Position numbers and translations under genes: made by a program. From the NCBI RefSeq assembly GCF_008868125.1, contig NZ_WAAQ01000001.1, positions 1,798,001 through 1,862,000 of the forward strand: 64,000 nucleotides of DNA. The letters run 5' to 3'. Positions 1 to 64,000 of the stretch are shown here, piece after piece. The first letter of the stretch is position 1. Every line of letters begins with the position of its first letter. This DNA comes from Microbacterium maritypicum. Its GTDB lineage: Bacteria > Actinomycetota > Actinomycetes > Actinomycetales > Microbacteriaceae. Under the pieces are notes generated by a model. It saw only the letters and a list, made by a program, of their open reading frames with translations, was not told the origin of the DNA and made no database searches.

Positions 1-1
1 G

Positions 2-379
2 CTGGAGTCCACCCTCGCGTCCGTCGATCTCGCACGCGCCATGGGCCCGCGCACCGTGCTCGTGACCAGTGTCGAACGCCCCGACCGCGAAGAGGGCACG
101 ATCGAGATGCTCGCCGCCGACGACGAGGGCGCGTGGGTCGTGCAGACCCCGCACCTGCCGATGAAGGCGAACGGCTCCGGCGATGTGACCGCAGCGTTGT
201 TCACCGCGCACTACGTCGAGACCGGAAGCGCGAAGATCGCCCTCGAGCGCACGGCATCCAGTGTGCATGACCTGCTCAAGGCGACGCTCGAATCCGGTGA
301 GCGCGAACTGCAGCTCGTCGAGGCCCAGGAGTTCTACGCCCACCCGCGGATGCAGTTCACGGCACGTCAGGTGCGCTGA
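2..379 (+). CDS. pdxY: Pyridoxal kinase (PdxY type), C-terminal part
   Basis: The frame is open from base 2, so the N-terminal part lies outside the window; 125 residues are visible. Enzymes of this ribokinase-like family phosphorylate pyridoxal in the B6 salvage pathway. The visible part carries the anion-hole and catalytic motif NGSGDVTAALF, whose Asp is the expected base, followed by the helical end typical of PdxY rather than of sugar kinases. It converges on the HIT gene, with a hairpin between them. The assignment rests on the C-terminal third only, so a related ribokinase-family kinase is possible. Confidence 0.85.
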   Translation: MESTLASVDLARAMGPRTVLVTSVERPDREEGTIEMLAADDEGAWVVQTPHLPMKANGSGDVTAALFTAHYVETGSAKIALERTASSVHDLLKATLESGERELQLVEAQEFYAHPRMQFTARQVR

Positions 380-389
380 GCCCCGTCGT

Positions 390-439
390 CTCGCTCACCG
401 CTCGCTCGACGACCCCGGTCTGTCGAGCGGGCGAGCGAG
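390..439. terminator. Imperfect hairpin between convergent pdxY and HIT genes
   Basis: The arms at 390-410 and 422-439 are complementary apart from a three-base insertion in the left arm. There is no T-run. It probably ends transcription from both sides. Confidence 0.5.
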
Positions 440-449
440 GCTGTCGGTC

Positions 450-1004
450 TCAGCTGCCGGATTCCGGCCAGGCCGCCGCGACGGCCTCGCGCACCTCGCC
501 GAGGAGCTGCGGAAGCGCCTTGGTCTTCGCGATGATCGGGAAGAAGTTCGCATCCGACGTCCAGCGCGGCACCACGTGCTGATGCAGATGGGCGTCGACG
601 CCCGCTCCGGCCACCGCCCCCTGGTTCATCCCGAGGTTGAAGCCGTCACAGCGTGACACCTCACGCAGCACCCGCATGGCCGTCTGCGTCAGCGCGCCGA
701 TCTCGGCGACCTCCTCAGCCGTCGCCTGGTCGTACGTGGCGATGTGGCGGTAGGGGCAGACGAGCAGATGTCCCGAGTTGTAGGGGAAGAGGTTCAGCAG
801 CACGTAGGCCGTCTCTCCCCGGGCGACGACCAGCCGCTCGGCATCCGGGAACTTCGGCGCCTCGCAGAACGGGCACTCCTCGCGAAGCGGCTCGGGCCCT
901 GCCTGGATGTACGCCATCCGGTGCGGGGTCCACAGCCGCTGGAACTCGTCCGGGACTCCTGCGAGCACTCCGGCATCCTCCAGCGGCTGCGCCCCGTCGG
1001 TCAC
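450..1004 (-). CDS. HIT-domain nucleotide hydrolase/phosphorylase
   Basis: This 184-residue histidine-triad protein would act on nucleoside-phosphate substrates such as Ap4A or AMP-linked compounds in the cytoplasm. The active-site triad HLHQH is at residues 139-143, followed by VVPRW. A zinc-type CPFC pair is at 44-47. The length and the Cys pair match the actinobacterial HIT proteins encoded next to thrS. The GTG start overlaps the thrS stop by 4 bp (GTGA), so it is translationally coupled to thrS. One possible role is disposal of Ap4A or mis-adenylated products made by the synthetase; that is inference from context. Confidence 0.88.
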
Positions 1005-2989
1005 GCCAGATCCCCTGCCTTCAGCACGAGCGCGTGGGACGCGATGGCGGCGCCGATACGACGCACCGCGTCCTCGACCGGGACGCCGTTCTCCTGCGTG
1101 CCGTCGCGGAAGCGGAACGACACGGTGCCAGCGGCACGGTCCTGCTCCCCGACGATGAGGATGACGGGGACCTTCGCGGTCGTGTGGGTGCGGATCTTCT
1201 TCTGCATGCGGTCGTCCGAGTGGTCGACATCGGCCCGGACCCCCGCCGCCCGCAGCTGCGCGATGACGTCGTCCAGATAGTCGCCGTACTGCTCAGCGAC
1301 CGGAACACCCACAACCTGGCTGGGTGCGAGCCACAGAGGGAAGTCGCCGGCGTAGTGCTCGAGGAGGATCGCGAAGAACCGCTCGACGGAGCCGAGGAGT
1401 GCACGGTGGATCATGACCGGCCGGTGCTTCTGGCCGTCGGGACCGGTGTACTCCAGTTCGAACCGGTCCGGCTGGTTGAAGTCGAGCTGGATGGTCGACA
1501 TCTGCCAGGTGCGGCCGATCGCGTCACGCGCCTGCACGGAGATCTTGGGACCGTAGAAGGCCGCTCCGCCGGGGTCGGCGACCAGTTCGAGCCCGGACTC
1601 GATCGCGACCTCACGCAGCGTGTCGATCGCCGTCGACCACTGTTCCGGCTCGCCAAGGAACTTCGGGTTGCCCTCTTCGTTCGTCGACAGCTCGAGGTAG
1701 AAGTCGTTGAGTCCGTAGTCGCGGAGCAGGTCGAGGACGAGGTTCAGGTTGGTGGTGAGCTCTTCCTTGACCTGGTCCTGAGCGACGTAGATGTGCGCGT
1801 CGTCCTGCGTCAGGCCGCGCACGCGGGTCAGGCCGGACAGCGTGCCGCTCTTCTCGTAGCGGTAGACCGTGCCGAACTCGGCCAGTCGCAGCGGCAGCTC
1901 GCGGTAGGAGCGCCCGCGCGAACGGAAGATGAGGTTGTGGAACGGGCAGTTCATCGGCTTCAGGTAGTAGTCCTGCCCCTGCCGGGTGACGTTGCCCTCC
2001 TCATCGACGACCTCGTCGAGGTGCATCGGCGGGAACATGCCGTCCGCATAGGTCTGCAGGTGACCCGACGTCATGAAGAGATCCTTCTTCGTGATGTGCG
2101 GGCTGTTCACGAGGTCGTACCCGTTGCGCAGCAGGTGCTTGCGCAGGTTCTCCTCGATCTCGTAGCGGATGATGCCGCCCTTGGGATGGAACACCGCGAG
2201 TCCGGAGCCGATCTCGTCCGGGAAGGAGAACAGGTCCATCTCGGCACCGAGCTTGCGGTGGTCTCGGCGCTCCGCCTCGGCGATGCGCTCCTGATAGGCG
2301 CGCAGCTCTTCCTTGGTCGGCCAGGCCGTGCCGTAGATGCGCTGCAGCTGCGGGTTCTTCTCACTGCCGCGCCAGTACGCGGCGGCGATGCGGGTGAGGT
2401 CCCAGCCGTTGCCGATCATGCGCGTGTTCGGCAGGTGCGGACCGCGGCAGAGGTCCTTCCAGACGACCTCGCCGTCGCGGGTGGTGTTGTCGTAGATCGT
2501 CAGCTCACCCTCGCCGACCTCGACGGACGCGCCCTCGGCCGCCTCCTGGGCGCCCTTGAGCCCGATGAGCTCGAGCTTGAACGGCTCGTTCGCGAGCTCG
2601 GCGCGAGCTTCCTCGTCGGTGACGACACGGCGGACGAAGCGCTGGCCCTCGCGGATGATGCGCTGCATCTCCTTGCTGATGGCCTTGATGTCCTCGGGCG
2701 TGAACGGGGTGTCGACGCCGAAGTCGTAGTAGAACCCGTCGGTGATGGGCGGACCGATGCCGAGATTCGCCTGCGGATTGATGCGCTGCACGGCCTGAGC
2801 CAGCACGTGGGCAGCGGAGTGACGGAGAATGTTCAGCCCGTCCGCGCTGTCGATCGTGACCGGCTCGATCACGTCGGTGTCGGTCACGGTCGTGGCGAGA
2901 TCCTTGAGATCGCCGTTGACGCGCATCGCGACGACGTTTCGGTCAGTGAACAGGGCGAAGCCGTCATTCGGCCGGGCGTTTTCAGGCAC
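1001..2989 (-). CDS. thrS: Threonyl-tRNA synthetase
   Basis: This 662-residue class II synthetase charges tRNA-Thr. Domains in order are TGS (about 10-60), the editing/SAD domain with HSAAH (His57 and His61) and DLCRGPH, the class II core with [10 protein letters not shown] and the motif 2 arginine in [10 protein letters not shown], and a C-terminal anticodon-binding domain. The GTG at 2989 was chosen because GGAGAG lies 5 nt upstream; the frame stays open much further upstream, but that sequence has no family similarity. The gene ends in a 4-bp overlap with the HIT gene. No T-box is visible in the short leader. Confidence 0.97.
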
Positions 2990-3093
2990 AGAAACTCTCC
3001 ATCTGGGTCGGTACCAGGTTACTCGCCCGGCTGGGCCCTCCTGACCGCCACCCGCGTGAAGATCAACGGCACGGATGTGCCTCTCCGGCGGGT

Positions 3094-3777
3094 TCAGCCG
3101 CGACGGTCGGCTCCGCCCGACGCGATCACGATCCCCGACTCGTAGGCGTCGATCACGAGCTGCGCCCGATCGCGCGCGTGCAGCTTCGACATGATGCGAT
3201 TCACATGGGTCTTCGCCGTGTGCGGTGAGATCACGAGGTCGTCCGCGATGTCCTGGTTCGAAGCCCCGCCCGCCACGAGGAGCAGCACTTCCCGTTCGCG
3301 TTCCGTGAGCTGGCGCAACGGCTCGCTGCTCCAGGCATCGGCGCGTGGATGCTGTGGCAGCACCGAGCGTTCGATCAGCGACCGCGTCGCCGCCGATGAC
3401 AGGAGCGCCTCCCCGCGATGCACCACTCGGACGGCACCGACGATGTCCTCCGGCTCCGCACCTTTGCCGATGAACCCGCTGGCGCCGGCACGGAGGGCGG
3501 CCACGACGTAGTCGTCCTCCTCGAAGGTCGTCAGGATGAGCACGCGGGGCGTCGTGGTCAGCGGCGCGCTCATGATCTGCGCAGTGGCGGCGATGCCGTC
3601 GAGCTCCGGCATCCTGATGTCCATCACGACGACGTCCGGCATCCATCGGCTCACCGCGGAGACCGCCTCCCGCCCGTTCGCCGCCTCGCCGACCACCTCG
3701 ATGCCGCCGTCGGCGAGGATGTCGCTGACGGCCTGCCGCACCAGCGGCTGGTCATCGACGACGAGCACCCGGATCAT
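3094..3777 (-). CDS. NarL/LuxR-type response regulator
   Basis: This 227-residue regulator has an N-terminal receiver domain (acidic pocket at 8-9, phosphoacceptor Asp53 in [12 protein letters not shown]) and a C-terminal LuxR helix-turn-helix starting at [15 protein letters not shown] and containing [12 protein letters not shown]. It is the partner of the histidine kinase directly upstream, whose stop overlaps this ATG by 4 bp (ATGA). Targets cannot be read from the sequence. No resistance transporter or ABC genes lie next to the pair, although such genes often accompany this class. Confidence 0.93.
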
Positions 3778-4931
3778 CGTGCGCCTCCATCGAGGGGGAT
3801 CCGAACGTCCAGGCGGAACGCGCCGTCGGCGGTGCCGTCCTGCACGTCTCCGCGGACGGCGACGACCCGCTCGCGCAGCCCGCGCAGCCCGTGGCCACCG
3901 GCATCCGACACGGAGCCCGGTTGCGCAGCCGTCTGATTGACGACGACGAGGCGGAGCGCATCGTCCTCCACCCGGAGACGAACGCGCGCCGAGCCGTCCG
4001 CTCCATGCTTGTGCGCATTCGTCAGACCTTCGAGAACCACGAGGTAGGCGACGTGATCGCTGGCCGGCGACAGGGCGGGTCGGTCGAGATCGTCGTCCAG
4101 ATCGACGTCGAGCCCCGCCTCGCGAAACTGCCTGACCAGCCCATTTAGACCGGCCAGCCCGACCTGCGGGCGCAGGTCGCGCACGTCGTCCGGATCGTCG
4201 GAGCGCAGCAGCGCCATCAGTCCGCCGATGTCGGCGAGCACGGTACGGGAGGAACGTCGGATGGTCGTCAGGGCCTCGCGCGCACGCTCCGGACGGACCT
4301 CCAATGCGGACGACGCGACGCCTGCATTGAGACTGATGACCGAGATCTGATGGGCGACGACGTCGTGGAGGTCCCTGGCGATGCGCACCCGTTCCTCCGC
4401 GACCCGACGCCGTGCTTCCGTATCTCGCCCCTGCTCGGCGCGTTCCGCTCGTTCCGTCATGGCGCGCACGAACTCGCGTCGCGACCTGGCCGCGTCTCCC
4501 AGGGCCCCGGCGAGGGCGATGATGAAGACGAACTGCAGCGCGCGGGCATCGAGGAGGTCTCCGCCGAGCGGGATCGCGCTGACGAAGAAGACGAGCACCG
4601 TCGCCGCGCTCACCGCGATGATCCCGACGAGTCGTCCACGGCGGTCCACGACGGCGTAGGCGCTGATCGCCGTGGCGATGAGCGCGCTCGGCGACATGAC
4701 GCCCGTGAGCGCCAGGACCGTCGCGCACAGCAGGCTGAGGGTGAGCACGACAAGTGGAAGCCGTCGACGGAAGGGCATCGCGGCCGCGGGGACGAGGGCT
4801 GTGACGAGCATCCAGCCGCTCGCACGGAAAGCGTCGTCCGGGAAGGGTGACACGGCGAACAGGACCACCACGACCACGGCGATCACGTCGCCGACCGGCG
4901 CCGGGATTCGCGGAGGACGGGGTGCCGACAT
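3774..4931 (-). CDS. Sensor histidine kinase, HPK7/NarL class
   Basis: This 385-residue membrane sensor kinase has four or five hydrophobic segments in residues 15-145. It then has a HisKA_3 dimerisation box with ARDLHDVVAHQ (His189) and an HATPase domain with the N-box TNAHKHGADG and the G-box GHGLRGLRERV. It has no extracellular sensing domain of any size, so the signal is probably sensed in or at the membrane. The ATG at 4931 is chosen because AATACT lies 6 nt before it, fitting a leaderless start; a GTG three bases upstream is an alternative. It is coupled to the response regulator downstream. Confidence 0.9.
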   Translation of the reverse strand: MSAPRPPRIPAPVGDVIAVVVVVLFAVSPFPDDAFRASGWMLVTALVPAAAMPFRRRLPLVVLTLSLLCATVLALTGVMSPSALIATAISAYAVVDRRGRLVGIIAVSAATVLVFFVSAIPLGGDLLDARALQFVFIIALAGALGDAARSRREFVRAMTERAERAEQGRDTEARRRVAEERVRIARDLHDVVAHQISVISLNAGVASSALEVRPERAREALTTIRRSSRTVLADIGGLMALLRSDDPDDVRDLRPQVGLAGLNGLVRQFREAGLDVDLDDDLDRPALSPASDHVAYLVVLEGLTNAHKHGADGSARVRLRVEDDALRLVVVNQTAAQPGSVSDAGGHGLRGLRERVVAVRGDVQDGTADGAFRLDVRIPLDGGAR

Positions 4932-4986
4932 CACACCAGTATTCCCCGCGACGCCGGCACGGGGATCCCCCGACGGGATGAGCTGC

Positions 4987-5008
4987 GTGTACTGCGCTCG
5001 CAGTACAC
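4987..5008. promoter_or_regulatory. Perfect inverted repeat, likely repressor operator
   Basis: Arms of 9 bp (GTGTACTGC and its reverse complement) flank GCTC. It lies between the divergent histidine kinase and hydrolase genes, 89 bp before the hydrolase start. GTGTACT/AGTACAC symmetry is usual for TetR-family sites. No regulator gene is adjacent. Confidence 0.6.
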
Positions 5009-5096
5009 GAGTGTCCGCGGCAGGGCGACGCGACGGCGGATGCCGGACGGCACGCTGGAACGAGGGCGCACAGGGCGTGCGCCGAGAGGGGTCGGC

Positions 5097-6047
5097 ATGA
5101 AGAAGCCTGTCAAGAGAGTGCTCGTCGCGCTCACATCCGTCGTCGCGGTGATCGCACTCGGTCTGACGGCCACCACCGTCGGCAATGCGGTGGCCACCAC
5201 GATCGAACAGGATCGCATCGAGCCCTACGGCCAGAAGGTCACCGTGGACGGGCTCGACATGAACGTCATGATCACCGGCGAGGGTTCAGAGGACATCGTG
5301 CTCCTGCCGGGGTTCGGCACCGCATCGCCCGTGCTCGACTTCGAGCCGCTCGTCGCGGAGCTGGCGCAGGATCATCGCGTCATCGTGGTGGAGCCGTTCG
5401 GCTACGGGCTGAGCGACGGCACGGACCGCGCCCGCACCACCGACAACATCGTGACGGAGACGCACGCCGCCCTGCAGGAGCTCGGCGTCGACGACTACGT
5501 CCTGATGGGACACTCCATCGCCGGCATCTACGGCATCCAGTTCGCGAACCGCTATCCCGATGAGGTCAGGGCGTTCGTGGGCATCGACAGCAGCGTGCCC
5601 GGCCAGCCCGGCTCGGACACCGAGCTGCCGGTCGGACTGTTCGGTGCCGCGAAGACCCTCGGACTGGTCCGACTCATCGCGTCCTTCCGTGGCACGGGCT
5701 ACGACGAATCCGTCTACTCCGCGAAGGCACGGGAGCAGATCGCCCTGCTCACCGACCGGAACACGTTGAGCCCCACCTACCTGAATGCGATGTCTCTGCT
5801 TCCGGCGAACTTCGAGGATGCACTCGGCACGAGCTTTCCCGAGGACCTCCCCCTGCTGCTGTTCGTCGTCGCCGACAATCCGTCCGTCCCCACGTGGGTG
5901 CGGTTGCACGAGGAGCAGGCCGAGGCGGTCGCTGACGGCACGGTCGTGCCGCTCGACGGGGAGCACTACCTCCATCACACGCACACGCCGAGGATCGTCG
6001 ACGAGTTCCGCTCCTGGGAGCGCACGCGGATGTCCGCCCCGCAGTGA
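5097..6047 (+). CDS. Membrane-anchored alpha/beta hydrolase
   Basis: This 316-residue protein has a positively charged N-terminus and one hydrophobic segment (about 8-30), so it is secreted or held at the outer membrane face. The hydrolase fold follows, with the oxyanion-loop sequence LLPGFGTA, the nucleophile elbow GHSIAG, and a late His in DGEHYLHH. The substrate is unknown; relatives include lipases, esterases and dehalogenase-like enzymes. The ATG at 5097 was chosen because GAGAGGGG lies 6 nt upstream and the hydrophobic segment then begins at the N-terminus. A perfect 22-bp palindrome upstream suggests repressor control. Confidence 0.85.
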   Translation: MKKPVKRVLVALTSVVAVIALGLTATTVGNAVATTIEQDRIEPYGQKVTVDGLDMNVMITGEGSEDIVLLPGFGTASPVLDFEPLVAELAQDHRVIVVEPFGYGLSDGTDRARTTDNIVTETHAALQELGVDDYVLMGHSIAGIYGIQFANRYPDEVRAFVGIDSSVPGQPGSDTELPVGLFGAAKTLGLVRLIASFRGTGYDESVYSAKAREQIALLTDRNTLSPTYLNAMSLLPANFEDALGTSFPEDLPLLLFVVADNPSVPTWVRLHEEQAEAVADGTVVPLDGEHYLHHTHTPRIVDEFRSWERTRMSAPQ

Positions 6048-6098
6048 CGTGTCACAGCGCATTGAGGCGGCGGGAGTGGCGGGCAGTCAGACATCACG

Positions 6099-6104
6099 TA
6101 GCGT
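6099..6104 (+). promoter_or_regulatory. -10 element TAGCGT for a leaderless transcript
   Basis: TAGCGT is followed by 6 nt and then the ATG at 6111. Confidence 0.5.
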
Positions 6105-6110
6105 GAACGG

Positions 6111-6524
6111 ATGGACAGAGCAGTCGCACGATGGATACTGGCGCTCGCGCTCGGCGCGATCGGGGTCGGCCACTTCCTGAGCACCCGGGGATTCCGTGTG
6201 GTGGTGCCGGACTGGGCCACGCGCCTCACCAGGCTCGACAAGGACACGATCGTGATCGCATCCGGTGCCGCCGAAGTCGCGCTCGCCGCCGGACTGCTCG
6301 CGCTGCCGAAGGAGCGCCGCCGCATCGGCTGGGCGACCGCGGCGTTCTTCGTCGCCGTGATGCCGGGGAACATCCACCAGTGGCAGACCCGGCGCTCGAC
6401 GCCGGGACTCGACACGGATGCCCGGCGTTTCGGCAGGCTGTTCCTGCAGCCGCTCCTCGTACTGTGGGCGCTGTGGTCGACGAGCGGCGAGGCCCCTCGT
6501 CGTCGCAACCGCCGTCGCGGCTGA
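6111..6524 (+). CDS. Small membrane protein, DoxX-like
   Basis: This 137-residue protein has four hydrophobic segments (about 7-25, 45-65, 73-90 and 112-128). Its features fit the DoxX family: GVGHFLSTRGF near the N-terminus, an Ala-rich second helix, and the AVMPGNIHQW loop. The function of such proteins is poorly defined; some are linked to quinone or oxidative metabolism. The start is supported by TAGCGT 6 nt upstream (leaderless). It is followed 39 bp later by the photolyase gene, and the two may be co-transcribed. Confidence 0.65.
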   Translation: MDRAVARWILALALGAIGVGHFLSTRGFRVVVPDWATRLTRLDKDTIVIASGAAEVALAAGLLALPKERRRIGWATAAFFVAVMPGNIHQWQTRRSTPGLDTDARRFGRLFLQPLLVLWALWSTSGEAPRRRNRRRG

Positions 6525-6563
6525 GCGACGAACCATGACCACGCGTTCCAGGAGAATGGTCCC

Positions 6564-7916
6564 ATGACGTCTCCCTCGATCGTGTGGTTCCGCGATGACC
6601 TCCGACTCGCAGACAACCCCGCGCTGCGGGCAGCGATCGACCGAGGAGAACCGGTCATCGCCCTGTACGTGTTCGACGAGGAGTCGCCGGGCGTCCGTGC
6701 CATCGGTGGCGCAGCGCGCTGGTGGCTGCACCACTCGCTGGCCTCTCTCGACGAGCGTCTCCGCGACCGTGGTGGCGCCCTCGTGCTGCGTCGCGGCCCT
6801 GCCGAGCGCATCGTCCGCGAAACGGTGACCGAAGTCGGAGCGGGCGCCGTGTTCTGGAACCGCCGGTACGGGGGTCCCGGCCGCGAAGTCGACTCGGCGC
6901 TGAAAAGCTCGCTCCGGGCCGATGGACTCGAGGTCGCCTCCTTCGCCGGCTCGCTCCTCCACGAGCCCTGGACGGTCAGAACCGGAAGCGGCACGCACTA
7001 TTCGGTGTTCACGCCCTTCTGGCGGGCCTGCCTCGCGCTGCCGGCGCCGCGTTCCCCTCTGCCGGAGCCTCGGTCGGTCCCCGGCCCGACACACATGCCG
7101 CCATCGGACACGCTCGACGACTGGAATCTCCTGCCCGCGACCCCGGACTGGGCCGAGGGGCTGCGCGAGACGTGGGAGCCGGGAGAACCCGCCGCGCGAC
7201 AGCGGCTGAAGGACTTCCTCGAGCATGACCTCCCCTCATACGACCGCGCGCGGGACGAACCGTCAGCCGGGGCCACCTCGTTGCTCTCCCCCCACCTCCG
7301 ATGGGGAGAGATCAGCCCGTTCACGGTCTGGCACGAGGCGGTCGGCGTCGACGGCGCCGGTGGATTCCTCTCCGAGGTGGGCTGGCGCGAGTTCGCCTGG
7401 CACACGCTGTACCACTCCCCCGACCTCGCCAGCGAGAATCTGCGGCCGGAGTTCGACGCCTTCCCCTGGCCGCCGTTGAACCCCGCCCACCTCGACGCGT
7501 GGCAGCACGGGGAGACGGGCGTTCCCCTCGTGGATGCCGGCATGCGTGAGCTCTGGCACACCGGCTACATGCACAACCGGGTCCGGATGGTCGTGGCATC
7601 CTTCCTCGTGAAGAACCTGCTCATCGACTGGCGCCTGGGAGAAGAGTGGTTCTGGGACACGCTCGTCGACGCCGACGAAGCCAACAACCCCTTCAACTGG
7701 CAGTGGGTCGCCGGCTCCGGAGCCGATGCGGCGCCCTACTTCCGCGTGTTCAACCCCGAACTCCAGGCGAAGAAGTTCGACCCGCAGAGCCTCTACATCT
7801 CGCGCTGGGCCGCCGACGCCCCCACCGAGCCGATCGTGGACCTGGCCGAGACGCGGAAGATCGCGCTCGCCGCCTACGAGCAGGTCAAGCGCGCACCGCG
7901 CACAGGACGCGACTGA
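6564..7916 (+). CDS. phrB: Deoxyribodipyrimidine photolyase (class I CPD)
   Basis: This 450-residue flavoprotein repairs UV pyrimidine dimers using light. The N-terminal alpha/beta antenna domain begins IVWFRDDLRLADNPAL. The C-terminal FAD domain carries WGEISPF, WREFAWHTLYHSP, the FAD-binding MRELWHTGYMHNRVRM stretch and NPFNWQWVAGSGAD. Length is normal for the class. The ATG is preceded by CAGGAGAATGGTCCC, a good ribosome site. The antenna cofactor cannot be decided by eye. Confidence 0.95.
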   Translation: MTSPSIVWFRDDLRLADNPALRAAIDRGEPVIALYVFDEESPGVRAIGGAARWWLHHSLASLDERLRDRGGALVLRRGPAERIVRETVTEVGAGAVFWNRRYGGPGREVDSALKSSLRADGLEVASFAGSLLHEPWTVRTGSGTHYSVFTPFWRACLALPAPRSPLPEPRSVPGPTHMPPSDTLDDWNLLPATPDWAEGLRETWEPGEPAARQRLKDFLEHDLPSYDRARDEPSAGATSLLSPHLRWGEISPFTVWHEAVGVDGAGGFLSEVGWREFAWHTLYHSPDLASENLRPEFDAFPWPPLNPAHLDAWQHGETGVPLVDAGMRELWHTGYMHNRVRMVVASFLVKNLLIDWRLGEEWFWDTLVDADEANNPFNWQWVAGSGADAAPYFRVFNPELQAKKFDPQSLYISRWAADAPTEPIVDLAETRKIALAAYEQVKRAPRTGRD

Positions 7917-7971
7917 CGAGAGCGGCACCCACGATCGGATCGGCGAATCGAGTCGCCGACGCCGTCCATGC

Positions 7972-7977
7972 CAGACT
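7972..7977 (+). promoter_or_regulatory. -10-like element CAGACT for a leaderless transcript
   Basis: CAGACT is followed by GGAGCC and then the GTG at 7984. GGAGCC could alternatively act as a very close ribosome site. Confidence 0.35.
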
Positions 7978-7983
7978 GGAGCC

Positions 7984-8589
7984 GTGACCGAATCCAGGAA
8001 GCCAGCCGTCGTCCGCGGCTTCGCTGCTTCGTCACTGGCGATCTTCGTCGCTCTCGCAGGTCACGTCTCGGGCGGCGGGCAGATGCCCGGAGCGCTCGGC
8101 ATCGCCGTGCCGTGGGTGTTCTCGTTCATGATCTGCGTGCTGCTCGCCGGTCGTTCTCTGTCGCTGATCCGATTGAGCATCTCCGTCGCGGTCAGCCAGT
8201 TCCTGTTCCACACGCTGTTCGTGCTCGGCACCGTCACGCCGTCCGGCGTCGCCACCCCGCACGTGCATGGGGCGCCCCTGGTGATCCCGGCGACGGCCGG
8301 TGTCCCCGAGGCCGTCGCCGCCGATGCGTCCATGTGGCTGGGACACGCGATCGCCGCACTTCTGACGGTGGCCGCGCTTCATCGGGGCGAGCGCCTGGTC
8401 CTCGCCCTCCGCGATCTCGCCGTGCAGGTGGTCCGCTGGCTGCGTCGCCGTGTCGATCATGTCCTGGTGCTTCCGGTCGCCCCGGTCGCCGGCGGCTTGC
8501 ATGGTCGGTTCGATCTCGAGCGGGCCGTAGGCCTCGTCCTCCTCGCCACCCTCAGGGGTCGCGCTCCGCCTCTCTTCGCTGCGATCTGA
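7984..8589 (+). CDS. Integral membrane protein next to copper genes
   Basis: I do not recognise the family. This 201-residue protein has about four hydrophobic segments (12-30, 37-53, 61-80 and 114-130) and a basic cytoplasmic tail. Histidines cluster in the membrane part: one in ALAGHVSGGGQ, one in FLFHTLF and two in PHVHGAP. It directly precedes copC, the PCu(A)C gene and the DyP peroxidase gene, so a role in copper movement across the membrane, where CopD would normally act, is a reasonable inference. The GTG start at 7984 is supported by CAGACT six bases before it. Confidence 0.6.
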   Translation: MTESRKPAVVRGFAASSLAIFVALAGHVSGGGQMPGALGIAVPWVFSFMICVLLAGRSLSLIRLSISVAVSQFLFHTLFVLGTVTPSGVATPHVHGAPLVIPATAGVPEAVAADASMWLGHAIAALLTVAALHRGERLVLALRDLAVQVVRWLRRRVDHVLVLPVAPVAGGLHGRFDLERAVGLVLLATLRGRAPPLFAAI

Positions 8590-8675
8590 TCCGCGCCCTG
8601 TACCGGCCCGACCGGTCCTGTGGTGCGTCACCGCCGTGCGCCATCGATGCGCGCGGGTTCTGAACGCTTGCATGA

Positions 8676-8693
8676 ACGTCGCGCACGCGACGT
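8676..8693. promoter_or_regulatory. Perfect palindrome just upstream of copC
   Basis: Arms of 8 bp (ACGTCGCG and complement) flank CA, ending 19 bp before the copC start. It could be an operator or an mRNA hairpin close to the ribosome site. Confidence 0.45.
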
Positions 8694-8712
8694 CTGATGA
8701 GAGGCCATTCCC

Positions 8713-9330
8713 ATGTCCCCTGTCCGCAGGATTGCGGCCGGGTTGGCGTTGGCGACGGTCGCGACCCTCGCGATCGCCACGCCCGCGTCCGCCCACGACC
8801 AACTGATGTCCAGCACGCCGGCCGCCGATGAGCAGTTGGCTGCAGCGCCGGAGAGCATCACGATGACGTTCTCCGGCGAGCTCCTGGTGCTCGATGAGTC
8901 GCTGACCGGGGCCGTCGTCCTGGTCGTGGACGCGTCGGGGAAGGACTGGGTCTCCGGCGATGCGACAGTCGCCGGGCGCACGGTCACCGCCGCGCTCGAA
9001 CCGGGAATGCCGACCGCCGGCTACCAGGTGCGCTGGCAGGTCGTGTCGGAAGACGGTCATCCGATCGCCGGGGTCATCCCCTTCACGATCGGCGACGCCG
9101 AACCGCTGCAGAGCCCCACCTCCGGCGGCTCGACAGCGACACCTCCGGCCTCCGCAGAACAGCCGGATCAGACCGCAGCAGATTCGGGCAGCGCCCTCAG
9201 GGTGCTGCTCATCGGCGCGGGCGGAGCGGCCGTGGCCGTCCTCGCCCTCGTCCTCATTCGATTCCTTCGTCGTCCTCGGACGGCAGCCGCTCCGCCGCAC
9301 GACGGCGGATCCGCGGCAGATGACCTGTGA
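8713..9330 (+). CDS. copC: CopC-domain copper-binding exported protein
   Basis: This 205-residue protein has a signal peptide (1-27, cleaved after ASA), leaving His28-Asp at the mature N-terminus, the position that binds Cu(II) in CopC proteins. The CopC beta-sandwich covers about 28-125 and includes SSTPAADEQLA and RWQVVSEDGHPIAG. A Pro/Ser-rich linker and a C-terminal transmembrane helix (about 160-185) followed by arginines anchor it. A tethered CopC without an adjacent CopD is common in actinobacteria. The next gene overlaps or directly follows, so copC belongs to one operon with PCu(A)C and DyP. Confidence 0.92.
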   Translation: MSPVRRIAAGLALATVATLAIATPASAHDQLMSSTPAADEQLAAAPESITMTFSGELLVLDESLTGAVVLVVDASGKDWVSGDATVAGRTVTAALEPGMPTAGYQVRWQVVSEDGHPIAGVIPFTIGDAEPLQSPTSGGSTATPPASAEQPDQTAADSGSALRVLLIGAGGAAVAVLALVLIRFLRRPRTAAAPPHDGGSAADDL

Positions 9331-9341
9331 AAGGCACCATT

Positions 9342-9875
9342 GTGAACACCACCAAGAACCTCCCCCGCCTCGCCGCTGTGATCGCGGTCTCCCTGCTCGC
9401 GCTCACCGGCTGCACGCCGGAGAGCAGCACCTCCGAGTCCGCCTCCCGCCCGGCAGGCGAGACCGTCACCATCGAGGATGCCTGGGTGAAGTCGGCGGAC
9501 GAAGGCATGTCCGCCGCCTTCGGCACCCTCCTCAACAGCGGTGACGACGATGTGACGGTCGTCTCCGTCACGTCCGAGGCGTCCGACATGATCGAGCTGC
9601 ACGAGACGGTCGAGAACGAGGCCGGCGAGATGGTGATGCGCGAGAAGGACGGCGGATTCGTCATCCCCGCCGGAGGGAAGCTCGCCCTGGAGCCGGGAGC
9701 TAACCACATCATGCTGATGGGCCTCTCCGGTCCTCTCACCGCGGGCAGTGACGTCGCCTTCACTCTCACGTTCTCCGACGACTCCACGTATGAGTTCACC
9801 GCTCCGGTCAAGGACTACTCCGGCGCGAACGAGAACTACGAGGGCGGCGAAGAGCACGAGGGTATGGATCACTGA
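9342..9875 (+). CDS. PCu(A)C copper chaperone lipoprotein
   Basis: This 177-residue lipoprotein has a lipobox LTGC with Cys24 as the lipidation site. The mature part is a PCu(A)C domain: EDAWVKSADEGMSAAFGTL, then the copper-ligand pattern with MIELHET, a later Met in EMVMREK, and ANHIMLM. These Met and His residues deliver Cu(I) to cytochrome oxidase or to secreted copper enzymes. The GTG at 9342 was chosen because GAAAGG lies 7 nt upstream; an in-frame GTG at 9327 overlapping the copC stop is the alternative. The acidic, His-containing tail NYEGGEEHEGMDH may also bind metal. Confidence 0.92.
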   Translation: MNTTKNLPRLAAVIAVSLLALTGCTPESSTSESASRPAGETVTIEDAWVKSADEGMSAAFGTLLNSGDDDVTVVSVTSEASDMIELHETVENEAGEMVMREKDGGFVIPAGGKLALEPGANHIMLMGLSGPLTAGSDVAFTLTFSDDSTYEFTAPVKDYSGANENYEGGEEHEGMDH

Positions 9876-11101
9876 TGTCGGCGCCCCTTGAGGGCGCCCG
9901 CTCCCGCCGCGCCGGGTCGACCCGGCGGCAGTTCCTCCTCGGAGGCGCTGTCGCCGGAGTCGGCGCGGTCGCGGCCGTGGGAGTGGACCTCGCCCTGAAC
10001 CGCCAGGAGAGCGCAGCGAAACCGGTCTCCGCCCCGATGAACGGTGAGCTCACAGTGCCGTTCTTCGGAGTCCACCAGGCCGGTGTCGATACCGCAGCGC
10101 AGGCACACGGCATCTTCCTCGGCCTCGATCTCCGCGAGGATGTCGACCGAGAAGGTCTCACCCGCCTGATGCGCATCCTGACGGATGACGCGGCTCGTCT
10201 GACGCAGGGGCTGCCTGCCCTCGCCGACTCCGAGCCGGAGCTCGCGCTCTCCCCGGCGCGGCTCACGATCACCTTCGGGTTCGGTCCAGGGCTCGTCGCA
10301 CGAGCCGCCGGAGCGGGGCCCTCCTGGCTCGCTCCCCTTCCGGCTTTCAGGGTGGATCAGCTACGGCCCGAGTTCTCGGACGGCGACCTTCTCGTGCAGA
10401 TCGCCGGAGACGATCCGCTGACCGTCGCCCACGCGACGCGGATGCTCCTCAAGGACGCCCGCGGCTTCGCGAGTATCCGGTGGACACAGCAGGGCTTCCG
10501 CCGGGCCCATGGCACGGAACGCCCCGGCACGACGATGCGCAACCTCTTCGGGCAGGTGGACGGCACGACCAACCCGGAACCGGGCACGGAGCAGTTCGAC
10601 GAGGTCGTGTGGAGCGCAGACGGGTGGCTCGCCGGAGGCACCGGGATGGTGATCCGCCGCATCCGCATGGATCTCGACAAGTGGGACCGACTGGACCGCA
10701 GCGGACGCGACGCATCCGTGGGGAGGACGCTCGCCAACGGCGCCCCGCTGACCGGGACCGAGGAGTTCGACGAACCCGACTTCGAGGCGACGACGGCGAT
10801 CGGCTTCCCCGTGATCGCGCCGTTCGCACATATCCGACGCGCCCGCGGCGAGGGGAAGGAACACATCTTCCGCCGCGCGTACAACTACGACGAGCGACCG
10901 GTCGGCACCGAGGTGTCCGAATCCGGCCTGATCTTCGTCTCGTTCCAAGCCGATGTCGAGCGGCAGTTCGTCCCGATGCAGCGCAGACTCGATGAACTCG
11001 ACCTGCTCAACGAGTGGACGGTTCCGATCGGGTCGGCCGTCTTCGCGATCCCACCCGGGTGCGCTGAGGGCGGATTCATCGGCGAGACCCTCCTCGCCTG
11101 A
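9875..11101 (+). CDS. Tat-exported dye-decolorising (DyP) peroxidase, DtpA-like
   Basis: This 408-residue heme peroxidase carries a twin-arginine signal (TRRQFLLGG, Arg17-Arg18, then a hydrophobic stretch to about 40). The family motif GxxDG appears as GQVDG with Asp229, followed by TTN. The proximal heme ligand is His319 in FAHIRRA. Export and the two upstream copper genes match the Streptomyces arrangement in which the copper chaperone ECuC and DtpA take part in copper trafficking. Related exported proteins include EfeB, but no efeU or efeO gene is here. Its ATG shares one base with the preceding TGA, so expression is coupled. Confidence 0.92.
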   Translation: MSAPLEGARSRRAGSTRRQFLLGGAVAGVGAVAAVGVDLALNRQESAAKPVSAPMNGELTVPFFGVHQAGVDTAAQAHGIFLGLDLREDVDREGLTRLMRILTDDAARLTQGLPALADSEPELALSPARLTITFGFGPGLVARAAGAGPSWLAPLPAFRVDQLRPEFSDGDLLVQIAGDDPLTVAHATRMLLKDARGFASIRWTQQGFRRAHGTERPGTTMRNLFGQVDGTTNPEPGTEQFDEVVWSADGWLAGGTGMVIRRIRMDLDKWDRLDRSGRDASVGRTLANGAPLTGTEEFDEPDFEATTAIGFPVIAPFAHIRRARGEGKEHIFRRAYNYDERPVGTEVSESGLIFVSFQADVERQFVPMQRRLDELDLLNEWTVPIGSAVFAIPPGCAEGGFIGETLLA

Positions 11102-11104
11102 GAC

Positions 11105-11140
11105 TCCGACCGTGCCCGGCGACGGCCGGGCACGGTCGGA
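11105..11140. terminator. Strong hairpin terminator between convergent genes
   Basis: Perfect 16-bp arms at 11105-11120 and 11125-11140 with a 4-nt loop, directly after the DyP peroxidase stop. No T-run is present. Confidence 0.7.
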
Positions 11141-11164
11141 CACCCACCCGCGGCGCACGAGCGG

Positions 11165-11737
11165 TCACCGCACCTGCTCCCGCACGGGTCGATATCGCAG
11201 GGCGAACGAGCCGGAACGGAACTCCTGGCGGCCGATGAGCTCGAGAGGGATGCGCTCGCGCAGACCGGAGAGGAGCGCGGGCCCGTGTCCGGCGAGCACC
11301 GGCTGAACGACGAACTCGTACTCGTCGATCAATCCCAGATCGGCCAACGCCACGGGAAGCGTGACGCCGCCCACCCACACCGTTCCGCGGGACTCGAGGA
11401 TGAGACGTCGAACCGCACGCTCGAGGTCGCCGCGAACAAGCTCCGCGTTCCAGTCGACCTCGCTCAGCGTGCTCGACACGACGTACTTCTTCGCCCCGTG
11501 GATGGCCTCGGCGAAGGGGATATCCCACGCGCTCATCCCGTCCGGCCACACACCCGTCGCGGGCTTGCGCCACGCGGATTCCATCATCTCGTAGGTCACC
11601 CGGCCGAAGAGCAGGGCGTCGGCGCGCTCCATCTCCGCGGTCCAGTACTGCATCGACTCCTCATCCGGCGCGGCGCCGGCCTCGTGATCGCAGCAGCCGT
11701 CGAGCGTGACGTTGATCGAGTATCGAAGCGATCCCAT
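11165..11737 (-). CDS. RibD C-terminal/dihydrofolate-reductase-like protein
   Basis: This 190-residue cytoplasmic protein starts MGSLRYSINVTLDGCCDHEAG, the usual opening of the stand-alone RibD_C family (DHFR-like fold, NADPH-binding). Other family features are DALLFGRVTYEMM, PFAEAIHGAKKYVVSSTL and GTVWVGGVTLPVALADLGLIDEY. Members are mostly uncharacterised reductases and do not replace folate DHFR. The ATG is supported by GGAGAA 5 nt upstream. It converges on the DyP operon and is followed upstream by the tRNA cluster. Confidence 0.85.
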   Translation of the reverse strand: MGSLRYSINVTLDGCCDHEAGAAPDEESMQYWTAEMERADALLFGRVTYEMMESAWRKPATGVWPDGMSAWDIPFAEAIHGAKKYVVSSTLSEVDWNAELVRGDLERAVRRLILESRGTVWVGGVTLPVALADLGLIDEYEFVVQPVLAGHGPALLSGLRERIPLELIGRQEFRSGSFALRYRPVREQVR

Positions 11738-11834
11738 GATCGTTCTCCTTGGCGTGGGTCCGCATCTTCGCGGATCGCACCACCGTAACCCCCGCCGATA
11801 CGGATCGCATCCTCCCGGTCGCACTCCGGACACG

Positions 11835-11861
11835 AAAAAACCCCCGGAGAACCGGGGGTTT
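11835..11861 (-). terminator. Intrinsic terminator of the tRNA operon
   Basis: 10-bp perfect stem (arms 11838-11847 and 11852-11861, loop AGAA) followed on the minus strand by a run of six T. It is placed 7 bp after the 3' end of tRNA-Val(GAC). Confidence 0.88.
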
Positions 11862-11868
11862 CTGTCTG

Positions 11869-11940
11869 TGCGCGATACTGGGATCGAACCAGTGACCTCT
11901 TCCGTGTCAGGGAAGCGCGCTACCGCTGCGCCAATCGCGC
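11869..11940 (-). tRNA. tRNA-Val (GAC)
   Basis: A 72-nt cloverleaf. The acceptor arms GCGCGAT/ATCGCGC pair. The anticodon stem CTTCC/GGAAG encloses CTGACAC, giving anticodon GAC. The T arm has GGTTCGATCCC. The discriminator is A and CCA is not encoded. It is the last gene of a Gly-Cys-Val minus-strand unit and its body closely resembles the tRNA-Val(CAC) on the other strand nearby. Confidence 0.96.
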
Positions 11941-11967
11941 CCGTTGGGGCTATTCAGTTTTCCCGTG

Positions 11968-12038
11968 AGGTGGCGACGGGATTCGAACCCGTGTAAACGG
12001 CTTTGCAGGCCGGTGCCTAGCCGCTCGGCCACGCCACC
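11968..12038 (-). tRNA. tRNA-Cys (GCA)
   Basis: 71 nt. Acceptor arms GGTGGCG/CGCCACC pair, the anticodon loop CTGCAAA gives GCA, the T arm is GGGTTCGAATCCC, and the discriminator is U as expected for Cys. CCA is not encoded. Confidence 0.96.
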
Positions 12039-12092
12039 GTGTGGATTGACCCCACGTGCGGAAGATCTTCCGAAGAAGATCTCCTGCACTCG

Positions 12093-12165
12093 AGCGGATG
12101 ACGAGACTCGAACTCGCGACCCCAACCTTGGCAAGGTTGTGCGCTACCAACTGCGCTACATCCGC
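12093..12165 (-). tRNA. tRNA-Gly (GCC)
   Basis: 73 nt. Acceptor arms GCGGATG/CATCCGC pair, the anticodon stem CAACC/GGTTG encloses TTGCCAA (anticodon GCC), and the discriminator is U. CCA is not encoded. It is the first tRNA of the minus-strand Gly-Cys-Val unit. Confidence 0.96.
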
Positions 12166-12287
12166 ATTTCGTTCCCGGTTGTCCCGGGCACTCATGAAAC
12201 ATTAGCCGAAGATCCGCACTCCGCCAAACCGGCAGCGAATCTCGCGCGTGTCTCGCCGAGTGGTCCACAGGGCCTCTGAGCGTCCGG

Positions 12288-12293
12288 TAGTAT
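12288..12293 (+). promoter_or_regulatory. Possible -10 element of tRNA-Val(CAC)
   Basis: TAGTAT lies 23 bp before the mature 5' end of the tRNA, a suitable place for a promoter. No good -35 hexamer is visible. Confidence 0.4.
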
Positions 12294-12316
12294 CGGTTGA
12301 CGTACCCCGCGGGTAT

Positions 12317-12392
12317 GGGCGATTGGCGCAGTTGGTAGCGCGCTTCCTTCACACGGAAGAGGTCATCGGTTCGAGTCCGGTATCGCCCACCA
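12317..12392 (+). tRNA. tRNA-Val (CAC) with encoded CCA
   Basis: The 73-nt body has acceptor arms GGGCGAT/ATCGCCC and the anticodon stem CTTCC/GGAAG around TTCACAC (anticodon CAC). The T arm is GGTTCGAGTCC. Discriminator A is followed by a genomic CCA at 12390-12392, unlike the three neighbouring tRNAs. It is transcribed away from them and has its own terminator. Confidence 0.96.
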
Positions 12393-12393
12393 C

Positions 12394-12423
12394 AGAACCT
12401 CCGATCCACTCGGGGGTTCTTTT
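12394..12423 (+). terminator. Intrinsic terminator of tRNA-Val(CAC)
   Basis: 11-bp stem (12394-12404 with 12410-12420, one G-U pair, loop TCCAC) followed by a T-run. Confidence 0.88.
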
Positions 12424-12495
12424 CGTTTCCCCACCGCCTGGGCCGGAGACCTCCCGGTTCCCTCACGCGCGGCCGCCGGTCGACCTGCCGTCGCG

Positions 12496-13578
12496 CTACC
12501 CGACAGGGATACGCACGACGCGGTCGTCGCCTTCGTCCGGGTCTCCCCGACCGTCGGTGTTGTTCGTCAGCACCCACAGCGCCCCGTCCGGTGCGACCGC
12601 GACGTCCCGAAGCCTCCCGAGCGACTCGACGAGGAACTCGCCGGAGGCACGGAGGTCGGTGAGCGGCACCTGTCGGATCCGCTCTCCGCGGAGGTTCGCG
12701 ATGAAGATCGACCCCGCGGTGATCGCGATGCCACTCGGACTCGCGATGCCGGGAGTCCACTGCTGCACCGGATCGATGAAATCCGCACGGTCAGCGATGC
12801 CCTCGACCCTCGGCCATCCGTAGTTGCCGCCCGGTTCGATCACGTTGAGTTCATCCCAGGTGTCCTGACCGAACTCGCTCGCGTAGAGCGTTCCGTCTTC
12901 GTCCCACGCCAGCCCCTGCGGGTTGCGGTGGCCCAGGCTGTAGACGGGCGAGCCCTCGAAGGGGTTGTCCTCCGGCACGCGCCCATCCGGTGTGACGCGG
13001 AGGATCTTCCCCGCGAGAGATCCGAGATCCTGAGAGCCTTCACGGTCGCCGGCGTCGCCGACCGTCACGTAGAGCATCCCGTCAGGGCCGAAAGCGATGC
13101 GGCCGCCGTTGTGGTTACCGGCGGCGGGGAGGGCGGAGAGGATCGTCTCGGGCTCACCGATCTTCATCGACCCCGGCGCGCCCGACAGGCCGAATCGTTG
13201 CACCCTGTTCTCGTCGGCGGCCGTCGAGTACGCGTACAGGTCGCCCTCGTGTACGGCGATACCGAGCAGGCCGCCTTCGCCGCGCGGCTCGACGCCCTCG
13301 ATCACGCCCACCTCGCGCGTCTCACCCGCATCCGAGACCTCGACGATGCGGGCGGTGTCGCGTTCACTGAGCAACGCGGTGCTCCCGGAGAACGCGATGG
13401 ACCAGGGGGCTTCCAGGCCCTGCACGATCGTCTCCCTCTGCTCCGGGGAGATGCTGACGGACCCCGAGGACAGCGTCGGCGAAGGCGGAGCAGGTGGTGT
13501 CGGCGCGCACGCGACGAGAGCGATCCCGGCGGCGCACAACGCGGCCGATGCCCTCAACCCTCGCCGCGTCGTCCTCAT
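12496..13578 (-). CDS. PQQ-type glucose/sorbosone dehydrogenase lipoprotein
   Basis: This 360-residue lipoprotein has lipobox VAC with Cys24 and a Pro/Ser linker, so it is anchored outside the membrane. The rest is a six-bladed soluble aldose-sugar dehydrogenase propeller: LEAPWSIAFSGS, EGGLLGIAVHEGD, NHNGGRIAFGPDGMLYVTVGD, SLGHRNPQGLAWDEDG and NVIEPGGNYGWPR. Family members oxidise sugars with PQQ, but this class includes members with no proven cofactor, and no PQQ synthesis genes are present here. The ATG at 13578 is preferred because GAGGGA lies 6 nt upstream; a GTG is three bases earlier. Confidence 0.88.
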   Translation of the reverse strand: MRTTRRGLRASAALCAAGIALVACAPTPPAPPSPTLSSGSVSISPEQRETIVQGLEAPWSIAFSGSTALLSERDTARIVEVSDAGETREVGVIEGVEPRGEGGLLGIAVHEGDLYAYSTAADENRVQRFGLSGAPGSMKIGEPETILSALPAAGNHNGGRIAFGPDGMLYVTVGDAGDREGSQDLGSLAGKILRVTPDGRVPEDNPFEGSPVYSLGHRNPQGLAWDEDGTLYASEFGQDTWDELNVIEPGGNYGWPRVEGIADRADFIDPVQQWTPGIASPSGIAITAGSIFIANLRGERIRQVPLTDLRASGEFLVESLGRLRDVAVAPDGALWVLTNNTDGRGDPDEGDDRVVRIPVG

Positions 13579-13655
13579 CACCGTTCCCTCGCCTCGCGTT
13601 CGACACTAGACGCGCTGCGCGCGGCGCAGAAGAGGCGTGTGTCCGAGGGGCCGCG

Positions 13656-13661
13656 TAGCCT
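13656..13661 (+). promoter_or_regulatory. -10 element TAGCCT for a leaderless transcript
   Basis: TAGCCT is followed by GCCACG and the GTG at 13668. Confidence 0.5.
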
Positions 13662-13667
13662 GCCACG

Positions 13668-14117
13668 GTGTCGACGAATCAGCTTCTCCCCGGCCCCTGC
13701 GCGCTCTGCGGAGGCACACGGGGAGTACGCACGGAGGGCTCGTGGTGCTGCGCCTCCTGCGGATGGCGCGTCGGCGACGCCCCCGATCCCGACCTCCCCG
13801 TCCCCCGTGTCGACGTCGTCTACTACATCCGATTCGACCGTCGCGTGAAGATCGGCACGAGCCGGCGTCCGCGACAGCGGCTGGCCAGCATCAGGCACGA
13901 CGAGCTCCTGGCCTTCGAGCGCGGCGGTCGCGCCGTCGAACAGCAGCGACATCGCGAGTTCGCCGCGATCCGGGAGGGCGGTGAGTGGTTCACCTGGACA
14001 GATGAGCTGCGGGCGCACGTCGCTGCCCTCCAGGAAGAGGGCGAGCCGTGGCCGCTGTACGGACGCTGGCTGAGCGGAGCATTGCGCGGTATCGACGCCG
14101 CGGCACCCGAGCTGTGA
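13668..14117 (+). CDS. Zinc-ribbon plus GIY-YIG-like nuclease domain protein
   Basis: This 149-residue protein begins with a Cys4 zinc ribbon (Cys11, Cys14, Cys28 and Cys31). It then has a T5orf172/GIY-YIG-type domain: VVYYIRF at 50-56, VKIGTSRRPRQRLA at 60-73, and the later residues AVEQQRHREFAAIREGGEWF. The GIY-YIG tyrosines and the KIG(T/Y)S strand are recognisable. A DNA-binding or nicking function is inferred from the family and not proven. Such small proteins occur widely in actinobacteria. The GTG start is supported by TAGCCT 6 nt upstream. Confidence 0.75.
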   Translation: MSTNQLLPGPCALCGGTRGVRTEGSWCCASCGWRVGDAPDPDLPVPRVDVVYYIRFDRRVKIGTSRRPRQRLASIRHDELLAFERGGRAVEQQRHREFAAIREGGEWFTWTDELRAHVAALQEEGEPWPLYGRWLSGALRGIDAAAPEL

Positions 14118-14513
14118 CATGACGATGCCGGGCGACTGCTTCGGGAAGTCCAGTCACCCGGCACCGCGTCTCGGGAAGGATCAGGCTGTGGCGGCCCGAC
14201 CCCGGGTGGTCGCAGGCTGCGGCTGGCATCGGGATGATTCCTCCTCGTGTGGCGCCGCGGTGCGCGACTCACCACTGGTTCGAAGCCCGATGCGGATCGG
14301 ATTGCTCCTCACCTGCCTCCCGGCGGCCCCTCGAGCACCGAACGAGACACCACGGTCGATCGCCCCGGATCTTCGCGGCCGGGTCCCAGACACCACTGCT
14401 ACGGTGAGGGTGCCGGTATCTTGCCGGCATCAGGGAAGACTTCTCGTCGACCAACGGGCCTCATCGGTCATTTCGTTCTCCGTCGCCTCCTCTGTGCGAG
14501 TCCGAGGAGCATC
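14118..14513 (+). other. Non-coding stretch upstream of the DUF1611 gene
   Basis: About 396 bp with no convincing gene on either strand. The promoter-distal part includes the hairpin TGCCGG/CCGGCA (14411-14416 with 14424-14429) and a TACGGT that could be a -10 element. I could not match it to a known riboswitch. Confidence 0.5.
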
Positions 14514-15671
14514 ATGCCCACCCCGTCAGTTCCGTCTTTCATCGACCCCGCGCACGCCTGGGCCGCCCCGATCGGCCTCCCCTCGGGGACGACCGCGATC
14601 GTGTACTGCGAAGGCCAGTTCGGCGAGCAGGACGGCAAGACCGCCAACGGGCTGGTCCGCCACTCCGAGAAGTACGAGATCCTCAGCGTCATCGACAGCA
14701 CCCACGCGGGAGCGGATGCCGGGATGCTTCTGGACGGACACGTGAACGACATCCCGATCCTCGACGGTCTCCCCACCGCGATCGCGCACGCCGGGCACGT
14801 CCCGGACTACCTGATCTGCGGCGTCGCTCCCGCCGACGGCCTGCTCTCAGCCGATCAGCGCACCGTGCTCCTGGATGGCATCGCCCGCGGAATGCACATC
14901 ATCAACGGCCTGCACGAGTTCCTCACCGACGACGCCGAGTTCGTCGCCGCGGCGCTTCTCGCCCAGGTCACGATCACCGACATCCGTCGCCCGCGCGACA
15001 AGAAGGATCTCCACCTCTTCTCCGGTCGCATCTTCGACGTGACCTGCCCGCGCATCACGATCCTGGGCACCGACGGAGCGATCGGCAAGCGCACCACGGC
15101 GACGATCCTCGTGCGGGCGCTCAATGAGCGGGGCGTGCACGCTGTGATGGTCGGCACCGGGCAGACCACGATCATCCAGGGCGGGCGCTACGGTGTCGCC
15201 CTCGACGCCCTCGTCCCGCAGTTCTGCTCCGGCGAGGTCGAGAATCAGGTCGTCGCGGCGTTCGAGGGCGAGAACCCGGATGTGATCATCGTGGAAGGAC
15301 AAGGCGCACTCAGCCATCCCGCCTACATCACCTCCGCGCACATCCTCCGCGGCAGCCAGCCCGCAGGCGTGATCGTGCAGCACGCCCCCGGACGCAAGGT
15401 CCTCGGCGACTTCCCCATGGTGGCGATGCCCACGGTCGCGAGCGAGATCGCCCTGATCGAGGCGTTCGCCGACACGACGGTGATCGGCGTGACCGTCAAC
15501 CACGAGAACCTCTCGACGGAACAGCTGGCCACCGCGATCGACGAGATCGAGCTCCGCACGGGACTCCCCGCGACCGACCCGCTCACACGACCGCTGGCCG
15601 AACTCGTCGATATGGTGCTGCAGGCGTTCCCGATGCTCAGCCCGCGACGGACCAGCCGTAGCGCCGCGTGA
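14514..15671 (+). CDS. DUF1611 protein (DgcN-like, P-loop)
   Basis: This 385-residue cytoplasmic protein has an N-terminal alpha/beta half with IVYCEGQFGEQDGKTANGLVR and a C-terminal P-loop half with LGTDGAIGKRTTATI near residue 185, then VEGQGALSHPAY and GVIVQHAPGRK. It fits DUF1611. Marine DgcN proteins of this family N-acetylate D-glutamate, with DgcA acting next. No dgcA is next to it, so the substrate here is uncertain. The ATG at 14514 has GAGGAG 5 nt upstream. Its 3' end overlaps the convergent PemK-like gene by 35 bp. Confidence 0.82.
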   Translation: MPTPSVPSFIDPAHAWAAPIGLPSGTTAIVYCEGQFGEQDGKTANGLVRHSEKYEILSVIDSTHAGADAGMLLDGHVNDIPILDGLPTAIAHAGHVPDYLICGVAPADGLLSADQRTVLLDGIARGMHIINGLHEFLTDDAEFVAAALLAQVTITDIRRPRDKKDLHLFSGRIFDVTCPRITILGTDGAIGKRTTATILVRALNERGVHAVMVGTGQTTIIQGGRYGVALDALVPQFCSGEVENQVVAAFEGENPDVIIVEGQGALSHPAYITSAHILRGSQPAGVIVQHAPGRKVLGDFPMVAMPTVASEIALIEAFADTTVIGVTVNHENLSTEQLATAIDEIELRTGLPATDPLTRPLAELVDMVLQAFPMLSPRRTSRSAA

Positions 15672-16191
15672 GAGCCGTTCCGACGCGGTCGTAGCGGCGG
15701 CGATCGAGGACCGCCGCTTCCCGTCGCAGTCCGCGTTCGTGGACGCTGTACAGCTTCTCGATGTCGACCCAGGACTCGCGTCCCTGAGAGTCCCAGGCCC
15801 CGGTCCCGATCGAGAGGTAGTCCCGCTCCCCGTCGTGCGGCTTGCTGGTCATCCGCACCGCGTACACGCGATCCGCTGACTGCCGGCCGATCACGAGCAC
15901 GGGACGGTCTTTGCCGCGCCCGTCGTTCTCCTCGTAGGGCACCCAGGTCCAGACGATCTCGCCGGCATCCGGGGCACCGTCCCGCTGCGGCGCATAGGCG
16001 ACCCGCAGATCCCTGATCCGGTCCGGATCGATGCGGGCGGTCTCGGTGCCGGCGGGGGTGGAGGTCTCCTGCGGGGTCCGCAGACGCGCGTCCGGGCGTC
16101 TCGGATCTGTTGTCCGAGACGCCCGGCCGGAGCCCACTGCCTTGAGCAGAATCTCCGCGAGTGTTGCCAGGATGCCGTTGGTCTTGCTCAC
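15637..16191 (-). CDS. PemK/MazF-like protein without visible antitoxin
   Basis: This 184-residue protein has a low-complexity N-terminal 65 residues rich in Arg, Thr and Pro. A PemK-like domain follows: DAGEIVWTWVPYEENDGRGKDRPVLVIGR, then VYAVRMTSKPHD and SWVDIEKLYSVHE. PemK/MazF toxins are mRNA endonucleases of about 110 residues paired with a small antitoxin. Here the N-terminal extension is unusual and no antitoxin gene is adjacent, so it may not be a toxin. TAGGGT lies 6 nt before the GTG, fitting a leaderless start only 20 bp after the amt stop. Confidence 0.75.
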   Translation of the reverse strand: MSKTNGILATLAEILLKAVGSGRASRTTDPRRPDARLRTPQETSTPAGTETARIDPDRIRDLRVAYAPQRDGAPDAGEIVWTWVPYEENDGRGKDRPVLVIGRQSADRVYAVRMTSKPHDGERDYLSIGTGAWDSQGRESWVDIEKLYSVHERGLRREAAVLDRRRYDRVGTALTRRYGWSVAG

Positions 16192-16197
16192 ACGGTC

Positions 16198-16203
16198 ACC
16201 CTA
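16198..16203 (-). promoter_or_regulatory. -10 element TAGGGT for the PemK-like gene
   Basis: On the minus strand TAGGGT is followed by GACCGT and the GTG at 16191. Confidence 0.45.
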
Positions 16204-16211
16204 ACCGCAGA

Positions 16212-17450
16212 TCACGCGTCGGCGAGTGCGTAGCCCTCCTCGCCGTGCACGACCTGGTCGACACCGGCGATCTCGTCCTCGTTCGTGACACGGAAGCCGA
16301 TCGTCTTCTCGATGGCGAAACCGATGATGAAGGCGACCACGAAGGAGTAGATCAGCACTCCGAGCGCGGCGATCAGCTGCACGGCGAGCTGGCGGGCGTC
16401 GCCGCCGACGAAGAGGCCGGTCTCGGTGGCGAAGAAGCCGAGGTACACCGTTCCGATGAGACCACCGACGAGGTGGATGCCGACGACGTCGAGGGAGTCG
16501 TCGAAGCCGAGACGGAACTTCAGTTCGATCGCGAGTGCGCACACGACTCCGGCGAGTGCGCCCAGCAGCAGAGCCCAGCCCGGCGTCAGGTTGGCGCACG
16601 CCGGGGTGATCGCGACCAGACCGGCGACCGCACCGGAGGCGGCTCCGACCGAGGTGGGCTTGCCGTCTTTGATCTTCTCAACGAGGATCCAGCCGAGGAT
16701 GGCGGCAGCGGTCGCCCCCAGGGTGTTCAGACCGATGAGTCCGACCCCGCCCATGTCCTCCGCGAGCCACTCCGCGCCGGCGTTGAAGCCGAACCAGCCG
16801 AACCACAGCAGCGCGGCGCCGAGGAGCGTCAGAGGCACGTTGTGGGGCTTCAGGATGCCCTTCTGGAAGCCGATGCGCTTGCCGAGCACCAGCGCGAGGG
16901 CGAGGGCCGCGGCGCCCGCGTTGATGTGCACGGCGGTACCTCCGGCGTAGTCGATCACACCGATGCCGCTGTCCTCGCCGAAGAGCGTGGTGCCGAGGTT
17001 CATGATCCAGCCACCGCCCCAGACCCACGCGGCGACCGGGAAGTAGCCGACGGTCGCGAAGATGCCGGCGAAGATCAGCCAGCTGCCGAACTTCGCACGA
17101 TCCGCGATCGCTCCGGAGATCAGCGCCACGGTGATGATGGCGAAGGTGGCGCCGTAGGCGACTCCCAGGAGCGCGACGTTCGAGCCCTCACCCGCAGCCA
17201 GGCTCGAGAGCCCGATGTCGGCGAAGGGGTTGCCCGCGAAAGCGGTCGGGCTGTCGACGGCGCTCATCGAGAAGCCGAAGAGAATCCACAGCACGGCGAC
17301 GAGTCCGATGGAGCCGAAGCTCATCATCATCATGCTGACGACGCTCTTCGCCTTGACGAGACCGCCATAGAAGAAGGCGACGCCGGGCGTCATGAGCAGA
17401 ACCAGCGCTGTCGCGGTGATCGCCCACGAGATGTTGCCGGGAGCATCCAT
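16212..17450 (-). CDS. amt: Ammonium transporter Amt
   Basis: This 412-residue inner-membrane channel has about 11 hydrophobic helices. Signature segments are VAFFYGGLVKAKS, the pore His in AVHINAGAAALAL, WFGWFGFNAG, FDDSLDVVGIHLVGG with the second pore His, and the cytoplasmic tail FRVTNEDEIAG. It imports ammonium. GlnK, its usual PII partner, is not next to it; a PemK-like gene follows at 20 bp instead. A GlnR-type box is placed 52-89 bp upstream of the ATG, so nitrogen-limitation control is likely. The ATG is preceded by GAGG 7 nt away. Confidence 0.97.
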   Translation of the reverse strand: MDAPGNISWAITATALVLLMTPGVAFFYGGLVKAKSVVSMMMMSFGSIGLVAVLWILFGFSMSAVDSPTAFAGNPFADIGLSSLAAGEGSNVALLGVAYGATFAIITVALISGAIADRAKFGSWLIFAGIFATVGYFPVAAWVWGGGWIMNLGTTLFGEDSGIGVIDYAGGTAVHINAGAAALALALVLGKRIGFQKGILKPHNVPLTLLGAALLWFGWFGFNAGAEWLAEDMGGVGLIGLNTLGATAAAILGWILVEKIKDGKPTSVGAASGAVAGLVAITPACANLTPGWALLLGALAGVVCALAIELKFRLGFDDSLDVVGIHLVGGLIGTVYLGFFATETGLFVGGDARQLAVQLIAALGVLIYSFVVAFIIGFAIEKTIGFRVTNEDEIAGVDQVVHGEEGYALADA

Positions 17451-17501
17451 AGGAAAACCTCACATCCGAAGTAATTGAGAGCTTCAGTGTGACGACCTGC
17501 G

Positions 17502-17539
17502 GTTTCGTCAATGCGTGAGGTTTGTTTCCCCGCGGTTAC
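17502..17539 (-). promoter_or_regulatory. GlnR box upstream of amt
   Basis: On the minus strand the series reads GTAAC-n6-GAAAC-n6-CACGC-n6-GAAAC, with exact 11-bp spacing and three of four half-sites perfect. This is the known actinobacterial GlnR a-b-a-b arrangement. It ends 52 bp before the amt start codon. Confidence 0.8.
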
Positions 17540-17584
17540 AGCGCGGCTCCGCCCGTGAACATCGCGTTACGCGATTCTGCGGGC

Positions 17585-18622
17585 TTACGCAGAATGTGTG
17601 AGGGCGTTGAGTCGAGAGATGGCGCGCAGGTACTTCTTGCGGTACCCGCCGGCGAGCATCTCATCGGAGAAGACGGAGTCGAGCCCGAGCCCCGTGGCGA
17701 GGATCGGGATCTGCGCGTCGTACACGCGGTCGACGAAAGCCACGAAGCGCAGTGCCTCCGACTGATCGGTGAGCTGGCGCACCCCGCGCAGACCCACACC
17801 GGCGACGCCGTCGATGAGTCTGATGTAGCGCGACGGATGCACCTGTGCGAGGTGGCGGATCAGATCGTCGAACCGGTCGTCGGATGTCGCACCGGCGGCG
17901 CCCGCCTTCTCGACCGCGTCGGCGTACGCCGCGTCGTCGAGCACCACCGCGTGCCCGTCGAGGGCGCGCTGGCGGAAGTCGACGCCGTCGATGCGCAGCG
18001 TCTGGAAGCTGTCGGACATGGCGTGGATCTCGCGCAGGAAGTCCTGTGCGGCGAAGCGTCCCTCGCCGAGCGCGTTCGGCGGGGTGTTCGAGGTCGCGGC
18101 GAGCCGGGTGCCGGTCGGCACGAGCTCCCCCAGCAGACGGGTCATCACCATCGTGTCGCCCGGATCGTCGAGCTCGAACTCATCGATGCACAGCAGGTCG
18201 GCGCCTTTGAGCAGATCGACGGTGTTCTTGTAACCGAGCGCGCCGACGAGCGCGGTGTACTCGATGAACGAGCCGAAGTACTTCCGACGCGCAGGCATCG
18301 CGTGGTAGATCGACGCCAGAAGGTGCGTCTTGCCCACGCCGAACCCGCCGTCCAGGTAGACGCCGGGCTTGAGCTCAGGCTCCTTCTTCGCGCGGCTGAA
18401 CAGACCGCCGCGCTTCGCGGGCGTACCGCGCCCGGCGAAGCGCATCAGCGTCTCCTTCGCCTCCTCCTGCGAGGGATAGGCCGGATCAGCGCGGTAGCTG
18501 TCGAACGTCGCGGAGTCGAACTGCGGCGGCGGCACCAGGCTCGCCAGCATCTCGGGTCCGCTGACGGTCGGCTGACGCTCGGTGAGGTGCACGATTCCCG
18601 TGCGGCTGGTCTGGTCGGTCAT
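17585..18622 (-). CDS. zapE: ZapE/AFG1-family ATPase
   Basis: This 345-residue P-loop ATPase has Walker [12 protein letters not shown] (about 90-100), Walker [11 protein letters not shown], then the sensor segment [17 protein letters not shown] and [10 protein letters not shown]. In Proteobacteria ZapE affects Z-ring stability; AFG1 relatives act on mitochondrial membrane proteins. The role in actinobacteria is untested. The ATG at 18622 has AGGAC nearby; a GTG three bases earlier is possible. It diverges from the sulfurtransferase gene. Confidence 0.93.
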
Positions 18623-18767
18623 CACAGTCCTGAATCAGGTGCTCACCTGTGTCGAAGTCTTACGAATCGGGCGCAGGGTGCTCGGCGGGGATCTATCGTC
18701 GAAGGGACGGATCAACACTACGCCGTCTCCCACCGCCCCCTCGTCCGCTCAACGCTTCGGAGATCCC

Positions 18768-19661
18768 ATGGCCATCGAGTTCGATTCCTCCTCCCCCAAG
18801 TTCGCCGAGTATGCCGAACCGGGCCGCCTCGTGACCACGCAGTGGCTCGCGGAACGGCTGGGAGCGCCGGGTCTGGTGGTCGTCGAGTCCGATGAAGACG
18901 TCCTGCTCTACGAGACCGGCCACATCCCGGGAGCGGTGAAGGTCGACTGGCACACCGAGCTCAACGACCCCGTGGTGCGCGACTACGTCGACGGCGAGGG
19001 CTTCGCCGAGCTGCTGAGCCGCAAGGGCATCGATCGCTCGGACACGGTCGTCATCTACGGCGACAAGAACAACTGGTGGGCCGCCTACGCCCTCTGGGTC
19101 TTCTCCCTCTTCGGTCACGAGGACGTGCGTCTGCTCGACGGCGGACGCGACCGCTGGATCGCGGAGGGGCGCGAGCTCACGCGTGAGGCGACCAGCCGTC
19201 CGGCCACGGAGTATCCGGTCGTCGAGCGCGACGACTCCCTCATCCGCGCGTACAAGGATGACGTTCTCGCCCATATCGGCAGCCCTCTGATCGACGTCCG
19301 CTCTCCCGAGGAGTACACCGGTGAGCGCACCACGGCGCCCGCGTACCCCGACGAGGGCGCGCTGCGTGCCGGCCACATCCCCACCGCGCAGAGCGTGCCG
19401 TGGGCCAAGGCGGTCGCCGAGGACGGCGGCTTCCGCAGCCGTGCCGAGCTCGACGCGATCTACCGCGACGGGGCCGGGCTGAAGGACGGGGACGATGTCG
19501 TCGCCTACTGCCGCATCGGGGAGCGCTCGAGCCACACCTGGTTCGTACTCACCCACCTTCTGGGCTTCGAGAACGTGCGCAACTACGACGGGTCCTGGAC
19601 CGAGTGGGGCAGCGCGGTGCGTGTGCCGATCGTCACCGGCTCAGAGCCCGGCACGCTCTGA
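18768..19661 (+). CDS. Thiosulfate/3-mercaptopyruvate sulfurtransferase
   Basis: This 297-residue protein has two rhodanese domains. The N-terminal domain (about 20-140, with [14 protein letters not shown]) is inactive in this family. The C-terminal domain (about 165-290) has the persulfide Cys248 in the active loop CRIGERSS, of the CRxGxR thiosulfate type. It would transfer sulfur from thiosulfate or mercaptopyruvate. SufE lies 19 bp downstream, and the actinobacterial pairing of a two-domain rhodanese with SufE suggests a sulfur relay. The ATG has CGGAG 5 nt upstream. Confidence 0.93.
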
Positions 19662-19667
19662 ACATGT

Positions 19668-19673
19668 GACAAT
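19668..19673 (+). promoter_or_regulatory. Possible -10 element GACAAT for sufE
   Basis: GACAAT is followed by 7 nt and the ATG at 19681. The sufE gene may also be read through from the sulfurtransferase gene. Confidence 0.3.
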
Positions 19674-19680
19674 GACAGGG

Positions 19681-20112
19681 ATGACCACAAGCGACGTTCC
19701 TGACGCCCTCGCCGAGATCCGCGACGGTTTCCTGGAGACCCCCGAGTCCGATCGTCTTCTCCTGCTGCTCGAGTTCTCCGACGAGCTCCCTGACGTGTCC
19801 GACGAGGTCGCGGCCCACCCGGAGATGTACGAGCGCGTCGCTGAGTGCCAGTCGCCGGTATACATCCACGTCGAGGTGAACGACGACATCGTGACCATGC
19901 ACGCCACGGCGCCGCCCGAGGCTCCGACCACCCGCGGTTTCGCGAGCATCCTGGTGCAGGGCCTCACCGGCCTGACCGCCGACGAGGTCCTCGCGATCCC
20001 GAACGACTATCCGCAGTCGATCGGGCTCACCAAGGCGGTGTCGCCTCTGCGCATCGGAGGCATGACCGGGATGCTGATGCGGGCGAAGAACCAGGTCACG
20101 CAGAAGCGCTGA
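19681..20112 (+). CDS. sufE: SufE-family sulfur acceptor protein
   Basis: This 143-residue protein has the SufE sulfur-acceptor Cys56 in VAECQSPVY. The rest of the fold is also recognisable: FSDELPDVSDEVAAHPEMYERV at the start, then GFASILVQGLTGLTADEVLAIP. It would carry persulfide sulfur, from a cysteine desulfurase or the adjacent sulfurtransferase, to a scaffold. The start was set at the ATG at 19681, which lies 7 nt after GACAAT; an in-frame ATG at 19672 is possible. The 3' end overlaps the convergent hydrolase gene by 17 bp. Confidence 0.93.
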   Translation: MTTSDVPDALAEIRDGFLETPESDRLLLLLEFSDELPDVSDEVAAHPEMYERVAECQSPVYIHVEVNDDIVTMHATAPPEAPTTRGFASILVQGLTGLTADEVLAIPNDYPQSIGLTKAVSPLRIGGMTGMLMRAKNQVTQKR

Positions 20113-21250
20113 AGCCCTGGGCCTCGAGCCAGTCGGTGATCGCGGTGGTCCAGCCCGTCTGGTCGTAGTTCCAGAGCTTGGTGTGGCGCGCGACCGTGAA
20201 TCTGGGCATCGTCACGAGATCCGGACGCGCCTCCTGCAACGCGTGCGAAGAGTCGGCAGGGACGAAGCCGTCGTCGTCGCTGTGCAGGATCAGGATGGGC
20301 GCTGTCAGCTCGTCGGCGCGGGCGACCATGTCCAGGCGATCGAACGCGATCGGCTCGTCGGCTCCGCTGAGGCGCGCGGTGAGCGGCATCTGGAGCGCGC
20401 CCATGGCGAGTTCGGGCAGCGGTGCCCGAACTCCGGCCATCTTCGCCTGGAATCGCAGCACGGTGCGCCAGTCGACGACGGGAGATTCGAGGATGATCCC
20501 GGCGATGCGATCGCGGTGCTCCGACGTCACCGCAGCCTGCAGCGAGACCGCTCCCCCCATCGACCACCCCATCAGGATGACCTGTTCGGCGCCGTGTCGG
20601 AGTGCGTAGGCGATCGCGGCGTCCACGTCACGCCATTCCGACGCTCCGAGCGCGTAGGCGCCCGCCCTGGTCCGGGGGGCCTCGCCGTCGTTGCGGTAGG
20701 AGACGACGAGGTTGGGCAGGCCCGCGGCAGAGAGCACCGGAACGGCCCGCAGGCACTCGGCGCGTGTCGCCCCGCGTCCGTGGACCTGGATCACCCAGGT
20801 CGAGGACGACGCCGGGAAGTACCAGGCAGGGCACGGACCGGCCGGGGTGCCGATCAGCAGGTTCTCCCAGCGCAGGTGGAGCTCGCTCGGGGATGAGTAA
20901 TAGTAGCCGCTGAAGGCCGCGGCACGATCGACGCGGGCGCCGGGCTCGATCTGCGTGAGGAGCTTACGGCGAACAGTCGAGCCGTCTGCGCTGAGCACAG
21001 CACCGAGCTTCACATAGCCGTAGGTTCCGGTCGTGAACAGGCCGTACCGTCCGGGGAGCTCGGTGTCGAGGGTGCGCTGCAACTCGATGGTCTGCGCACC
21101 GGTGTCGACGGCGAGGATCTCGGTGTCGGTGGCACGACGCATGGGCGTGACGACCCGACGGGCGACGGCGAACACGACGAGAGCGAGCGCCGCCCCGAAG
21201 GCGAACAGGGCAGGGACAAGGAGCGTAACGGCGTGCCTGAGACTCTTCAT
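20096..21250 (-). CDS. Alpha/beta hydrolase with N-terminal membrane anchor
   Basis: This 384-residue protein has one transmembrane helix (about 8-30), a linker domain, and a hydrolase fold. HGRGATRAECLR is the oxyanion region, Ser230 lies in MGWSMGG, Asp in LHSDDDGFVPA, and His in ARHTKLWN. It is related to BAAT/acyl-CoA thioester hydrolase-like and serine aminopeptidase-like lipases; the substrate is unknown. AGGAAG precedes the ATG. It shares a back-to-back promoter with the DUF3000 gene. Confidence 0.85.
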   Translation of the reverse strand: MKSLRHAVTLLVPALFAFGAALALVVFAVARRVVTPMRRATDTEILAVDTGAQTIELQRTLDTELPGRYGLFTTGTYGYVKLGAVLSADGSTVRRKLLTQIEPGARVDRAAAFSGYYYSSPSELHLRWENLLIGTPAGPCPAWYFPASSSTWVIQVHGRGATRAECLRAVPVLSAAGLPNLVVSYRNDGEAPRTRAGAYALGASEWRDVDAAIAYALRHGAEQVILMGWSMGGAVSLQAAVTSEHRDRIAGIILESPVVDWRTVLRFQAKMAGVRAPLPELAMGALQMPLTARLSGADEPIAFDRLDMVARADELTAPILILHSDDDGFVPADSSHALQEARPDLVTMPRFTVARHTKLWNYDQTGWTTAITDWLEAQGFSASA

Positions 21251-21259
21251 CGCTTCCTG

Positions 21260-21269
21260 ACTCTAGCCT
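21260..21269. promoter_or_regulatory. Symmetric bidirectional promoter, overlapping -10 elements
   Basis: TAGCCT (plus, 21264-21269) is 6 nt before the DUF3000 GTG. TAGAGT (minus, 21265-21260) is 9 nt before the hydrolase ATG. The two elements share the TA at 21264-21265. Confidence 0.55.
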
Positions 21270-21275
21270 GTTGCC

Positions 21276-21857
21276 GTGACCGCACACCCCGAGGCCGGGA
21301 CGCCTTTCGAGAGCGCCGTGGCCGAACTGCGCGAGACCGAGTTCCGTGATGACATCACGGTGCGCGAGATCGCCACCCCGCAGGGCCTCGCGCCCTTCGC
21401 CATCGCCCTCGCCGCAGACGTGCGCCCGGAGGGTGACGGCGAGTCCGTGTACGGCACCGGGAGGTTCGTCCTGCTGCACGATCCGGAAGAGCCCGGCGCG
21501 TGGGGAGGCTCGTGGCGCATCGTGCTGTTCGCCCAGGCGCCGTTGGAGACGGAGATCGGCACCGACCCGCTTCTCGCCGACGTGACCTGGTCGTGGCTGG
21601 TCGATGCGCTCGACTCCCGCGACGCGATCTATCACTCGGAGTCGGGCACCTCGACGAAGACGCTGTCGAAGGGATTCGGAGGGCTCGCCATCGAAGGAGA
21701 CGGCGCCCAGATAGAATTGCGGGCGTCCTGGACTCCGGAGGGCCCGTTCCGACCGCACGTCGAAGCATGGGCCGAACTGGTCGGAATGCTGGCGGGGCTT
21801 CCGCCCGGCTCCGAGGGCATCGCCGTGATCGGCGCGCGAAAGGCTGTACGTGACTGA
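21276..21857 (+). CDS. DUF3000 protein
   Basis: This 193-residue protein of unknown function is found across actinobacteria, nearly always immediately before ribonuclease D, as here (the rnd GTG overlaps its end by 8 bp). Recognisable stretches are LAPFAIALAADV, GRFVLLHDPEEP, DPLLADVTWSWLVDAL and AEWAELVG-like sequence near the end. It has no membrane segment or signal peptide. The conserved pairing suggests a link to RNA processing, but nothing in the sequence shows a catalytic motif. The GTG start is leaderless, after TAGCCT. Confidence 0.88.
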   Translation: MTAHPEAGTPFESAVAELRETEFRDDITVREIATPQGLAPFAIALAADVRPEGDGESVYGTGRFVLLHDPEEPGAWGGSWRIVLFAQAPLETEIGTDPLLADVTWSWLVDALDSRDAIYHSESGTSTKTLSKGFGGLAIEGDGAQIELRASWTPEGPFRPHVEAWAELVGMLAGLPPGSEGIAVIGARKAVRD

Positions 21858-23043
21858 ATACTCCGTGATCTCGGATGTCGAGGAGTTCCGCGCAGCATGC
21901 GCCGTGCTCGCCGCAGGAACCGGCCCCGTGGCCGTGGACGTGGAGCGGGCATCCGGTTTCCGGTACTCGCAGCGCGCCTATCTGGTGCAGGTGTTCCGCC
22001 GCGACGCAGGAGTCTTCCTGTTCGACCCGCCGGCCATCGGCGACTTCGCACCTCTGCAGGATGCGATCGGAGACGTGGAATGGGTGCTGCACGCCGCGAG
22101 CCAGGACCTGCCTTCACTCCGGGAGCTGCACCTCGAGCCGCCGGTGATCTTCGACACCGAGCTGGCATCGCGCCTCCTGGGGCATGAACGCGTCGGACTC
22201 GGTGCCGTCGTCGAGGACACCCTGGGCATCACGCTCAAGAAGGAGCACTCCGCGGCCGACTGGTCGACGCGGCCGCTGCCAGACTCCTGGCTCGAGTACG
22301 CCGCCCTCGATGTTCTGCACCTGATCGACGTGCGTGACGTGCTGGTGCTCGAGCTCGAGGAGCAGGGGAAGACGGAGTTCGCCGCGCAGGAGTTCGCCGC
22401 CACGCTCTCTCGCGCCCCCAAGCCACCGCGCGAGGACCCCTGGCGCCGGCTCAGCGGCCTGCACCAGGTGCGCGGAGCCCGTAACCTCGCCGTCGCCCGC
22501 TCCCTCTGGCAGGCTCGCGAGGCGTTCGCGCAGGATCAGGACGTCTCCCCCGGACGTCTCGTCCCCGACCGTTCCCTCGTGGCGGCGGTCATGGCGAATC
22601 CCACGTCGAAACAGGCACTGGCAGGCATCAAGGAGTTCCAGGGGCGCGCGAGTCGCACGCAGCTCGATCGGTGGTGGCAGGCGATCGTCGATGGCCGGGC
22701 GTCGGAGGAGCTCCCTCGCGAACGCGTCCCGAGCGACACTCTTCCTCCGCCGCGCGCCTGGGCTGATCGGAACCCCGAGGCGGATGCGCGTCTGAAGGCC
22801 GCCCGCCCCGTCGTCGAGGCCGTGGCCGAGGAGCTGGGGATGCCGACGGAGAACCTCCTCACTCCGGAGTACCTCCGTCGCGTGGCCTGGGATCTGCCCG
22901 GCGAGACCGCGGAGGAGATCGGCGCTGCTCTGGCCGCCCTGGGCGCGCGACCCTGGCAGATTGCACAGACCGCACAGAAGATCGCCACCGCCTTTGTAGA
23001 GGCGGCGCAAACGCCCGACACGACCCCCGCACCCGCTTCGTAG
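21850..23043 (+). CDS. rnd: Ribonuclease D-like 3'-5' exonuclease
   Basis: This 397-residue protein has an N-terminal DEDD exonuclease domain. Exo I is VAVDVERASGF, although the classical DTEF is DVER here, which keeps the Asp and Glu. Exo II is WVLHAASQDLPSL, and exo III includes WLEYAALDVLHLIDV. An HRDC domain (about 205-285) and a C-terminal helical region follow. It would trim structured RNA such as tRNA precursors. Its GTG overlaps the DUF3000 gene, so the two form one unit. Confidence 0.93.
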   Translation: MTEYSVISDVEEFRAACAVLAAGTGPVAVDVERASGFRYSQRAYLVQVFRRDAGVFLFDPPAIGDFAPLQDAIGDVEWVLHAASQDLPSLRELHLEPPVIFDTELASRLLGHERVGLGAVVEDTLGITLKKEHSAADWSTRPLPDSWLEYAALDVLHLIDVRDVLVLELEEQGKTEFAAQEFAATLSRAPKPPREDPWRRLSGLHQVRGARNLAVARSLWQAREAFAQDQDVSPGRLVPDRSLVAAVMANPTSKQALAGIKEFQGRASRTQLDRWWQAIVDGRASEELPRERVPSDTLPPPRAWADRNPEADARLKAARPVVEAVAEELGMPTENLLTPEYLRRVAWDLPGETAEEIGAALAALGARPWQIAQTAQKIATAFVEAAQTPDTTPAPAS

Positions 23044-23115
23044 GTTCGACCCAACCGATTCCTCCCCGTTTCGCGGGCTTCATAGACTGAGGCCACGCAC
23101 TAACTTGGAGGCAGA

Positions 23116-24321
23116 GTGGCCGAGATCTCGGACGTCTTCTTCGTCGATGGAGTACGCACCCCCTTCGGGCGCGCCGGCGAAAAAGGCATGTACTGGAACA
23201 CCCGCGCAGATGACCTGGCCGTCAAGGCGACCATCGGCCTGCTGGAGCGGAACGCGGCGGTCCCCACCGACCGCATCGATGACGTCGCGATCGCCGCGAC
23301 GTCGCAGACGGGAGATCAGGGCCTCACGCTCGGCCGCTCCGTGGCGATCCTGGCCGGGCTGCCCCAGACGGTCCCCGGCCTCGCCGTCGAGCGCATGTGC
23401 GCCGGCGCGATGACGAGCGTCACGACGATGGGCGCCTCGATCGGCGTCGGCATGTACGACTTCGCCCTCGCCGGCGGCGTCGAGCACATGGGCCATCACC
23501 CCATCGGGGCGAACGCCGACCCGAACCCCCGCTTCGTGGCCGAGAAGATGGTCGACCCCGGCGCGCTCAACATGGGCGTCACGGCGGAGCGCATCTTCGA
23601 TCGCTTCCCGCACCTGACCAAGGAGCGCTCGGACCGCTTCGGCATGCTGAGCCAGCACAAGGTGCAGGCCGCGTACGACGCCGGCAAGATCCAGCCCGAC
23701 CTCGTTCCCGTGGCCACCAAGGGGCCCGACGGCGCCTGGGGTCTCGCCACCGAAGACGAGGGCCGTCGCCCGCAGACCACCATGGAGGACCTCGCGGCCC
23801 TCAAGACGCCGTTCCGCCCGCATGGCCGCGTCACCGCCGGTACCTCTTCGCCTCTCACCGACGGCGCGACGATGTCGCTGCTCGCCGGCGGCGGTGCGGT
23901 CAAGGAGTTCGGGCTCGCGCCGAAGATGCGGATGGTCTCGTTCGCGTTCGCCGGAGTGCAGCCGGAGATCATGGGCATCGGACCGATCCCGTCGACCGAG
24001 AAGGCCCTGAAGAAGGCCGGCCTCACGATCGCCGACATCGGCCTGTTCGAGCTCAACGAGGCGTTCGCCATCCAGGTGATCTCGCTGCTCGACCACTTCG
24101 GCATCGCCGACGACGATCCCCGAGTGAACCAGTGGGGCGGCGCCATCGCGTTGGGTCACCCGCTCGCGGCATCCGGCGTGCGTCTCATGATCCAGCTCGC
24201 GGCACAGTTCGCCGAGCGCCCCGACGTCCGTTACGGCCTGACCGCCATGTGCGTCGGCCTCGGCCAGGGCGGATCGGTCATCTGGGAGAACCCGCACTAC
24301 GACGGCAAGAAGAAGAAGTGA
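23116..24321 (+). CDS. fadA: Acetyl-CoA acyltransferase (thiolase)
   Basis: This 401-residue thiolase performs the last step of beta-oxidation. The acylated Cys95 lies in VERMCAGAMTS. The C-terminal catalytic pair is in GHPLAASGVR and CVGLGQGG. NEAFAIQV is the usual GluAsn loop. The GTG start has TTGGAGG 7 nt upstream. The stop overlaps the fadB GTG by 4 bp (GTGA), as expected for subunits of a trifunctional complex. A possible -10 TAGACT is at 23083-23088. Confidence 0.96.
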   Translation: MAEISDVFFVDGVRTPFGRAGEKGMYWNTRADDLAVKATIGLLERNAAVPTDRIDDVAIAATSQTGDQGLTLGRSVAILAGLPQTVPGLAVERMCAGAMTSVTTMGASIGVGMYDFALAGGVEHMGHHPIGANADPNPRFVAEKMVDPGALNMGVTAERIFDRFPHLTKERSDRFGMLSQHKVQAAYDAGKIQPDLVPVATKGPDGAWGLATEDEGRRPQTTMEDLAALKTPFRPHGRVTAGTSSPLTDGATMSLLAGGGAVKEFGLAPKMRMVSFAFAGVQPEIMGIGPIPSTEKALKKAGLTIADIGLFELNEAFAIQVISLLDHFGIADDDPRVNQWGGAIALGHPLAASGVRLMIQLAAQFAERPDVRYGLTAMCVGLGQGGSVIWENPHYDGKKKK

Positions 24322-26474
24322 GCGCCACCGTGACGAACTACGACGAGATCGACTTCTCCCCCATCCAGGCGCTCACCGAGGGCGAGGTCATCACCCAGTC
24401 CCCGGTGCGCGACATCCGTCTCCCCTCGGGCAAGGTGCTGGCCCTGATCACGCTCGACAACGGTCGTGACCACACCCGTCCGAACACGCTGGGCCCTGCG
24501 ACGCTCACGCAGCTGGGTGAGACGCTCGACGGTCTCAAGGCGCGAGCCGCCGCCGGCGAGATCCAGGCCGTCGGCATCACGGGAAAGCAGTACATCCTCG
24601 CCGCGGGTGCCGACCTGTCCGACATCAGCAAGGTCGGCTCGCGCGACAACGCACGCCTCATCGCGCAGCTCGGCCACAAGGTGCTCGGCAAGCTCGGCGA
24701 TCTCGGCGTGCCGTCGTTCGCCTTCGTGAACGGCCTCGCCCTGGGCGGCGGCCTGGAGATCGCACTGAACTCCAGCTACCGCACGGTCGACGCGTCTGCG
24801 GCAGCGGTCGCACTCCCCGAGGTCTTCCTCGGCATCATCCCCGGTTGGGGCGGCGCCTATCTGCTGCCGAACCTGATCGGCATCGAGAACGCCCTCGAGG
24901 TCGTCATCTCGAACCCTCTCAAGCAGAACCGGATGCTGAAGCCCCAGCAGGCGTTCGATCTCGGCATCTTCGACGCGATCTTCCCCGCCGCGAACTATCT
25001 GGAGAACTCGCTCTCCTGGGCGGACGCCGTACTCGGCGGCAAGAAGGTCGAGCGCAAGAACGAACCAGGGAAGATCGAGCGGCTCACCAAGTGGCCGATC
25101 GCGATCAAGATGGCGCGCGGCATGCTCGAATCGAAGATCGGAACGGTACCGAAGTCTCCGTACGCGGCGCTCGACCTGCTCGACAAGGCGAAGAGCGGCA
25201 CCAAGGCCGAGGGCTTCGCCCGCGAGGACGAGGCGCTCGCCGACCTCGTCAGCGGCGACCAGTTCGCTGCGTCGATGTATGCCTTCGACCTCGTTCAGAA
25301 GCGCGCGAAGCGGCCTGTCGGTGCTCCTGACAAGGAGCTCGCGAAGAAGGTCACCAAGGTGGGCATCATCGGTGCCGGGCTCATGGCCAGCCAGTTTGCG
25401 CTGCTGTTCGTACGGAAGCTCCAGGTGCCCGTGCTCATCACGGACCTCGACCAGGCACGCGTCGACAAGGGCGTCGCCTATATCCACGAGGAGATCGGCA
25501 AGCTCGAGGCCAAGGGGCGTCTGGACGCCGACTCTGCGAACAAGCTGCGCGCGCTTGTGACCGGTACCACCGACAAGAGCCTCTATGCGGACTGCGACTT
25601 CGTGATCGAGGCCGTGTTCGAAGAGGTCGGCGTCAAGCAGCAGGTGTTCGGAGAGATCGAGAAGATCATCGCCGAGGACGCGATCCTCGCGACCAACACC
25701 TCGTCGCTGTCGGTCGAAGAGATCGGTGCGAAGCTCGCCCACCCCGAGCGCCTGGTCGGGTTCCACTTCTTCAACCCGGTCGCGGTGATGCCGCTGATCG
25801 AGATCGTGAAGACGCCCGACACCGCCGATGCGGCCCTGTCGACGGCCTTCGTCGTCGCGAAGAACCTCGGAAAGAACGCGGTTCTCACCGCCGACGCCCC
25901 GGGCTTCGTCGTGAACCGGCTGCTCGCGAAGGTCATGGGCGAGGCCGCACGTGCTGTCTACGAGGGCACAGCGATCGCCGACGTCGAGAAGGCCTTCGGC
26001 CCGCTCGGCCTGCCGATGGGACCCTTCCAGCTGATCGACCTGGTCGGTTGGAAGGTCGCAGCCCACGTGCAGGACACGATGGTGCACGCCTTCCCCGAGC
26101 GGTTCTACGCGAACGAGAACTTCCACGCCCTCGCCGAGCTCGACGCGGTCGTGGAGAAGGACAAGGGCGGACGCGTCGTCGGCTGGAGCAAGCAGGCCGA
26201 GAAGGTCCTGAAGCCCGCTGTCGGGAAGACTCCGGCGACGGCTGCGACGATCCTCCAGCGTGTGCAGGACGGTCTCGCGCAGGAGATCAAGCTGATGCTC
26301 GACGAGGGCGTGGTCCCCGAGGTCGAGGACATCGACCTGTGCCTGATCCTCGGCGCCGGCTGGCCCTTCATCGACGGCGGCGCTTCGCCGTACCTCGACC
26401 GCGAGGGTGCTTCCGAGCGGGCGTTCGGCGGTTCGTTCCACACCCCGCAGATCCGCGGCATCGAGAGCCGCTGA
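24318..26474 (+). CDS. fadB: FadB-type fatty oxidation multifunctional protein
   Basis: This 718-residue protein combines enoyl-CoA hydratase and 3-hydroxyacyl-CoA dehydrogenase. The crotonase half (about 15-220) has ILAAGADLSDI, FVNGLALGGGLEIAL and LPEVFLGIIPGWGGAY. The dehydrogenase half has the NAD loop VGIIGAGLMASQF near 350, LATNTSSLSVEEI, the catalytic His in VGFHFFNPVAVMPL, and the C-terminal helical domain with GPFQLIDLVG. The frame continues open upstream, but the GTG at 24318 overlapping fadA is the right start. The pair degrades fatty acyl-CoA. Confidence 0.96.
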   Translation: MSATVTNYDEIDFSPIQALTEGEVITQSPVRDIRLPSGKVLALITLDNGRDHTRPNTLGPATLTQLGETLDGLKARAAAGEIQAVGITGKQYILAAGADLSDISKVGSRDNARLIAQLGHKVLGKLGDLGVPSFAFVNGLALGGGLEIALNSSYRTVDASAAAVALPEVFLGIIPGWGGAYLLPNLIGIENALEVVISNPLKQNRMLKPQQAFDLGIFDAIFPAANYLENSLSWADAVLGGKKVERKNEPGKIERLTKWPIAIKMARGMLESKIGTVPKSPYAALDLLDKAKSGTKAEGFAREDEALADLVSGDQFAASMYAFDLVQKRAKRPVGAPDKELAKKVTKVGIIGAGLMASQFALLFVRKLQVPVLITDLDQARVDKGVAYIHEEIGKLEAKGRLDADSANKLRALVTGTTDKSLYADCDFVIEAVFEEVGVKQQVFGEIEKIIAEDAILATNTSSLSVEEIGAKLAHPERLVGFHFFNPVAVMPLIEIVKTPDTADAALSTAFVVAKNLGKNAVLTADAPGFVVNRLLAKVMGEAARAVYEGTAIADVEKAFGPLGLPMGPFQLIDLVGWKVAAHVQDTMVHAFPERFYANENFHALAELDAVVEKDKGGRVVGWSKQAEKVLKPAVGKTPATAATILQRVQDGLAQEIKLMLDEGVVPEVEDIDLCLILGAGWPFIDGGASPYLDREGASERAFGGSFHTPQIRGIESR

Positions 26475-26482
26475 TCACCGCC

Positions 26483-26514
26483 GAAGGGGTCGCATCGAAA
26501 GATGCGGCCCCTTC
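26483..26514. terminator. Hairpin after fadB, GAAA tetraloop
   Basis: 14-bp arms (26483-26496 with 26501-26514, one G-U pair) enclose GAAA, between the convergent fadB and GMC oxidoreductase genes. Confidence 0.75.
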
Positions 26515-26534
26515 GTCGTCTCCTGCGCGGTCGT

Positions 26535-28157
26535 CTACTGCGAGGGCCGCTGATCCGTCTCGTCGGTCTTCGGCCAGTAGGACAGCGCGCGTTCGGCCAG
26601 AGCGGTGATCGTGAGAGACGGGTTGACGCCGGGGTTCGCGGGCACGGCCGAGCCGTCGACCACGTGCAGCCCCGCGTGTCCCCAGACCCGGTGATAGGGA
26701 TCGATCACTCCGTCTTCAGGCGACGCCGAGATCACCGCACCGCCGAGGAAGTGCGCGGTCAGCGGGATCCCGAAGACCTCGGGCCACGAGCCGCGGGCTT
26801 CCGCGGACACTCCGCCTTCCTGCTCGACGCGCCTCGCGATCGCCGCAGCGGCCGTGTGCGCCTGCGGGAGATGACTCGGGTTCGGTTCACCGTGTCCCTG
26901 TGCACTGGTCATCACGAGGCGGCCGAAGCGGCGTCGCAGGGACAGGGTGAGCGAGTTGTCGGCGGTCTGCATCACCAGCGCGATGATTCCCCGTTCGCTC
27001 CACCGGCGGAGGTTCCCGAGACGGAACTGCCGCACCGGCGATCGGAGCACTTGTCTGATGAGGCTGCCCAGTCGTGCGCCCAGACCACGGTCGCCCGGCA
27101 CGAGGACGGTCGCGAGCGCACCCATCAGGTTCGAGCCGGGACCGTAGCGCACGTTCTCCACATGAGTGCGGTCGTCGACGTGGAAGGAGGTGGTGATCGC
27201 GATTCCCCGCGCCAGCTCCAGAGACTCCGGAACCGCGGTCGCCACCGCGCCGTCGAGGGCCTCGGAGTTGGTTCGGGTGAGCCTCCCCAGGGCATCGGAG
27301 ACCCGTGGCAGCGCACCGGAGGCCTTCATCCGGTGCAGCAGCTGCTGAGTGCCCCAGGTGCCGCCGGCGAGCACGACCTGCTCTGCCGTCACCGTGCGAC
27401 GTCCGTGCCGGAACCAGGCACCGCTGCGCTGCGTGGTCACCGCGAATCCGCCGCCGGGGAGTTCACGCACCTCGCTCACCGTGCGCAGCGCCTCGATCGA
27501 GACACCTCGACGTTCCGCGAGGGCGAGGTAGTTCTTCATGAGGGTGTTCTTCGCGCCCACACGGCAGCCCACCATGCAGTTGCCGCAGAGCGTGCAGCCG
27601 GTGCGGTCCGGTCCTTCACCGCCGAAGAAGGGATCGGTCGTGCGCTCCCCCGGCTTCCCGAACCAGACGCCGACGGGGGCACGACGAAAAGTCGAGCCGA
27701 CGCCCAGGTCGTCGGCCGCACCGGCCATGATCCGTTCGACAGGCCCCGTGTGCGGATAGTGCTCCACCACGCCGAGCATCCGCTTCGCGGTGGCGTAATG
27801 CGGCGACAGCTCCGACTCCCACTCGGCGATGCCTCGCCACTGCGGATCCTGGAAGAACGCGGGACCCGGCTGATAGAGCGTGTTCGCGTAGTTGAGCGAG
27901 CCTCCGCCCACTCCCGCGCCCGCCAGGATCATCACGTGCGGAAGCCGATGGATGCGCTGCACACCGTAGCACCCGAGCATCGGCGCCCAGAGGTAGCGGC
28001 GAAGATTCCAGCTCGTCTTCGCGAAGTCGTCATCCTCGAAGCGACGGCCGGCCTCGTAGACGCGGACCCGGTAGCCCTTCTCCGCCAGTCGCAGCGCGGC
28101 CACGGACCCGCCGAACCCGGAGCCGACGATCACGACGTCTTCATCGAACCTCGTCAT
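26535..28157 (-). CDS. GMC-family oxidoreductase, ChoD-like, with Cys4 motif
   Basis: This 540-residue FAD enzyme has the dinucleotide fold VVIVGSGFGGSVAAL (8-22), AGAGVGGGSLNYAN at 80-92, and the C-terminal GMC region with FLGGAVI, PYHRVWGHAGLHVVDGSAVP and NPSLTITALAERA. It belongs to the cholesterol-oxidase-like branch. Cys188, Cys191, Cys194 and Cys198 form CxxCxxCxxxC, the spacing of a 4Fe-4S site. There is no signal peptide. The substrate is unknown (sterol, alcohol or another hydroxyl lipid). The ATG overlaps the stop of the lipid kinase gene by 3 bp, so it is last in a three-gene operon. Confidence 0.85.
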   Translation of the reverse strand: MTRFDEDVVIVGSGFGGSVAALRLAEKGYRVRVYEAGRRFEDDDFAKTSWNLRRYLWAPMLGCYGVQRIHRLPHVMILAGAGVGGGSLNYANTLYQPGPAFFQDPQWRGIAEWESELSPHYATAKRMLGVVEHYPHTGPVERIMAGAADDLGVGSTFRRAPVGVWFGKPGERTTDPFFGGEGPDRTGCTLCGNCMVGCRVGAKNTLMKNYLALAERRGVSIEALRTVSEVRELPGGGFAVTTQRSGAWFRHGRRTVTAEQVVLAGGTWGTQQLLHRMKASGALPRVSDALGRLTRTNSEALDGAVATAVPESLELARGIAITTSFHVDDRTHVENVRYGPGSNLMGALATVLVPGDRGLGARLGSLIRQVLRSPVRQFRLGNLRRWSERGIIALVMQTADNSLTLSLRRRFGRLVMTSAQGHGEPNPSHLPQAHTAAAAIARRVEQEGGVSAEARGSWPEVFGIPLTAHFLGGAVISASPEDGVIDPYHRVWGHAGLHVVDGSAVPANPGVNPSLTITALAERALSYWPKTDETDQRPSQ

Positions 28158-29074
28158 CGCACACCCTCCGACCGCATCGTCGCCTCCGGCACCATCATCG
28201 TCAGCGCCGCAGGGAGCACCGCGACGGTGCACACATTCTCGCCGACCCGCTCTCCATCGGCGTAGACCACCAGGCCAGGGGCCGAGACCGTCACGGTCCG
28301 CGCTCGGCGGTGAGAGACCTCCGGTCGACGCAGGTGCGATCCTCGCAGCAGCAGCGGGAAGAGACGCAGCAGCCGCAGTCGGCCCAGAGGTGCGACATGA
28401 ACGATGTCGAGCAGTCCGTCGTCGGGAACCGCCCCGGCGCAGATCGGCATCCCCCCGCCGTAGCTCGATGTGCTGCCGGCGGCGATCAGCGTACCCGGAG
28501 CCCTCCGCGCGGGTTCGCCGTCGATGGCGAGCGAGAAGTCCATCGCACGCAGACGCACGAGTTCGATCAGCAGCGCCAGATAGTAGCGCGGTGCCCCGTG
28601 CGGCCAGCGGAGCCGGTTGGTGCGGTCGCTGACCTTCGCGTCGAACCCGAACGCCGCGATCGTGAGGAACTTCCGCGTCCCGGCCGCCGTGCTGACCTCA
28701 CCGACATCGACCGGTCGCGGCACACCGGTGAGTGCCAGCTCCGCAGCGGCCGCGGCGTCACCTCGGGGCAGGCCGAGGGCACGCGCGAGGTCGTTCCCCG
28801 TTCCGGCCGGCACCAGGACGACCGGGGCGGCGGCTGCACACACCGTGTCGAGAATGCCCGACAGCGTGCCGTCTCCGCCGACGACCACGAGCGCTCGTGG
28901 ATCGTCGGCCAGGGCTGCGACCGCGAGCCGGGCCGTGTCGGCCGCGGAGCCGCCCGCATAAGCGCGCACCTCGGCCCCGCGACTCCTGAGGTGCAGGACA
29001 GCGGCTTCGGCTGCCCTTCCGCCCCGCCCCTTGCCGGAGGACGGGTTCGCGAGCACCGCGATGTGCTCGGCCAC
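28154..29074 (-). CDS. Diacylglycerol/lipid kinase, YegS-DgkB family
   Basis: This 306-residue kinase phosphorylates a lipid or lipid-like hydroxyl. The nucleotide site GGDGT is at 66-70, with PAGTGNDLARALG following at 90-102 and DDGLLDIVHVAPL in the second domain. VLANPSSGKGRGG at 7-19 is the usual opening. In Mycobacterium tuberculosis the homologous position is held by Rv2252, a diacylglycerol kinase, beside an FAD-linked oxidase (Rv2251); I recall this synteny and did not compute it. The GTG start is 1 bp after the stop of the upstream flavoenzyme gene. Confidence 0.9.
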   Translation of the reverse strand: MAEHIAVLANPSSGKGRGGRAAEAAVLHLRSRGAEVRAYAGGSAADTARLAVAALADDPRALVVVGGDGTLSGILDTVCAAAAPVVLVPAGTGNDLARALGLPRGDAAAAAELALTGVPRPVDVGEVSTAAGTRKFLTIAAFGFDAKVSDRTNRLRWPHGAPRYYLALLIELVRLRAMDFSLAIDGEPARRAPGTLIAAGSTSSYGGGMPICAGAVPDDGLLDIVHVAPLGRLRLLRLFPLLLRGSHLRRPEVSHRRARTVTVSAPGLVVYADGERVGENVCTVAVLPAALTMMVPEATMRSEGVR

Positions 29075-29075
29075 G

Positions 29076-30698
29076 TCAGCGCGACCGCTCGATCGGGATC
29101 ACGGCGCCGGGGTTGAGCACGCCGGCAGGATCGAGTTCACGCTTGATGGCGGCGAGGATCCGGATGCCGGTCTCGCCGATCTCCTCACGGAGCCAGGGCG
29201 CATGATCCCTGCCGACCGCGTGGTGGTGGCTGATGGTTCCGCCCGACGCGATGATCGCATCATTGACGCGCGACTTCACGGGCTCCCACACCCCGAGCGG
29301 ATCGGAGCGGATACCGGCGAGGACGGTGAAGTAGAGCGACGCCCCCGTCGGGTAGATGTGGGACACGTGGCACATGACGTACGACTTCGCCCCGGCATCC
29401 GCGAAGCCGTCCTTGAGAGCCGCTTCGACGGCCGATCGCAGCCTCTGCAGGTTCGACCACGTGGTCGCGGTCTCCAGTGTCTCGCAGAAGACTCCGGCGT
29501 CGAGCAGTGAATCTCTCAGGTAAGGACCGTCGAAGCGGCCCTTCAGCCAGTCCTCCGCCGCCCCCTCCCCTGCCGAGATGCCACCGGCGGCAGCCAGCTG
29601 CGCGCTGGCACGGGTTCGACGCTCGTCGATCCTGTCGCCCTCGTACACGGTCACCACGCTCGCGCCCTTCGAAAGAGCCTTGCCGATCTTGCCGACCTGC
29701 GCGAGGCTCACGGCCGTCTCCGCTTCGTCGGACAGTCGGATGACGGTGGGCCCGTCGCCCTGCTGCGCGACACGACGCAAACCCTCAGCCCCGCTGGCGA
29801 AGTCGGGGAAGGACCAGGACTCGAAGACACGCTCGCGGGGGATCGGATGCACCCGCACCCGCACCTCGGTGATGACGCCGAAGATGCCCTCCGACCCGAG
29901 GAACACCCTGATCAGGTCGGGACCCGCCGCCGAGCCGGGCGACCGTCCGAGCTCGATGTCGCCGGTCGGGGTCGCCACGCGGATTCCCGTCACCATCGAG
30001 TCGAAGCGCCCGTTGCCCGCCGAGTTCTGTCCCGACGACCGCGCTGCGGCGAAGCCGCCGATCGTCGCGTAGCGGAAGCTCTGCGGGTAGTGACCGAGCT
30101 CGAACCCGTGCACGGACAGCAATGCCTCCGCCTCGGGCCCTGTGGTGCCGGCGGCGAGCACGGCCTCGCCGCTGATCTCATCCAGCCGGACCACACCGCT
30201 GAGACGCCGCAGGTCGAGGCTCACCACCGCGTGATGCGCGCCCCGCTGCGGATCGAGTGCTCCAACGACGCTCGTGCCGCCGCCGAAGGGGATGACCGCG
30301 ATTCCACGCGCGACGGCGACGTCGAGACACGCGCGCACCTCGTCGTGGTCGGCGGGACTCACGACGGCGTCCGGCGCGTCCTGCCGGGTCTCGCGACGAC
30401 GCAGGAGATCGGGGGTCGAACGCCCTCCGGCATGGCGGATACGCGCCTCAGCGGTGTCGTCGACGTGGGCGGGGCCGACAGCGGCGGAGAGGGCCGCATG
30501 GTCGTCGTGGGACAACCGTGAAGGCGCCAGCTGCACCTCGGCAAGCGTGGCTGCCGGCTCGGGCCTGCGCACACGCCCCAGCAGCATCGGGAGCAGCGCG
30601 CGCACCGGCAGGGGCAGGTCCTTCGCCTTGGCCGGGTCACCCCAGCCGTTCCACCTCATCGACGGGTCCGCATCGACCCTGCCATTGTCTGGGTTCAT
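29076..30698 (-). CDS. FAD-linked oxidase, alkyl-DHAP-synthase-like
   Basis: This 540-residue flavoenzyme has the PCMH FAD domain with IPFGGGTSVVGAL near 135-148, GHYPQSFRYATIGGFAAARSSGQ, and FLGSEGIFGVITEV. The C-terminal domain has YFTVLAG and GGTISHHHAVGRDHAPWL near residue 490. The His triplet and the overall order match alkyldihydroxyacetonephosphate synthase (AGPS) better than lactate or glycolate oxidases. AGPS swaps the acyl group of acyl-DHAP for a fatty alcohol to make ether lipid. Whether this bacterium makes ether lipid is unknown. It begins a three-gene operon, back to back with tetR. Confidence 0.82.
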   Translation of the reverse strand: MNPDNGRVDADPSMRWNGWGDPAKAKDLPLPVRALLPMLLGRVRRPEPAATLAEVQLAPSRLSHDDHAALSAAVGPAHVDDTAEARIRHAGGRSTPDLLRRRETRQDAPDAVVSPADHDEVRACLDVAVARGIAVIPFGGGTSVVGALDPQRGAHHAVVSLDLRRLSGVVRLDEISGEAVLAAGTTGPEAEALLSVHGFELGHYPQSFRYATIGGFAAARSSGQNSAGNGRFDSMVTGIRVATPTGDIELGRSPGSAAGPDLIRVFLGSEGIFGVITEVRVRVHPIPRERVFESWSFPDFASGAEGLRRVAQQGDGPTVIRLSDEAETAVSLAQVGKIGKALSKGASVVTVYEGDRIDERRTRASAQLAAAGGISAGEGAAEDWLKGRFDGPYLRDSLLDAGVFCETLETATTWSNLQRLRSAVEAALKDGFADAGAKSYVMCHVSHIYPTGASLYFTVLAGIRSDPLGVWEPVKSRVNDAIIASGGTISHHHAVGRDHAPWLREEIGETGIRILAAIKRELDPAGVLNPGAVIPIERSR

Positions 30699-30718
30699 GC
30701 GTTACAGTGTGACACATC
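30699..30718. promoter_or_regulatory. Compact divergent promoter/operator between oxidase and TetR genes
   Basis: Only 20 bp separate the two start codons. The segment contains the near-palindrome TGTGACACA (30708-30716), a plus-strand TACAGT and a minus-strand CACACT 7 nt before the oxidase ATG. A TetR bound here would cover both promoters. Confidence 0.45.
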
Positions 30719-31297
30719 ATGGAAGAACGTCAACCTCTGTGGGACGCGACGCAGACGAGGATCCTCGATGCCGCCGACGCGCTGATCGAGCGCCGTGGCG
30801 TGCACGGGGTCACCATCGCCGAGCTCGCCCGCCGCGCCGACCTCAGCCGTCCGACGATCTACCGCAACTGGAGCGATGCCGATGACGTCGTCCGCGCCGC
30901 GCTGCTGCGCCGCGTGGATGGCATCCTGAGCACCTTCTCGGCGGACGCGCGCACGAGGGCCGCTCTCGTGGACGACGTGCTGCGCTTCACGACGCTGTTT
31001 CGGAGCGACCCTCTCTACGGGCGGCTGCTCGCCGACGAACCCGAGGCCTTCACGCGGTACACCCTGCAGCGCGTGGGCTCGAGCCAACGCATGATCCTGC
31101 GCTGGCTCGCCAGGGCCATCAGTTCCGCACAGGGTGACGGATCGGTCAGGCCCGGCGAGCCGCAGGAGATCGCGGTCATGCTGCTTCTCATCGCGCAGTC
31201 CGCGGTCCTCTCGCACGGCACGGTGGCCGACCTCATCTCCGAAGCCGGGTGGGAACGCGAACTGCGCGCCGCACTCGACGGGCTGCTGCGACCGTGA
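30719..31297 (+). CDS. TetR-family transcriptional regulator
   Basis: This 192-residue regulator has an N-terminal helix-turn-helix (about 12-58; VTIAELARRADLSRPTIYRNW) and a variable ligand-binding C-terminal half. It is divergent from the flavoenzyme operon with a 20-bp gap, and its stop overlaps the glpD GTG by 4 bp. It most probably represses its own operon and the divergent one. The likely ligand is a lipid or acyl derivative, given the neighbours; this is inference. In M. tuberculosis a TetR gene (Rv2250c) sits in the same place next to glpD1. Confidence 0.9.
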   Translation: MEERQPLWDATQTRILDAADALIERRGVHGVTIAELARRADLSRPTIYRNWSDADDVVRAALLRRVDGILSTFSADARTRAALVDDVLRFTTLFRSDPLYGRLLADEPEAFTRYTLQRVGSSQRMILRWLARAISSAQGDGSVRPGEPQEIAVMLLLIAQSAVLSHGTVADLISEAGWERELRAALDGLLRP

Positions 31298-32745
31298 ACG
31301 GGGCATCATCCGCGCTCAACGTCGCGCGACGGAGGATCGATCTCGCACTCGCGGCCGATGAGCGCGCCGACGTTCTCGTCGTGGGAGGCGGTATCACCGG
31401 TGCGGGAGTCGCGCTCGATGCCGCATCTCGCGGCCTCCGCGTGACGCTGATCGAAGCGGATGACCTCGCTTTCGGAACCAGCCGGTTCAGCTCGAAGCTG
31501 GTGCACGGCGGCCTGCGCTACCTCGCGACGGGCGACATCGCGACCGCGAGAGAGAGCGCACACGAGCGTCATCTCCTCATGACGACGATCGCCCCGCATC
31601 TGATCCGCCCGCTCGGGCAGCTCCTGCCGTTCTCACACGGCGTCACACTCCGCCAGCGCGCGGCGGGCGCGGTCGGGATGGCGCTGGGTGATCTGCTGCG
31701 GATGCGCGCGCACACGCCCCGCAGCGTGCTGCCCGGCCCGGTGCTCGTGTCGGCGCGCACCGCTGCTCGGCTGGCGCCCGCCCTCGATCCGCACGGTCTG
31801 CGCGGGGGCGTGCTGTCCTACGACGGCCAGCTCGTCGACGATGCGCGACTCGTGGCGACAGTGGCGCGGACCGCAGCGGGCCTGGGCGCCCGCATACTCA
31901 CCCGGGTCCGTGCCGTGGCGCTGCGCGCGGACGGTGCCACCGTCGAGGAGACGACGACGGGTGAGCGATTCGACATCAGCGCACGTGCCGTCATCAACGC
32001 GACCGGGGTGTGGGCGGGCACGCTCGACCAGGCGATCGGTGTGCGACCGAGCCGAGGCACCCATATAGTGCTCGATGCCGCCGACCTCGGAACTCCTTCG
32101 ACGGCCCTCACGATCCCCCACGAGGGCTCGATCAGCCGCTATGTGTTCGCGCTGCCGCAGGCATACGGTCGCGTGATCGTGGGGCTCACCGACGAGGACT
32201 CTCCCGGTGCCGTGCCACGCGTGGCGCAGCCGACGGAGCCGGAGATCGACTTCCTCCTGCGGAGCCTCAACCGGGTGATCGCCGCACCGATCGGTCGCGA
32301 TCAGGTGCGAGGGGCCTTCGCGGGCTTGCGGCCGCTGGTCGACAGCGGTACGGACTCGAGCGCCGACGTCTCGCGCAGGCACCTGGTGGCGATGTCAGAG
32401 GCCGGGTTCGTCACTGTTCTCGGGGGAAAGCTGACGACGTATCGGCGGATGGCCGAGGATGCGGTCGATCTCGCAGCTCGGACACGGGGCCTGCAGGCGA
32501 CATCGAGTCGGACGGCATCGTTGCGACTCGTCGATCGCGTGATCCCCTCCTCACCGGAGGTGCTGGACGAGACGACGGGGTTGACCGCAGCCGAGGTCGA
32601 GTACACCGTCCGTGTCGAGGGGGCGATGACCGTCGACGACGTGCTCGACCGCCGCACACGCGTCGGTCTCGTCGACGCGGATCGCGAACGCTGCCGAGGG
32701 GCGGTGGAGACGATCGTCGCTCGCACCGTCGCCGACCTCGTCTGA
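31294..32745 (+). CDS. glpD: Aerobic glycerol-3-phosphate dehydrogenase
   Basis: This 483-residue FAD enzyme oxidises glycerol-3-phosphate to DHAP and feeds electrons to quinone. The FAD fold is VLVVGGGITGAGVAL at 27-41, followed by FGTSRFSSKLVHGGLRYL, the GlpD signature. SRGTHIVLD and VTVLGGKLTTYRRMAEDA mark the end of the main domain, and a shortened DAO_C region ends the protein. It is shorter than the usual 500-570 residues, mainly at the C-terminus. The GTG at 31294 overlaps the tetR stop (GTGA). DHAP made here could feed the divergent AGPS-like enzyme. Confidence 0.94.
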   Translation: MNGASSALNVARRRIDLALAADERADVLVVGGGITGAGVALDAASRGLRVTLIEADDLAFGTSRFSSKLVHGGLRYLATGDIATARESAHERHLLMTTIAPHLIRPLGQLLPFSHGVTLRQRAAGAVGMALGDLLRMRAHTPRSVLPGPVLVSARTAARLAPALDPHGLRGGVLSYDGQLVDDARLVATVARTAAGLGARILTRVRAVALRADGATVEETTTGERFDISARAVINATGVWAGTLDQAIGVRPSRGTHIVLDAADLGTPSTALTIPHEGSISRYVFALPQAYGRVIVGLTDEDSPGAVPRVAQPTEPEIDFLLRSLNRVIAAPIGRDQVRGAFAGLRPLVDSGTDSSADVSRRHLVAMSEAGFVTVLGGKLTTYRRMAEDAVDLAARTRGLQATSSRTASLRLVDRVIPSSPEVLDETTGLTAAEVEYTVRVEGAMTVDDVLDRRTRVGLVDADRERCRGAVETIVARTVADLV

Positions 32746-32885
32746 GCCCGTCCCAGGGCGGATCGGGACCGGGGCGTATCCACCGAGAAGCATCGCGGAG
32801 AACGCGCGGGGAACAGCGCATGAACTCCCCCGAACCGGGCGTCTCCCCGGTACTCCCGTGCGCCGCGACCCTGCACAGTGGTGTC

Positions 32886-33581
32886 ATGGACATGCTCTTC
32901 ACGATGCTGGGCGGCAAGGGGATGTCGGGGCTGCTGAAGACCGGCACGGCGATCCTCACCACGCTCCTGGTCCTGCCCGCCCTCCTCAAGCTCTTCATCG
33001 TCACGGTCGATGAGGGCTGGGCAGCGATCCGGACCCGCAACGGCAAGCCGATCATCCGGAACCGTCCACAGCGACGCCCGTCCGCTCGCGCAGGCGCGGT
33101 CGGCGAGGTCGTGGTGCTGCACCCGGGGTCCCACGGCGCATTCCCGCTGTTCTACTGGTACAAGCTCATCGATGTCCGCTGCCGCGCGACGGATCTGCCC
33201 GCGCGCGAGATGACCGGATCCAGCGGTCATCAGCATCGGGTCCACGCCTCGTTCGAGTGGCGCCCCATACCGACGGGAAGCGACCTGCGGGTCTTCGAGC
33301 TCGATGTGGTTAACGTCAAGGAACGCGCATCGAACATCGTCGGCGCGGCACTGAGGGATGTGATCCGTGGGCTCGAGGGGGCCGAGCTGCCGCACAACGA
33401 CGAGATCAACACCCGCGTCATCGCCGCCAGCGCCGAGGAGGTGCGCCGTGCTTGCGGCGTCGAGCTGGTGCGCGTCATGGTCACCGGCGACGCGCTCACG
33501 GACGGCTATCTGCTCTCGACGGCGCTCCGTGACGTCGACCGCGGCGCGCAGGCCGTCGCGGCACTGCACGCGCTGAACTGA
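32886..33581 (+). CDS. Small SPFH/band-7-like membrane protein
   Basis: This 231-residue protein has one transmembrane helix near the N-terminus (about 19-38) followed by a sequence resembling the SPFH domain: VDEGWAAIRTRNGKP, VVVLHPGSHGAFPLFYWYK, FEWRPIPTGSDLRVFELDV and GVELVRVMVTGDALTD. It lacks the long coiled-coil tail of flotillins. Function is unknown; SPFH proteins organise membrane regions or control proteases. An in-frame ATG at 32820 with GGGGAAC before it could add 22 residues. It lies downstream of glpD and ends 29 bp before the convergent dxs. Confidence 0.6.
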   Translation: MDMLFTMLGGKGMSGLLKTGTAILTTLLVLPALLKLFIVTVDEGWAAIRTRNGKPIIRNRPQRRPSARAGAVGEVVVLHPGSHGAFPLFYWYKLIDVRCRATDLPAREMTGSSGHQHRVHASFEWRPIPTGSDLRVFELDVVNVKERASNIVGAALRDVIRGLEGAELPHNDEINTRVIAASAEEVRRACGVELVRVMVTGDALTDGYLLSTALRDVDRGAQAVAALHALN

Positions 33582-33610
33582 CGGCGGCGGCGCCGACCTC
33601 CGATCGGGCG

Positions 33611-35551
33611 TCAGTGCCGCTCGTGCAGCGGGATGTCGATCGTTCCGCTCTCCCCCGCGTGACGCGCCTTCGGAATGCGCGTCCCGAGCACTTGCGAGAC
33701 GATGTCCTGCGCGATCTTCGGTGCTGTGAGACCGGCGTCGGAGAGGATCTGATCACGCGAGGCATGGTCGATGAACTCGTCCGGCAGCCCCAGCTCGTCC
33801 ACCGCGGTGTCGATCCCGGCCTCCCGGAGAACCTGGCGCACACGAGTGCCGACGCCACCGACGCGTATGCCGTCTTCGAGCGTGATCACGAGGCGATGAT
33901 GCGCCGCGAGCTCGACGATCGAGGGCTGCACGGGGATGGCCCAGCGCGGATCGATGACCGTCGCACCGATCCCCTGCGCACGGAGCCGCTCGGCGACGTC
34001 GAGAGCGAGTTCGGCGAACGGGCCGATGGCGACGATGAGAACGTCTTCAGACTCACCGCGGGCGAGCACGTCGACACCGTCGCTCAGTCGTTCGATCGCC
34101 GGCAGATCGGCGGCGACCTCCCCCTTCGGGAACCGGATGACGGTGGGGGCGTCCTCGACATCGACGGCCTCGCCGAGGGCTTCGGTCAGACGCGCACCGT
34201 CGCGAGGCGCGGCAATGCGAATGTGCGGGACGATCTGCAGCATCGCGAGATCCCACATGCCGTGATGGCTGGGACCGTCGGGACCGGTGACGCCGGCGCG
34301 ATCGAGGACGAAGGTGACCCCGGCACGGTGCAGGGCGACATCCATCAGCACCTGATCGAAAGCGCGCCCCATGAAGGTGGCGTAGAGGGCCACGACGGGG
34401 TGCAGGCCCCCGTATGCCAGGCCGGCGGCGGACGCGACGGCGTGCTGCTCGGCGATGCCCACGTCGTAGACCCGATCGGGGAAGCGCTCGGCGAACGGCG
34501 CGAGCCCGGTCGGGCGCAGCATCGCAGCCGTCATCGCGATCACGTCGCTGCGCTGCTCGCCGACGGACACCAGAGCGTCGGAGAACACATCCGTCCAGCC
34601 TCGCCCGCCGGAGGAGAGCGTCTCGCCGGTCGTCGGATCGATCTTGCCGACGGCGTGGAACTGATCGGCCTCGTCATCCCGAGCCGGCTGGTAGCCCCGC
34701 CCCTTCTCGGTGATCGTGTGGACGATGACAGGGGCCCCGTAGGACTTCGCCAGCTCCAACGTCTCCAGGAGCGCAGGCAGGTCGTGTCCGTCCACCGGGC
34801 CGAGATACTTGATGTCGAGGTTCGAGTAGAGGGCCTCGTTGTTCGTGAAACGTGAGAGGAAGCCGTGCGTGCCTCCACGGACGCCGCGGAACACCGCACG
34901 CCCCACGGGACCGAACGCCCGGAACAGGCGGTCGGAGCGCTGGTGGAGGTCCTTGTAGGCCGCTGCCGTGCGCACGCGGTTGAGGTACCGCGACATGCCG
35001 CCGATCGTCGGTGCATACGAGCGCCCGTTGTCGTTGACGACGATGACCAGGTTGCGGTCGTTGTCGTCGGAGATGTTGTTCAACGCCTCCCAGGTCATGC
35101 CACCGGTGAGTGCGCCGTCGCCGACGACCGCGACCACGTGACGGTCCGCGCGTCCGGTCGCCGTCAGCGCCCGCGAGATGCCGTCGGCCCAGCTGAGCGA
35201 GCTGGAGGCGTGCGAGGACTCCACGACGTCGTGGGGGCTCTCCCCCCGCTGCGGATAGCCGGCGAGGCCGCCTCGGACGCGCAGTGCGGAGAAGTCCTGG
35301 CGCCCCGTGAGGAGCTTGTGCACGTAGGACTGATGTCCGGTGTCGAAGATGAAGGGATCGTCCGGGGAGGAGAACACGCGGTGCAGAGCGATCGTCAGCT
35401 CGACGACACCGAGGTTGGGCCCCAGATGGCCGCCCGTACGGGACACGTTCTCGACCAGGAACTCACGGATCTCCGCGGCGAGCTCCGCCAGCTGCTCTGT
35501 CGAGAGCGCATCCAGATCACGGGGTCCTGAGATGCTCGGAAGAATGGGCAT
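33611..35551 (-). CDS. dxs: 1-deoxy-D-xylulose-5-phosphate synthase
   Basis: This 646-residue thiamine-diphosphate enzyme condenses pyruvate and glyceraldehyde-3-phosphate, the entry step of the MEP isoprenoid pathway. GHLGPNLGVVELTIALH is the N-terminal hallmark. The TPP motif runs from GDGALTGGMTWEALNN to VVNDN. The pyrimidine-binding domain has YDVGIAEQHAVASAAGLA, and the C-terminal transketolase domain has ALEDG-like LVITLEDG. The ATG at 35551 is chosen because AGGAGG lies 5 nt upstream; a GTG six bases earlier lies right next to that ribosome site. Confidence 0.97.
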   Translation of the reverse strand: MPILPSISGPRDLDALSTEQLAELAAEIREFLVENVSRTGGHLGPNLGVVELTIALHRVFSSPDDPFIFDTGHQSYVHKLLTGRQDFSALRVRGGLAGYPQRGESPHDVVESSHASSSLSWADGISRALTATGRADRHVVAVVGDGALTGGMTWEALNNISDDNDRNLVIVVNDNGRSYAPTIGGMSRYLNRVRTAAAYKDLHQRSDRLFRAFGPVGRAVFRGVRGGTHGFLSRFTNNEALYSNLDIKYLGPVDGHDLPALLETLELAKSYGAPVIVHTITEKGRGYQPARDDEADQFHAVGKIDPTTGETLSSGGRGWTDVFSDALVSVGEQRSDVIAMTAAMLRPTGLAPFAERFPDRVYDVGIAEQHAVASAAGLAYGGLHPVVALYATFMGRAFDQVLMDVALHRAGVTFVLDRAGVTGPDGPSHHGMWDLAMLQIVPHIRIAAPRDGARLTEALGEAVDVEDAPTVIRFPKGEVAADLPAIERLSDGVDVLARGESEDVLIVAIGPFAELALDVAERLRAQGIGATVIDPRWAIPVQPSIVELAAHHRLVITLEDGIRVGGVGTRVRQVLREAGIDTAVDELGLPDEFIDHASRDQILSDAGLTAPKIAQDIVSQVLGTRIPKARHAGESGTIDIPLHERH

Positions 35552-35672
35552 CTGCACCTCCTCACAGGCTCCGTCACAAGCGCCCGACGAGGGTGCGGAC
35601 GTCTCTAGATCCTACCCCGAGACTCCGGGAAAACCCGGAGGGCGCCGCCCCCTTGACACGAAGGGATGACGC

Positions 35673-35712
35673 GATGAGGGGGCTCGGATCCGAAGATCCG
35701 AGCCCCCTCATC
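35673..35712 (-). terminator. acnA terminator, 18-bp perfect stem
   Basis: Arms at 35673-35690 and 35695-35712 are exact complements around CGAA, starting just past the acnA stop on the minus strand. Confidence 0.8.
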
Positions 35713-35719
35713 TGTGCGA

Positions 35720-38554
35720 TCAGACCAGCGAACGCAGCACGTACTGCAGGATGCCGCCGTTGCGGTAGTAGTCGGCCTCGCCGGGGGTGTCGATGCGGAC
35801 GACCGCGTCGAACTCGACCGGCTGCTTACCCTCGGGCGAGTTCTCGCTCGGGATCGCCGTGACCTTGACCGTCTTGGGCGTGACGCCGTTGTTGAGCTCT
35901 TCCAGACCCGAGATCGAGACGATCTCGGTGCCGTCGAGGCCCAGCGACTCCCAGCTCTCGCCGGCGGGGAACTGCAGCGGGACGACGCCCATGCCGATCA
36001 GGTTCGAGCGGTGGATGCGCTCGAAGCTCTCGGTGATGACCGCCTTGACGCCCAGCAGGCTCGTGCCCTTGGCCGCCCAGTCACGCGACGAGCCGGAGCC
36101 GTACTCCTTGCCACCGAAGATGACCAGGGGCGTGCCTTCTGCCTGGTAGTTCATGCTCGCGTCGTAGATGTACGACTGCGGGCCGCCCGGCAGAGTGAAG
36201 TCACGCGTGTAGCCGCCCTCGACCACCTGTCCGTCGTTGACGGCCGCGACCATCGCGTTCTTCAGACGGATGTTGGCGAAGGTTCCGCGGATCATGACCT
36301 CGTGGTTGCCTCGACGCGAGCCGAAGGAGTTGAAGTCCTTGCGGTCGACGCCGTGCTCCGTGAGGTACTGGGCCGCAGGCGTGCCGGCCTTGATGTTGCC
36401 GGCGGGCGAGATGTGGTCAGTGGTCACCGAGTCGCCGAGGGTCGCCATGACGCGTGCACCCTCGATGTCCTTCACCGGGGTGAGCTCCATCGTCATGCCC
36501 TCGAAGTACGGCGCCTTGCGCACGTAGGTCGACTTCTCGTCCCACTGGAAGATGTCGTCGTCCGGAGTGGGCAGGCTGCGCCAGCGCTCGTCACCGTCGA
36601 AGACCGTCGCGTACTGCTTGATGAACTGCTCACGCGAGATCGAGGAGTCGACGAGCTCCTGCACCTCTGCCGGTGTCGGCCAGATGTCCTTGAGGAAGAC
36701 GTCTTCCCCATCGGTGCCCTTGCCGAGCGCGTCGTTCTCGAAGTCGAAGTGCATCGACCCGGCCAGCGCGTACGCGATGACCAGCGGCGGGCTGGCGAGG
36801 TAGTTCATCTTCACGTCGGGGCTGATGCGCCCCTCGAAGTTGCGGTTGCCCGAGAGGACGGCCGTGACGGCGAGGTCGTGCGAGTTGATCGCCTCGGACA
36901 CCTCTTCGATCAGCGGACCCGAGTTGCCGATGCAGATCGTGCAGCCGTAGCCGACGGTGTAGAACCCGAGGCCCTCGAGGTCCTTGTCGAGTCCGGACTT
37001 CTCGTAGTAGTCGGTGACGACCTTCGAGCCGGGGCCGAGCGTGGTCTTGACCCACGGCTTCTGCTTCAGGCCCTTCGCGAGCGCCTTGCGTGCGACGAGA
37101 CCGGCGGCGATCATCACCGACGGGTTCGACGTGTTGGTGCACGAGGTGATGGCCGCGAGCGTGACGGCACCGTTGTCGAGGATGTACTTCTCCCCCGACG
37201 GCGTCGTGACCGGCACGGGCTTCGAGGCGTTCGCCGGGGCACCGCTGTTGATGTGCACCGGACGCGTGGTCGGCTCCTCGTCGCCGGGGGCCTGACCGGG
37301 GTCGGACGCCGGGAACGAGTGCTTCGACTCGAGGTCGACGATCGAGTCCGACGTGGACGGCGAGGCGTAGCTCAGGATGTCCTGCTCGAACTGCGACTTC
37401 GCCTCGGAGAGGAGGATGCGGTCCTGCGGGCGCTTCGGGCCGGCGATCGACGGCACGACGGTGCCGAGATCGAGCTCGAGGTACTCGCTGAAGGTGGGCT
37501 CGTGCGCGGCGTCGTGCCAGAGCTTCTGCTCCTTGGCGTACGCCTCGACCAGCGCGACGGCCTCTTCGCTGCGGCCGGTGAGGCGCAGGTACTCGAGGGT
37601 GACGTCGTCGATCGGGAAGATCGCGGCGGTGGAGCCGAACTCCGGGGACATGTTGCCGATGGTCGCGCGGTTGGCGAGCGGCACCGAGGCGACGCCCTCA
37701 CCGTAGAACTCGACGAACTTGCCGACCACACCGTGCTTGCGCAGCAGGTCGGTGATCGTGAGCACGACGTCGGTCGCGGTGACCCCGGCGGGGATCTCGC
37801 CGGAGAGCTTGAAGCCGACGACGCGCGGGATGAGCATCGACACGGGCTGGCCGAGCATGGCCGCCTCGGCCTCGATGCCGCCTACGCCCCAGCCCAGCAC
37901 ACCGAGGCCGTTGACCATGGTGGTGTGCGAGTCGGTGCCGACACAGGTGTCGGGGTATGCGCGGAGCACGCCGTCGACGTTGCGGTCGTAGATGACCTTG
38001 GCCAGGTGCTCGATGTTCACCTGGTGGACGATGCCGGTCCCGGGCGGGACGACCTTGAAGTCGCTGAACGCCGTCTGACCCCAGCGCAGGAACTGGTAGC
38101 GCTCGCCGTTGCGCTCGTACTCGATCTCGACGTTGCGCTCGAGCGCGTTCTCCGAGCCGAACAGGTCGGCGATCACGGAGTGGTCGATGACCATCTCAGC
38201 GGGCGAGAGCGGGTTGATCTTGTTCGCGTCACCGCCGAGCGCCGTCACGGCCTCGCGCATGGTGGCGAGGTCGACGATGCAGGGCACACCGGTGAAGTCC
38301 TGCATGACCACACGGGCCGGCGTGAACTGGATCTCGGTGTTCGGCTCGGCCGCGGCATCCCACGAACCCAGCGCCTCGATCTGCGCCTTCGTCACATTCG
38401 CGCCGTCCTCGGTGCGAAGCAGGTTCTCGAGGAGAACCTTGAGACTGAAGGGGAGCTTCTCGAAACCGGGCACCGTGTCGATGCGGAAGATCTCGTAGTC
38501 GGTGCTGCCGACTGTCAGGGTGCTCTTGGCACCGAAGCTGTTCACCGTGGACAC
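35720..38554 (-). CDS. acnA: Aconitate hydratase A
   Basis: This 944-residue aconitase interconverts citrate and isocitrate in the TCA cycle. The 4Fe-4S Cys ligands are in [11 protein letters not shown] (about residue 471) and [14 protein letters not shown] (two Cys near 535-538). [14 protein letters not shown] and [21 protein letters not shown] mark the swivel domain. The length is that of the monomeric AcnA type. The GTG at 38554 has AAGGAG 8 nt upstream. A perfect 24-bp palindrome lies 127 bp before the start, indicating a dedicated repressor. Confidence 0.97.
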
Positions 38555-38680
38555 GGATCCGTCTCCTTCTATTCGGATGGGAGCGACAGGCGCCTCCATC
38601 TTGCTCGCCAGCGAGCCCCTGCGGCTAGCAAGGCGGCCCTAACCAGTCTGCTCCGCGCAGCTCACCGGCGAAAGCCTGCG

Positions 38681-38704
38681 ATTTATCTTGATGTCAAGAT
38701 AAAT
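38681..38704. promoter_or_regulatory. Perfect 24-bp palindrome upstream of acnA
   Basis: Arms of 11 bp (ATTTATCTTGA and its complement) flank TG. On the acnA strand it includes TTGACA. It is AT-rich in a GC-rich region. The core TCTTGA-n2-TCAAGA resembles MarR-family sites such as those reported for TamR, a regulator of aconitase in Streptomyces (from memory). Confidence 0.7.
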
Positions 38705-38707
38705 CTA

Positions 38708-39442
38708 TCACGCCTCCGGAGCATCCTCGCTCGCGGGCTCGCGCGGGTGGAGAGCGCGAACGACGAGCCAGGTGACGGCGATCAGCGGCGCGAAGAGGGG
38801 CAGGCCCATGATGAGCTTGAGAGTGCCGAGCGCTGTGACATCTCCGGCGAGATAGAGCGGCAGCTGCACGGCCAGACGCGCGAAGAACAGCGCGGCCCAG
38901 GCGATCCCGAGCCAGAAGTAGGCACGACGCTTGCGGCGATCATTGCGCCAGGTGGTGCCCTCCCCCATCAGGAATCCGACCGCGAGGCCGATCAGCGACC
39001 ACCCGATCAGAGCGGAGACCAGGATCACCGATCCGTAGACCGCGTTCGTGATGAGTCCGGGGACGAAGTTGTCAGCGCCGCGACCGGTCCACAGCGCCAG
39101 CGCCGCAGCCGCACCCGCGGCGACGAGACCGCCGAGGGCTGCCGAGGGCGGTGACTTCTGAGCGAGCCGGATGATCGTGAAGACCGCCGCGAGACCGACC
39201 GAGATCCCGAGCGAGAGGATCAGCGGCTCCGGGCGGATCGTGAAGATGATCACGAACGCGAGGCTGGGCAGCACCGACTCGAGGATGCCGCGCCACCCGC
39301 CCATCGCGGACCAGACCACTTTGTGCGTGCTCGAGCTCTCGGCGGGGTCGAGGCCGGCGCGACGCGCGGCACCTCCGAGAGCCTGCCCGAGAATCTCGGA
39401 GGTGCTCTTGTCTCTTTCGGGTCCGGGCTCGGGGGCGCTCAC
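38708..39442 (-). CDS. DUF3159 membrane protein
   Basis: This 244-residue actinobacterial protein has six or so hydrophobic segments between residues 50 and 235. Characteristic parts are GGWRGILESVLPSLAFVIIF, LITNAVYGSVILVSALIGWS and LGIAWAALFFARLAVQLPLY. No function is known. It forms an operon with DUF3710 and dut: the GTG overlaps the DUF3710 stop by 4 bp. This gene order (dut, DUF3710, DUF3159) is standard in actinobacteria. Confidence 0.9.
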   Translation of the reverse strand: MSAPEPGPERDKSTSEILGQALGGAARRAGLDPAESSSTHKVVWSAMGGWRGILESVLPSLAFVIIFTIRPEPLILSLGISVGLAAVFTIIRLAQKSPPSAALGGLVAAGAAAALALWTGRGADNFVPGLITNAVYGSVILVSALIGWSLIGLAVGFLMGEGTTWRNDRRKRRAYFWLGIAWAALFFARLAVQLPLYLAGDVTALGTLKLIMGLPLFAPLIAVTWLVVRALHPREPASEDAPEA

Positions 39443-40026
39443 GCGGAACCCGGGGTCGCCGGCATCTTGAGCGGGATCAGGTCGCGCGGAGGCATGGGGG
39501 ATCCGCCACGGACGACCACGATCGAACGGAAGAGGTCTTCGACCTTCGCGGCCGCATCCGGGTCGGAGGCGCCGGCGCCACCGATCACACCGCGGAGGAA
39601 CCAGCGAGGACCGTCGATGCCGATGAAGCGCGCGAGGCGCAGCCCGGATCCCTCCGCCGCCGTGGCGGGCACCTCGGCGAGGAGCTCCTTGCCCAGCGGG
39701 CCTTCCCTCTCCTCCACTCGGCCGCCCTGCGCCTTGACCTGGTCGCGCAGCTGCACGCGCGTCTCGTCCCACAGCCCACCGGTGCGCGGGGCCGCGAACG
39801 GCTGCACCTGCAGCGAGGAGTCCGCGTAGTCGAGACCGACCGCCACGATGCGCTTCGACTGCTCCTCGACCTCGAGACGGAGGTTGAGGCCCTCCCGCGG
39901 AAGGATCTTGATCCCGCCGAGGTCGATGTACGGGCGGACGGGGTTCGCCTCGGAGTCATCGAAGGGACCGTCGGTGGCACGATTCAGCGGTGCCGACTTC
40001 GAAGGGGTCTCGTTGTTGTCAGTCAT
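39439..40026 (-). CDS. DUF3710 protein
   Basis: This 195-residue soluble actinobacterial protein is of unknown function. Family stretches are GPFDDSEANPVRPYIDLGGI near the N-terminus, LRDQVKAQGGRVEEREGPLG, and the C-terminal FIGIDGPRWFLRGVIGG. The ATG at 40026 lies inside the end of dut, with an 8-bp overlap, so it is translationally coupled. Its strict association with dUTPase suggests a role linked to nucleotide pools or DNA maintenance, but that is only context. Confidence 0.88.
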   Translation of the reverse strand: MTDNNETPSKSAPLNRATDGPFDDSEANPVRPYIDLGGIKILPREGLNLRLEVEEQSKRIVAVGLDYADSSLQVQPFAAPRTGGLWDETRVQLRDQVKAQGGRVEEREGPLGKELLAEVPATAAEGSGLRLARFIGIDGPRWFLRGVIGGAGASDPDAAAKVEDLFRSIVVVRGGSPMPPRDLIPLKMPATPGSA

Positions 40027-40492
40027 TGGCCTGTCCTGCTTCGTTCTGGTGGGTCGCTGCCTGATAGCCGGTGGATCCGAATCCTCCGGCACCGCGGACG
40101 CTGTCCGGCAGCTCGTCGACCGGGATGAACGTGGCGCGCGTGACGGGCATGATGATCAGCTGCGCGATACGATCGCCGACGGCGACATCGTACGCGCTCC
40201 GGGTATCGGTGTTGATCAGGCTCACCTTGATCTCGCCGCGATAGCCCGCGTCGACAGTTCCGGGCGAGTTCACGATCGAGATCCCGTGCTTCGCCGCCAG
40301 CCCGCTGCGCGGAACCACGAACGCTGCGTACCCCTCGGGGAGGGCGATACGCACGCCCGTCGGCACGAGTGCGCGCTCCCCCGGCTCGAGGTGCACGGCT
40401 TCCGCCGCGATCAGATCGGCACCGGCATCGCCCGGATGCGCGTACCCGGGCACCACTGCAGCGATAATGGGGATATCAACGGAATCGGTCAC
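40019..40492 (-). CDS. dut: dUTP diphosphatase
   Basis: This 157-residue trimeric dUTPase hydrolyses dUTP to dUMP, keeping uracil out of DNA. The five motifs are visible: AHPGDAGADLIA, PRSGLAAKHG, NSPGTVDAGYRGEI, DRIAQLIIMPV and the C-terminal GAGGFGSTG. The GTG start follows TAGCCT by 6 nt, so the transcript is probably leaderless. It heads the dut-DUF3710-DUF3159 operon and is back to back with the DUF3093 gene. Confidence 0.96.
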   Translation of the reverse strand: MTDSVDIPIIAAVVPGYAHPGDAGADLIAAEAVHLEPGERALVPTGVRIALPEGYAAFVVPRSGLAAKHGISIVNSPGTVDAGYRGEIKVSLINTDTRSAYDVAVGDRIAQLIIMPVTRATFIPVDELPDSVRGAGGFGSTGYQAATHQNEAGQAND

Positions 40493-40498
40493 CCCATG

Positions 40499-40504
40499 AG
40501 GCTA
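40499..40504 (-). promoter_or_regulatory. -10 element TAGCCT for leaderless dut
   Basis: On the minus strand TAGCCT is followed by CATGGG and the GTG at 40492. Confidence 0.5.
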
Positions 40505-40969
40505 ATGCAGAACCCCGCCACAGACACACGCCCCCGCTACCGCGAAAGGCTCTCGCCGAGCCTCTGGCTGCTCGTGACCGTCGCGGTCGCCGGCCCGATG
40601 GTGTCGCTCGTCTTCGTGCCGATCGGCTCGACCGTCGCGCTCGTGCTCGGCGCGGCCGTGTCGGCTCTGCTGGTGCTGGGCTTCATCGCCGCCGCCCCGG
40701 TCGTCTCCCTCGTCGGCTCCGTCTTGCACGCAGGCCGCGCACACATCGACACCGAGCATCTCGGCGACCCCGTGGCTCTGACGGGCGAAGAGGCTCGCCA
40801 GGCCCGCGGTCCGGGGCTGCCGGCACGTGGGTGGCACCTGATCCGCGGCGGCATCGACGGCATCGTCGTCGTTCCGAACCTCGACCAGGACGACCCGGTC
40901 GACGCCTGGACGATCTCGACCCGCACACCCGACCGCCTGGCCGCGGCGATCCGCGCTTCGCGCGACTGA
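40505..40969 (+). CDS. DUF3093 membrane protein
   Basis: This 154-residue actinobacterial protein has two adjacent hydrophobic segments (about 19-37 and 42-68). A basic C-terminal domain contains GLPARGWHLIRGGIDGIVVV and DDPVDAWTISTRTPDRLAAAI, the family hallmark. Function is unknown; the domain resembles PH-like membrane domains. The ATG at 40505 is preceded by GAGG at 4 nt; another ATG is at 40496. It is almost always found beside dut, as here. Confidence 0.88.
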   Translation: MQNPATDTRPRYRERLSPSLWLLVTVAVAGPMVSLVFVPIGSTVALVLGAAVSALLVLGFIAAAPVVSLVGSVLHAGRAHIDTEHLGDPVALTGEEARQARGPGLPARGWHLIRGGIDGIVVVPNLDQDDPVDAWTISTRTPDRLAAAIRASRD

Positions 40970-41044
40970 GACGCTTCCCACAGACGACAGCGCGCCCCTG
41001 ACCGGAGTGGTCGGGGGCGCGTGATACGTCGCTCGGAGGACTGC

Positions 41045-41338
41045 TTACGCAGCGCACTCCTTGCAGATGGGCCCGGATGCGCCCTCGTGGTCGAGCTGTG
41101 AGCGGTGCTTCACGAGGAAGCAGCTCATGCACGTGAACTCGTCCTGCTGCGCGGGCAGCACGACGACGTCGAGCTCGAGGTCGGAGAGGTCGGCACCCGG
41201 AAGGTCGAAGCTCGACGGGTTGTCGGAGTCTTCGTCCCCGCTTGAGCCGGAGAGCTTGTCCGGCACACGCTCCTTCAGGGCTTCGATCGACTCGGAGTCG
41301 TCTTCGCTCTTTCGGGGGGCGTCGTAATCGGTTGCCAT
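41045..41338 (-). CDS. DUF4193 zinc-ribbon-like small protein
   Basis: This 97-residue acidic protein begins MATDYDAPRKSEDD and ends in a Cys4 arrangement: CMSC with FLVKHRSQL, then CKEC and two alanines. This is the actinobacterial DUF4193 family, essential in some mycobacteria as I recall but of unknown mechanism. The Cys pairs probably bind zinc. The ATG at 41338 has GTGGAG 9 nt upstream; the frame is open further but the family starts here. It diverges from sepH. Confidence 0.92.
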   Translation of the reverse strand: MATDYDAPRKSEDDSESIEALKERVPDKLSGSSGDEDSDNPSSFDLPGADLSDLELDVVVLPAQQDEFTCMSCFLVKHRSQLDHEGASGPICKECAA

Positions 41339-41536
41339 GCGGTAGATCTCCACTTTCATGGTGCGAGTGGGTGGTGCGCCGTCGGGTATTCGGCGGCCAT
41401 AGTTTGCACGACCAAACGACATAACGCAAATGCTCGTCCGTGCGACGGAGGAAACTCACGGCACGCCCAGGGTATTCCCGGGCCTGACGCCCCGCACGTG
41501 ACACCATGAACGGACACCCATCAGAGGGGCATTCGC

Positions 41537-42586
41537 ATGGAAAACGTCACCATCGTCGGCACAGAAGCAGGAGTCCTCGTACTCGCGACCGAGTCGGGCG
41601 AGCGGTTCGCGCTGCCCATCGACGACATGCTGCAGCGCGAGATCCGTCGCGCCACGCGTCAGAGCGAGCCGACGGCCCAGAAGCTCGCCGCGAGCCCGCG
41701 CGACATCCAGGCGCAGATCCGTGCCGGCCTCACGGCCGCCGAGGTCGCAGAACTGCTCGGCATCGGCGTCGACGACGTCGCACGGTTCGAAGGCCCGGTC
41801 CTCGCCGAGCGCGAGCATGTGATCGGGCAGGCGCTCGCCGTTCCCGTGCTCATCGGCAGCGAGGTCGAACCCGATGCGCAGCCGACCTTCGGCGTCGCCG
41901 TGCGGGCCAAACTCGCCGAGATCGAGGCCACGTCCGAGCGTTGGGCGAGCTGGAAGGATGAGTCCGGCTGGATCATCAAGCTCGAGTTCACGGCCAACGA
42001 CGTCGATCACGATGCGCGCTGGAGTTTCGACCCTCGCCGCAGCGCTCTCTCGCCGCTCAACGCCGACGCCACGCAGCTGTCGCGGCAGGGTTCGCTTCCT
42101 GAGGGCCTCATCCCCCGCCTGCGGGCCGTGGACGCCGACCGGATCACCTCGCCGTACAAGGACGAGAGCCGCTTCGACTCCGGCGCCTTCGGGCCACGCC
42201 TGCTGCCGGCGCCCGATGCGGAGATCGAGGACCCGTCGTTCCCTGAGCGCTCCGACGCCGCCGCGCAGGACGCGGCGATCAAGCGCGCGCCCGCAGCGCA
42301 GACGACGAGTCCGGAGACCGCCGATCTCCTGGAGGCACTTCGTCGACGACGCGGCCAGCGGGAGACGGCGCCGCTGCTCGACGATGTCGAGGACGCAGAG
42401 CGCCCCGAGCCGAGCCCGATCTCCCTGTTCGAGGCTCTGGAGCAGCCGGATGACGAGCCGGAGCCGCAGCAGCCTGCACCGCGTCCGTCAGGTTCGGACT
42501 CCGGTGATTCCAACGGCCGACGACGCCGCCGGAACGCGATGCCCTCCTGGGACGAGATCGTCTTCGGCGCCCGCACCGACGAGTGA
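41537..42586 (+). CDS. sepH: SepH-like septation protein
   Basis: This 349-residue protein has an N-terminal DUF3071 domain (about 1-165) with a helix-turn-helix (AGLTAAEVAELLGIGVDDVARFE). A disordered acidic linker follows, and a conserved C-terminal peptide RRNAMPSWDEIVFGA. SepH binds FtsZ and promotes assembly at the septum in Streptomyces and mycobacteria. AGAGGGG precedes the ATG. It stands alone next to DUF4193, a frequent actinobacterial neighbourhood. Confidence 0.93.
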   Translation: MENVTIVGTEAGVLVLATESGERFALPIDDMLQREIRRATRQSEPTAQKLAASPRDIQAQIRAGLTAAEVAELLGIGVDDVARFEGPVLAEREHVIGQALAVPVLIGSEVEPDAQPTFGVAVRAKLAEIEATSERWASWKDESGWIIKLEFTANDVDHDARWSFDPRRSALSPLNADATQLSRQGSLPEGLIPRLRAVDADRITSPYKDESRFDSGAFGPRLLPAPDAEIEDPSFPERSDAAAQDAAIKRAPAAQTTSPETADLLEALRRRRGQRETAPLLDDVEDAERPEPSPISLFEALEQPDDEPEPQQPAPRPSGSDSGDSNGRRRRRNAMPSWDEIVFGARTDE

Positions 42587-42618
42587 GACCCGTCTGATCG
42601 CGGCTTCCGCGATCGGCG

Positions 42619-43740
42619 TCAGCGCGAGAACGCGCCGAGCCTGATCACCGGCACCTGCCGCTCCTCGGGTGTGAGCGCTCCGTGCTGACCGACCATCCCT
42701 CGTCCGCGCTGGTCGGCAGCCGTGCCGTCGTACACGGCCCAGGTTCCGCGGGCGATCGCGAGCACATCGCCGATCCGCGACGAGGCCGCCTCGGTGACCG
42801 TCGGTCCGAAGAGCCCCGCGTGCACAGCTTCGTCACGGGTCACGACGTCGGCTACGCCTTCGAGGTCGGCGCGCCATCGTGCGGTCACCGCGGCGGCGTC
42901 CGCCTCGGGCTCCAGGTAGGCGTGCAGCATGCGCGGCTCTCCCCCGACGTGACGAATCCCCTCGAGATGCGTCTCCTCCAGAACCACCTGTCGATTCGGC
43001 GCCACGTCGACCATCCCGTGATCCGATGTGACCACCACGCCGACGCCGGGGGGCACGCGTGTCGACAGGGCGGCGTCGACGTCCTCCAATGCAGCGACCC
43101 ATTCCGCTGAGGCGATGCCGTGCTTGTGCCCGGCCTTGTCGACCTCGGGAAGATAGCAGTAGACGAGAGAGCCCGGATGAGTCTGCGCGAGCTCGTACGC
43201 CGCTTCGATGCGAGCGCGCGCTGTGGTCGCCGCGACGAACTCGGCCCCGCGGAGCGTTGCCTTGGTGAAACCGCTGTGGGCGTACCCGGCGAATCCGACG
43301 GCGAAACTCGCATGACCGCCGCCGGCCGCTCGCTCGAAGATCGTGGGCGCCGCTTGCCACGTGAGGGGATCGATCCCGTCGGTCTCCCAGCCGCTGAGCT
43401 GGTTCACGAGCACATCGCGGCTCGGATCGAGCACGCGATAGCCCACGAGACCGTGCTCCCCCGGCCACACGCCCGTGACGATGCTGGTGAGCGCCGCCGC
43501 CGTGGTGGAGGGGAACACCGACTGCGCGACGTCCTTCTTCGCCATCCCCGATGTCAGAGCCCGTGCGTGCCCGGCATGCCCGCGCAGACTGATCGCGCCG
43601 AGGCCGTCGATCACGACGAGGACCACCGAATCCGCGCGCGGCAGCACCTCGGACTCGCCGCGCAGAGCGGCGAACAGGTCGTCCGCCACCCCGACGACAC
43701 TCCGGGAACTTGGCGGCGCGGACGGTAGCATGAAGGACAT
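42619..43740 (-). CDS. Alkaline-phosphatase-superfamily phosphodiesterase
   Basis: This 373-residue enzyme of the nucleotide pyrophosphatase/phosphodiesterase type has the metal Asp45 in LVVIDGLGAISL and the nucleophile Thr in PSTTAAALTSI (about 79-80). Further metal ligands are in EVDKAGHKHG, TSDHGMVDV and VGQHGALTPEE. There is no signal peptide, so it is cytoplasmic. The substrate could be a nucleotide, a sugar nucleotide or a phosphodiester lipid. It diverges from parC, and CAGACT lies 7 nt before its ATG. It sits beside parC in many actinobacteria. Confidence 0.88.
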   Translation of the reverse strand: MSFMLPSAPPSSRSVVGVADDLFAALRGESEVLPRADSVVLVVIDGLGAISLRGHAGHARALTSGMAKKDVAQSVFPSTTAAALTSIVTGVWPGEHGLVGYRVLDPSRDVLVNQLSGWETDGIDPLTWQAAPTIFERAAGGGHASFAVGFAGYAHSGFTKATLRGAEFVAATTARARIEAAYELAQTHPGSLVYCYLPEVDKAGHKHGIASAEWVAALEDVDAALSTRVPPGVGVVVTSDHGMVDVAPNRQVVLEETHLEGIRHVGGEPRMLHAYLEPEADAAAVTARWRADLEGVADVVTRDEAVHAGLFGPTVTEAASSRIGDVLAIARGTWAVYDGTAADQRGRGMVGQHGALTPEERQVPVIRLGAFSR

Positions 43741-43747
43741 CCGAGCC

Positions 43748-43753
43748 AGTCTG
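43748..43753 (-). promoter_or_regulatory. -10-like element CAGACT for the phosphodiesterase gene
   Basis: On the minus strand CAGACT is followed by GGCTCGG and the ATG at 43740, fitting a leaderless start. Confidence 0.4.
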
Positions 43754-43784
43754 ACACAGGCTCCCGTATGCCCTCAGGAAGTCC

Positions 43785-46226
43785 ATGCCGAAAACCCCGC
43801 CGCCCGAGCCTGTCGAGGAGCGCATCCAGGACATCGACCTCTCCACCGAGATGCAGGGCTCGTTCCTCGAGTACGCATATTCGGTGATCTACTCGCGCGC
43901 TCTGCCCGACGCGCGCGATGGTCTGAAGCCCGTGCAACGCCGCATCCTCTACCAGATGGCGGAGATGGGCCTGCGCCCCGACCGCGGGCACGTCAAGAGC
44001 GCGCGCGTCGTCGGCGAGGTGATGGGAAAGCTGCACCCCCACGGCGACTCCGCGATCTACGACGCCCTGGTGCGCCTCGCTCAAGAGTGGGCCCTGCGCG
44101 TTCCCCTGGTCGACGGGCACGGAAACTTCGGATCCCTCGACGACGGGCCCGCCGCGGCCCGCTACACCGAGGCACGGCTCGCCGCCGCTGCCCTGGCGCT
44201 CACCGAGAACCTCGACGAGGATGTCGTCGACTTCATCCCGAACTACGACGGTCAGTTCCAGCAGCCCGCCGTGCTGCCCGCGGCCTTCCCCAATCTCCTG
44301 GTCAACGGTGCGAGCGGTATCGCCGTGGGTATGGCCACCAACATGGCGCCGCACAACCTCATCGAGGTGGTCGCGGCGGCCACGCACCTGCTCGAGCACC
44401 CGGATGCGACCACCGAGGAGTTGATGGAGTTCGTTCCCGGTCCCGACTTCCCCTCTGGCGGAATCCTGATGGGACTCGACGGCGTCAAAGACGCCTACAC
44501 GAACGGACGCGGGGCTCTGAAGGTCCGGGGCAAGACGTCGATCGAGCCTCTCGGTCCCCGGCGCACCGGCATCATCGTGTCGGAGCTGCCGTACATGGTC
44601 GGTCCGGAACGACTGCTCGAGAAGATCCGCGACGCGGTGCAGGCGAAGAAGCTGCAGGGCATCAGCGACGTCACCGACCTCACCGACCGCAATCACGGGC
44701 TGCGCGTCGCGATCGGCATCAAGACCGGCTTCGACCCGAACGCGGTGCTCGAACAGCTCTACCGCCTGACCCCGTTGGAAGACTCCTTCAGCATCAACAA
44801 CGTCGCCCTGGTCGAGGGCCAGCCGCGCACGCTCGGCCTCAAGGAGATGCTGAGCGTCTACGTCGGCCACCGCCTCGAGGTCATCACCCGTCGCAGCCGC
44901 TACCGCCTGAAGCGTCGCGAGGAGCGTCTGCACCTCGTGGAGGGTCTGCTCATCGCGATCCTCGACATCGATGAGGTCATCCAGGTCATCCGCTCGTCCG
45001 ACGACTCGGAGCAGGCCCGTGCGCGACTGCGATCGGTCTTCGACCTGAGCGAGCTCCAGGCGGAGTACATCCTCGAGCTGCGTCTGCGCCGCCTGACGAA
45101 GTTCTCCCGGATCGAGCTCGAGACCGAACGCGATGCGTTGCTGGCCGAGATCGCTGCTCTCCGCGAACTCCTCGGCAGCCCCGTGCTGCTGCGCGCCGCT
45201 GTGGCCAAGGAACTCGACGCCGCAGCCGAGGCGTACGGCACCCCCCGGCGCACGCTGCTGATGAACGCCGCTCCTCCCAAGCCCCGCGCCACCAAGGGCG
45301 CGGTCGACCTGCAGATCGCCGACGCACCGACCGTGCTGGTGCTCTCCACCACAGGTCGCACGGTCCGCGTCGACCTCGGCGAAGGCCAGGAGCTCTCCGT
45401 CCCCGCCAGGCGCAGCAAGCACGACGCGATCCTGACGACGGTCGAGACCACGGTCAGAGCCGAACTCGGAGCACTCACAAGCCTCGGCCGCGTCGTGCGC
45501 TTCTCCCCCGTCGACCTCCCGTCCGTGCCCGCCACCTCCGTGCAGCTCGCCGCCGGCACCCCGCTGCGCGACTACCTCGGCATCACGACCAAGGGTGAAC
45601 GCGTGGTCGGGTTCGTGCGTTTCGACAGTGAGACGCCGATCGCACTCGGCACGGCGCAGGGCACGGTCAAGCGCATCGTTCCCTCGAGCCTGCCTGTGCG
45701 TCCCGACCTCGAGGTCATCGGCATGAAGCCGGGAGACACGGTCGTGGGAGCGGCTGAGGCCCCGGACGACGCCGAGCTGGTGTTCGTGACGACCGACGCC
45801 CAGCTGCTGCACTTCCCGGCGTCGGCGGTGCGCCCGCAGGGAGCACCGGCCGGCGGAATGGCGGGAGTCAAGCTCGGCTCGGGGGCATCCGTGCTCTTCT
45901 TCGGTGTGGTCGATCCGTCTGCGGATGCCGTCGTCGCCACGGTGTCGGGTGGAGAGAGCATCCTCCCCGGTACCGACCCCGGCCGGGCCAAGGTGTCGTC
46001 GTTCGCGGAGTACCCCGCCAAGGGCCGCGCGACCGGTGGCGTCCGCGCGCATTCCTTCTTGAAGGGCGAGGACCGGTTGACGGTCGCCTGGGTGGGTCCG
46101 AACCCTCCGCAGGCGGTCGATCCGACCGGTGCCGTGCGCAAGCTCCCCGAAGCGGGAGCACGCCGCGACGCCTCTGGTCAGCCCATCGACGGCGTCATCG
46201 GCAGCATCGGCCGCACACTCGTCTGA
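43785..46226 (+). CDS. parC: DNA topoisomerase IV subunit A (GyrA/ParC family)
   Basis: This 813-residue type IIA topoisomerase subunit has the catalytic Tyr127 in AARYTEARL, the quinolone-region helix [20 protein letters not shown], and [20 protein letters not shown]. The C-terminal beta-pinwheel (from about 490) carries DNA-binding blades; I do not see the GyrA box QRRGGKG, which favours ParC over GyrA. It pairs with the convergent subunit B gene at a 42-bp distance. CAGGAAG precedes the ATG. Confidence 0.9.
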
Positions 46227-46228
46227 GC

Positions 46229-46265
46229 GATCCGGAGGCTGCGGGTCACCGCCGGCCTCCGGATC
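46229..46265. terminator. Hairpin shared by convergent parC and parE
   Basis: 11-bp perfect arms (46229-46239 and 46255-46265) with a 15-nt loop span the whole gap between the two genes. Confidence 0.65.
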
Positions 46266-46268
46266 TCC

Positions 46269-48389
46269 TCACGCGTCGATCGACTCGCGCGACAGCCGGT
46301 CGGAAGAGTCGATGATGAACTCGCGACGCGGAGCGACCTCGTTGCCCATCAGGAGCTCGAACACGCGCCCCGCGGCCTCCGCATCCTCCATGCGCACACG
46401 ACGCAGAAGACGACCGGAGCGGTCCATGGTGGTGTTCGCCAGCTGCTCGGCGTCCATCTCGCCGAGACCCTTGTAGCGCTGGATCGGCTCGTGCCAGCGC
46501 TTGCCCGCCTTGCGAAGCTTCGCCAGCAGCGTGTGCATCTCCTGCTCGCTGTAGGTGTAGATCGTCTCGTTCGGCTTCGATCCGGGGTTCATCACGATGA
46601 TTCGATGCAACGGCGGTACGGCGGCGAACACGCGGCCGTGCTCGATCAGCGGTCGCATGTAGCGGAAGAACAGGGTGAGCAGCAGGGTGCGGATGTGGGC
46701 ACCGTCGACGTCGGCATCGCTCATCAGGATGATCTTGCCGTAGCGCGCCGCGTCGATGTCGAAGGTCCGCCCTGAGCCGGCCCCGATGACCTGGATGATC
46801 GATGCGCACTCGGTGTTCGAGAGCATGTCGCCCACGGAGGCCTTCTGCACGTTGAGGATCTTCCCTCGAATCGGCAGCAGGGCCTGGAACTCGCTGTTGC
46901 GCGCATTCTTGGCGGTGCCGAGCGCTGAGTCGCCCTCGACGATGAAGAGCTCGCTGCGCTCGACCTCGTTGGTGCGGCAGTCGACGAGCTTCGTCGGAAG
47001 AGTCGACGACTCCAGTGCGTTCTTCCGACGCTGGGTCTCCTTGTGCGCACGCGCCGAGACGCGTGCCTTCATCTCGGAGACGACCTTGTCCAGCAGCTGG
47101 GACGCCTGGTTCTTGTCGTCGCGCTTGGTGGAGCTGAAGCGCTGTGCCAGGTCCTTGCGGATCACCTGAGCCACGATCTGCCGGACCGCAGGGGTGCCGA
47201 GGATCTCCTTGGTCTGCCCCTCGAACTGCGGTTCGGGCACGTTGACCGTGAGCACGGCCGTCAATCCGGCGAGGACGTCGTCCTTCTCGAGCTTGTCGTT
47301 GCCGACCTTGAGACGGCGGGCGTTCTGCTCGACCTGTGCGCGGAGCACCTTGAGGAGCTCCTGCTCGAAGCCCTGCTGATGGGTTCCGCCCTTGGGCGTC
47401 GCGATGATGTTGACGAAGGAGCGCACCTTGGTGTCGTAACCCGTGCCCCACCGGAGTGCGATGTCGACGGCGCACACACGCTCCACCTCGGTGGCGATCA
47501 TGTGTCCGTCGGCCTGCAGGACCGGAACCGTCTCCTTGAACGTTCCCTCGCCCTGGATGCGCCAGTTGTCGGTGATCGGCGGGTCGACGGCGAGGTAGTC
47601 GACGAACTCCGAGATACCGCCTTCATAGAGGTAGGAGGTCACAGTCCCGGGGGAATCCGCGTCCTCGGAACCGAGCTCCGGGGCGTCCGGACGATTCGTG
47701 CGCTTGTCGGCGACCTCGATCTCGAGCCCCGGCACCAGGAAGGCGGTCTGACGGGCGCGGGTCTCCAGCTCGGACAGCTGGAAGGCCGCATCCTTGGTGA
47801 AGATCTGCCGATCGGCCCAGTAGCGCACCCGGGTGCCGGTCACGCCGCGGGGCGCCTTGCCGATCACCCGCAGTTCGCTCTTCTCCTGGAACGGTGTGAA
47901 AGGAGCGTCCGGGCGCTTCTCCCCCGAGTCCGCGAAGATGCCGGGCTCGCCGCGATGGAACGACATCGCATAGGTCTTGCCTCCGCGGTCGACCTCGACG
48001 TCGAGGCGCTCGGAGAGCGCGTTCACCACGGAAGCGCCCACGCCGTGCAGACCACCGGATGCCGCGTAGGATCCCCCACCGAACTTGCCGCCGGCGTGCA
48101 GCTTCGTGTAGACCACCTCGACACCGGTCAACCCGGTGCGCGGTTCCACATCGACCGGGATGCCGCGCCCACGGTCGTGCACCTCGACGCTGCCGTCGGC
48201 ATGCAGGATGATGTCGATCTTCGTGCCGTTGCCGGCGACCGCCTCGTCGACGGAGTTGTCGATGATCTCCCAGAGGCAGTGCATGAGCCCGGGCGAGCCG
48301 TTGGACCCGATGTACATCCCTGGGCGCTTGCGGACGGCCTCGAGGCCTTCAAGCACCTGGAGATGATGGGCGGAGTACTCGGCATTCAC
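46269..48389 (-). CDS. parE: DNA topoisomerase IV subunit B (GyrB/ParE family)
   Basis: This 706-residue ATPase subunit has the GHKL domain with AVRKRPGMYIGSNG, DNSVDEAVAGNG, DRGRGIPVD and GLHGVGASVVNALS. The transducer domain follows, and the TOPRIM domain has FIVEGDSALGTAKNARN and MSDADVDGAHI. The GTG at 48389 (GGAG 4 nt upstream) matches where family members begin; a GTG 45 bases earlier is possible. The subunits are encoded convergently, not in tandem. Microbial gyrB-type paralogues should be elsewhere near the origin. Confidence 0.9.
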   Translation of the reverse strand: MNAEYSAHHLQVLEGLEAVRKRPGMYIGSNGSPGLMHCLWEIIDNSVDEAVAGNGTKIDIILHADGSVEVHDRGRGIPVDVEPRTGLTGVEVVYTKLHAGGKFGGGSYAASGGLHGVGASVVNALSERLDVEVDRGGKTYAMSFHRGEPGIFADSGEKRPDAPFTPFQEKSELRVIGKAPRGVTGTRVRYWADRQIFTKDAAFQLSELETRARQTAFLVPGLEIEVADKRTNRPDAPELGSEDADSPGTVTSYLYEGGISEFVDYLAVDPPITDNWRIQGEGTFKETVPVLQADGHMIATEVERVCAVDIALRWGTGYDTKVRSFVNIIATPKGGTHQQGFEQELLKVLRAQVEQNARRLKVGNDKLEKDDVLAGLTAVLTVNVPEPQFEGQTKEILGTPAVRQIVAQVIRKDLAQRFSSTKRDDKNQASQLLDKVVSEMKARVSARAHKETQRRKNALESSTLPTKLVDCRTNEVERSELFIVEGDSALGTAKNARNSEFQALLPIRGKILNVQKASVGDMLSNTECASIIQVIGAGSGRTFDIDAARYGKIILMSDADVDGAHIRTLLLTLFFRYMRPLIEHGRVFAAVPPLHRIIVMNPGSKPNETIYTYSEQEMHTLLAKLRKAGKRWHEPIQRYKGLGEMDAEQLANTTMDRSGRLLRRVRMEDAEAAGRVFELLMGNEVAPRREFIIDSSDRLSRESIDA

Positions 48390-48570
48390 AATCTCCGAGT
48401 CTAATCTCGTGAGCTCCCCGGACTCCGCAGACACTCCCCGCGGGAGGCTACTCGGCGGGGGTCGCGTACGCGCTGAGCGAAACACGCCGCAAACCGGGCA
48501 TGCGTACAGGTGGAGCGTGGTTGTATTGACCAAATCCCCCAGCGAAGCCGACACCCGAGGAGGCACCGAG

Positions 48571-48789
48571 ATGAACGCAACGACCGAACGTGACACCTCC
48601 ACCGTCGAGTTCCGCCTGACAGCCATGGATCGTTGTGATTCCTGCGGCGCTCAGGCGTACATCGCCGCTGAGGTCAACGGGTCCGAGCTCCTGTTCTGCG
48701 CCCACCATGGTCGCAAGTACGAAGAGAAGCTCCGCAGCATCGCCACCAGCTGGCACGACGAGACGGCCCGCCTCGTCGAGACGGTCTGA
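48571..48789 (+). CDS. DUF7455 small zinc-binding-type protein
   Basis: This 72-residue protein has Cys22-x2-Cys25 and Cys43 with His45-His46 (CDSC and FCAHHG), which look like a zinc knuckle. The core MDRCDSCGAQAYIAAE and the LLFCAHHGRKYEEKL segment are highly conserved in actinobacteria, where the gene is often found near sigA or parE. Function is unknown. GAGGAG lies 8 nt before the ATG. It is followed by its own hairpin terminator. Confidence 0.9.
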   Translation: MNATTERDTSTVEFRLTAMDRCDSCGAQAYIAAEVNGSELLFCAHHGRKYEEKLRSIATSWHDETARLVETV

Positions 48790-48805
48790 TCGCATCCTGA
48801 CTCCT

Positions 48806-48829
48806 CTCGGCTGACCGTGGTCAGCCGAG
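48806..48829. terminator. Hairpin between DUF7455 and alanine racemase genes
   Basis: Perfect 10-bp stem CTCGGCTGAC/GTCAGCCGAG with a 4-nt loop, serving two convergent genes. Confidence 0.65.
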
Positions 48830-48834
48830 GCAGA

Positions 48835-49875
48835 TCAGTCGGCGACGACTCTGCGCACGCGCGGCGTGAGCCGGGTGAGGATCTCTTCTCCCACGGTGTC
48901 GATGCGCTCGGCGAGAGTCGTCGCCGACGTCTCTCCGCGCTCGCCAGCGCCGAACACGACGACCTCGTCACCGACCCGCGCTCCCGGCCACCCCTCGACG
49001 ACCGATGAGGTGTGTCCCACCGACACGAGCGTCCGTGCTCCGCCGGAGGTTCCGACGCGGCTTCCGGAGAGTGTGGAGGGGAGGCCGTCGAAGCTGCCGA
49101 TCCCGATCGATACCCGATCCCCGTGGAGGTCGACGACCGTCGCGACGAGGCTCGCGGCCGGGCGGATGCCGTCGAGTTCCGGTCCCTCCGCTGATCGGAT
49201 GCCGTAGCAGAACGCTCCGATGCGTGAGACCGTTCCCCGCAGCTCGGGACGCCACCACGAAGCCGCCGAGGCGGTCAGGTGAAGCGCCGCGGGGCTCGCG
49301 CCCGACTCCCGGACGACGCGGACCGCGTCGAGGAACGCCTCGTGGGCGATGTCGTCGTCGGCGTCACTCGCCTCCGCGATATGGCTCCACACGCCAGCGA
49401 ACTCCAGGAGCCCCGCCTGCTCGGCTCCGCGCGCTTCCGCCACAGCCACCGCCCAGTCCTCCGGGAGGATGCCGTTGCGGTGCAGACCCGTGTCGATCTT
49501 GAGGTGCACGCGTGCAGATCGTCCGAGCGCCTCAGCGCGCGCGATGATCCGCCGCAGATAGTCGATCGTGCCGACGCCGAGATCGATCCTCTGCATCAGC
49601 GCATGGTCGATCTCTTCATCCGTCGATGTGACCCAGGCGAAGATCCTGGCGTCGCCGCCGGCGATCCTGCGTACGGAGAGACCGGTGCGGATGTCGTAGC
49701 TTCCGAACCACTCGATTCCCGCGTGCACCGCGGCATCCACCGCCCAGGAGAGACCGTGACCGTACGCATCGTCCTTGAGCACGAGCATCAACGTCGACGG
49801 GTCGACACGGGCGCGCACCGCATCGATGTTCGCTCGGAAGACGCTGCTGCTCAGACGCAGTTCGGGGCGGCTCAT
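48835..49875 (-). CDS. Alanine racemase-like protein keeping the PLP lysine
   Basis: This 346-residue PLP protein has the alanine-racemase barrel. Lys34, the PLP anchor, is in LVLKDDAYGHG, with KIDTGLHRNGI, GVWSHIAEASD and GAFCYGIRSAEG further on. The C-terminal domain is recognisable but degenerate: where the catalytic Tyr belongs (VSYG) it reads VSIGIG, and the Met-Asp motif (VGRVxMD) is replaced by VSVGHTSSV. A classical homodimer needs that Tyr from the partner subunit, so this protein alone should be impaired. Its ATG overlaps the stop of the upstream short racemase gene by 4 bp, giving equal, coupled synthesis. Substrate could be Ala or another amino acid. Confidence 0.85.
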   Translation of the reverse strand: MSRPELRLSSSVFRANIDAVRARVDPSTLMLVLKDDAYGHGLSWAVDAAVHAGIEWFGSYDIRTGLSVRRIAGGDARIFAWVTSTDEEIDHALMQRIDLGVGTIDYLRRIIARAEALGRSARVHLKIDTGLHRNGILPEDWAVAVAEARGAEQAGLLEFAGVWSHIAEASDADDDIAHEAFLDAVRVVRESGASPAALHLTASAASWWRPELRGTVSRIGAFCYGIRSAEGPELDGIRPAASLVATVVDLHGDRVSIGIGSFDGLPSTLSGSRVGTSGGARTLVSVGHTSSVVEGWPGARVGDEVVVFGAGERGETSATTLAERIDTVGEEILTRLTPRVRRVVAD

Positions 49876-50576
49876 GCCTCCCACCCCCGCACGGCATGAG
49901 CGCCGGCGACGGTGATGAGCTCGGCCGCACTCATCCGGGTGACGGCGGCCCACCGCGAGATCCCTGACGACGCCGGTCCCTCGCCGCCGAAGTAGGTGAC
50001 TTCCGTGCCTGCCGCGACGTCGGCGCCCTGGAGGTCGACGACGCAGACGTCCATGGCGACGCGCCCGACGATGGGCCTGCTCACACCATCGATCTCCACC
50101 TCGGCGTGATTGCCGAGCGCGCGCACGATGCCCTGTGCGTAGCCGCCGGTCACGAGCGCCACCACGGTGTCCCGGGACGCACGGTAGGTGTAGCCGTAGG
50201 AGACGGCGTCTCCCGGCCGAAGGCGCTTGGTCGACAGGACTCGGCCGGTCAACCGCATGACCGGTCGTGTCGCGAGCTCTCGGTCCGAATCGGGGATGCC
50301 GTAGAGGAGAGACGCGTCGATATCGGGCTCTCCGGTCGTGACACCGTGGATTCCCTCGAGCTGCAGCGCCTCGACCTCGCCCTGGGCATCGACGAGCACA
50401 TGTTCGGCACCGGCCGCGGTCACGACCTGGGCGACGGCGAGGACGCCGTGACCCCACGCGTCGCGGCGCAGATCGGCCACGCGACCACCGGCTGCCACCG
50501 CCGCCGACGCTCCTGCCGCCAAGGCGGAGCGGGAGATCATCGCACGCGGCAGGGAGCTGGAAGTCGTGTCACACAC
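49872..50576 (-). CDS. Short alanine racemase-like protein keeping the catalytic Tyr
   Basis: This 234-residue protein has a remnant of the racemase N-terminus, ADLRRDAWGHG at 34-44, in which Arg37 stands where the PLP lysine should be and Trp41 replaces Tyr. Most of the barrel is missing (about 45-95 only). A complete racemase C-terminal domain follows: PVMRLTGRVLSTKRL, then DAVSYGYTYRA with Tyr127 at the catalytic position, and IVGRVAMDVCVVDL with Met175-Asp176. It cannot bind PLP in the usual way, but it retains what the next gene product has lost. The GTG start is leaderless (TAGGCT 7 nt upstream). No frameshift is evident; the gene is intact. Confidence 0.85.
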   Translation of the reverse strand: MCDTTSSSLPRAMISRSALAAGASAAVAAGGRVADLRRDAWGHGVLAVAQVVTAAGAEHVLVDAQGEVEALQLEGIHGVTTGEPDIDASLLYGIPDSDRELATRPVMRLTGRVLSTKRLRPGDAVSYGYTYRASRDTVVALVTGGYAQGIVRALGNHAEVEIDGVSRPIVGRVAMDVCVVDLQGADVAAGTEVTYFGGEGPASSGISRWAAVTRMSAAELITVAGAHAVRGWEA

Positions 50577-50583
50577 GTGTTCC

Positions 50584-50589
50584 AGCCTA
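50584..50589 (-). promoter_or_regulatory. -10 element TAGGCT for the racemase pair
   Basis: On the minus strand TAGGCT is followed by GGAACAC and the GTG at 50576. Confidence 0.5.
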
Positions 50590-50624
50590 GCTTCCGGCTC
50601 CCAGGTCGGCCTCCCCGGCCCCCG

Positions 50625-50630
50625 TAGACT
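50625..50630 (+). promoter_or_regulatory. Possible -10 element TAGACT of the ATP-grasp gene
   Basis: TAGACT lies 26 nt before the ATG at 50657, giving a short leader that includes GGAG. Confidence 0.4.
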
Positions 50631-50656
50631 GGTGGGGACCCCGACCCTGGAGCCTC

Positions 50657-51673
50657 ATGTCTCGTCTTTCCCTCACGCCCCGCATCCGCTATCTGATGGG
50701 ACGTGCCCGCCGCATCGACGTCGGATCGGTGGTGGAACGCGCCAAAGAGGCCTCCGAGCAGCACCACAAGGCGGTCCCCGCGATCGTCGTCGACATGCTC
50801 TGGTCGGCCGCGCGCCACAACGTCGGGTTCCAGGACTACATCGACTACGACTTCGCGATGCTGACGAAGGCCGAGCGCGCGACGTACATGACGCATCCGG
50901 TCTCGAACCAGCTCTCCCAGCGGTACGACCACCCGGACTATCGCTGGATCTTCCAGGACAAGGTCGAGTTCGACAAGCAGTTCTCCGACCATCTGCACCG
51001 CGAGTGGATGGTCGTCGAGGAGGGCAACGCCGACGCTGTTCGCGAGCTCACCCAGCGCCTCGGAACGATCGTCACGAAGGAGCCGGTGGGCCAGGCGGGC
51101 ACCGGAGTGCACCGCTATCACGCCGCCGACATCGACGACTGGGACGAGTTCCACCGTGGGCTGCTGGCCCGCGGCGAACTCCTGATCGAGGAAGTCATCC
51201 GTCAGCACGACGCCCTCGCAGCCGTGTGCCCCGGCACGGTGAACACCACCCGGATCACGGCGTTCTTCGACGGCGAGAAGGCCCATATCCTCGCGATGGC
51301 CCAGAAGTTCGGGCGTGGTGCCGTGAGCGACCAGATGACGTTCGGCGGCTTCTACACGATGCTCGATGAGAACGGTCATGCCGTCGGCGCAGGGTACGAC
51401 TCGCACGGCCACGTGCACGAGACGCATCCGGACTCAGGCTTCCGCATCGCCGACTTCCAGCTTCCCTACATGGACGAGGTACGCGCGTTCATCGACGAGG
51501 TCGCCCGCGTCGTGCCGCAGGTGCAGTACGTCGGCTGGGACATCGTGGTCTCCCCGGACGGGCCCGTGCTCGTCGAGGGCAACTGGGGTGCCGGCGTGTA
51601 CGAGAACAAGCCCAGCGTCACCGGCATCCGCACGGGCCACAAGCCTCGCTACCGCGAGGTCATCGGCTTCTGA
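50657..51673 (+). CDS. ATP-grasp ligase, sugar-transfer-associated type
   Basis: This 338-residue protein resembles the ATPgrasp_ST family: VVDMLWSAARHNVGFQDYIDYDF, then FQDKVEFDKQFSDHLHREWM, TKEPVGQAGTGVHRYH (phosphate loop), LLIEEVIRQHDAL, and the metal-binding WDIVVSPDGPVLVEGNWGAG. Members join a carboxylate to an amine or hydroxyl using ATP, often within capsule or cell-wall loci; no member has a firmly assigned reaction known to me. It is divergent from two alanine-racemase-like genes and convergent with a CofE-like ligase, which suggests work on a cell-envelope peptide. That is inference. Confidence 0.8.
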   Translation: MSRLSLTPRIRYLMGRARRIDVGSVVERAKEASEQHHKAVPAIVVDMLWSAARHNVGFQDYIDYDFAMLTKAERATYMTHPVSNQLSQRYDHPDYRWIFQDKVEFDKQFSDHLHREWMVVEEGNADAVRELTQRLGTIVTKEPVGQAGTGVHRYHAADIDDWDEFHRGLLARGELLIEEVIRQHDALAAVCPGTVNTTRITAFFDGEKAHILAMAQKFGRGAVSDQMTFGGFYTMLDENGHAVGAGYDSHGHVHETHPDSGFRIADFQLPYMDEVRAFIDEVARVVPQVQYVGWDIVVSPDGPVLVEGNWGAGVYENKPSVTGIRTGHKPRYREVIGF

Positions 51674-51726
51674 GATCCACGAAGAAGGCCCCGGATGCTG
51701 AGCATCCGGGGCCTTCTTCGTGGATC
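51674..51726. terminator. Very long perfect hairpin, bidirectional terminator
   Basis: 25-bp exact arms (51674-51698 and 51702-51726) with a 3-nt loop between the convergent ATP-grasp and CofE-like genes; AAGAAGGCC/GGCCTTCTT gives a partial T-rich end in both directions. Confidence 0.85.
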
Positions 51727-51734
51727 TGAGCGGA

Positions 51735-52430
51735 TCAGACCGCGCGGACGATACCGAGCGGCGTCGACTCCAGGCCCTGTCCGAGCGGGTTGTCGCCGAG
51801 GATCTTGACGAGGCGACGCTCTGCGTCCTTGTCGAGCGTCGAACCGAGGATGTTGCCGCCGAGATCGTTGATGTCGACCACCGCCACCTCCGCCTGACCG
51901 CCGATCAGCGCCTTCACGCGTGCGGCCACGCCGTCGGGATCCTTGGGTCCGAGCACGACGGCCTCGTTGTAGGGAGGGATGGTGTGCTTGGTCGGACCGT
52001 CGATCGCGCGTGCCTTGTCTCCGGCGATGCGGTAGAAGTCACCACGACGGCCGAAAGCCTTGGTCACCGCCGCCACGGCGGACGCGAACAGGATACGCGG
52101 GGTGCCGCACTCCCGCAGCGCCATCTCCATCGTCTCGGGCATGCCGAGTCCGATGCCGTACGGCGTGCGGGTGACGTACTTAGAGAGGAAGAGCGCGAGC
52201 TTGCGCGGCTTGATCTCATCGAGACGGTATGACCGCCCCTGGGTGATCGCCACGATCTTCTCGGTCACGAACAGCAGGTCGCCCGGCTGCACGGCGTCCT
52301 TGGCGTACTCCGTGATGATCGCATCGAGGTCGTCCTCGGGCATGACCACGCGGGTGCGCAGCGGGATGCGTGCGTAGCTCTTGCCGTCGACGCTGGTCTC
52401 GAGCGCCTTGCCGTCGTTCGCCTGACTCAT
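51735..52430 (-). CDS. CofE-like gamma-glutamyl ligase-type protein
   Basis: This 231-residue protein resembles coenzyme F420-0:gamma-glutamyl ligase: [20 protein letters not shown], then [40 protein letters not shown] and [15 protein letters not shown]. CofE adds glutamate to F420-0 with GTP. No cofC, cofD or fbiC gene is here, so it may be a relative with another substrate. The ATG overlaps the sigA stop by 4 bp, so it is co-transcribed with the principal sigma factor. This linkage to sigA seems to be a Microbacteriaceae feature. Confidence 0.78.
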
Positions 52431-53665
52431 TCGAGGTAGTCCCGCAGGGACTGCGAGCGGCTCGGGTGACGCAGCTTCGCCATCGTCTTGGACTCGATCT
52501 GGCGGATGCGCTCACGCGTCACACCGAACGTGTCGCCGATCTGGTCGAGCGTCTTCGGCTGACCGTCGCCCAGGCCGAAGCGCATGCGGATGACACCCGC
52601 CTCACGCTCGGACAGCGAGTCGAGCAGCTGCTCCAGCTGACGCTGCAGCATGGTGAAGCCCACGGCGTCGGCGGGGACCACGGCCTCGGTGTCCTCGATG
52701 AGATCACCGAACTCGCTGTCGCCGTCTTCACCCAGCGGAGTGTGCAGCGAGATCGGCTCACGGCCGTACTTCTGCACCTCGACGACCTTCTCGGGCGTCA
52801 TGTCGAGCTCACGGCTGAGCTCTTCCGGAGTGGGTTCGCGGCCGAGGTCCTGCAGCATCTGACGCTGCACTCGCGCGAGCTTGTTGATGACCTCGACCAT
52901 GTGCACCGGGATGCGGATGGTACGGGCCTGGTCGGCCATGGCGCGGGTGATCGCCTGACGGATCCACCAGGTGGCGTAGGTCGAGAACTTGAAGCCCTTG
53001 GTGTAGTCGAACTTCTCGACAGCGCGGATCAGACCGAGGTTGCCCTCCTGGATCAGATCCAGGAACTGCATGCCCCGGCCGGTGTAGCGCTTGGCGAGCG
53101 AGACGACGAGTCGCAGGTTCGCGCCCAGCAGGTGGCTCTTGGCACGCTGACCGTCGCGGGCGACCCACTGCAGGTCGAGACCGAGCTGGCTCGTCTTCTC
53201 GGCCGCGGTCATCGCCGACAGCTTCTCCTCGGCGAACAGACCCGCCTCGATGCGCATCGCGAGCTCGACCTCTTCGGCCGCGTTCAGGAGCGCGACCTTT
53301 CCGATCTGCTTCAGGTAGTCCTTGACAGGGTCGGCCGTCGCACCGGTGATCTGCGTCGAGTAGACGGGGACGTCTTCGTCGTCGTTCGACGAGATGACGA
53401 TCGCGCCGGTCGGCAGCGGCTCGGTGAACTTCGGCTTGGCGTCCTCGTCCTCGTCATCCTCTACAGCGGCAGCTGCGGGAGCCTCGTCTTCTTCGACGAC
53501 GTCCTCGGACTTCTTCTTCTTGACGGGGGCGCGCTTCGCTGCCGCACGCTTCGCCGCGCTCAGGGGCGCGGGCTTCTCGGGCGCATCGGCCTCGACCGGA
53601 GCGTCGGCGGTCGTCTCTTCGGCAGCCTTCTTCGTCCGGGTGTTCTTCGTCGTGGCAGGAGTCAC
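52427..53665 (-). CDS. sigA: Principal RNA polymerase sigma factor SigA
   Basis: This 412-residue sigma-70 factor directs housekeeping transcription. The N-terminal 100 residues are Lys/Ala-rich, then acidic. Region 1.2 follows ([16 protein letters not shown]), then region 2 with [19 protein letters not shown] and [19 protein letters not shown] (-10 recognition). Region 3 follows, and region 4 has [20 protein letters not shown] for -35 binding. The GTG start lies about 8 nt after AAAGGCG. The upstream strand has TTGACA and TTGTCA hexamers but no convincing -10 at the right distance. Confidence 0.97.
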
Positions 53666-53833
53666 GTTTCGCCTTTCACGGAGCTGCTGTGTAGCCCCGG
53701 GACATTTCGGACACTAGTAAGACCCTTGTCAAGTCCAGCGCTCGAAAACACTGATTGACAACGGGTCAGAGTCCTAGTATCGCACACGTGTGGCGATGCG
53801 GACGCATTCCGACGAAGTTCTCGCGGATCCGCC

Positions 53834-54775
53834 TCAACCGCGACCGGGCTTGTCCTCGTCGCCGGACGGGCGCGAGGCCAGGTAGCGCTCCAGCTCCGCG
53901 GCCAGCTCATCGGCACTGGGAAGGTCGCGCTCGCTGAAACCGCCCTCGTCGTAGGAGTCGTCGTCGGGGTTTCGTCCCGCCATGTACGCGTCGTAGCGGC
54001 GCTCGAGATTGTGGACCATCTGCTGCAGTTCGTCGTTCCCGGCGACCTGCTCGTCGACCCGCGTCAGATAGTCCTCGCGGCGCTCCTGGACGGCATCCAG
54101 CATGAGCACGAGTCCGGTCGACGCCATCAGCCGCTCCGCCGCCGCGATGACCGCGTCGGGATTCTCGGTCTCGGCGAGGTAGTGGGGAACCAACAGAACG
54201 AAGCCGACGGCTCGATCGCCGCGCTCGACGAAGCGGAATTCGAGCAGGTGCCCCGCTGTCGCCGGGACCTGCGTGCGCGGACGCCACACGGAGTGCGCCA
54301 CGGTGAGCTCTCGGCGATTGCCGCTGACCGTCGTGCCGATCGGGCGCGTGTGGGGTACCGGCATCGCGATCGAATGCACCCAGTGCAGGCCCGAGACCTC
54401 GAACTCCGCCGCCAGCGCGAGAACCGTTTTCGCGAAGAGGTTCCACGCGAAGTCGGGCTCGTATCCGGCGAGGAGCAGGAACGGACGACCGAGTGCATCG
54501 GTCGCCAGCGACAGCTCGAGTCGTGGTGGCGTGAACTCCGTGAGATGGTCCTGGTCGAACGAGATCACTGGACGACGCGCACGGTAGTCCAGCAGCGCGT
54601 CGTTCTCGAACACCACGACCGGCTGTGGCGATGCGGTCTCGCGCAAGTGGTCGATCAGACCGGAGACCGCGCTGCCCGCATCCGTGAAACCGGTGAGAAG
54701 CAGCACCAACGGCAGGCCATGCGGCACTGCGGGCGCATTCGCGACGCGTTCGTGGATCTCACCGGAGAAGGGCAT
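53834..54775 (-). CDS. PAC2-family protein
   Basis: This 313-residue protein has the PAC2 fold found in proteasome assembly chaperones. It opens with LVLLLTGFTDAGSAVSGLIDHL and contains SIAMPVPHTRPIGTTVSGNR and DYLTRVDEQVAGNDELQQMVHNLE. The C-terminal 50 residues are acidic and disordered. In actinobacteria it is widespread even where proteasome genes are absent, so chaperone activity is unproven. The ATG lies 6 nt after TAGCAT on the minus strand, fitting a leaderless start. It stands between sigA and pepA. Confidence 0.88.
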   Translation of the reverse strand: MPFSGEIHERVANAPAVPHGLPLVLLLTGFTDAGSAVSGLIDHLRETASPQPVVVFENDALLDYRARRPVISFDQDHLTEFTPPRLELSLATDALGRPFLLLAGYEPDFAWNLFAKTVLALAAEFEVSGLHWVHSIAMPVPHTRPIGTTVSGNRRELTVAHSVWRPRTQVPATAGHLLEFRFVERGDRAVGFVLLVPHYLAETENPDAVIAAAERLMASTGLVLMLDAVQERREDYLTRVDEQVAGNDELQQMVHNLERRYDAYMAGRNPDDDSYDEGGFSERDLPSADELAAELERYLASRPSGDEDKPGRG

Positions 54776-54781
54776 GTCTCC

Positions 54782-54787
54782 ATGCTA
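54782..54787 (-). promoter_or_regulatory. -10 element TAGCAT for the PAC2 gene
   Basis: On the minus strand TAGCAT is followed by GGAGAC and the ATG at 54775. GGAGA may also serve as a ribosome site. Confidence 0.4.
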
Positions 54788-54876
54788 CGAGCAGGTCCGG
54801 ATGCCGGGGCGCGGAGCGTCATGCTGAGAGCGAACACGCGCACGGACGGCGCGCGACCATGCCGCGGCGAAGATCC

Positions 54877-54882
54877 TAGGAT
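54877..54882 (+). promoter_or_regulatory. -10 element TAGGAT for pepA
   Basis: TAGGAT is followed by GGAGGT and the ATG at 54889. A leaderless start is favoured because GGAGGT directly abuts the ATG and is too close to act well as a ribosome site. Confidence 0.4.
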
Positions 54883-54888
54883 GGAGGT

Positions 54889-56361
54889 ATGACGCTTCCC
54901 GTGCTCTCGCACACCACCGCTCAGTTCCCCGGAAGCGCTGCAGATGCCGCAGTGCTCGTCGTCGCCGCTCTCCCCGATTCGGCGGATTCCCTGGCCGGTT
55001 ACCCCGGCCTCGCCGACACGTTGGCCGGCATCGGATTCACCGGCTCCGCCGGATCCTTCGCCCGCGTGTACGCCCCTGATGTGACGTCTCTGCCGTTCGC
55101 CGTCGTCGGCGCCGGCGCCAAGCCCGACGCCGCAGCGGTGCGCAACGCGGCCGGTACGGCGCTGCGCACGCTCACCGGCTTCGAGCACGTCGCGCTGGCC
55201 CTTGCCGAAGGCCTCGAGCCCTTCGCCGCGGCAGCGGCCGAGGGAGCGGTGCTCGGCGGGCACAAGTTCGACGGATACCGCACGGAGAAGGGCAAGGCGC
55301 GCGCCACTGCGGTCACCCTGCACGCCGAACTCGACGACGAAGACGCAGAGTACGCCCAGGTCATCGGCGACGCGGTCGCCCTGATCAAGGACCTCGTGAA
55401 CGTTCCCGCCGAGTGGCAGAGCCCCGCACAGCTCGCGCAGAGCGCGGCCGACAGTGTCGCCGACCTCGACGTCACCGTCGAGATCCTCGACGAGAAGGCC
55501 CTCGCCGAGCAGGGCTTCGGCGGCATCCTGGGCGTGGGGCAGGGCTCGGATCGTCCCCCGCGTCTCGTGCGCCTCGACTACTCCCCCGCCGACGCTTCGC
55601 GACACATCGCCCTTGTCGGCAAGGGCATCACGTTCGACACCGGCGGCCTGTCGCTCAAGCCCGCTGCGTCCATGGTCGGCATGAAGTTCGACATGGCGGG
55701 TGCCGCGACGTCGCTCGCCGCGATCCGTGCGATCGCTTCGCTCGGCCTCCCGGTCCACGTGACGGCGTGGCTCTGCATCACCGACAACATGCCGTCGGGC
55801 AGGGCGCTGCGCCCCGGCGACGTCATCCGCATCCTCGACGGCACCACGGTCGAGGTCCAGAACACCGATGCCGAGGGTCGACTCGTGCTCGCAGACGGCC
55901 TCGTGGCCGCGAGTCGCGAGAACCCGGACGTCATCATCGACGTGGCCACTCTCACGGGCGCCATCGTCGCCGCACTGGGCCACCGGCACACCGGCGTCTT
56001 CGGCGACGTCGAGACCGTGTCCTCGTTCATCTCCGCGACCGCTCAGGTCGACGAGCCCGCATGGCACATGCCGCTGCCGGAGTACATGGAGGAGTCGCTC
56101 GAATCCCCCATCGCCGACCTGCAGAACGCGAACATGGGCGACCGGATGGGCGGCGCCTCCTACGCCGGCCTGTTCCTGCGCCGCTTCGTCGGTCGTACGT
56201 CGGATGCCGACGACGCTCCGCGCATCCCTTGGGTGCACCTCGACATCGCGGGATCCGGCGAACACGCCGGCGCCCCGTACGGCTTCACTGAGAAGGGCCC
56301 CACCGGAGCGATGGTCCGATCGATCGTCGCCTTCGCCGCAGCATCCCACACGGAGGCATGA
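54889..56361 (+). CDS. pepA: Leucyl aminopeptidase, M17 family
   Basis: This 490-residue two-zinc aminopeptidase removes N-terminal residues from peptides in the cytosol. The catalytic C-terminal domain has the metal Lys and Asp in VGKGITFDTGGLSLKPA, MKFDMAGAAT, and the family signature NTDAEGRLVLAD. The catalytic Arg belongs to this last stretch. The N-terminal domain (about 1-165) is the usual variable region. The lpdA gene follows within 3 bp, so the two are expressed together. Confidence 0.95.
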   Translation: MTLPVLSHTTAQFPGSAADAAVLVVAALPDSADSLAGYPGLADTLAGIGFTGSAGSFARVYAPDVTSLPFAVVGAGAKPDAAAVRNAAGTALRTLTGFEHVALALAEGLEPFAAAAAEGAVLGGHKFDGYRTEKGKARATAVTLHAELDDEDAEYAQVIGDAVALIKDLVNVPAEWQSPAQLAQSAADSVADLDVTVEILDEKALAEQGFGGILGVGQGSDRPPRLVRLDYSPADASRHIALVGKGITFDTGGLSLKPAASMVGMKFDMAGAATSLAAIRAIASLGLPVHVTAWLCITDNMPSGRALRPGDVIRILDGTTVEVQNTDAEGRLVLADGLVAASRENPDVIIDVATLTGAIVAALGHRHTGVFGDVETVSSFISATAQVDEPAWHMPLPEYMEESLESPIADLQNANMGDRMGGASYAGLFLRRFVGRTSDADDAPRIPWVHLDIAGSGEHAGAPYGFTEKGPTGAMVRSIVAFAAASHTEA

Positions 56362-56364
56362 CAT

Positions 56365-57738
56365 ATGACAACCCACACCTTCGACATCGTCGTCCTGGGC
56401 GGCGGCAGCGGCGGTTATGCCGCGGCACTGCGGGCGAGTGAGCTCGGCAAGTCCGTCGCGCTGATCGAGAAGGACAAGGTCGGAGGGACCTGCCTGCACC
56501 GCGGGTGCATCCCGACCAAGGCGCTGCTGCATGCCGCAGAGGTCGCCGACCATGTGCGCGATGCCGCGTCCGTGGGCGTGACCGCAGTGCTGCAGGGCAT
56601 CGACACCGCCGGGGTCCGCGCCTACCGCGAAGGGATCGTCGCCAAGAAGTTCAAGGGCCTCGAGGGACTCGTCAAGGCCCGCGGGATCACCACGGTCTCC
56701 GGACTCGGCCGCCTGAACGCGGATCGCAGCGTCAGCGTCGGCGACGACGTCTACGTGGGGACGGATGTGGTGCTCGCCACCGGCTCGTACAGCCGCTCCC
56801 TCCCCGGCCTCGAGATCGGCGGCCGAATCCTCACCAGCGAGCAGGCTCTCGCTCTGGACGTCGTGCCCGACCACGTGCTCATCCTCGGAGGGGGTGTGAT
56901 CGGTGTCGAGTTCGCGAGCGTCTGGCGCTCCTTCGGATCCGAGGTCACCATCATCGAGGCGCTCCCGCACCTCGTCCCGAACGAGGACATCGCCCTCAGC
57001 AAGGGACTGGAGCGCGCATTCCGTCGTCGCGGCATCAAGTACTCCCTCGGCACCCGCTTCCAGAGCGTCGTGCAGGACGAGTCATCCGTCACGCTGACGC
57101 TCGAAGACGGCACGCAGTTCACCGCCGACTACCTCCTCGTCGCCGTCGGTCGCGGTCCCGTCACGGCCGATCTCGGTTTCGAAGAGGCAGGTGTGACCCT
57201 CGATCGTGGATTCGTGATCGTCGACGAAGATCTGCGCACCGGTGTACCGGGGCTCTGGGCGGTCGGCGACATCGTGCCCGGCCTCCAACTCGCGCACCGT
57301 GGATTCCAGCAGGGCATCGCGGTCGCCGAACGGATCGCCGGACTCTCGCCTGCCAACATCCCGGATGCGCAGATCCCCAAGGTCACGTATTCGAGCCCCG
57401 AGGTCGCCTCGGTCGGTGTGACCGAGGCCGCCGCCGCCGCCGAGCACGGCGCGGACGCGATCGTCGCCTACGAGTACAACCTCGCCGGCAACGGCAAGAG
57501 CGAGATCATCGGAACCGGTGGTCTCGTGAAGGTCGTCCGTCTCAAGGACGGGCCCGTCATCGGTGTGCACCTGCTCGGCGATCGTGTCGGCGAGCTCATC
57601 ACCGAGGGGCAGCTCGCCGTCGCCTGGGAGGCGCACCCGGAGGACATCGCTCCTCTGATCCACGCGCACCCTACCCAGAGCGAGGCGCTCGGCGAGGCCT
57701 TCCTGGCTCTGGCCGGCAAGCCCCTGCACGCCCTCTGA
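56365..57738 (+). CDS. lpdA: Dihydrolipoyl dehydrogenase (E3)
   Basis: This 457-residue flavoprotein reoxidises dihydrolipoamide in 2-oxo acid dehydrogenase complexes. The FAD fold is IVVLGGGSGGYAAAL at 8-22, the redox disulfide Cys43/Cys48 lies in GGTCLHRGCIP, and the NAD fold includes LILGGGVIGVEFASVW. The second FAD loop is GLWAVGDIVPG, and the catalytic His-Glu pair is in HAHPTQSEAL. It begins 3 bp after pepA and lies directly upstream of the E2 gene, so it provides the E3 for that complex. Confidence 0.97.
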   Translation: MTTHTFDIVVLGGGSGGYAAALRASELGKSVALIEKDKVGGTCLHRGCIPTKALLHAAEVADHVRDAASVGVTAVLQGIDTAGVRAYREGIVAKKFKGLEGLVKARGITTVSGLGRLNADRSVSVGDDVYVGTDVVLATGSYSRSLPGLEIGGRILTSEQALALDVVPDHVLILGGGVIGVEFASVWRSFGSEVTIIEALPHLVPNEDIALSKGLERAFRRRGIKYSLGTRFQSVVQDESSVTLTLEDGTQFTADYLLVAVGRGPVTADLGFEEAGVTLDRGFVIVDEDLRTGVPGLWAVGDIVPGLQLAHRGFQQGIAVAERIAGLSPANIPDAQIPKVTYSSPEVASVGVTEAAAAAEHGADAIVAYEYNLAGNGKSEIIGTGGLVKVVRLKDGPVIGVHLLGDRVGELITEGQLAVAWEAHPEDIAPLIHAHPTQSEALGEAFLALAGKPLHAL

Positions 57739-57805
57739 GCACCAACCGGTGCCCGAGTCACTAAGCTAGACAAGCGTCATACAACTTCCTGAAGGAGACT
57801 CAGTC

Positions 57806-59560
57806 ATGAGCACATCCGTCGTCCTCCCCGCTCTCGGCGAGAGCGTCACAGAGGGTACGGTCACCCGCTGGCTCAAGCAGGTGGGAGACACCGTGCAGGC
57901 GGACGAGGGCCTGCTCGAGATCTCGACCGACAAGGTCGACACCGAGATCCCCTCCCCCGTCAGCGGCGTGATCGAGGAGATCCTCGTGGCCGAGGACGAG
58001 ACCGTCGAGGTCGGCGCTCTCCTCGCGCGCATCGGTGATGGCAGCGCTGCGGCCCCGGCTGCAGATGCCCCCGCCGCCGCGGCCCCCGCCGCAGCAGAGG
58101 CACCGGCCCCCGCCGCTGCCGAAGCACCGGCACCCGCTGCCGAAGCACCGGCCGCAGAGGCTGCACCCGCGGCACCCGCCGGCGATGCGACCGACATCGT
58201 TCTTCCCGAGCTGGGTGAGAGCGTCACCGAGGGCACCGTCACCCGCTGGCTCAAGCAGGTGGGTGACAGCATCGCCGTCGACGAGGCTCTTCTGGAGATC
58301 TCCACCGACAAGGTCGACACCGAGATCCCCTCGCCGGTCGCCGGCGTGCTGCAGGAGATCGTCGCCGGCGAAGACGAGACCGTCGCTGTCGGCGCCGTGC
58401 TGGCACGTGTCGGCTCTGGTGCCGCACCCGCCGCCGAAGCGCCTGCGGCTCCGGCACCTGCTGCTGCCCCGGCGCCCGCTGCTGCTCCTGCACCCGTTGC
58501 TGCTCCTGCACCCGTTGCAGCCCCGGCACCTGCCGCTGCCCCGGCACCCGCTGCCGCTCCGGCACCTGCTGCTGCAGCCCCGGCACCCGCCGCTGCTCCG
58601 GCACCTGCTGCTGCAGCCCCGGCACCCGCCGCGACGAAGCTCGCACTCCCGACAGAAAACGACAACCTCTACGTGACCCCGCTCGTGCGCCGTCTGGCGT
58701 CGCAGCAGGGCGTGGACCTGGCTTCGGTCACCGGCACCGGTGTGGGTGGTCGTATCCGCAAGGAAGACGTGCTGAAGGCCGCGGAGACCGCGACGGCGGC
58801 ACCTGCTGCTGCAGCGCCGGCTCCCGCTCCGCTCGAGGTCTCGCCCCTGCGCGGCACGACGCAGCCGATGTCGCGTCTGCGCAAGGTGCTCGCCAAGCGT
58901 GCTGTCGAGTCGATGCAGCAGACGGCTCAGCTGACCACGGTCGTCGAGGTCGATGTCACGGCCCTCGCCGACTACCGCGACAGCGTGAAGGCGTCGTTCC
59001 TGGAGAAGACGGGCGACAAGCTCTCCTTCCTGCCGTTCTTCGCTCTCGCCACGGCTGAGGCGCTGCAGGCGTTCCCGATCGTCAACGCGACCGTCGACGG
59101 CGAGAACATCGTCTACCCCGCCAGCGAGAACGTGTCGATCGCCGTCGACACCGAGCGTGGTCTGCTCACGCCGGTGCTGCGCGACGCCGCTTCGAAGAAC
59201 ATCGCGCAGATCGCACACGAGATCGCCGATCTCGCCGCGCGTACTCGCGACAACAAGCTGAAGCCCGATGAGCTTGCCGGCGGCACGTTCACGCTGACCA
59301 ACACCGGTTCGCGTGGCGCCCTGTTCGACACTCCTGTCGTGTTCCTGCCCCAGTCGGCGATCCTGGGTACCGGCACGGTCGTCAAGCGTCCGGGTCTCGT
59401 CAAGGTCGGGGGTGCTGATGCGATCGCCGTCCGGTCGTACGTGTACCTCGCGCTCTCCTACGACCACCGGATCATCGACGGCGCCGACGCAGCCCGATTC
59501 CTGGGCGCGGTGAAGGCCCGCCTCGAGTCGGCACAGTTCGCCGCTCAGCTCGGCGCCTGA
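57806..59560 (+). CDS. sucB: 2-oxo acid dehydrogenase E2 (dihydrolipoyl acyltransferase), two lipoyl domains
   Basis: This 584-residue E2 has two nearly identical lipoyl domains with Lys43 and Lys169 in [15 protein letters not shown] long Ala/Pro linker precedes a peripheral-subunit-binding domain ([33 protein letters not shown]). The catalytic domain has SYDHRIIDG, with His554 and Asp558. In actinobacteria this E2, commonly named sucB, serves pyruvate and/or 2-oxoglutarate dehydrogenase. GAAGGAGA lies 8 nt before the ATG. E3 (lpdA) is directly upstream. Confidence 0.94.
58556..58633 (+). repeat. 39-bp tandem repeat in the E2 linker
   Basis: Two copies (58556-58594 and 58595-58633) differ only in the last base. 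They encode part of the Ala-Pro linker between the second lipoyl domain and the subunit-binding domain. Looser Ala-Pro repeats extend back to about 58430. Confidence 0.85.
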
Positions 59561-59569
59561 CCGCACGAG

Positions 59570-61045
59570 TCATCCTGGCTGGTCCGCGACGTCATAGACG
59601 TCGCGGACCAGCCATTTCTCTTCTGTGCGGATGAGGACGACGATCGTCTGATCGGACCCCTGCCCCTCCGCGTCTCCCTCCCCGTCATCCACCCCACTCG
59701 TCCGAAGGCGTACCACCGCGACGTCCCCGTACTCGTCCACGAGTTCGGGGCTCGGCTTCACCGGATCCACACTGCCAAGAGCCCCCATGACGTTCTCGGC
59801 GTCGCCGGCCACGGCATCCGTGCAGGAGGTATCGCCCTGGGCGCGGCAGTCCGCGATCGCACGCAGGAGAGATGGCACGGCGCCGAGGGGATCCTCCTCG
59901 GCGGAGGAGGACTGCGACCTCGAGTCCTCTCCGCCCGCGGGAGCTGCTCTCGGGGGCGGTGTGCTCGCCGACGCTGCATCTCCCCCCGGCGCCGACGACC
60001 GCGTCTGAGAGCTGCCATCTGCTGCCCCGTCGGCCTTCCCTGCTTCTTCGCCGTCAGGCCAGAGAAGCCCTCCGGCGAGCACCAGAGCCGCGGCCACCCC
60101 CGCCACCAGCACTGATCTCTTCCGCCGGTCTGCTGTCGTCTCAGACTGCCCTGCCCCGCTGTTCCGAGGTCGTGTGCGAGCGGGACGGGTTCGTCGTCTG
60201 TCCTCCAGTCGCGCATGGATCGCCTCGACGAACACGCGGAGAGCATCGCGGATCGCGTCCCGTCTGCGGCTCCCCCGATACGGTTCACCGGTGCGGACGC
60301 GATCCGCACGCAGACGGAGCGCACCCTGACGGTCCTGGGGAACACCTGGCGCGGTCGCGCGAGCGAGGTCTCGTGCGCGCTCGGGAGCGTGGAGTTCGCG
60401 CTCGAGCGGCTGCGGAGCCGCGATGTCGAGCATCGACCGCTCCCACGAATCGATGAGCGTGCGAGGAAGTCGCGGATGGGTGAGAGTCTTCTCCAATCCG
60501 TCCTCGACAGCACCCAGCGCGCGCGTGAGTGCTTTGTCGGGAGTCTGCTCCCTCAGGCTCTCGAGGATCTCCATGACTCCTGCTCTGGCGTCAGGACCAT
60601 CTCCGAGCACGAAGATAGGACGCCCTCCGTCTGTCAGCCACCACGTGCCGGTGCGTGCGCCGCCGGCACCCTCTCCCAACTCGTCGAGACCCCGCAGAAG
60701 GCTGACGACGAGCGTGCTGGATTCACCGGGAGTGATGTTCCCTCCCGCCGCGGATCGCCGGCCCAGGAACCCCCGCACCCGCTCCGTGCACCACGGAAGC
60801 AACGCATCGTGCCCTCCCCTACGACGACTGACATCGATGGGCGCCGCGATGTGCTCGGCTCCCGCGAACCGCCATCCGTCCCAGCCGCGGAGGATCGCTG
60901 CGTCCATCCGCACAGCGACGCCTTCCCCCTGGGTCACCAGCGTGCCCGAGAACGGCCCCTCGGTCGGATCGAGCGTCCTCACCACGCGATGCGCCCCCGG
61001 TACGAGTGGCGCTCCCCGGCCGTCGTCGATCGCGATGTCGTTCAT
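59570..61045 (-). CDS. Unknown single-pass membrane protein
   Basis: I do not recognise this 491-residue protein. Residues 1-310 are soluble and probably cytoplasmic, with no motif I can assign (LVPGAHRVVRTLDPTEG near the start, GGARTGTWWLTDGGRPIFVLGDG in the middle). An Arg-rich segment precedes a transmembrane helix at about 313-330 (VLVAGVAAALVLAGGLLW). A Ser/Pro/Ala-rich extracellular stalk follows, then a small domain with two Cys in ADCRAQGDTSCTDA. The architecture is like a membrane-anchored regulator with a cytoplasmic sensor. Its last codons form one arm of a transcription terminator. Confidence 0.65.
   Translation of the reverse strand: MNDIAIDDGRGAPLVPGAHRVVRTLDPTEGPFSGTLVTQGEGVAVRMDAAILRGWDGWRFAGAEHIAAPIDVSRRRGGHDALLPWCTERVRGFLGRRSAAGGNITPGESSTLVVSLLRGLDELGEGAGGARTGTWWLTDGGRPIFVLGDGPDARAGVMEILESLREQTPDKALTRALGAVEDGLEKTLTHPRLPRTLIDSWERSMLDIAAPQPLERELHAPERARDLARATAPGVPQDRQGALRLRADRVRTGEPYRGSRRRDAIRDALRVFVEAIHARLEDRRRTRPARTRPRNSGAGQSETTADRRKRSVLVAGVAAALVLAGGLLWPDGEEAGKADGAADGSSQTRSSAPGGDAASASTPPPRAAPAGGEDSRSQSSSAEEDPLGAVPSLLRAIADCRAQGDTSCTDAVAGDAENVMGALGSVDPVKPSPELVDEYGDVAVVRLRTSGVDDGEGDAEGQGSDQTIVVLIRTEEKWLVRDVYDVADQPG
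59576..59614. terminator. 18-bp perfect hairpin after sucB, inside the end of the opposite gene
   Basis: Arms 59576-59593 and 59597-59614 with loop ATA, then TTTCTC on the sucB strand. The hairpin overlaps the last codons of the minus-strand gene. Confidence 0.8.
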
Positions 61046-61193
61046 CTCCCCATCACAGCGCAGGAGGCGCTTTCGTCACCGGGTTCGGAGGCGACCCGGA
61101 CGGATTCCGGCTGAGCCCCCGATGTGCAGGAGGAGTGAGAGGCGCCCGCTCCGCTTCGCGCGAACGTCGACATCACGAGGCCGTCGGACTCGG

Positions 61194-61199
61194 TAGGCT
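61194..61199 (+). promoter_or_regulatory. -10 element TAGGCT for the leaderless DUF4191 gene
   Basis: TAGGCT is followed by GGTCCTC and the ATG at 61207; no ribosome-binding sequence fits. Confidence 0.55.
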
Positions 61200-61206
61200 G
61201 GTCCTC

Positions 61207-61917
61207 ATGGCAAAGAGTGCTCCTGAACCCGAAAAGCGTCCTGGGTTCTTCTCCCAGATCAAGTCCCTCTTCCGGTTCACACGTGAGGCCTACTCATGGC
61301 TTCCGTGGGCGCAGGCCGCGATCCTCATTGGCGGCGTGCTGCTCGGCCTCGTCGCCGGCTATCTCATCCCGCCCTTCCAGATCTGGACGCTCGTCCTCTG
61401 GGGCATCACCGGTCTCATGCTCGGCATCCTCGGCGCCCTGTTCCTGATGACGCGCCTGTCGACCTCGGCCATGTACAGCAAGATCGACGGCATGCCCGGC
61501 GCCACCGGTCATGTGCTCAGCACCAGCCTGGGTCGCAGCTGGCAGGCGTCCGAGACGCCCGTCGGCATCAACCCGAAGACGCAGGAAGCCGTCTACCGCA
61601 CCATCGGCCGCGGTGGCATCGTGGTCGTCGGCGAAGGCGCACGCGGTCGGCTGACCCGCCTCGTGAACGAAGAGCGCAGCAAGGCCCAGCGCGTCGCGCA
61701 CGGCGTTCCCGTCACGGTTCTCTACGTCGGTCACGGCGATGACGAGGTGGCGATCGCCGATCTCTCGAAGACGATCAAGAAGCTCCCGAAGGTGATCGAT
61801 AAGGCCACGATGGCCGCCGTCATCCGCCGCGTGGACTCCGTGTCGCAGTCGCTGTCGTCGCTGCCGATCCCGAAGGGCATCGACCCGACCAAGGTGCGCT
61901 CCCAGCGTCCTCGTTGA
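61207..61917 (+). CDS. DUF4191 membrane protein
   Basis: This 236-residue actinobacterial protein opens with PGFFSQIKSLFRFTREAYSWLPW. Two transmembrane helices (about 36-55 and 61-82) follow, then a conserved cytoplasmic domain with SKIDGMPGATGHVLSTSLGRSW, AVYRTIGRGGIVVVGEG and KLPKVIDKATMAAVIRRVD. Function is unknown; it usually lies near lipA/lipB, RDD and glnA genes. The start is leaderless. A terminator with a T-run follows. Confidence 0.92.
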   Translation: MAKSAPEPEKRPGFFSQIKSLFRFTREAYSWLPWAQAAILIGGVLLGLVAGYLIPPFQIWTLVLWGITGLMLGILGALFLMTRLSTSAMYSKIDGMPGATGHVLSTSLGRSWQASETPVGINPKTQEAVYRTIGRGGIVVVGEGARGRLTRLVNEERSKAQRVAHGVPVTVLYVGHGDDEVAIADLSKTIKKLPKVIDKATMAAVIRRVDSVSQSLSSLPIPKGIDPTKVRSQRPR

Positions 61918-61936
61918 GCTCGCGCACACGAGCCTC

Positions 61937-61977
61937 GAGCGCGGCCGTCCTCCTGTGAGGGCGGCCGCGCTCTGTTT
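61937..61977 (+). terminator. Intrinsic terminator of the DUF4191 gene
   Basis: 16-bp stem (61937-61952 with 61957-61972, one G-U pair, loop CTGT) followed by TGTTTTA. Confidence 0.8.
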
Positions 61978-63164
61978 TACTCGGAGAGCGGCTGCCGCGG
62001 CAGACGACGGACCTTCGCACGACGGCGACGACGCTCCGGGACCATCGAGCGCATCTCGTCGAGCTTGCCGAAGCAGAACAGGCGGTCATCCGCTTCCAGC
62101 ACGACGTGCTTGCGCGGGTTGGGGATCACGCTGACACCGCGGTGCAGCGTGAGAACCGTGATGTCCCGTTCCCACAGACCTGCTTCGCCCAGGGTCTTGC
62201 CGACCAGGTCGACCGCGCCGTGCACCATGAGTTCGGCGACGCCGTAGCCCGTCGAGACCGTCAGGCGCTGGCGCACGTCGATCTCGGGGAACGCCACCTG
62301 ACCGGCGATGTAGTCGATGATGGCGCCCGCGACGTCGAGCTTCGTCGCCGTCTCGATGCCCTGCAGCCCTGGAGAGGAGTTGACCTCCATCACCAGCGGA
62401 CCGTCATCGCCTTCGAGCATGTCGACGCCGGCCACGCGCAGGCCCATGATCTGGGCCGAGCGCACGGCTGCGCGCTCGTAGACGGGGTCGAGCTCGATGG
62501 CCTCCACCGAACCGCCGCGGTGCACGTTCGATCGGAACTCGTCTCCGGCCGCCGATCGTCGCATGGCGGCGACGACGCGATCGCCGACGACCAGCGCTCT
62601 GATGTCCCGGCCGCGACTCTCGGAGATGAACTTCTGGATGAGCACGTTCTGCTTGGTGGAGTGCAGGGTCTCGATGATCGCCTCGGCGACCTTCACCTGC
62701 GGTGCGAGGATGACCCCGATCCCCTGCGTGCCCTCCAGGAGCTTGATGACCACGGGCGCTCCACCCACACGCTCGATCGCAGGGCGCACGTCCGCACGGT
62801 TGCGCACGAACGCCGTGGGCGGCATCGCGATGTTGTGGCGGGAGAGGATCTGGTTCGCGCGCAGCTTGTCGCGGGCGCTCGAGATCCCGTTCGCGGTGTT
62901 CGGCGTGTAGACGTCCATCTGCTCGAACTGTCGCACGACGGCCGTGCCGAAGTATGTGATCGAGTTGCCGATGCGCGGCAGGATCGCGTCGTAGTCGCTG
63001 AGCTGACGACCTCGATAGTGCAGGTCCGGTTCCTCGGCGGTGAGGTCGATCGCGAAGCGCAAAGTATTGAGCACCTTGACGTTGTGCCCGCGCTGAAGCG
63101 CGGCTGCACGCAGCCGCTGGGTGGAGTACGCCTGCGGCGCGCGGGAGAGCACTGCGATCTTCAC
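61977..63164 (-). CDS. rimK: RimK-like ATP-grasp glutamate ligase with RCK_C-like tail
   Basis: This 395-residue protein has the RimK domains in residues 1-290: the N-terminal lobe VLSRAPQAYSTQRLRAAALQRGH, SARDKLRANQILSRHNIAMPPT, the ATP-grasp loop KLLEGTQGIGVILA, and the metal-binding MEVNSSPGLQGIE. RimK adds glutamates to ribosomal protein S6. Residues about 300-375 resemble a TrkA_C/RCK_C ligand-binding domain (ITVLTLHRGVSVIPNPRKH, then LEADDRLFCFGK), which is not present in E. coli RimK. The last 20 residues are very basic. It is divergent from its usual partner, a retropepsin-like protease. Confidence 0.88.
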   Translation of the reverse strand: MKIAVLSRAPQAYSTQRLRAAALQRGHNVKVLNTLRFAIDLTAEEPDLHYRGRQLSDYDAILPRIGNSITYFGTAVVRQFEQMDVYTPNTANGISSARDKLRANQILSRHNIAMPPTAFVRNRADVRPAIERVGGAPVVIKLLEGTQGIGVILAPQVKVAEAIIETLHSTKQNVLIQKFISESRGRDIRALVVGDRVVAAMRRSAAGDEFRSNVHRGGSVEAIELDPVYERAAVRSAQIMGLRVAGVDMLEGDDGPLVMEVNSSPGLQGIETATKLDVAGAIIDYIAGQVAFPEIDVRQRLTVSTGYGVAELMVHGAVDLVGKTLGEAGLWERDITVLTLHRGVSVIPNPRKHVVLEADDRLFCFGKLDEMRSMVPERRRRRAKVRRLPRQPLSE

Positions 63165-63190
63165 GGGGATTTCCTGCCAGGATGTATCAG

Positions 63191-63670
63191 GTGAGTAGGT
63201 CTACCCATTCAAACACCCTTACGGGGTGGCGAGAGTGGGTGAGCCTGCCCGATCTCGGCGTCGACTGGCTCAAAGCCAAGATCGACACCGGTGCGCGCAC
63301 CTCGTCGCTGCACGCTTTCGACATCGTCGAGTTCGAACAGGACGAGCAGCCCTGGGTCCGTTTCAAGGTCAAACCGTGGCAGGACAGCCAGGAGGACGCG
63401 GTCGTCGTCGAGTTGCCGGTCCACGATCGTCGTGCGGTACGGAGCTCTTCCGGTCATGCCCAGGAGCGACTCGTCGTCGAACTGCTCATCCGTCTCGTGG
63501 ACCGCGAGGTGCTGGCCGAGGTGACTCTGAGCAATCGCGACGAGATGGGTTTCCGGATGCTCATCGGACGTGAGGCTCTGCGCCGCGGGTACATCGTCGA
63601 TCCTGCGCGCTCGTTCCTCGGTGGAAGGGCGCCGCGCGAGGCACGCCGGCGCAACCGCGGGCGCGCCTGA
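63191..63670 (+). CDS. RimB-like retropepsin-type zinc/aspartic protease
   Basis: This 159-residue protein has the PF05618 hallmark KIDTGARTSSLHA (Asp and Thr-Gly of the aspartic fold), then SLPDLGVDWLKA before it and GFRMLIGREAL after it. It is annotated as ATP-dependent zinc protease in databases, and in Pseudomonas RimB works against RimK by trimming glutamate tails from S6. The GTG at 63191 has AGGA 8 nt upstream; the ATG nine bases earlier has no space for a ribosome site. The 26-bp gap to rimK means shared promoter DNA. Confidence 0.85.
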   Translation: MSRSTHSNTLTGWREWVSLPDLGVDWLKAKIDTGARTSSLHAFDIVEFEQDEQPWVRFKVKPWQDSQEDAVVVELPVHDRRAVRSSSGHAQERLVVELLIRLVDREVLAEVTLSNRDEMGFRMLIGREALRRGYIVDPARSFLGGRAPREARRRNRGRA

Positions 63671-63688
63671 ATCCGCCCGACCGCGTGG

Positions 63689-64000
63689 TCAGGTGCGGAT
63701 CAGAACCGTGCCGACCGCCTTGTCGTGCAGACCGCGCTGATCGGCGTCCCAGATCACGGCCGGCACGACCACCACGAGCAGGAGCGTGCGCACGATCGGA
63801 CGCCACAGTCCGACCCAGCTGCCGTCCATGCGCGCCAGACGCATGCCGAGGATACGGTGCCCCGGGCTGCCGCCCGCGGTCGGGATGAAGACGATCTGCA
63901 GCACCGCGAACACCAGCATCGGAGCGAACTGGCTCAGGCCGGCTTCCGTCGGCAGCGCGAACTGGTTGAATCCGAGGAATCCGGTGGCGATGATCGTCGC
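63689..64000 (-). CDS. RDD-family membrane protein, C-terminal part
   Basis: This frame runs off the right end of the window; 103 residues are visible. The C-terminus has the RDD-family features GGSPGHRILGMRLARMDG, a hydrophobic segment RTLLLVVVVPAVIWDAD, and QRGLHDKAVGTVLI, where the charged residues replace the namesake Arg-Asp-Asp at the expected place. Function is unknown. In related genomes this gene precedes glutamine synthetase glnA, which would be outside the window. Confidence 0.85.
   Translation of the reverse strand, partial: ATIIATGFLGFNQFALPTEAGLSQFAPMLVFAVLQIVFIPTAGGSPGHRILGMRLARMDGSWVGLWRPIVRTLLLVVVVPAVIWDADQRGLHDKAVGTVLIRT

Follow-up and report, generated by a model that had tools for sequence, protein, structure and literature searches.

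Complementary halves of an alanine-racemase site in two overlapping genes of Microbacteriaceae: a likely one-site heterodimer

Introduction

Textbooks describe alanine racemase, a drug target, as a homodimer. The Alr and DadX enzymes belong to PLP fold-type III, with a barrel (PF01168) and a C-terminal domain (PF00842), and each homodimer carries two sites. Catalysis uses two bases placed across the dimer interface, the PLP lysine on one side and a tyrosine and a Met-Asp motif on the other. In the known structures, as given in excerpts of PMC3146814 and PMC3485190, Lys39, Tyr354 and a middle-layer Asp come from one subunit, while Tyr265', Tyr284', Arg290' and Arg309' come from the other. According to the excerpted text of PMC3485190, Tyr354 and Tyr265' form a narrow gap that limits the site to alanine; Lyr has Thr and Bar has Ala at the Tyr354 position, which gives bulkier, basic side chains more space.

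Lyr, Bar and BsrV have the Alr-like fold and are complete homodimers, and the serine racemase VanT has an Alr-like domain in which Tyr354 is likewise altered. Pairing of unequal paralogues is known from other enzymes: the trypanosome AdoMetDC prozyme and the antizyme inhibitor of ornithine decarboxylase are dead paralogues that pair with an active one, activating or sequestering it.

The gene pair described here shares the Alr/DadX fold in both of its proteins and would follow the same cross-interface logic. It differs in being encoded by two genes, in having one of its sites predicted dead, and in carrying Glu or Asp at the Tyr354 position. The last feature recalls Lyr, Bar and VanT in that the tyrosine is replaced, although by neither Thr nor Ala, and Lyr, Bar and BsrV are not split into two subunits as this pair is. 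It resembles the prozyme and antizyme inhibitor in the pairing of defective paralogues, but here each subunit would supply half of one site. The pair is thus a new variation on a known fold and mechanism. Among the open-licence PMC papers listed, judged by titles and the starts of abstracts, none described a heteromeric alanine racemase or an enzyme making the D-diamino acid of B2-type peptidoglycan in these bacteria, and none of the matches listed linked alanine racemase and Microbacterium.

Results

Layout and domains of the gene pair

The pair lies in a stretch of 64,000 nucleotides from Microbacterium maritypicum (NZ_WAAQ01000001.1, positions 1,798,001 to 1,862,000), which we call the window. 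Positions such as Lys39 and Tyr354 follow the numbering of the Geobacillus enzyme, transferred through an alignment to the genome's own Alr. Row counts below refer to a genus set (81 rows) and a second set of 68 pairs. The features, in window coordinates, are:

48835..49875, minus strand: long subunit, 346 aa; alanine-racemase barrel with the PLP lysine, and a C-terminal domain without the Tyr loop and Met-Asp
49872..50576, minus strand: short subunit (the partner), 234 aa; barrel remnant without the Lys, then a full alanine-racemase C-terminal domain
49872..49875, minus strand: ATGA overlap of the partner stop and the long start
49774..49776, minus strand: Lys34 codon of the long protein, the PLP lysine (Geobacillus Lys39); Lys in 81/81 and 68/68
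48883..48885, minus strand: Glu331 codon of the long protein (Tyr354 substrate-specificity position); Glu in 81/81 of the genus set, Glu 48 and Asp 20 in the other set
49123..49128, minus strand: Leu250/His251 of the long protein, where the Tyr265 loop was deleted
50466..50468, minus strand: Arg37 codon of the partner (PLP lysine position)
50196..50198, minus strand: Tyr127 codon of the partner (catalytic Tyr265); Tyr in 81/81 and 68/68
50049..50054, minus strand: Met175-Asp176 codons of the partner (Met312-Asp313); Met in 81/81 and 68/68, Asp in 81/81 and 54/68 (Asn in 14)
50657..51673, plus strand: ATP-grasp ligase (PF14397), 338 aa, divergent neighbour; also seen close to the pair in further genomes, at differing positions

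A first-pass annotation made from the DNA letters and their open reading frames had described two genes, for proteins of 346 and 234 aa, with a 4-bp overlap. Its coordinates are right: both genes are on the minus strand and have the ATGA in common, and a spacing of -4 was seen in most of 80 Microbacterium loci. Its placement of Lys34, Arg37, Tyr127 and Met175-Asp176 also stands, as does its statement that the partner lacks most of the barrel, PF00842 (104.4 bits) being the partner's sole Pfam domain above cut-off and PF01168 going unmatched. It erred in reading the VSIGIG of the long protein as an Ile in place of the catalytic Tyr. That motif aligns with LVPLGYADG, in the Tyr284 region, which rules out a Tyr-to-Ile substitution; instead the Tyr265 loop, some 19 residues between Leu250 and His251, is deleted.

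The long protein matched PF01168 at 138.8 bits and, weakly, PF00842 at 36 bits from profile position 37, both above cut-off. Neither protein reached the 168-bit cut-off of the NCBIfam equivalog TIGR00492 (long 112.2, short 106.7 bits). By PDB bit scores the long protein is nearer to Streptomyces alanine racemases, its best matches (141 and 121 bits), than to lysine racemase (51.5) or Bar (47.2). AlphaFold models of both proteins have the Alr fold; ordinary alanine racemases made up the alignments that guided them.

Complementary catalytic residues

Conservation was scored in two sets of pairs. The genus set of 81 rows counts the window's pair twice and so holds 80 distinct long proteins; it retains one row with the partner in two frames (L113) and one cut by a contig end (L118). 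The second set comprises 62 pairs from family loci (without loci L185, L192 and L196) and six from named genomes; 60 are from other genera and 8 from the window's genus, and no long protein is common to both sets.

In the genus set, Lys39, Tyr43, Arg136, His166 and Arg219 are present in all 81 long proteins and Tyr265 is absent from all; every partner has Tyr265, Met312 and Asp313, and at the Lys39 position carries Arg (77 rows), Glu (2), Ala or Pro. The 68 further pairs repeat the pattern, with Lys, Arg136, His166 and Arg219 in 68/68 long proteins and Tyr265 in 0/68; among the partners, Tyr265 and Met312 are in 68/68, Asp313 in 54/68 (Asn in the other 14), and Lys in 0/68, with one gap. Overall the split is without exception: long proteins have the Lys in 149/149 rows and the Tyr in 0/149, partners the Tyr in 149/149 and the Lys in 0/149, so that in no row does either protein hold the PLP lysine and the catalytic tyrosine in one chain. 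The joint conservation of K34 and Y127, which the first-pass annotation had proposed checking by aligning the pair across Microbacteriaceae, is therefore complete in these 149 rows. Partners further keep Arg290 (149/149) and Arg309 (147/149). The Tyr354 position is acidic in every long row, as Glu or Asp (149/149), and is Ala or another residue in partners. An acidic residue three positions after His166 marks 148/148 distinct long rows, versus 0/20 ordinary Alrs.

Such a split pattern is far from chance, and the conserved residues of the long protein and its partner are, as aligned, the two halves of the alanine-racemase site. A one-site heterodimer of the two is the likely arrangement. By analogy with the known homodimers, the barrel of the long protein would face the C-terminal domain of the partner, and PLP on Lys34 of the long protein and Tyr127 of the partner would be the acid-bases of the sole site. 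The opposite site would be dead, the partner's Arg37 facing a Tyr-less domain, with neither Lys nor Tyr.

The PLP-binding barrel of the long protein is complete, and one could imagine it acting alone, either as a homodimer that uses a different proton donor or as some other PLP enzyme, with the partner a regulator or stabiliser. We consider this decidedly unlikely: the partner retains exactly Tyr265, Arg290, Arg309 and Met312, residues for which a stabiliser alone would have no use, and both genes have been lost jointly in 64 genomes of the genus.

Co-occurrence, fusions and distribution

Among 366 genus genomes, with presence limits of E ≤ 1e-22 for the partner and E ≤ 1e-42 for the long protein and the lists scored by eye, 297 had both, 64 neither, 3 the long protein only and 2 the partner only. 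Presence was concordant in 361 (Fisher p 4e-65, uncorrected for kinship). Two of the long-only genomes (G274 and G275) encode partner and long protein in a single ORF, of 550 and 541 aa, and the third (G325) has a pair with a divergent partner. As for the partner-only genomes, one (G070, 68% complete) has the long protein in pieces, and in the other (G284, 72% complete, about 230 contigs) only an ordinary alr was otherwise found. Separate occurrence of the genes in relatives, which the first-pass annotation had named as evidence against its proposal, thus comes down to this last, incomplete assembly, with a partner and no long protein.

A scan of the family matched the long protein (E ≤ 1e-40) in 159 of 398 genomes and 44 of 85 genera. 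The 64 family loci inspected were the best-scoring rows, biased to strong matches, and covered 24 genera by handle, the window's included. At 61 of them a separate partner lay just upstream (one locus having two pairs), two were fusions and one (L196) had two complete genes. The fusions, of 729 aa (L185) and 766 aa (L192), are both from genus g85, bringing the short-long fusions to four in two genera. Partners that are adjacent, co-occur and are sometimes fused in relatives are what a two-gene enzyme would leave.

Outside the family the pair was not seen at E ≤ 1e-42, a cut-off that may miss divergent pairs there: all 12 matches among 297 genomes of the order fell within the window's family, and the one match outside it among 376 genomes of the phylum (L375) is an ordinary Alr with the Tyr. 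Plasmids gave 25 matching records, all below 60% identity; among the 15 listed, 13 were annotated alr or vanT and 2 were unannotated. Two observations on individual genomes were made along the way. M. sufflavum (G760) has a second, divergent pair elsewhere in its genome (L338), with an ATP-grasp gene in the same direction, and at L113 (genome G181) the partner gene seems split over two frames, by frameshift or assembly error.

Other racemases of the genome

A search for a third, complete alr was among the checks suggested by the first-pass annotation, and its result is positive. Domain scans of the window's genome turned up a housekeeping alr that is complete and, as read from the ORFs, placed between glmS and tsaE; its counterpart in M. 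sufflavum is 91% identical. A VanT-like racemase gene is present too, with Lys and Tyr in one chain, unlike the pair, and His at the Tyr354 position. Two more PF01168 matches in the genome lack a match to the C-terminal domain. The VanT-like gene sits in a van-type cluster (L111, G000:C2:62000-73000), presumably made up, by our naming from the ORFs, of a response regulator, a sensor kinase, a carboxypeptidase-like gene, the VanT-like racemase, a D-Ala-D-X ligase-like gene and an acyltransferase.

The separate complete alr rules out that the pair is the genome's only one, and the pair is therefore not the housekeeping enzyme. Because the genome has both this alr and the VanT-like racemase, the pair is probably not the source of D-alanine. 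Likewise, an ordinary alr was matched in 62 of the 64 genus genomes with neither gene (60 over most of its length, 2 partially), or 59 of 60 good assemblies; the two misses are an assembly of 640 contigs (G208) and one 59% complete (G201). These counts, together with the Glu or Asp that replaces Tyr354 in 149/149 long rows, make it unlikely that the same heterodimer is a second alanine racemase making D-alanine, even though its fold and catalytic set match that enzyme.

With a complete alr in the same genome, the partner or the long protein might also enter mixed dimers with the housekeeping racemase and tune it. This appears very improbable, given that the halves co-occur with each other and are fused together in four genomes, and that ordinary alr is present where both halves are missing.

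Origin and selection

Trees were built from 83 pairs (the 68 plus a random draw of 15 from the genus set) together with 75 ordinary Alrs. In the C-domain tree the partners form one clade (0.996) and the long proteins another (1.0); in the barrel tree the long proteins form one at 0.992. The same clades were recovered with added rows (0.922 and 0.998 in the C-domain tree, 0.99 in the barrel tree). In Herbiconiux daphne and genome G739 a complete gene is followed in tandem by a second complete one, which has all catalytic residues and Asp or Glu at the Tyr354 position. In the C-domain tree these complete second copies are sister to the long proteins (0.908) and the first copy of G739 is sister to the partners (0.935), while the Herbiconiux first copy clusters with ordinary Alr. 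The barrel tree disagrees on the order of losses: there the complete second copies nest among the long proteins instead of being sister to them. By their residues and tree positions, the complete tandem pairs of these two relatives resemble a pre-split ancestor. Partners at the family loci are truncated in 50 cases (<270 aa) and full-length in 12, the full-length ones lacking Lys39 and His166.

The pair may accordingly have arisen from a complete alr duplicated in tandem, whose downstream copy would have changed Tyr354 to Glu or Asp before complementary losses in the two copies. Two other complete genes were noted: Arthrobacter sp. ISL-95 (L323), outside the family, has a second Alr with Asp at the Tyr354 position, and H. 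daphne (L376) a third Alr-like gene with His there, as in the VanT-like gene of the window's genome; this third match is a single gene, not a pair.

Partner and long-protein distances correlate (Mantel r 0.73, with 0 of 2000 permutations as high). Median dN/dS was 0.14 and 0.16 for the two genes (40 of 58 candidate comparisons), the partner ranging up to 0.39, and purifying selection acts on both. Loss of catalytic residues from each gene, and the G181 partner read in two frames, might suggest two decaying pseudogenes from a tandem duplicate. With dN/dS near 0.15 for both genes and the remaining half-sites invariant in the rows examined, we give that reading next to no credence and reject it on dN/dS.

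The proposal of an obligate heteromeric racemase, made in the first-pass annotation, thus draws support from residue complementarity, joint presence and absence, four fusions, matched divergence and purifying selection, all read from sequence. We put a probability of roughly 0.82 on the overlapping genes encoding complementary half-sites of an obligate heterodimer with one working site, taken with a putative tandem-duplication origin and a putative role with a basic substrate.

Substrate and gene neighbours

Replacement of the alanine-restricting Tyr354 by Glu or Asp suggests a substrate other than alanine. Gene neighbours bear on what it may be. The short flanks of the 64 family loci held GatD/MurT at 37, ATP-grasp PF14397 at 21, both at 0 and neither at 6; 18 wider Microbacterium loci had ATP-grasp at 10, MurT and GatD at 7 and neither at 1. 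MurT and GatD form a lipid II amidation operon and work on the D-Glu carboxyl used by B-type cross-bridges; to our knowledge the racemase pair is no part of the described MurT/GatD complex. A MurT_C search gave no match in the window's genome, and its control matched in 2 of 14 genomes. At L121 and like relatives, MurT and GatD instead lie between sigA and the pair.

The ATP-grasp gene is codirectional with the pair at L126, L129, L133 and L338; in the first three, whose flanks are wide, it was found without the parE and sigA that accompany it at the window's locus. As a specific partner of the pair the ATP-grasp gene was dropped, being at least as common where the pair is absent (37/40 tested genomes without the pair versus 29/40 with it). 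Within 50657-52430 of the window it lies beside a gene resembling F420-0:gamma-glutamyl ligase (PF01996), and some pairless Microbacterium genomes (G010, G033, G056, G079, G113, G114, G115 and others) have two PF14397-like ATP-grasp genes side by side.

Because Glu or Asp stands in for Tyr354 and MurT/GatD or ATP-grasp genes are frequent neighbours, a basic, ornithine-like substrate and a cell-wall role, providing a D-amino acid for B-type peptidoglycan, are plausible, with one contrary species. Less certainly than the heterodimer, the enzyme would racemise an ornithine-like basic amino acid for the cross-bridge on D-Glu.

Microbacterium species contain D-ornithine, L-lysine or diaminobutyrate, according to excerpts of PMC10757982. 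M. sufflavum (D-Orn) carries two pairs. Microbacterium sp. Yaish 1 has no pair; its Alr and that of the L-Lys species M. arborescens share 98% identity. Against the substrate assignment, the single genomes surveyed from three diaminobutyrate-type genera, Rathayibacter, Cryobacterium and Herbiconiux, showed no split pair. A strict D-ornithine rule was dropped, contradicted by the intact pair of M. gubbeenense, which the excerpted part of PMC10757982 gives as L-lysine type.

Discussion

Taken to its fullest extent, our interpretation is of an obligately heterodimeric, single-site racemase that arose within Microbacteriaceae by duplication and complementary loss and makes the D-ornithine-type amino acid of B-type cross-bridges, with intermediates still extant. 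In this extended form it is tentative, a possibility we would rate somewhat short of even odds. The surviving stages would run from a complete tandem pair through a full-length dead-barrel partner and a truncated partner to a re-fused single chain.

The pair is widespread in one bacterial family, being present in many Microbacteriaceae. If true, this interpretation would make it a clear natural example of complementary loss turning a homomeric enzyme into an obligately heteromeric one, with the intermediates still alive. If the substrate assignment also holds, the pair would become a candidate source of the D-diamino acid in B2-type peptidoglycan.
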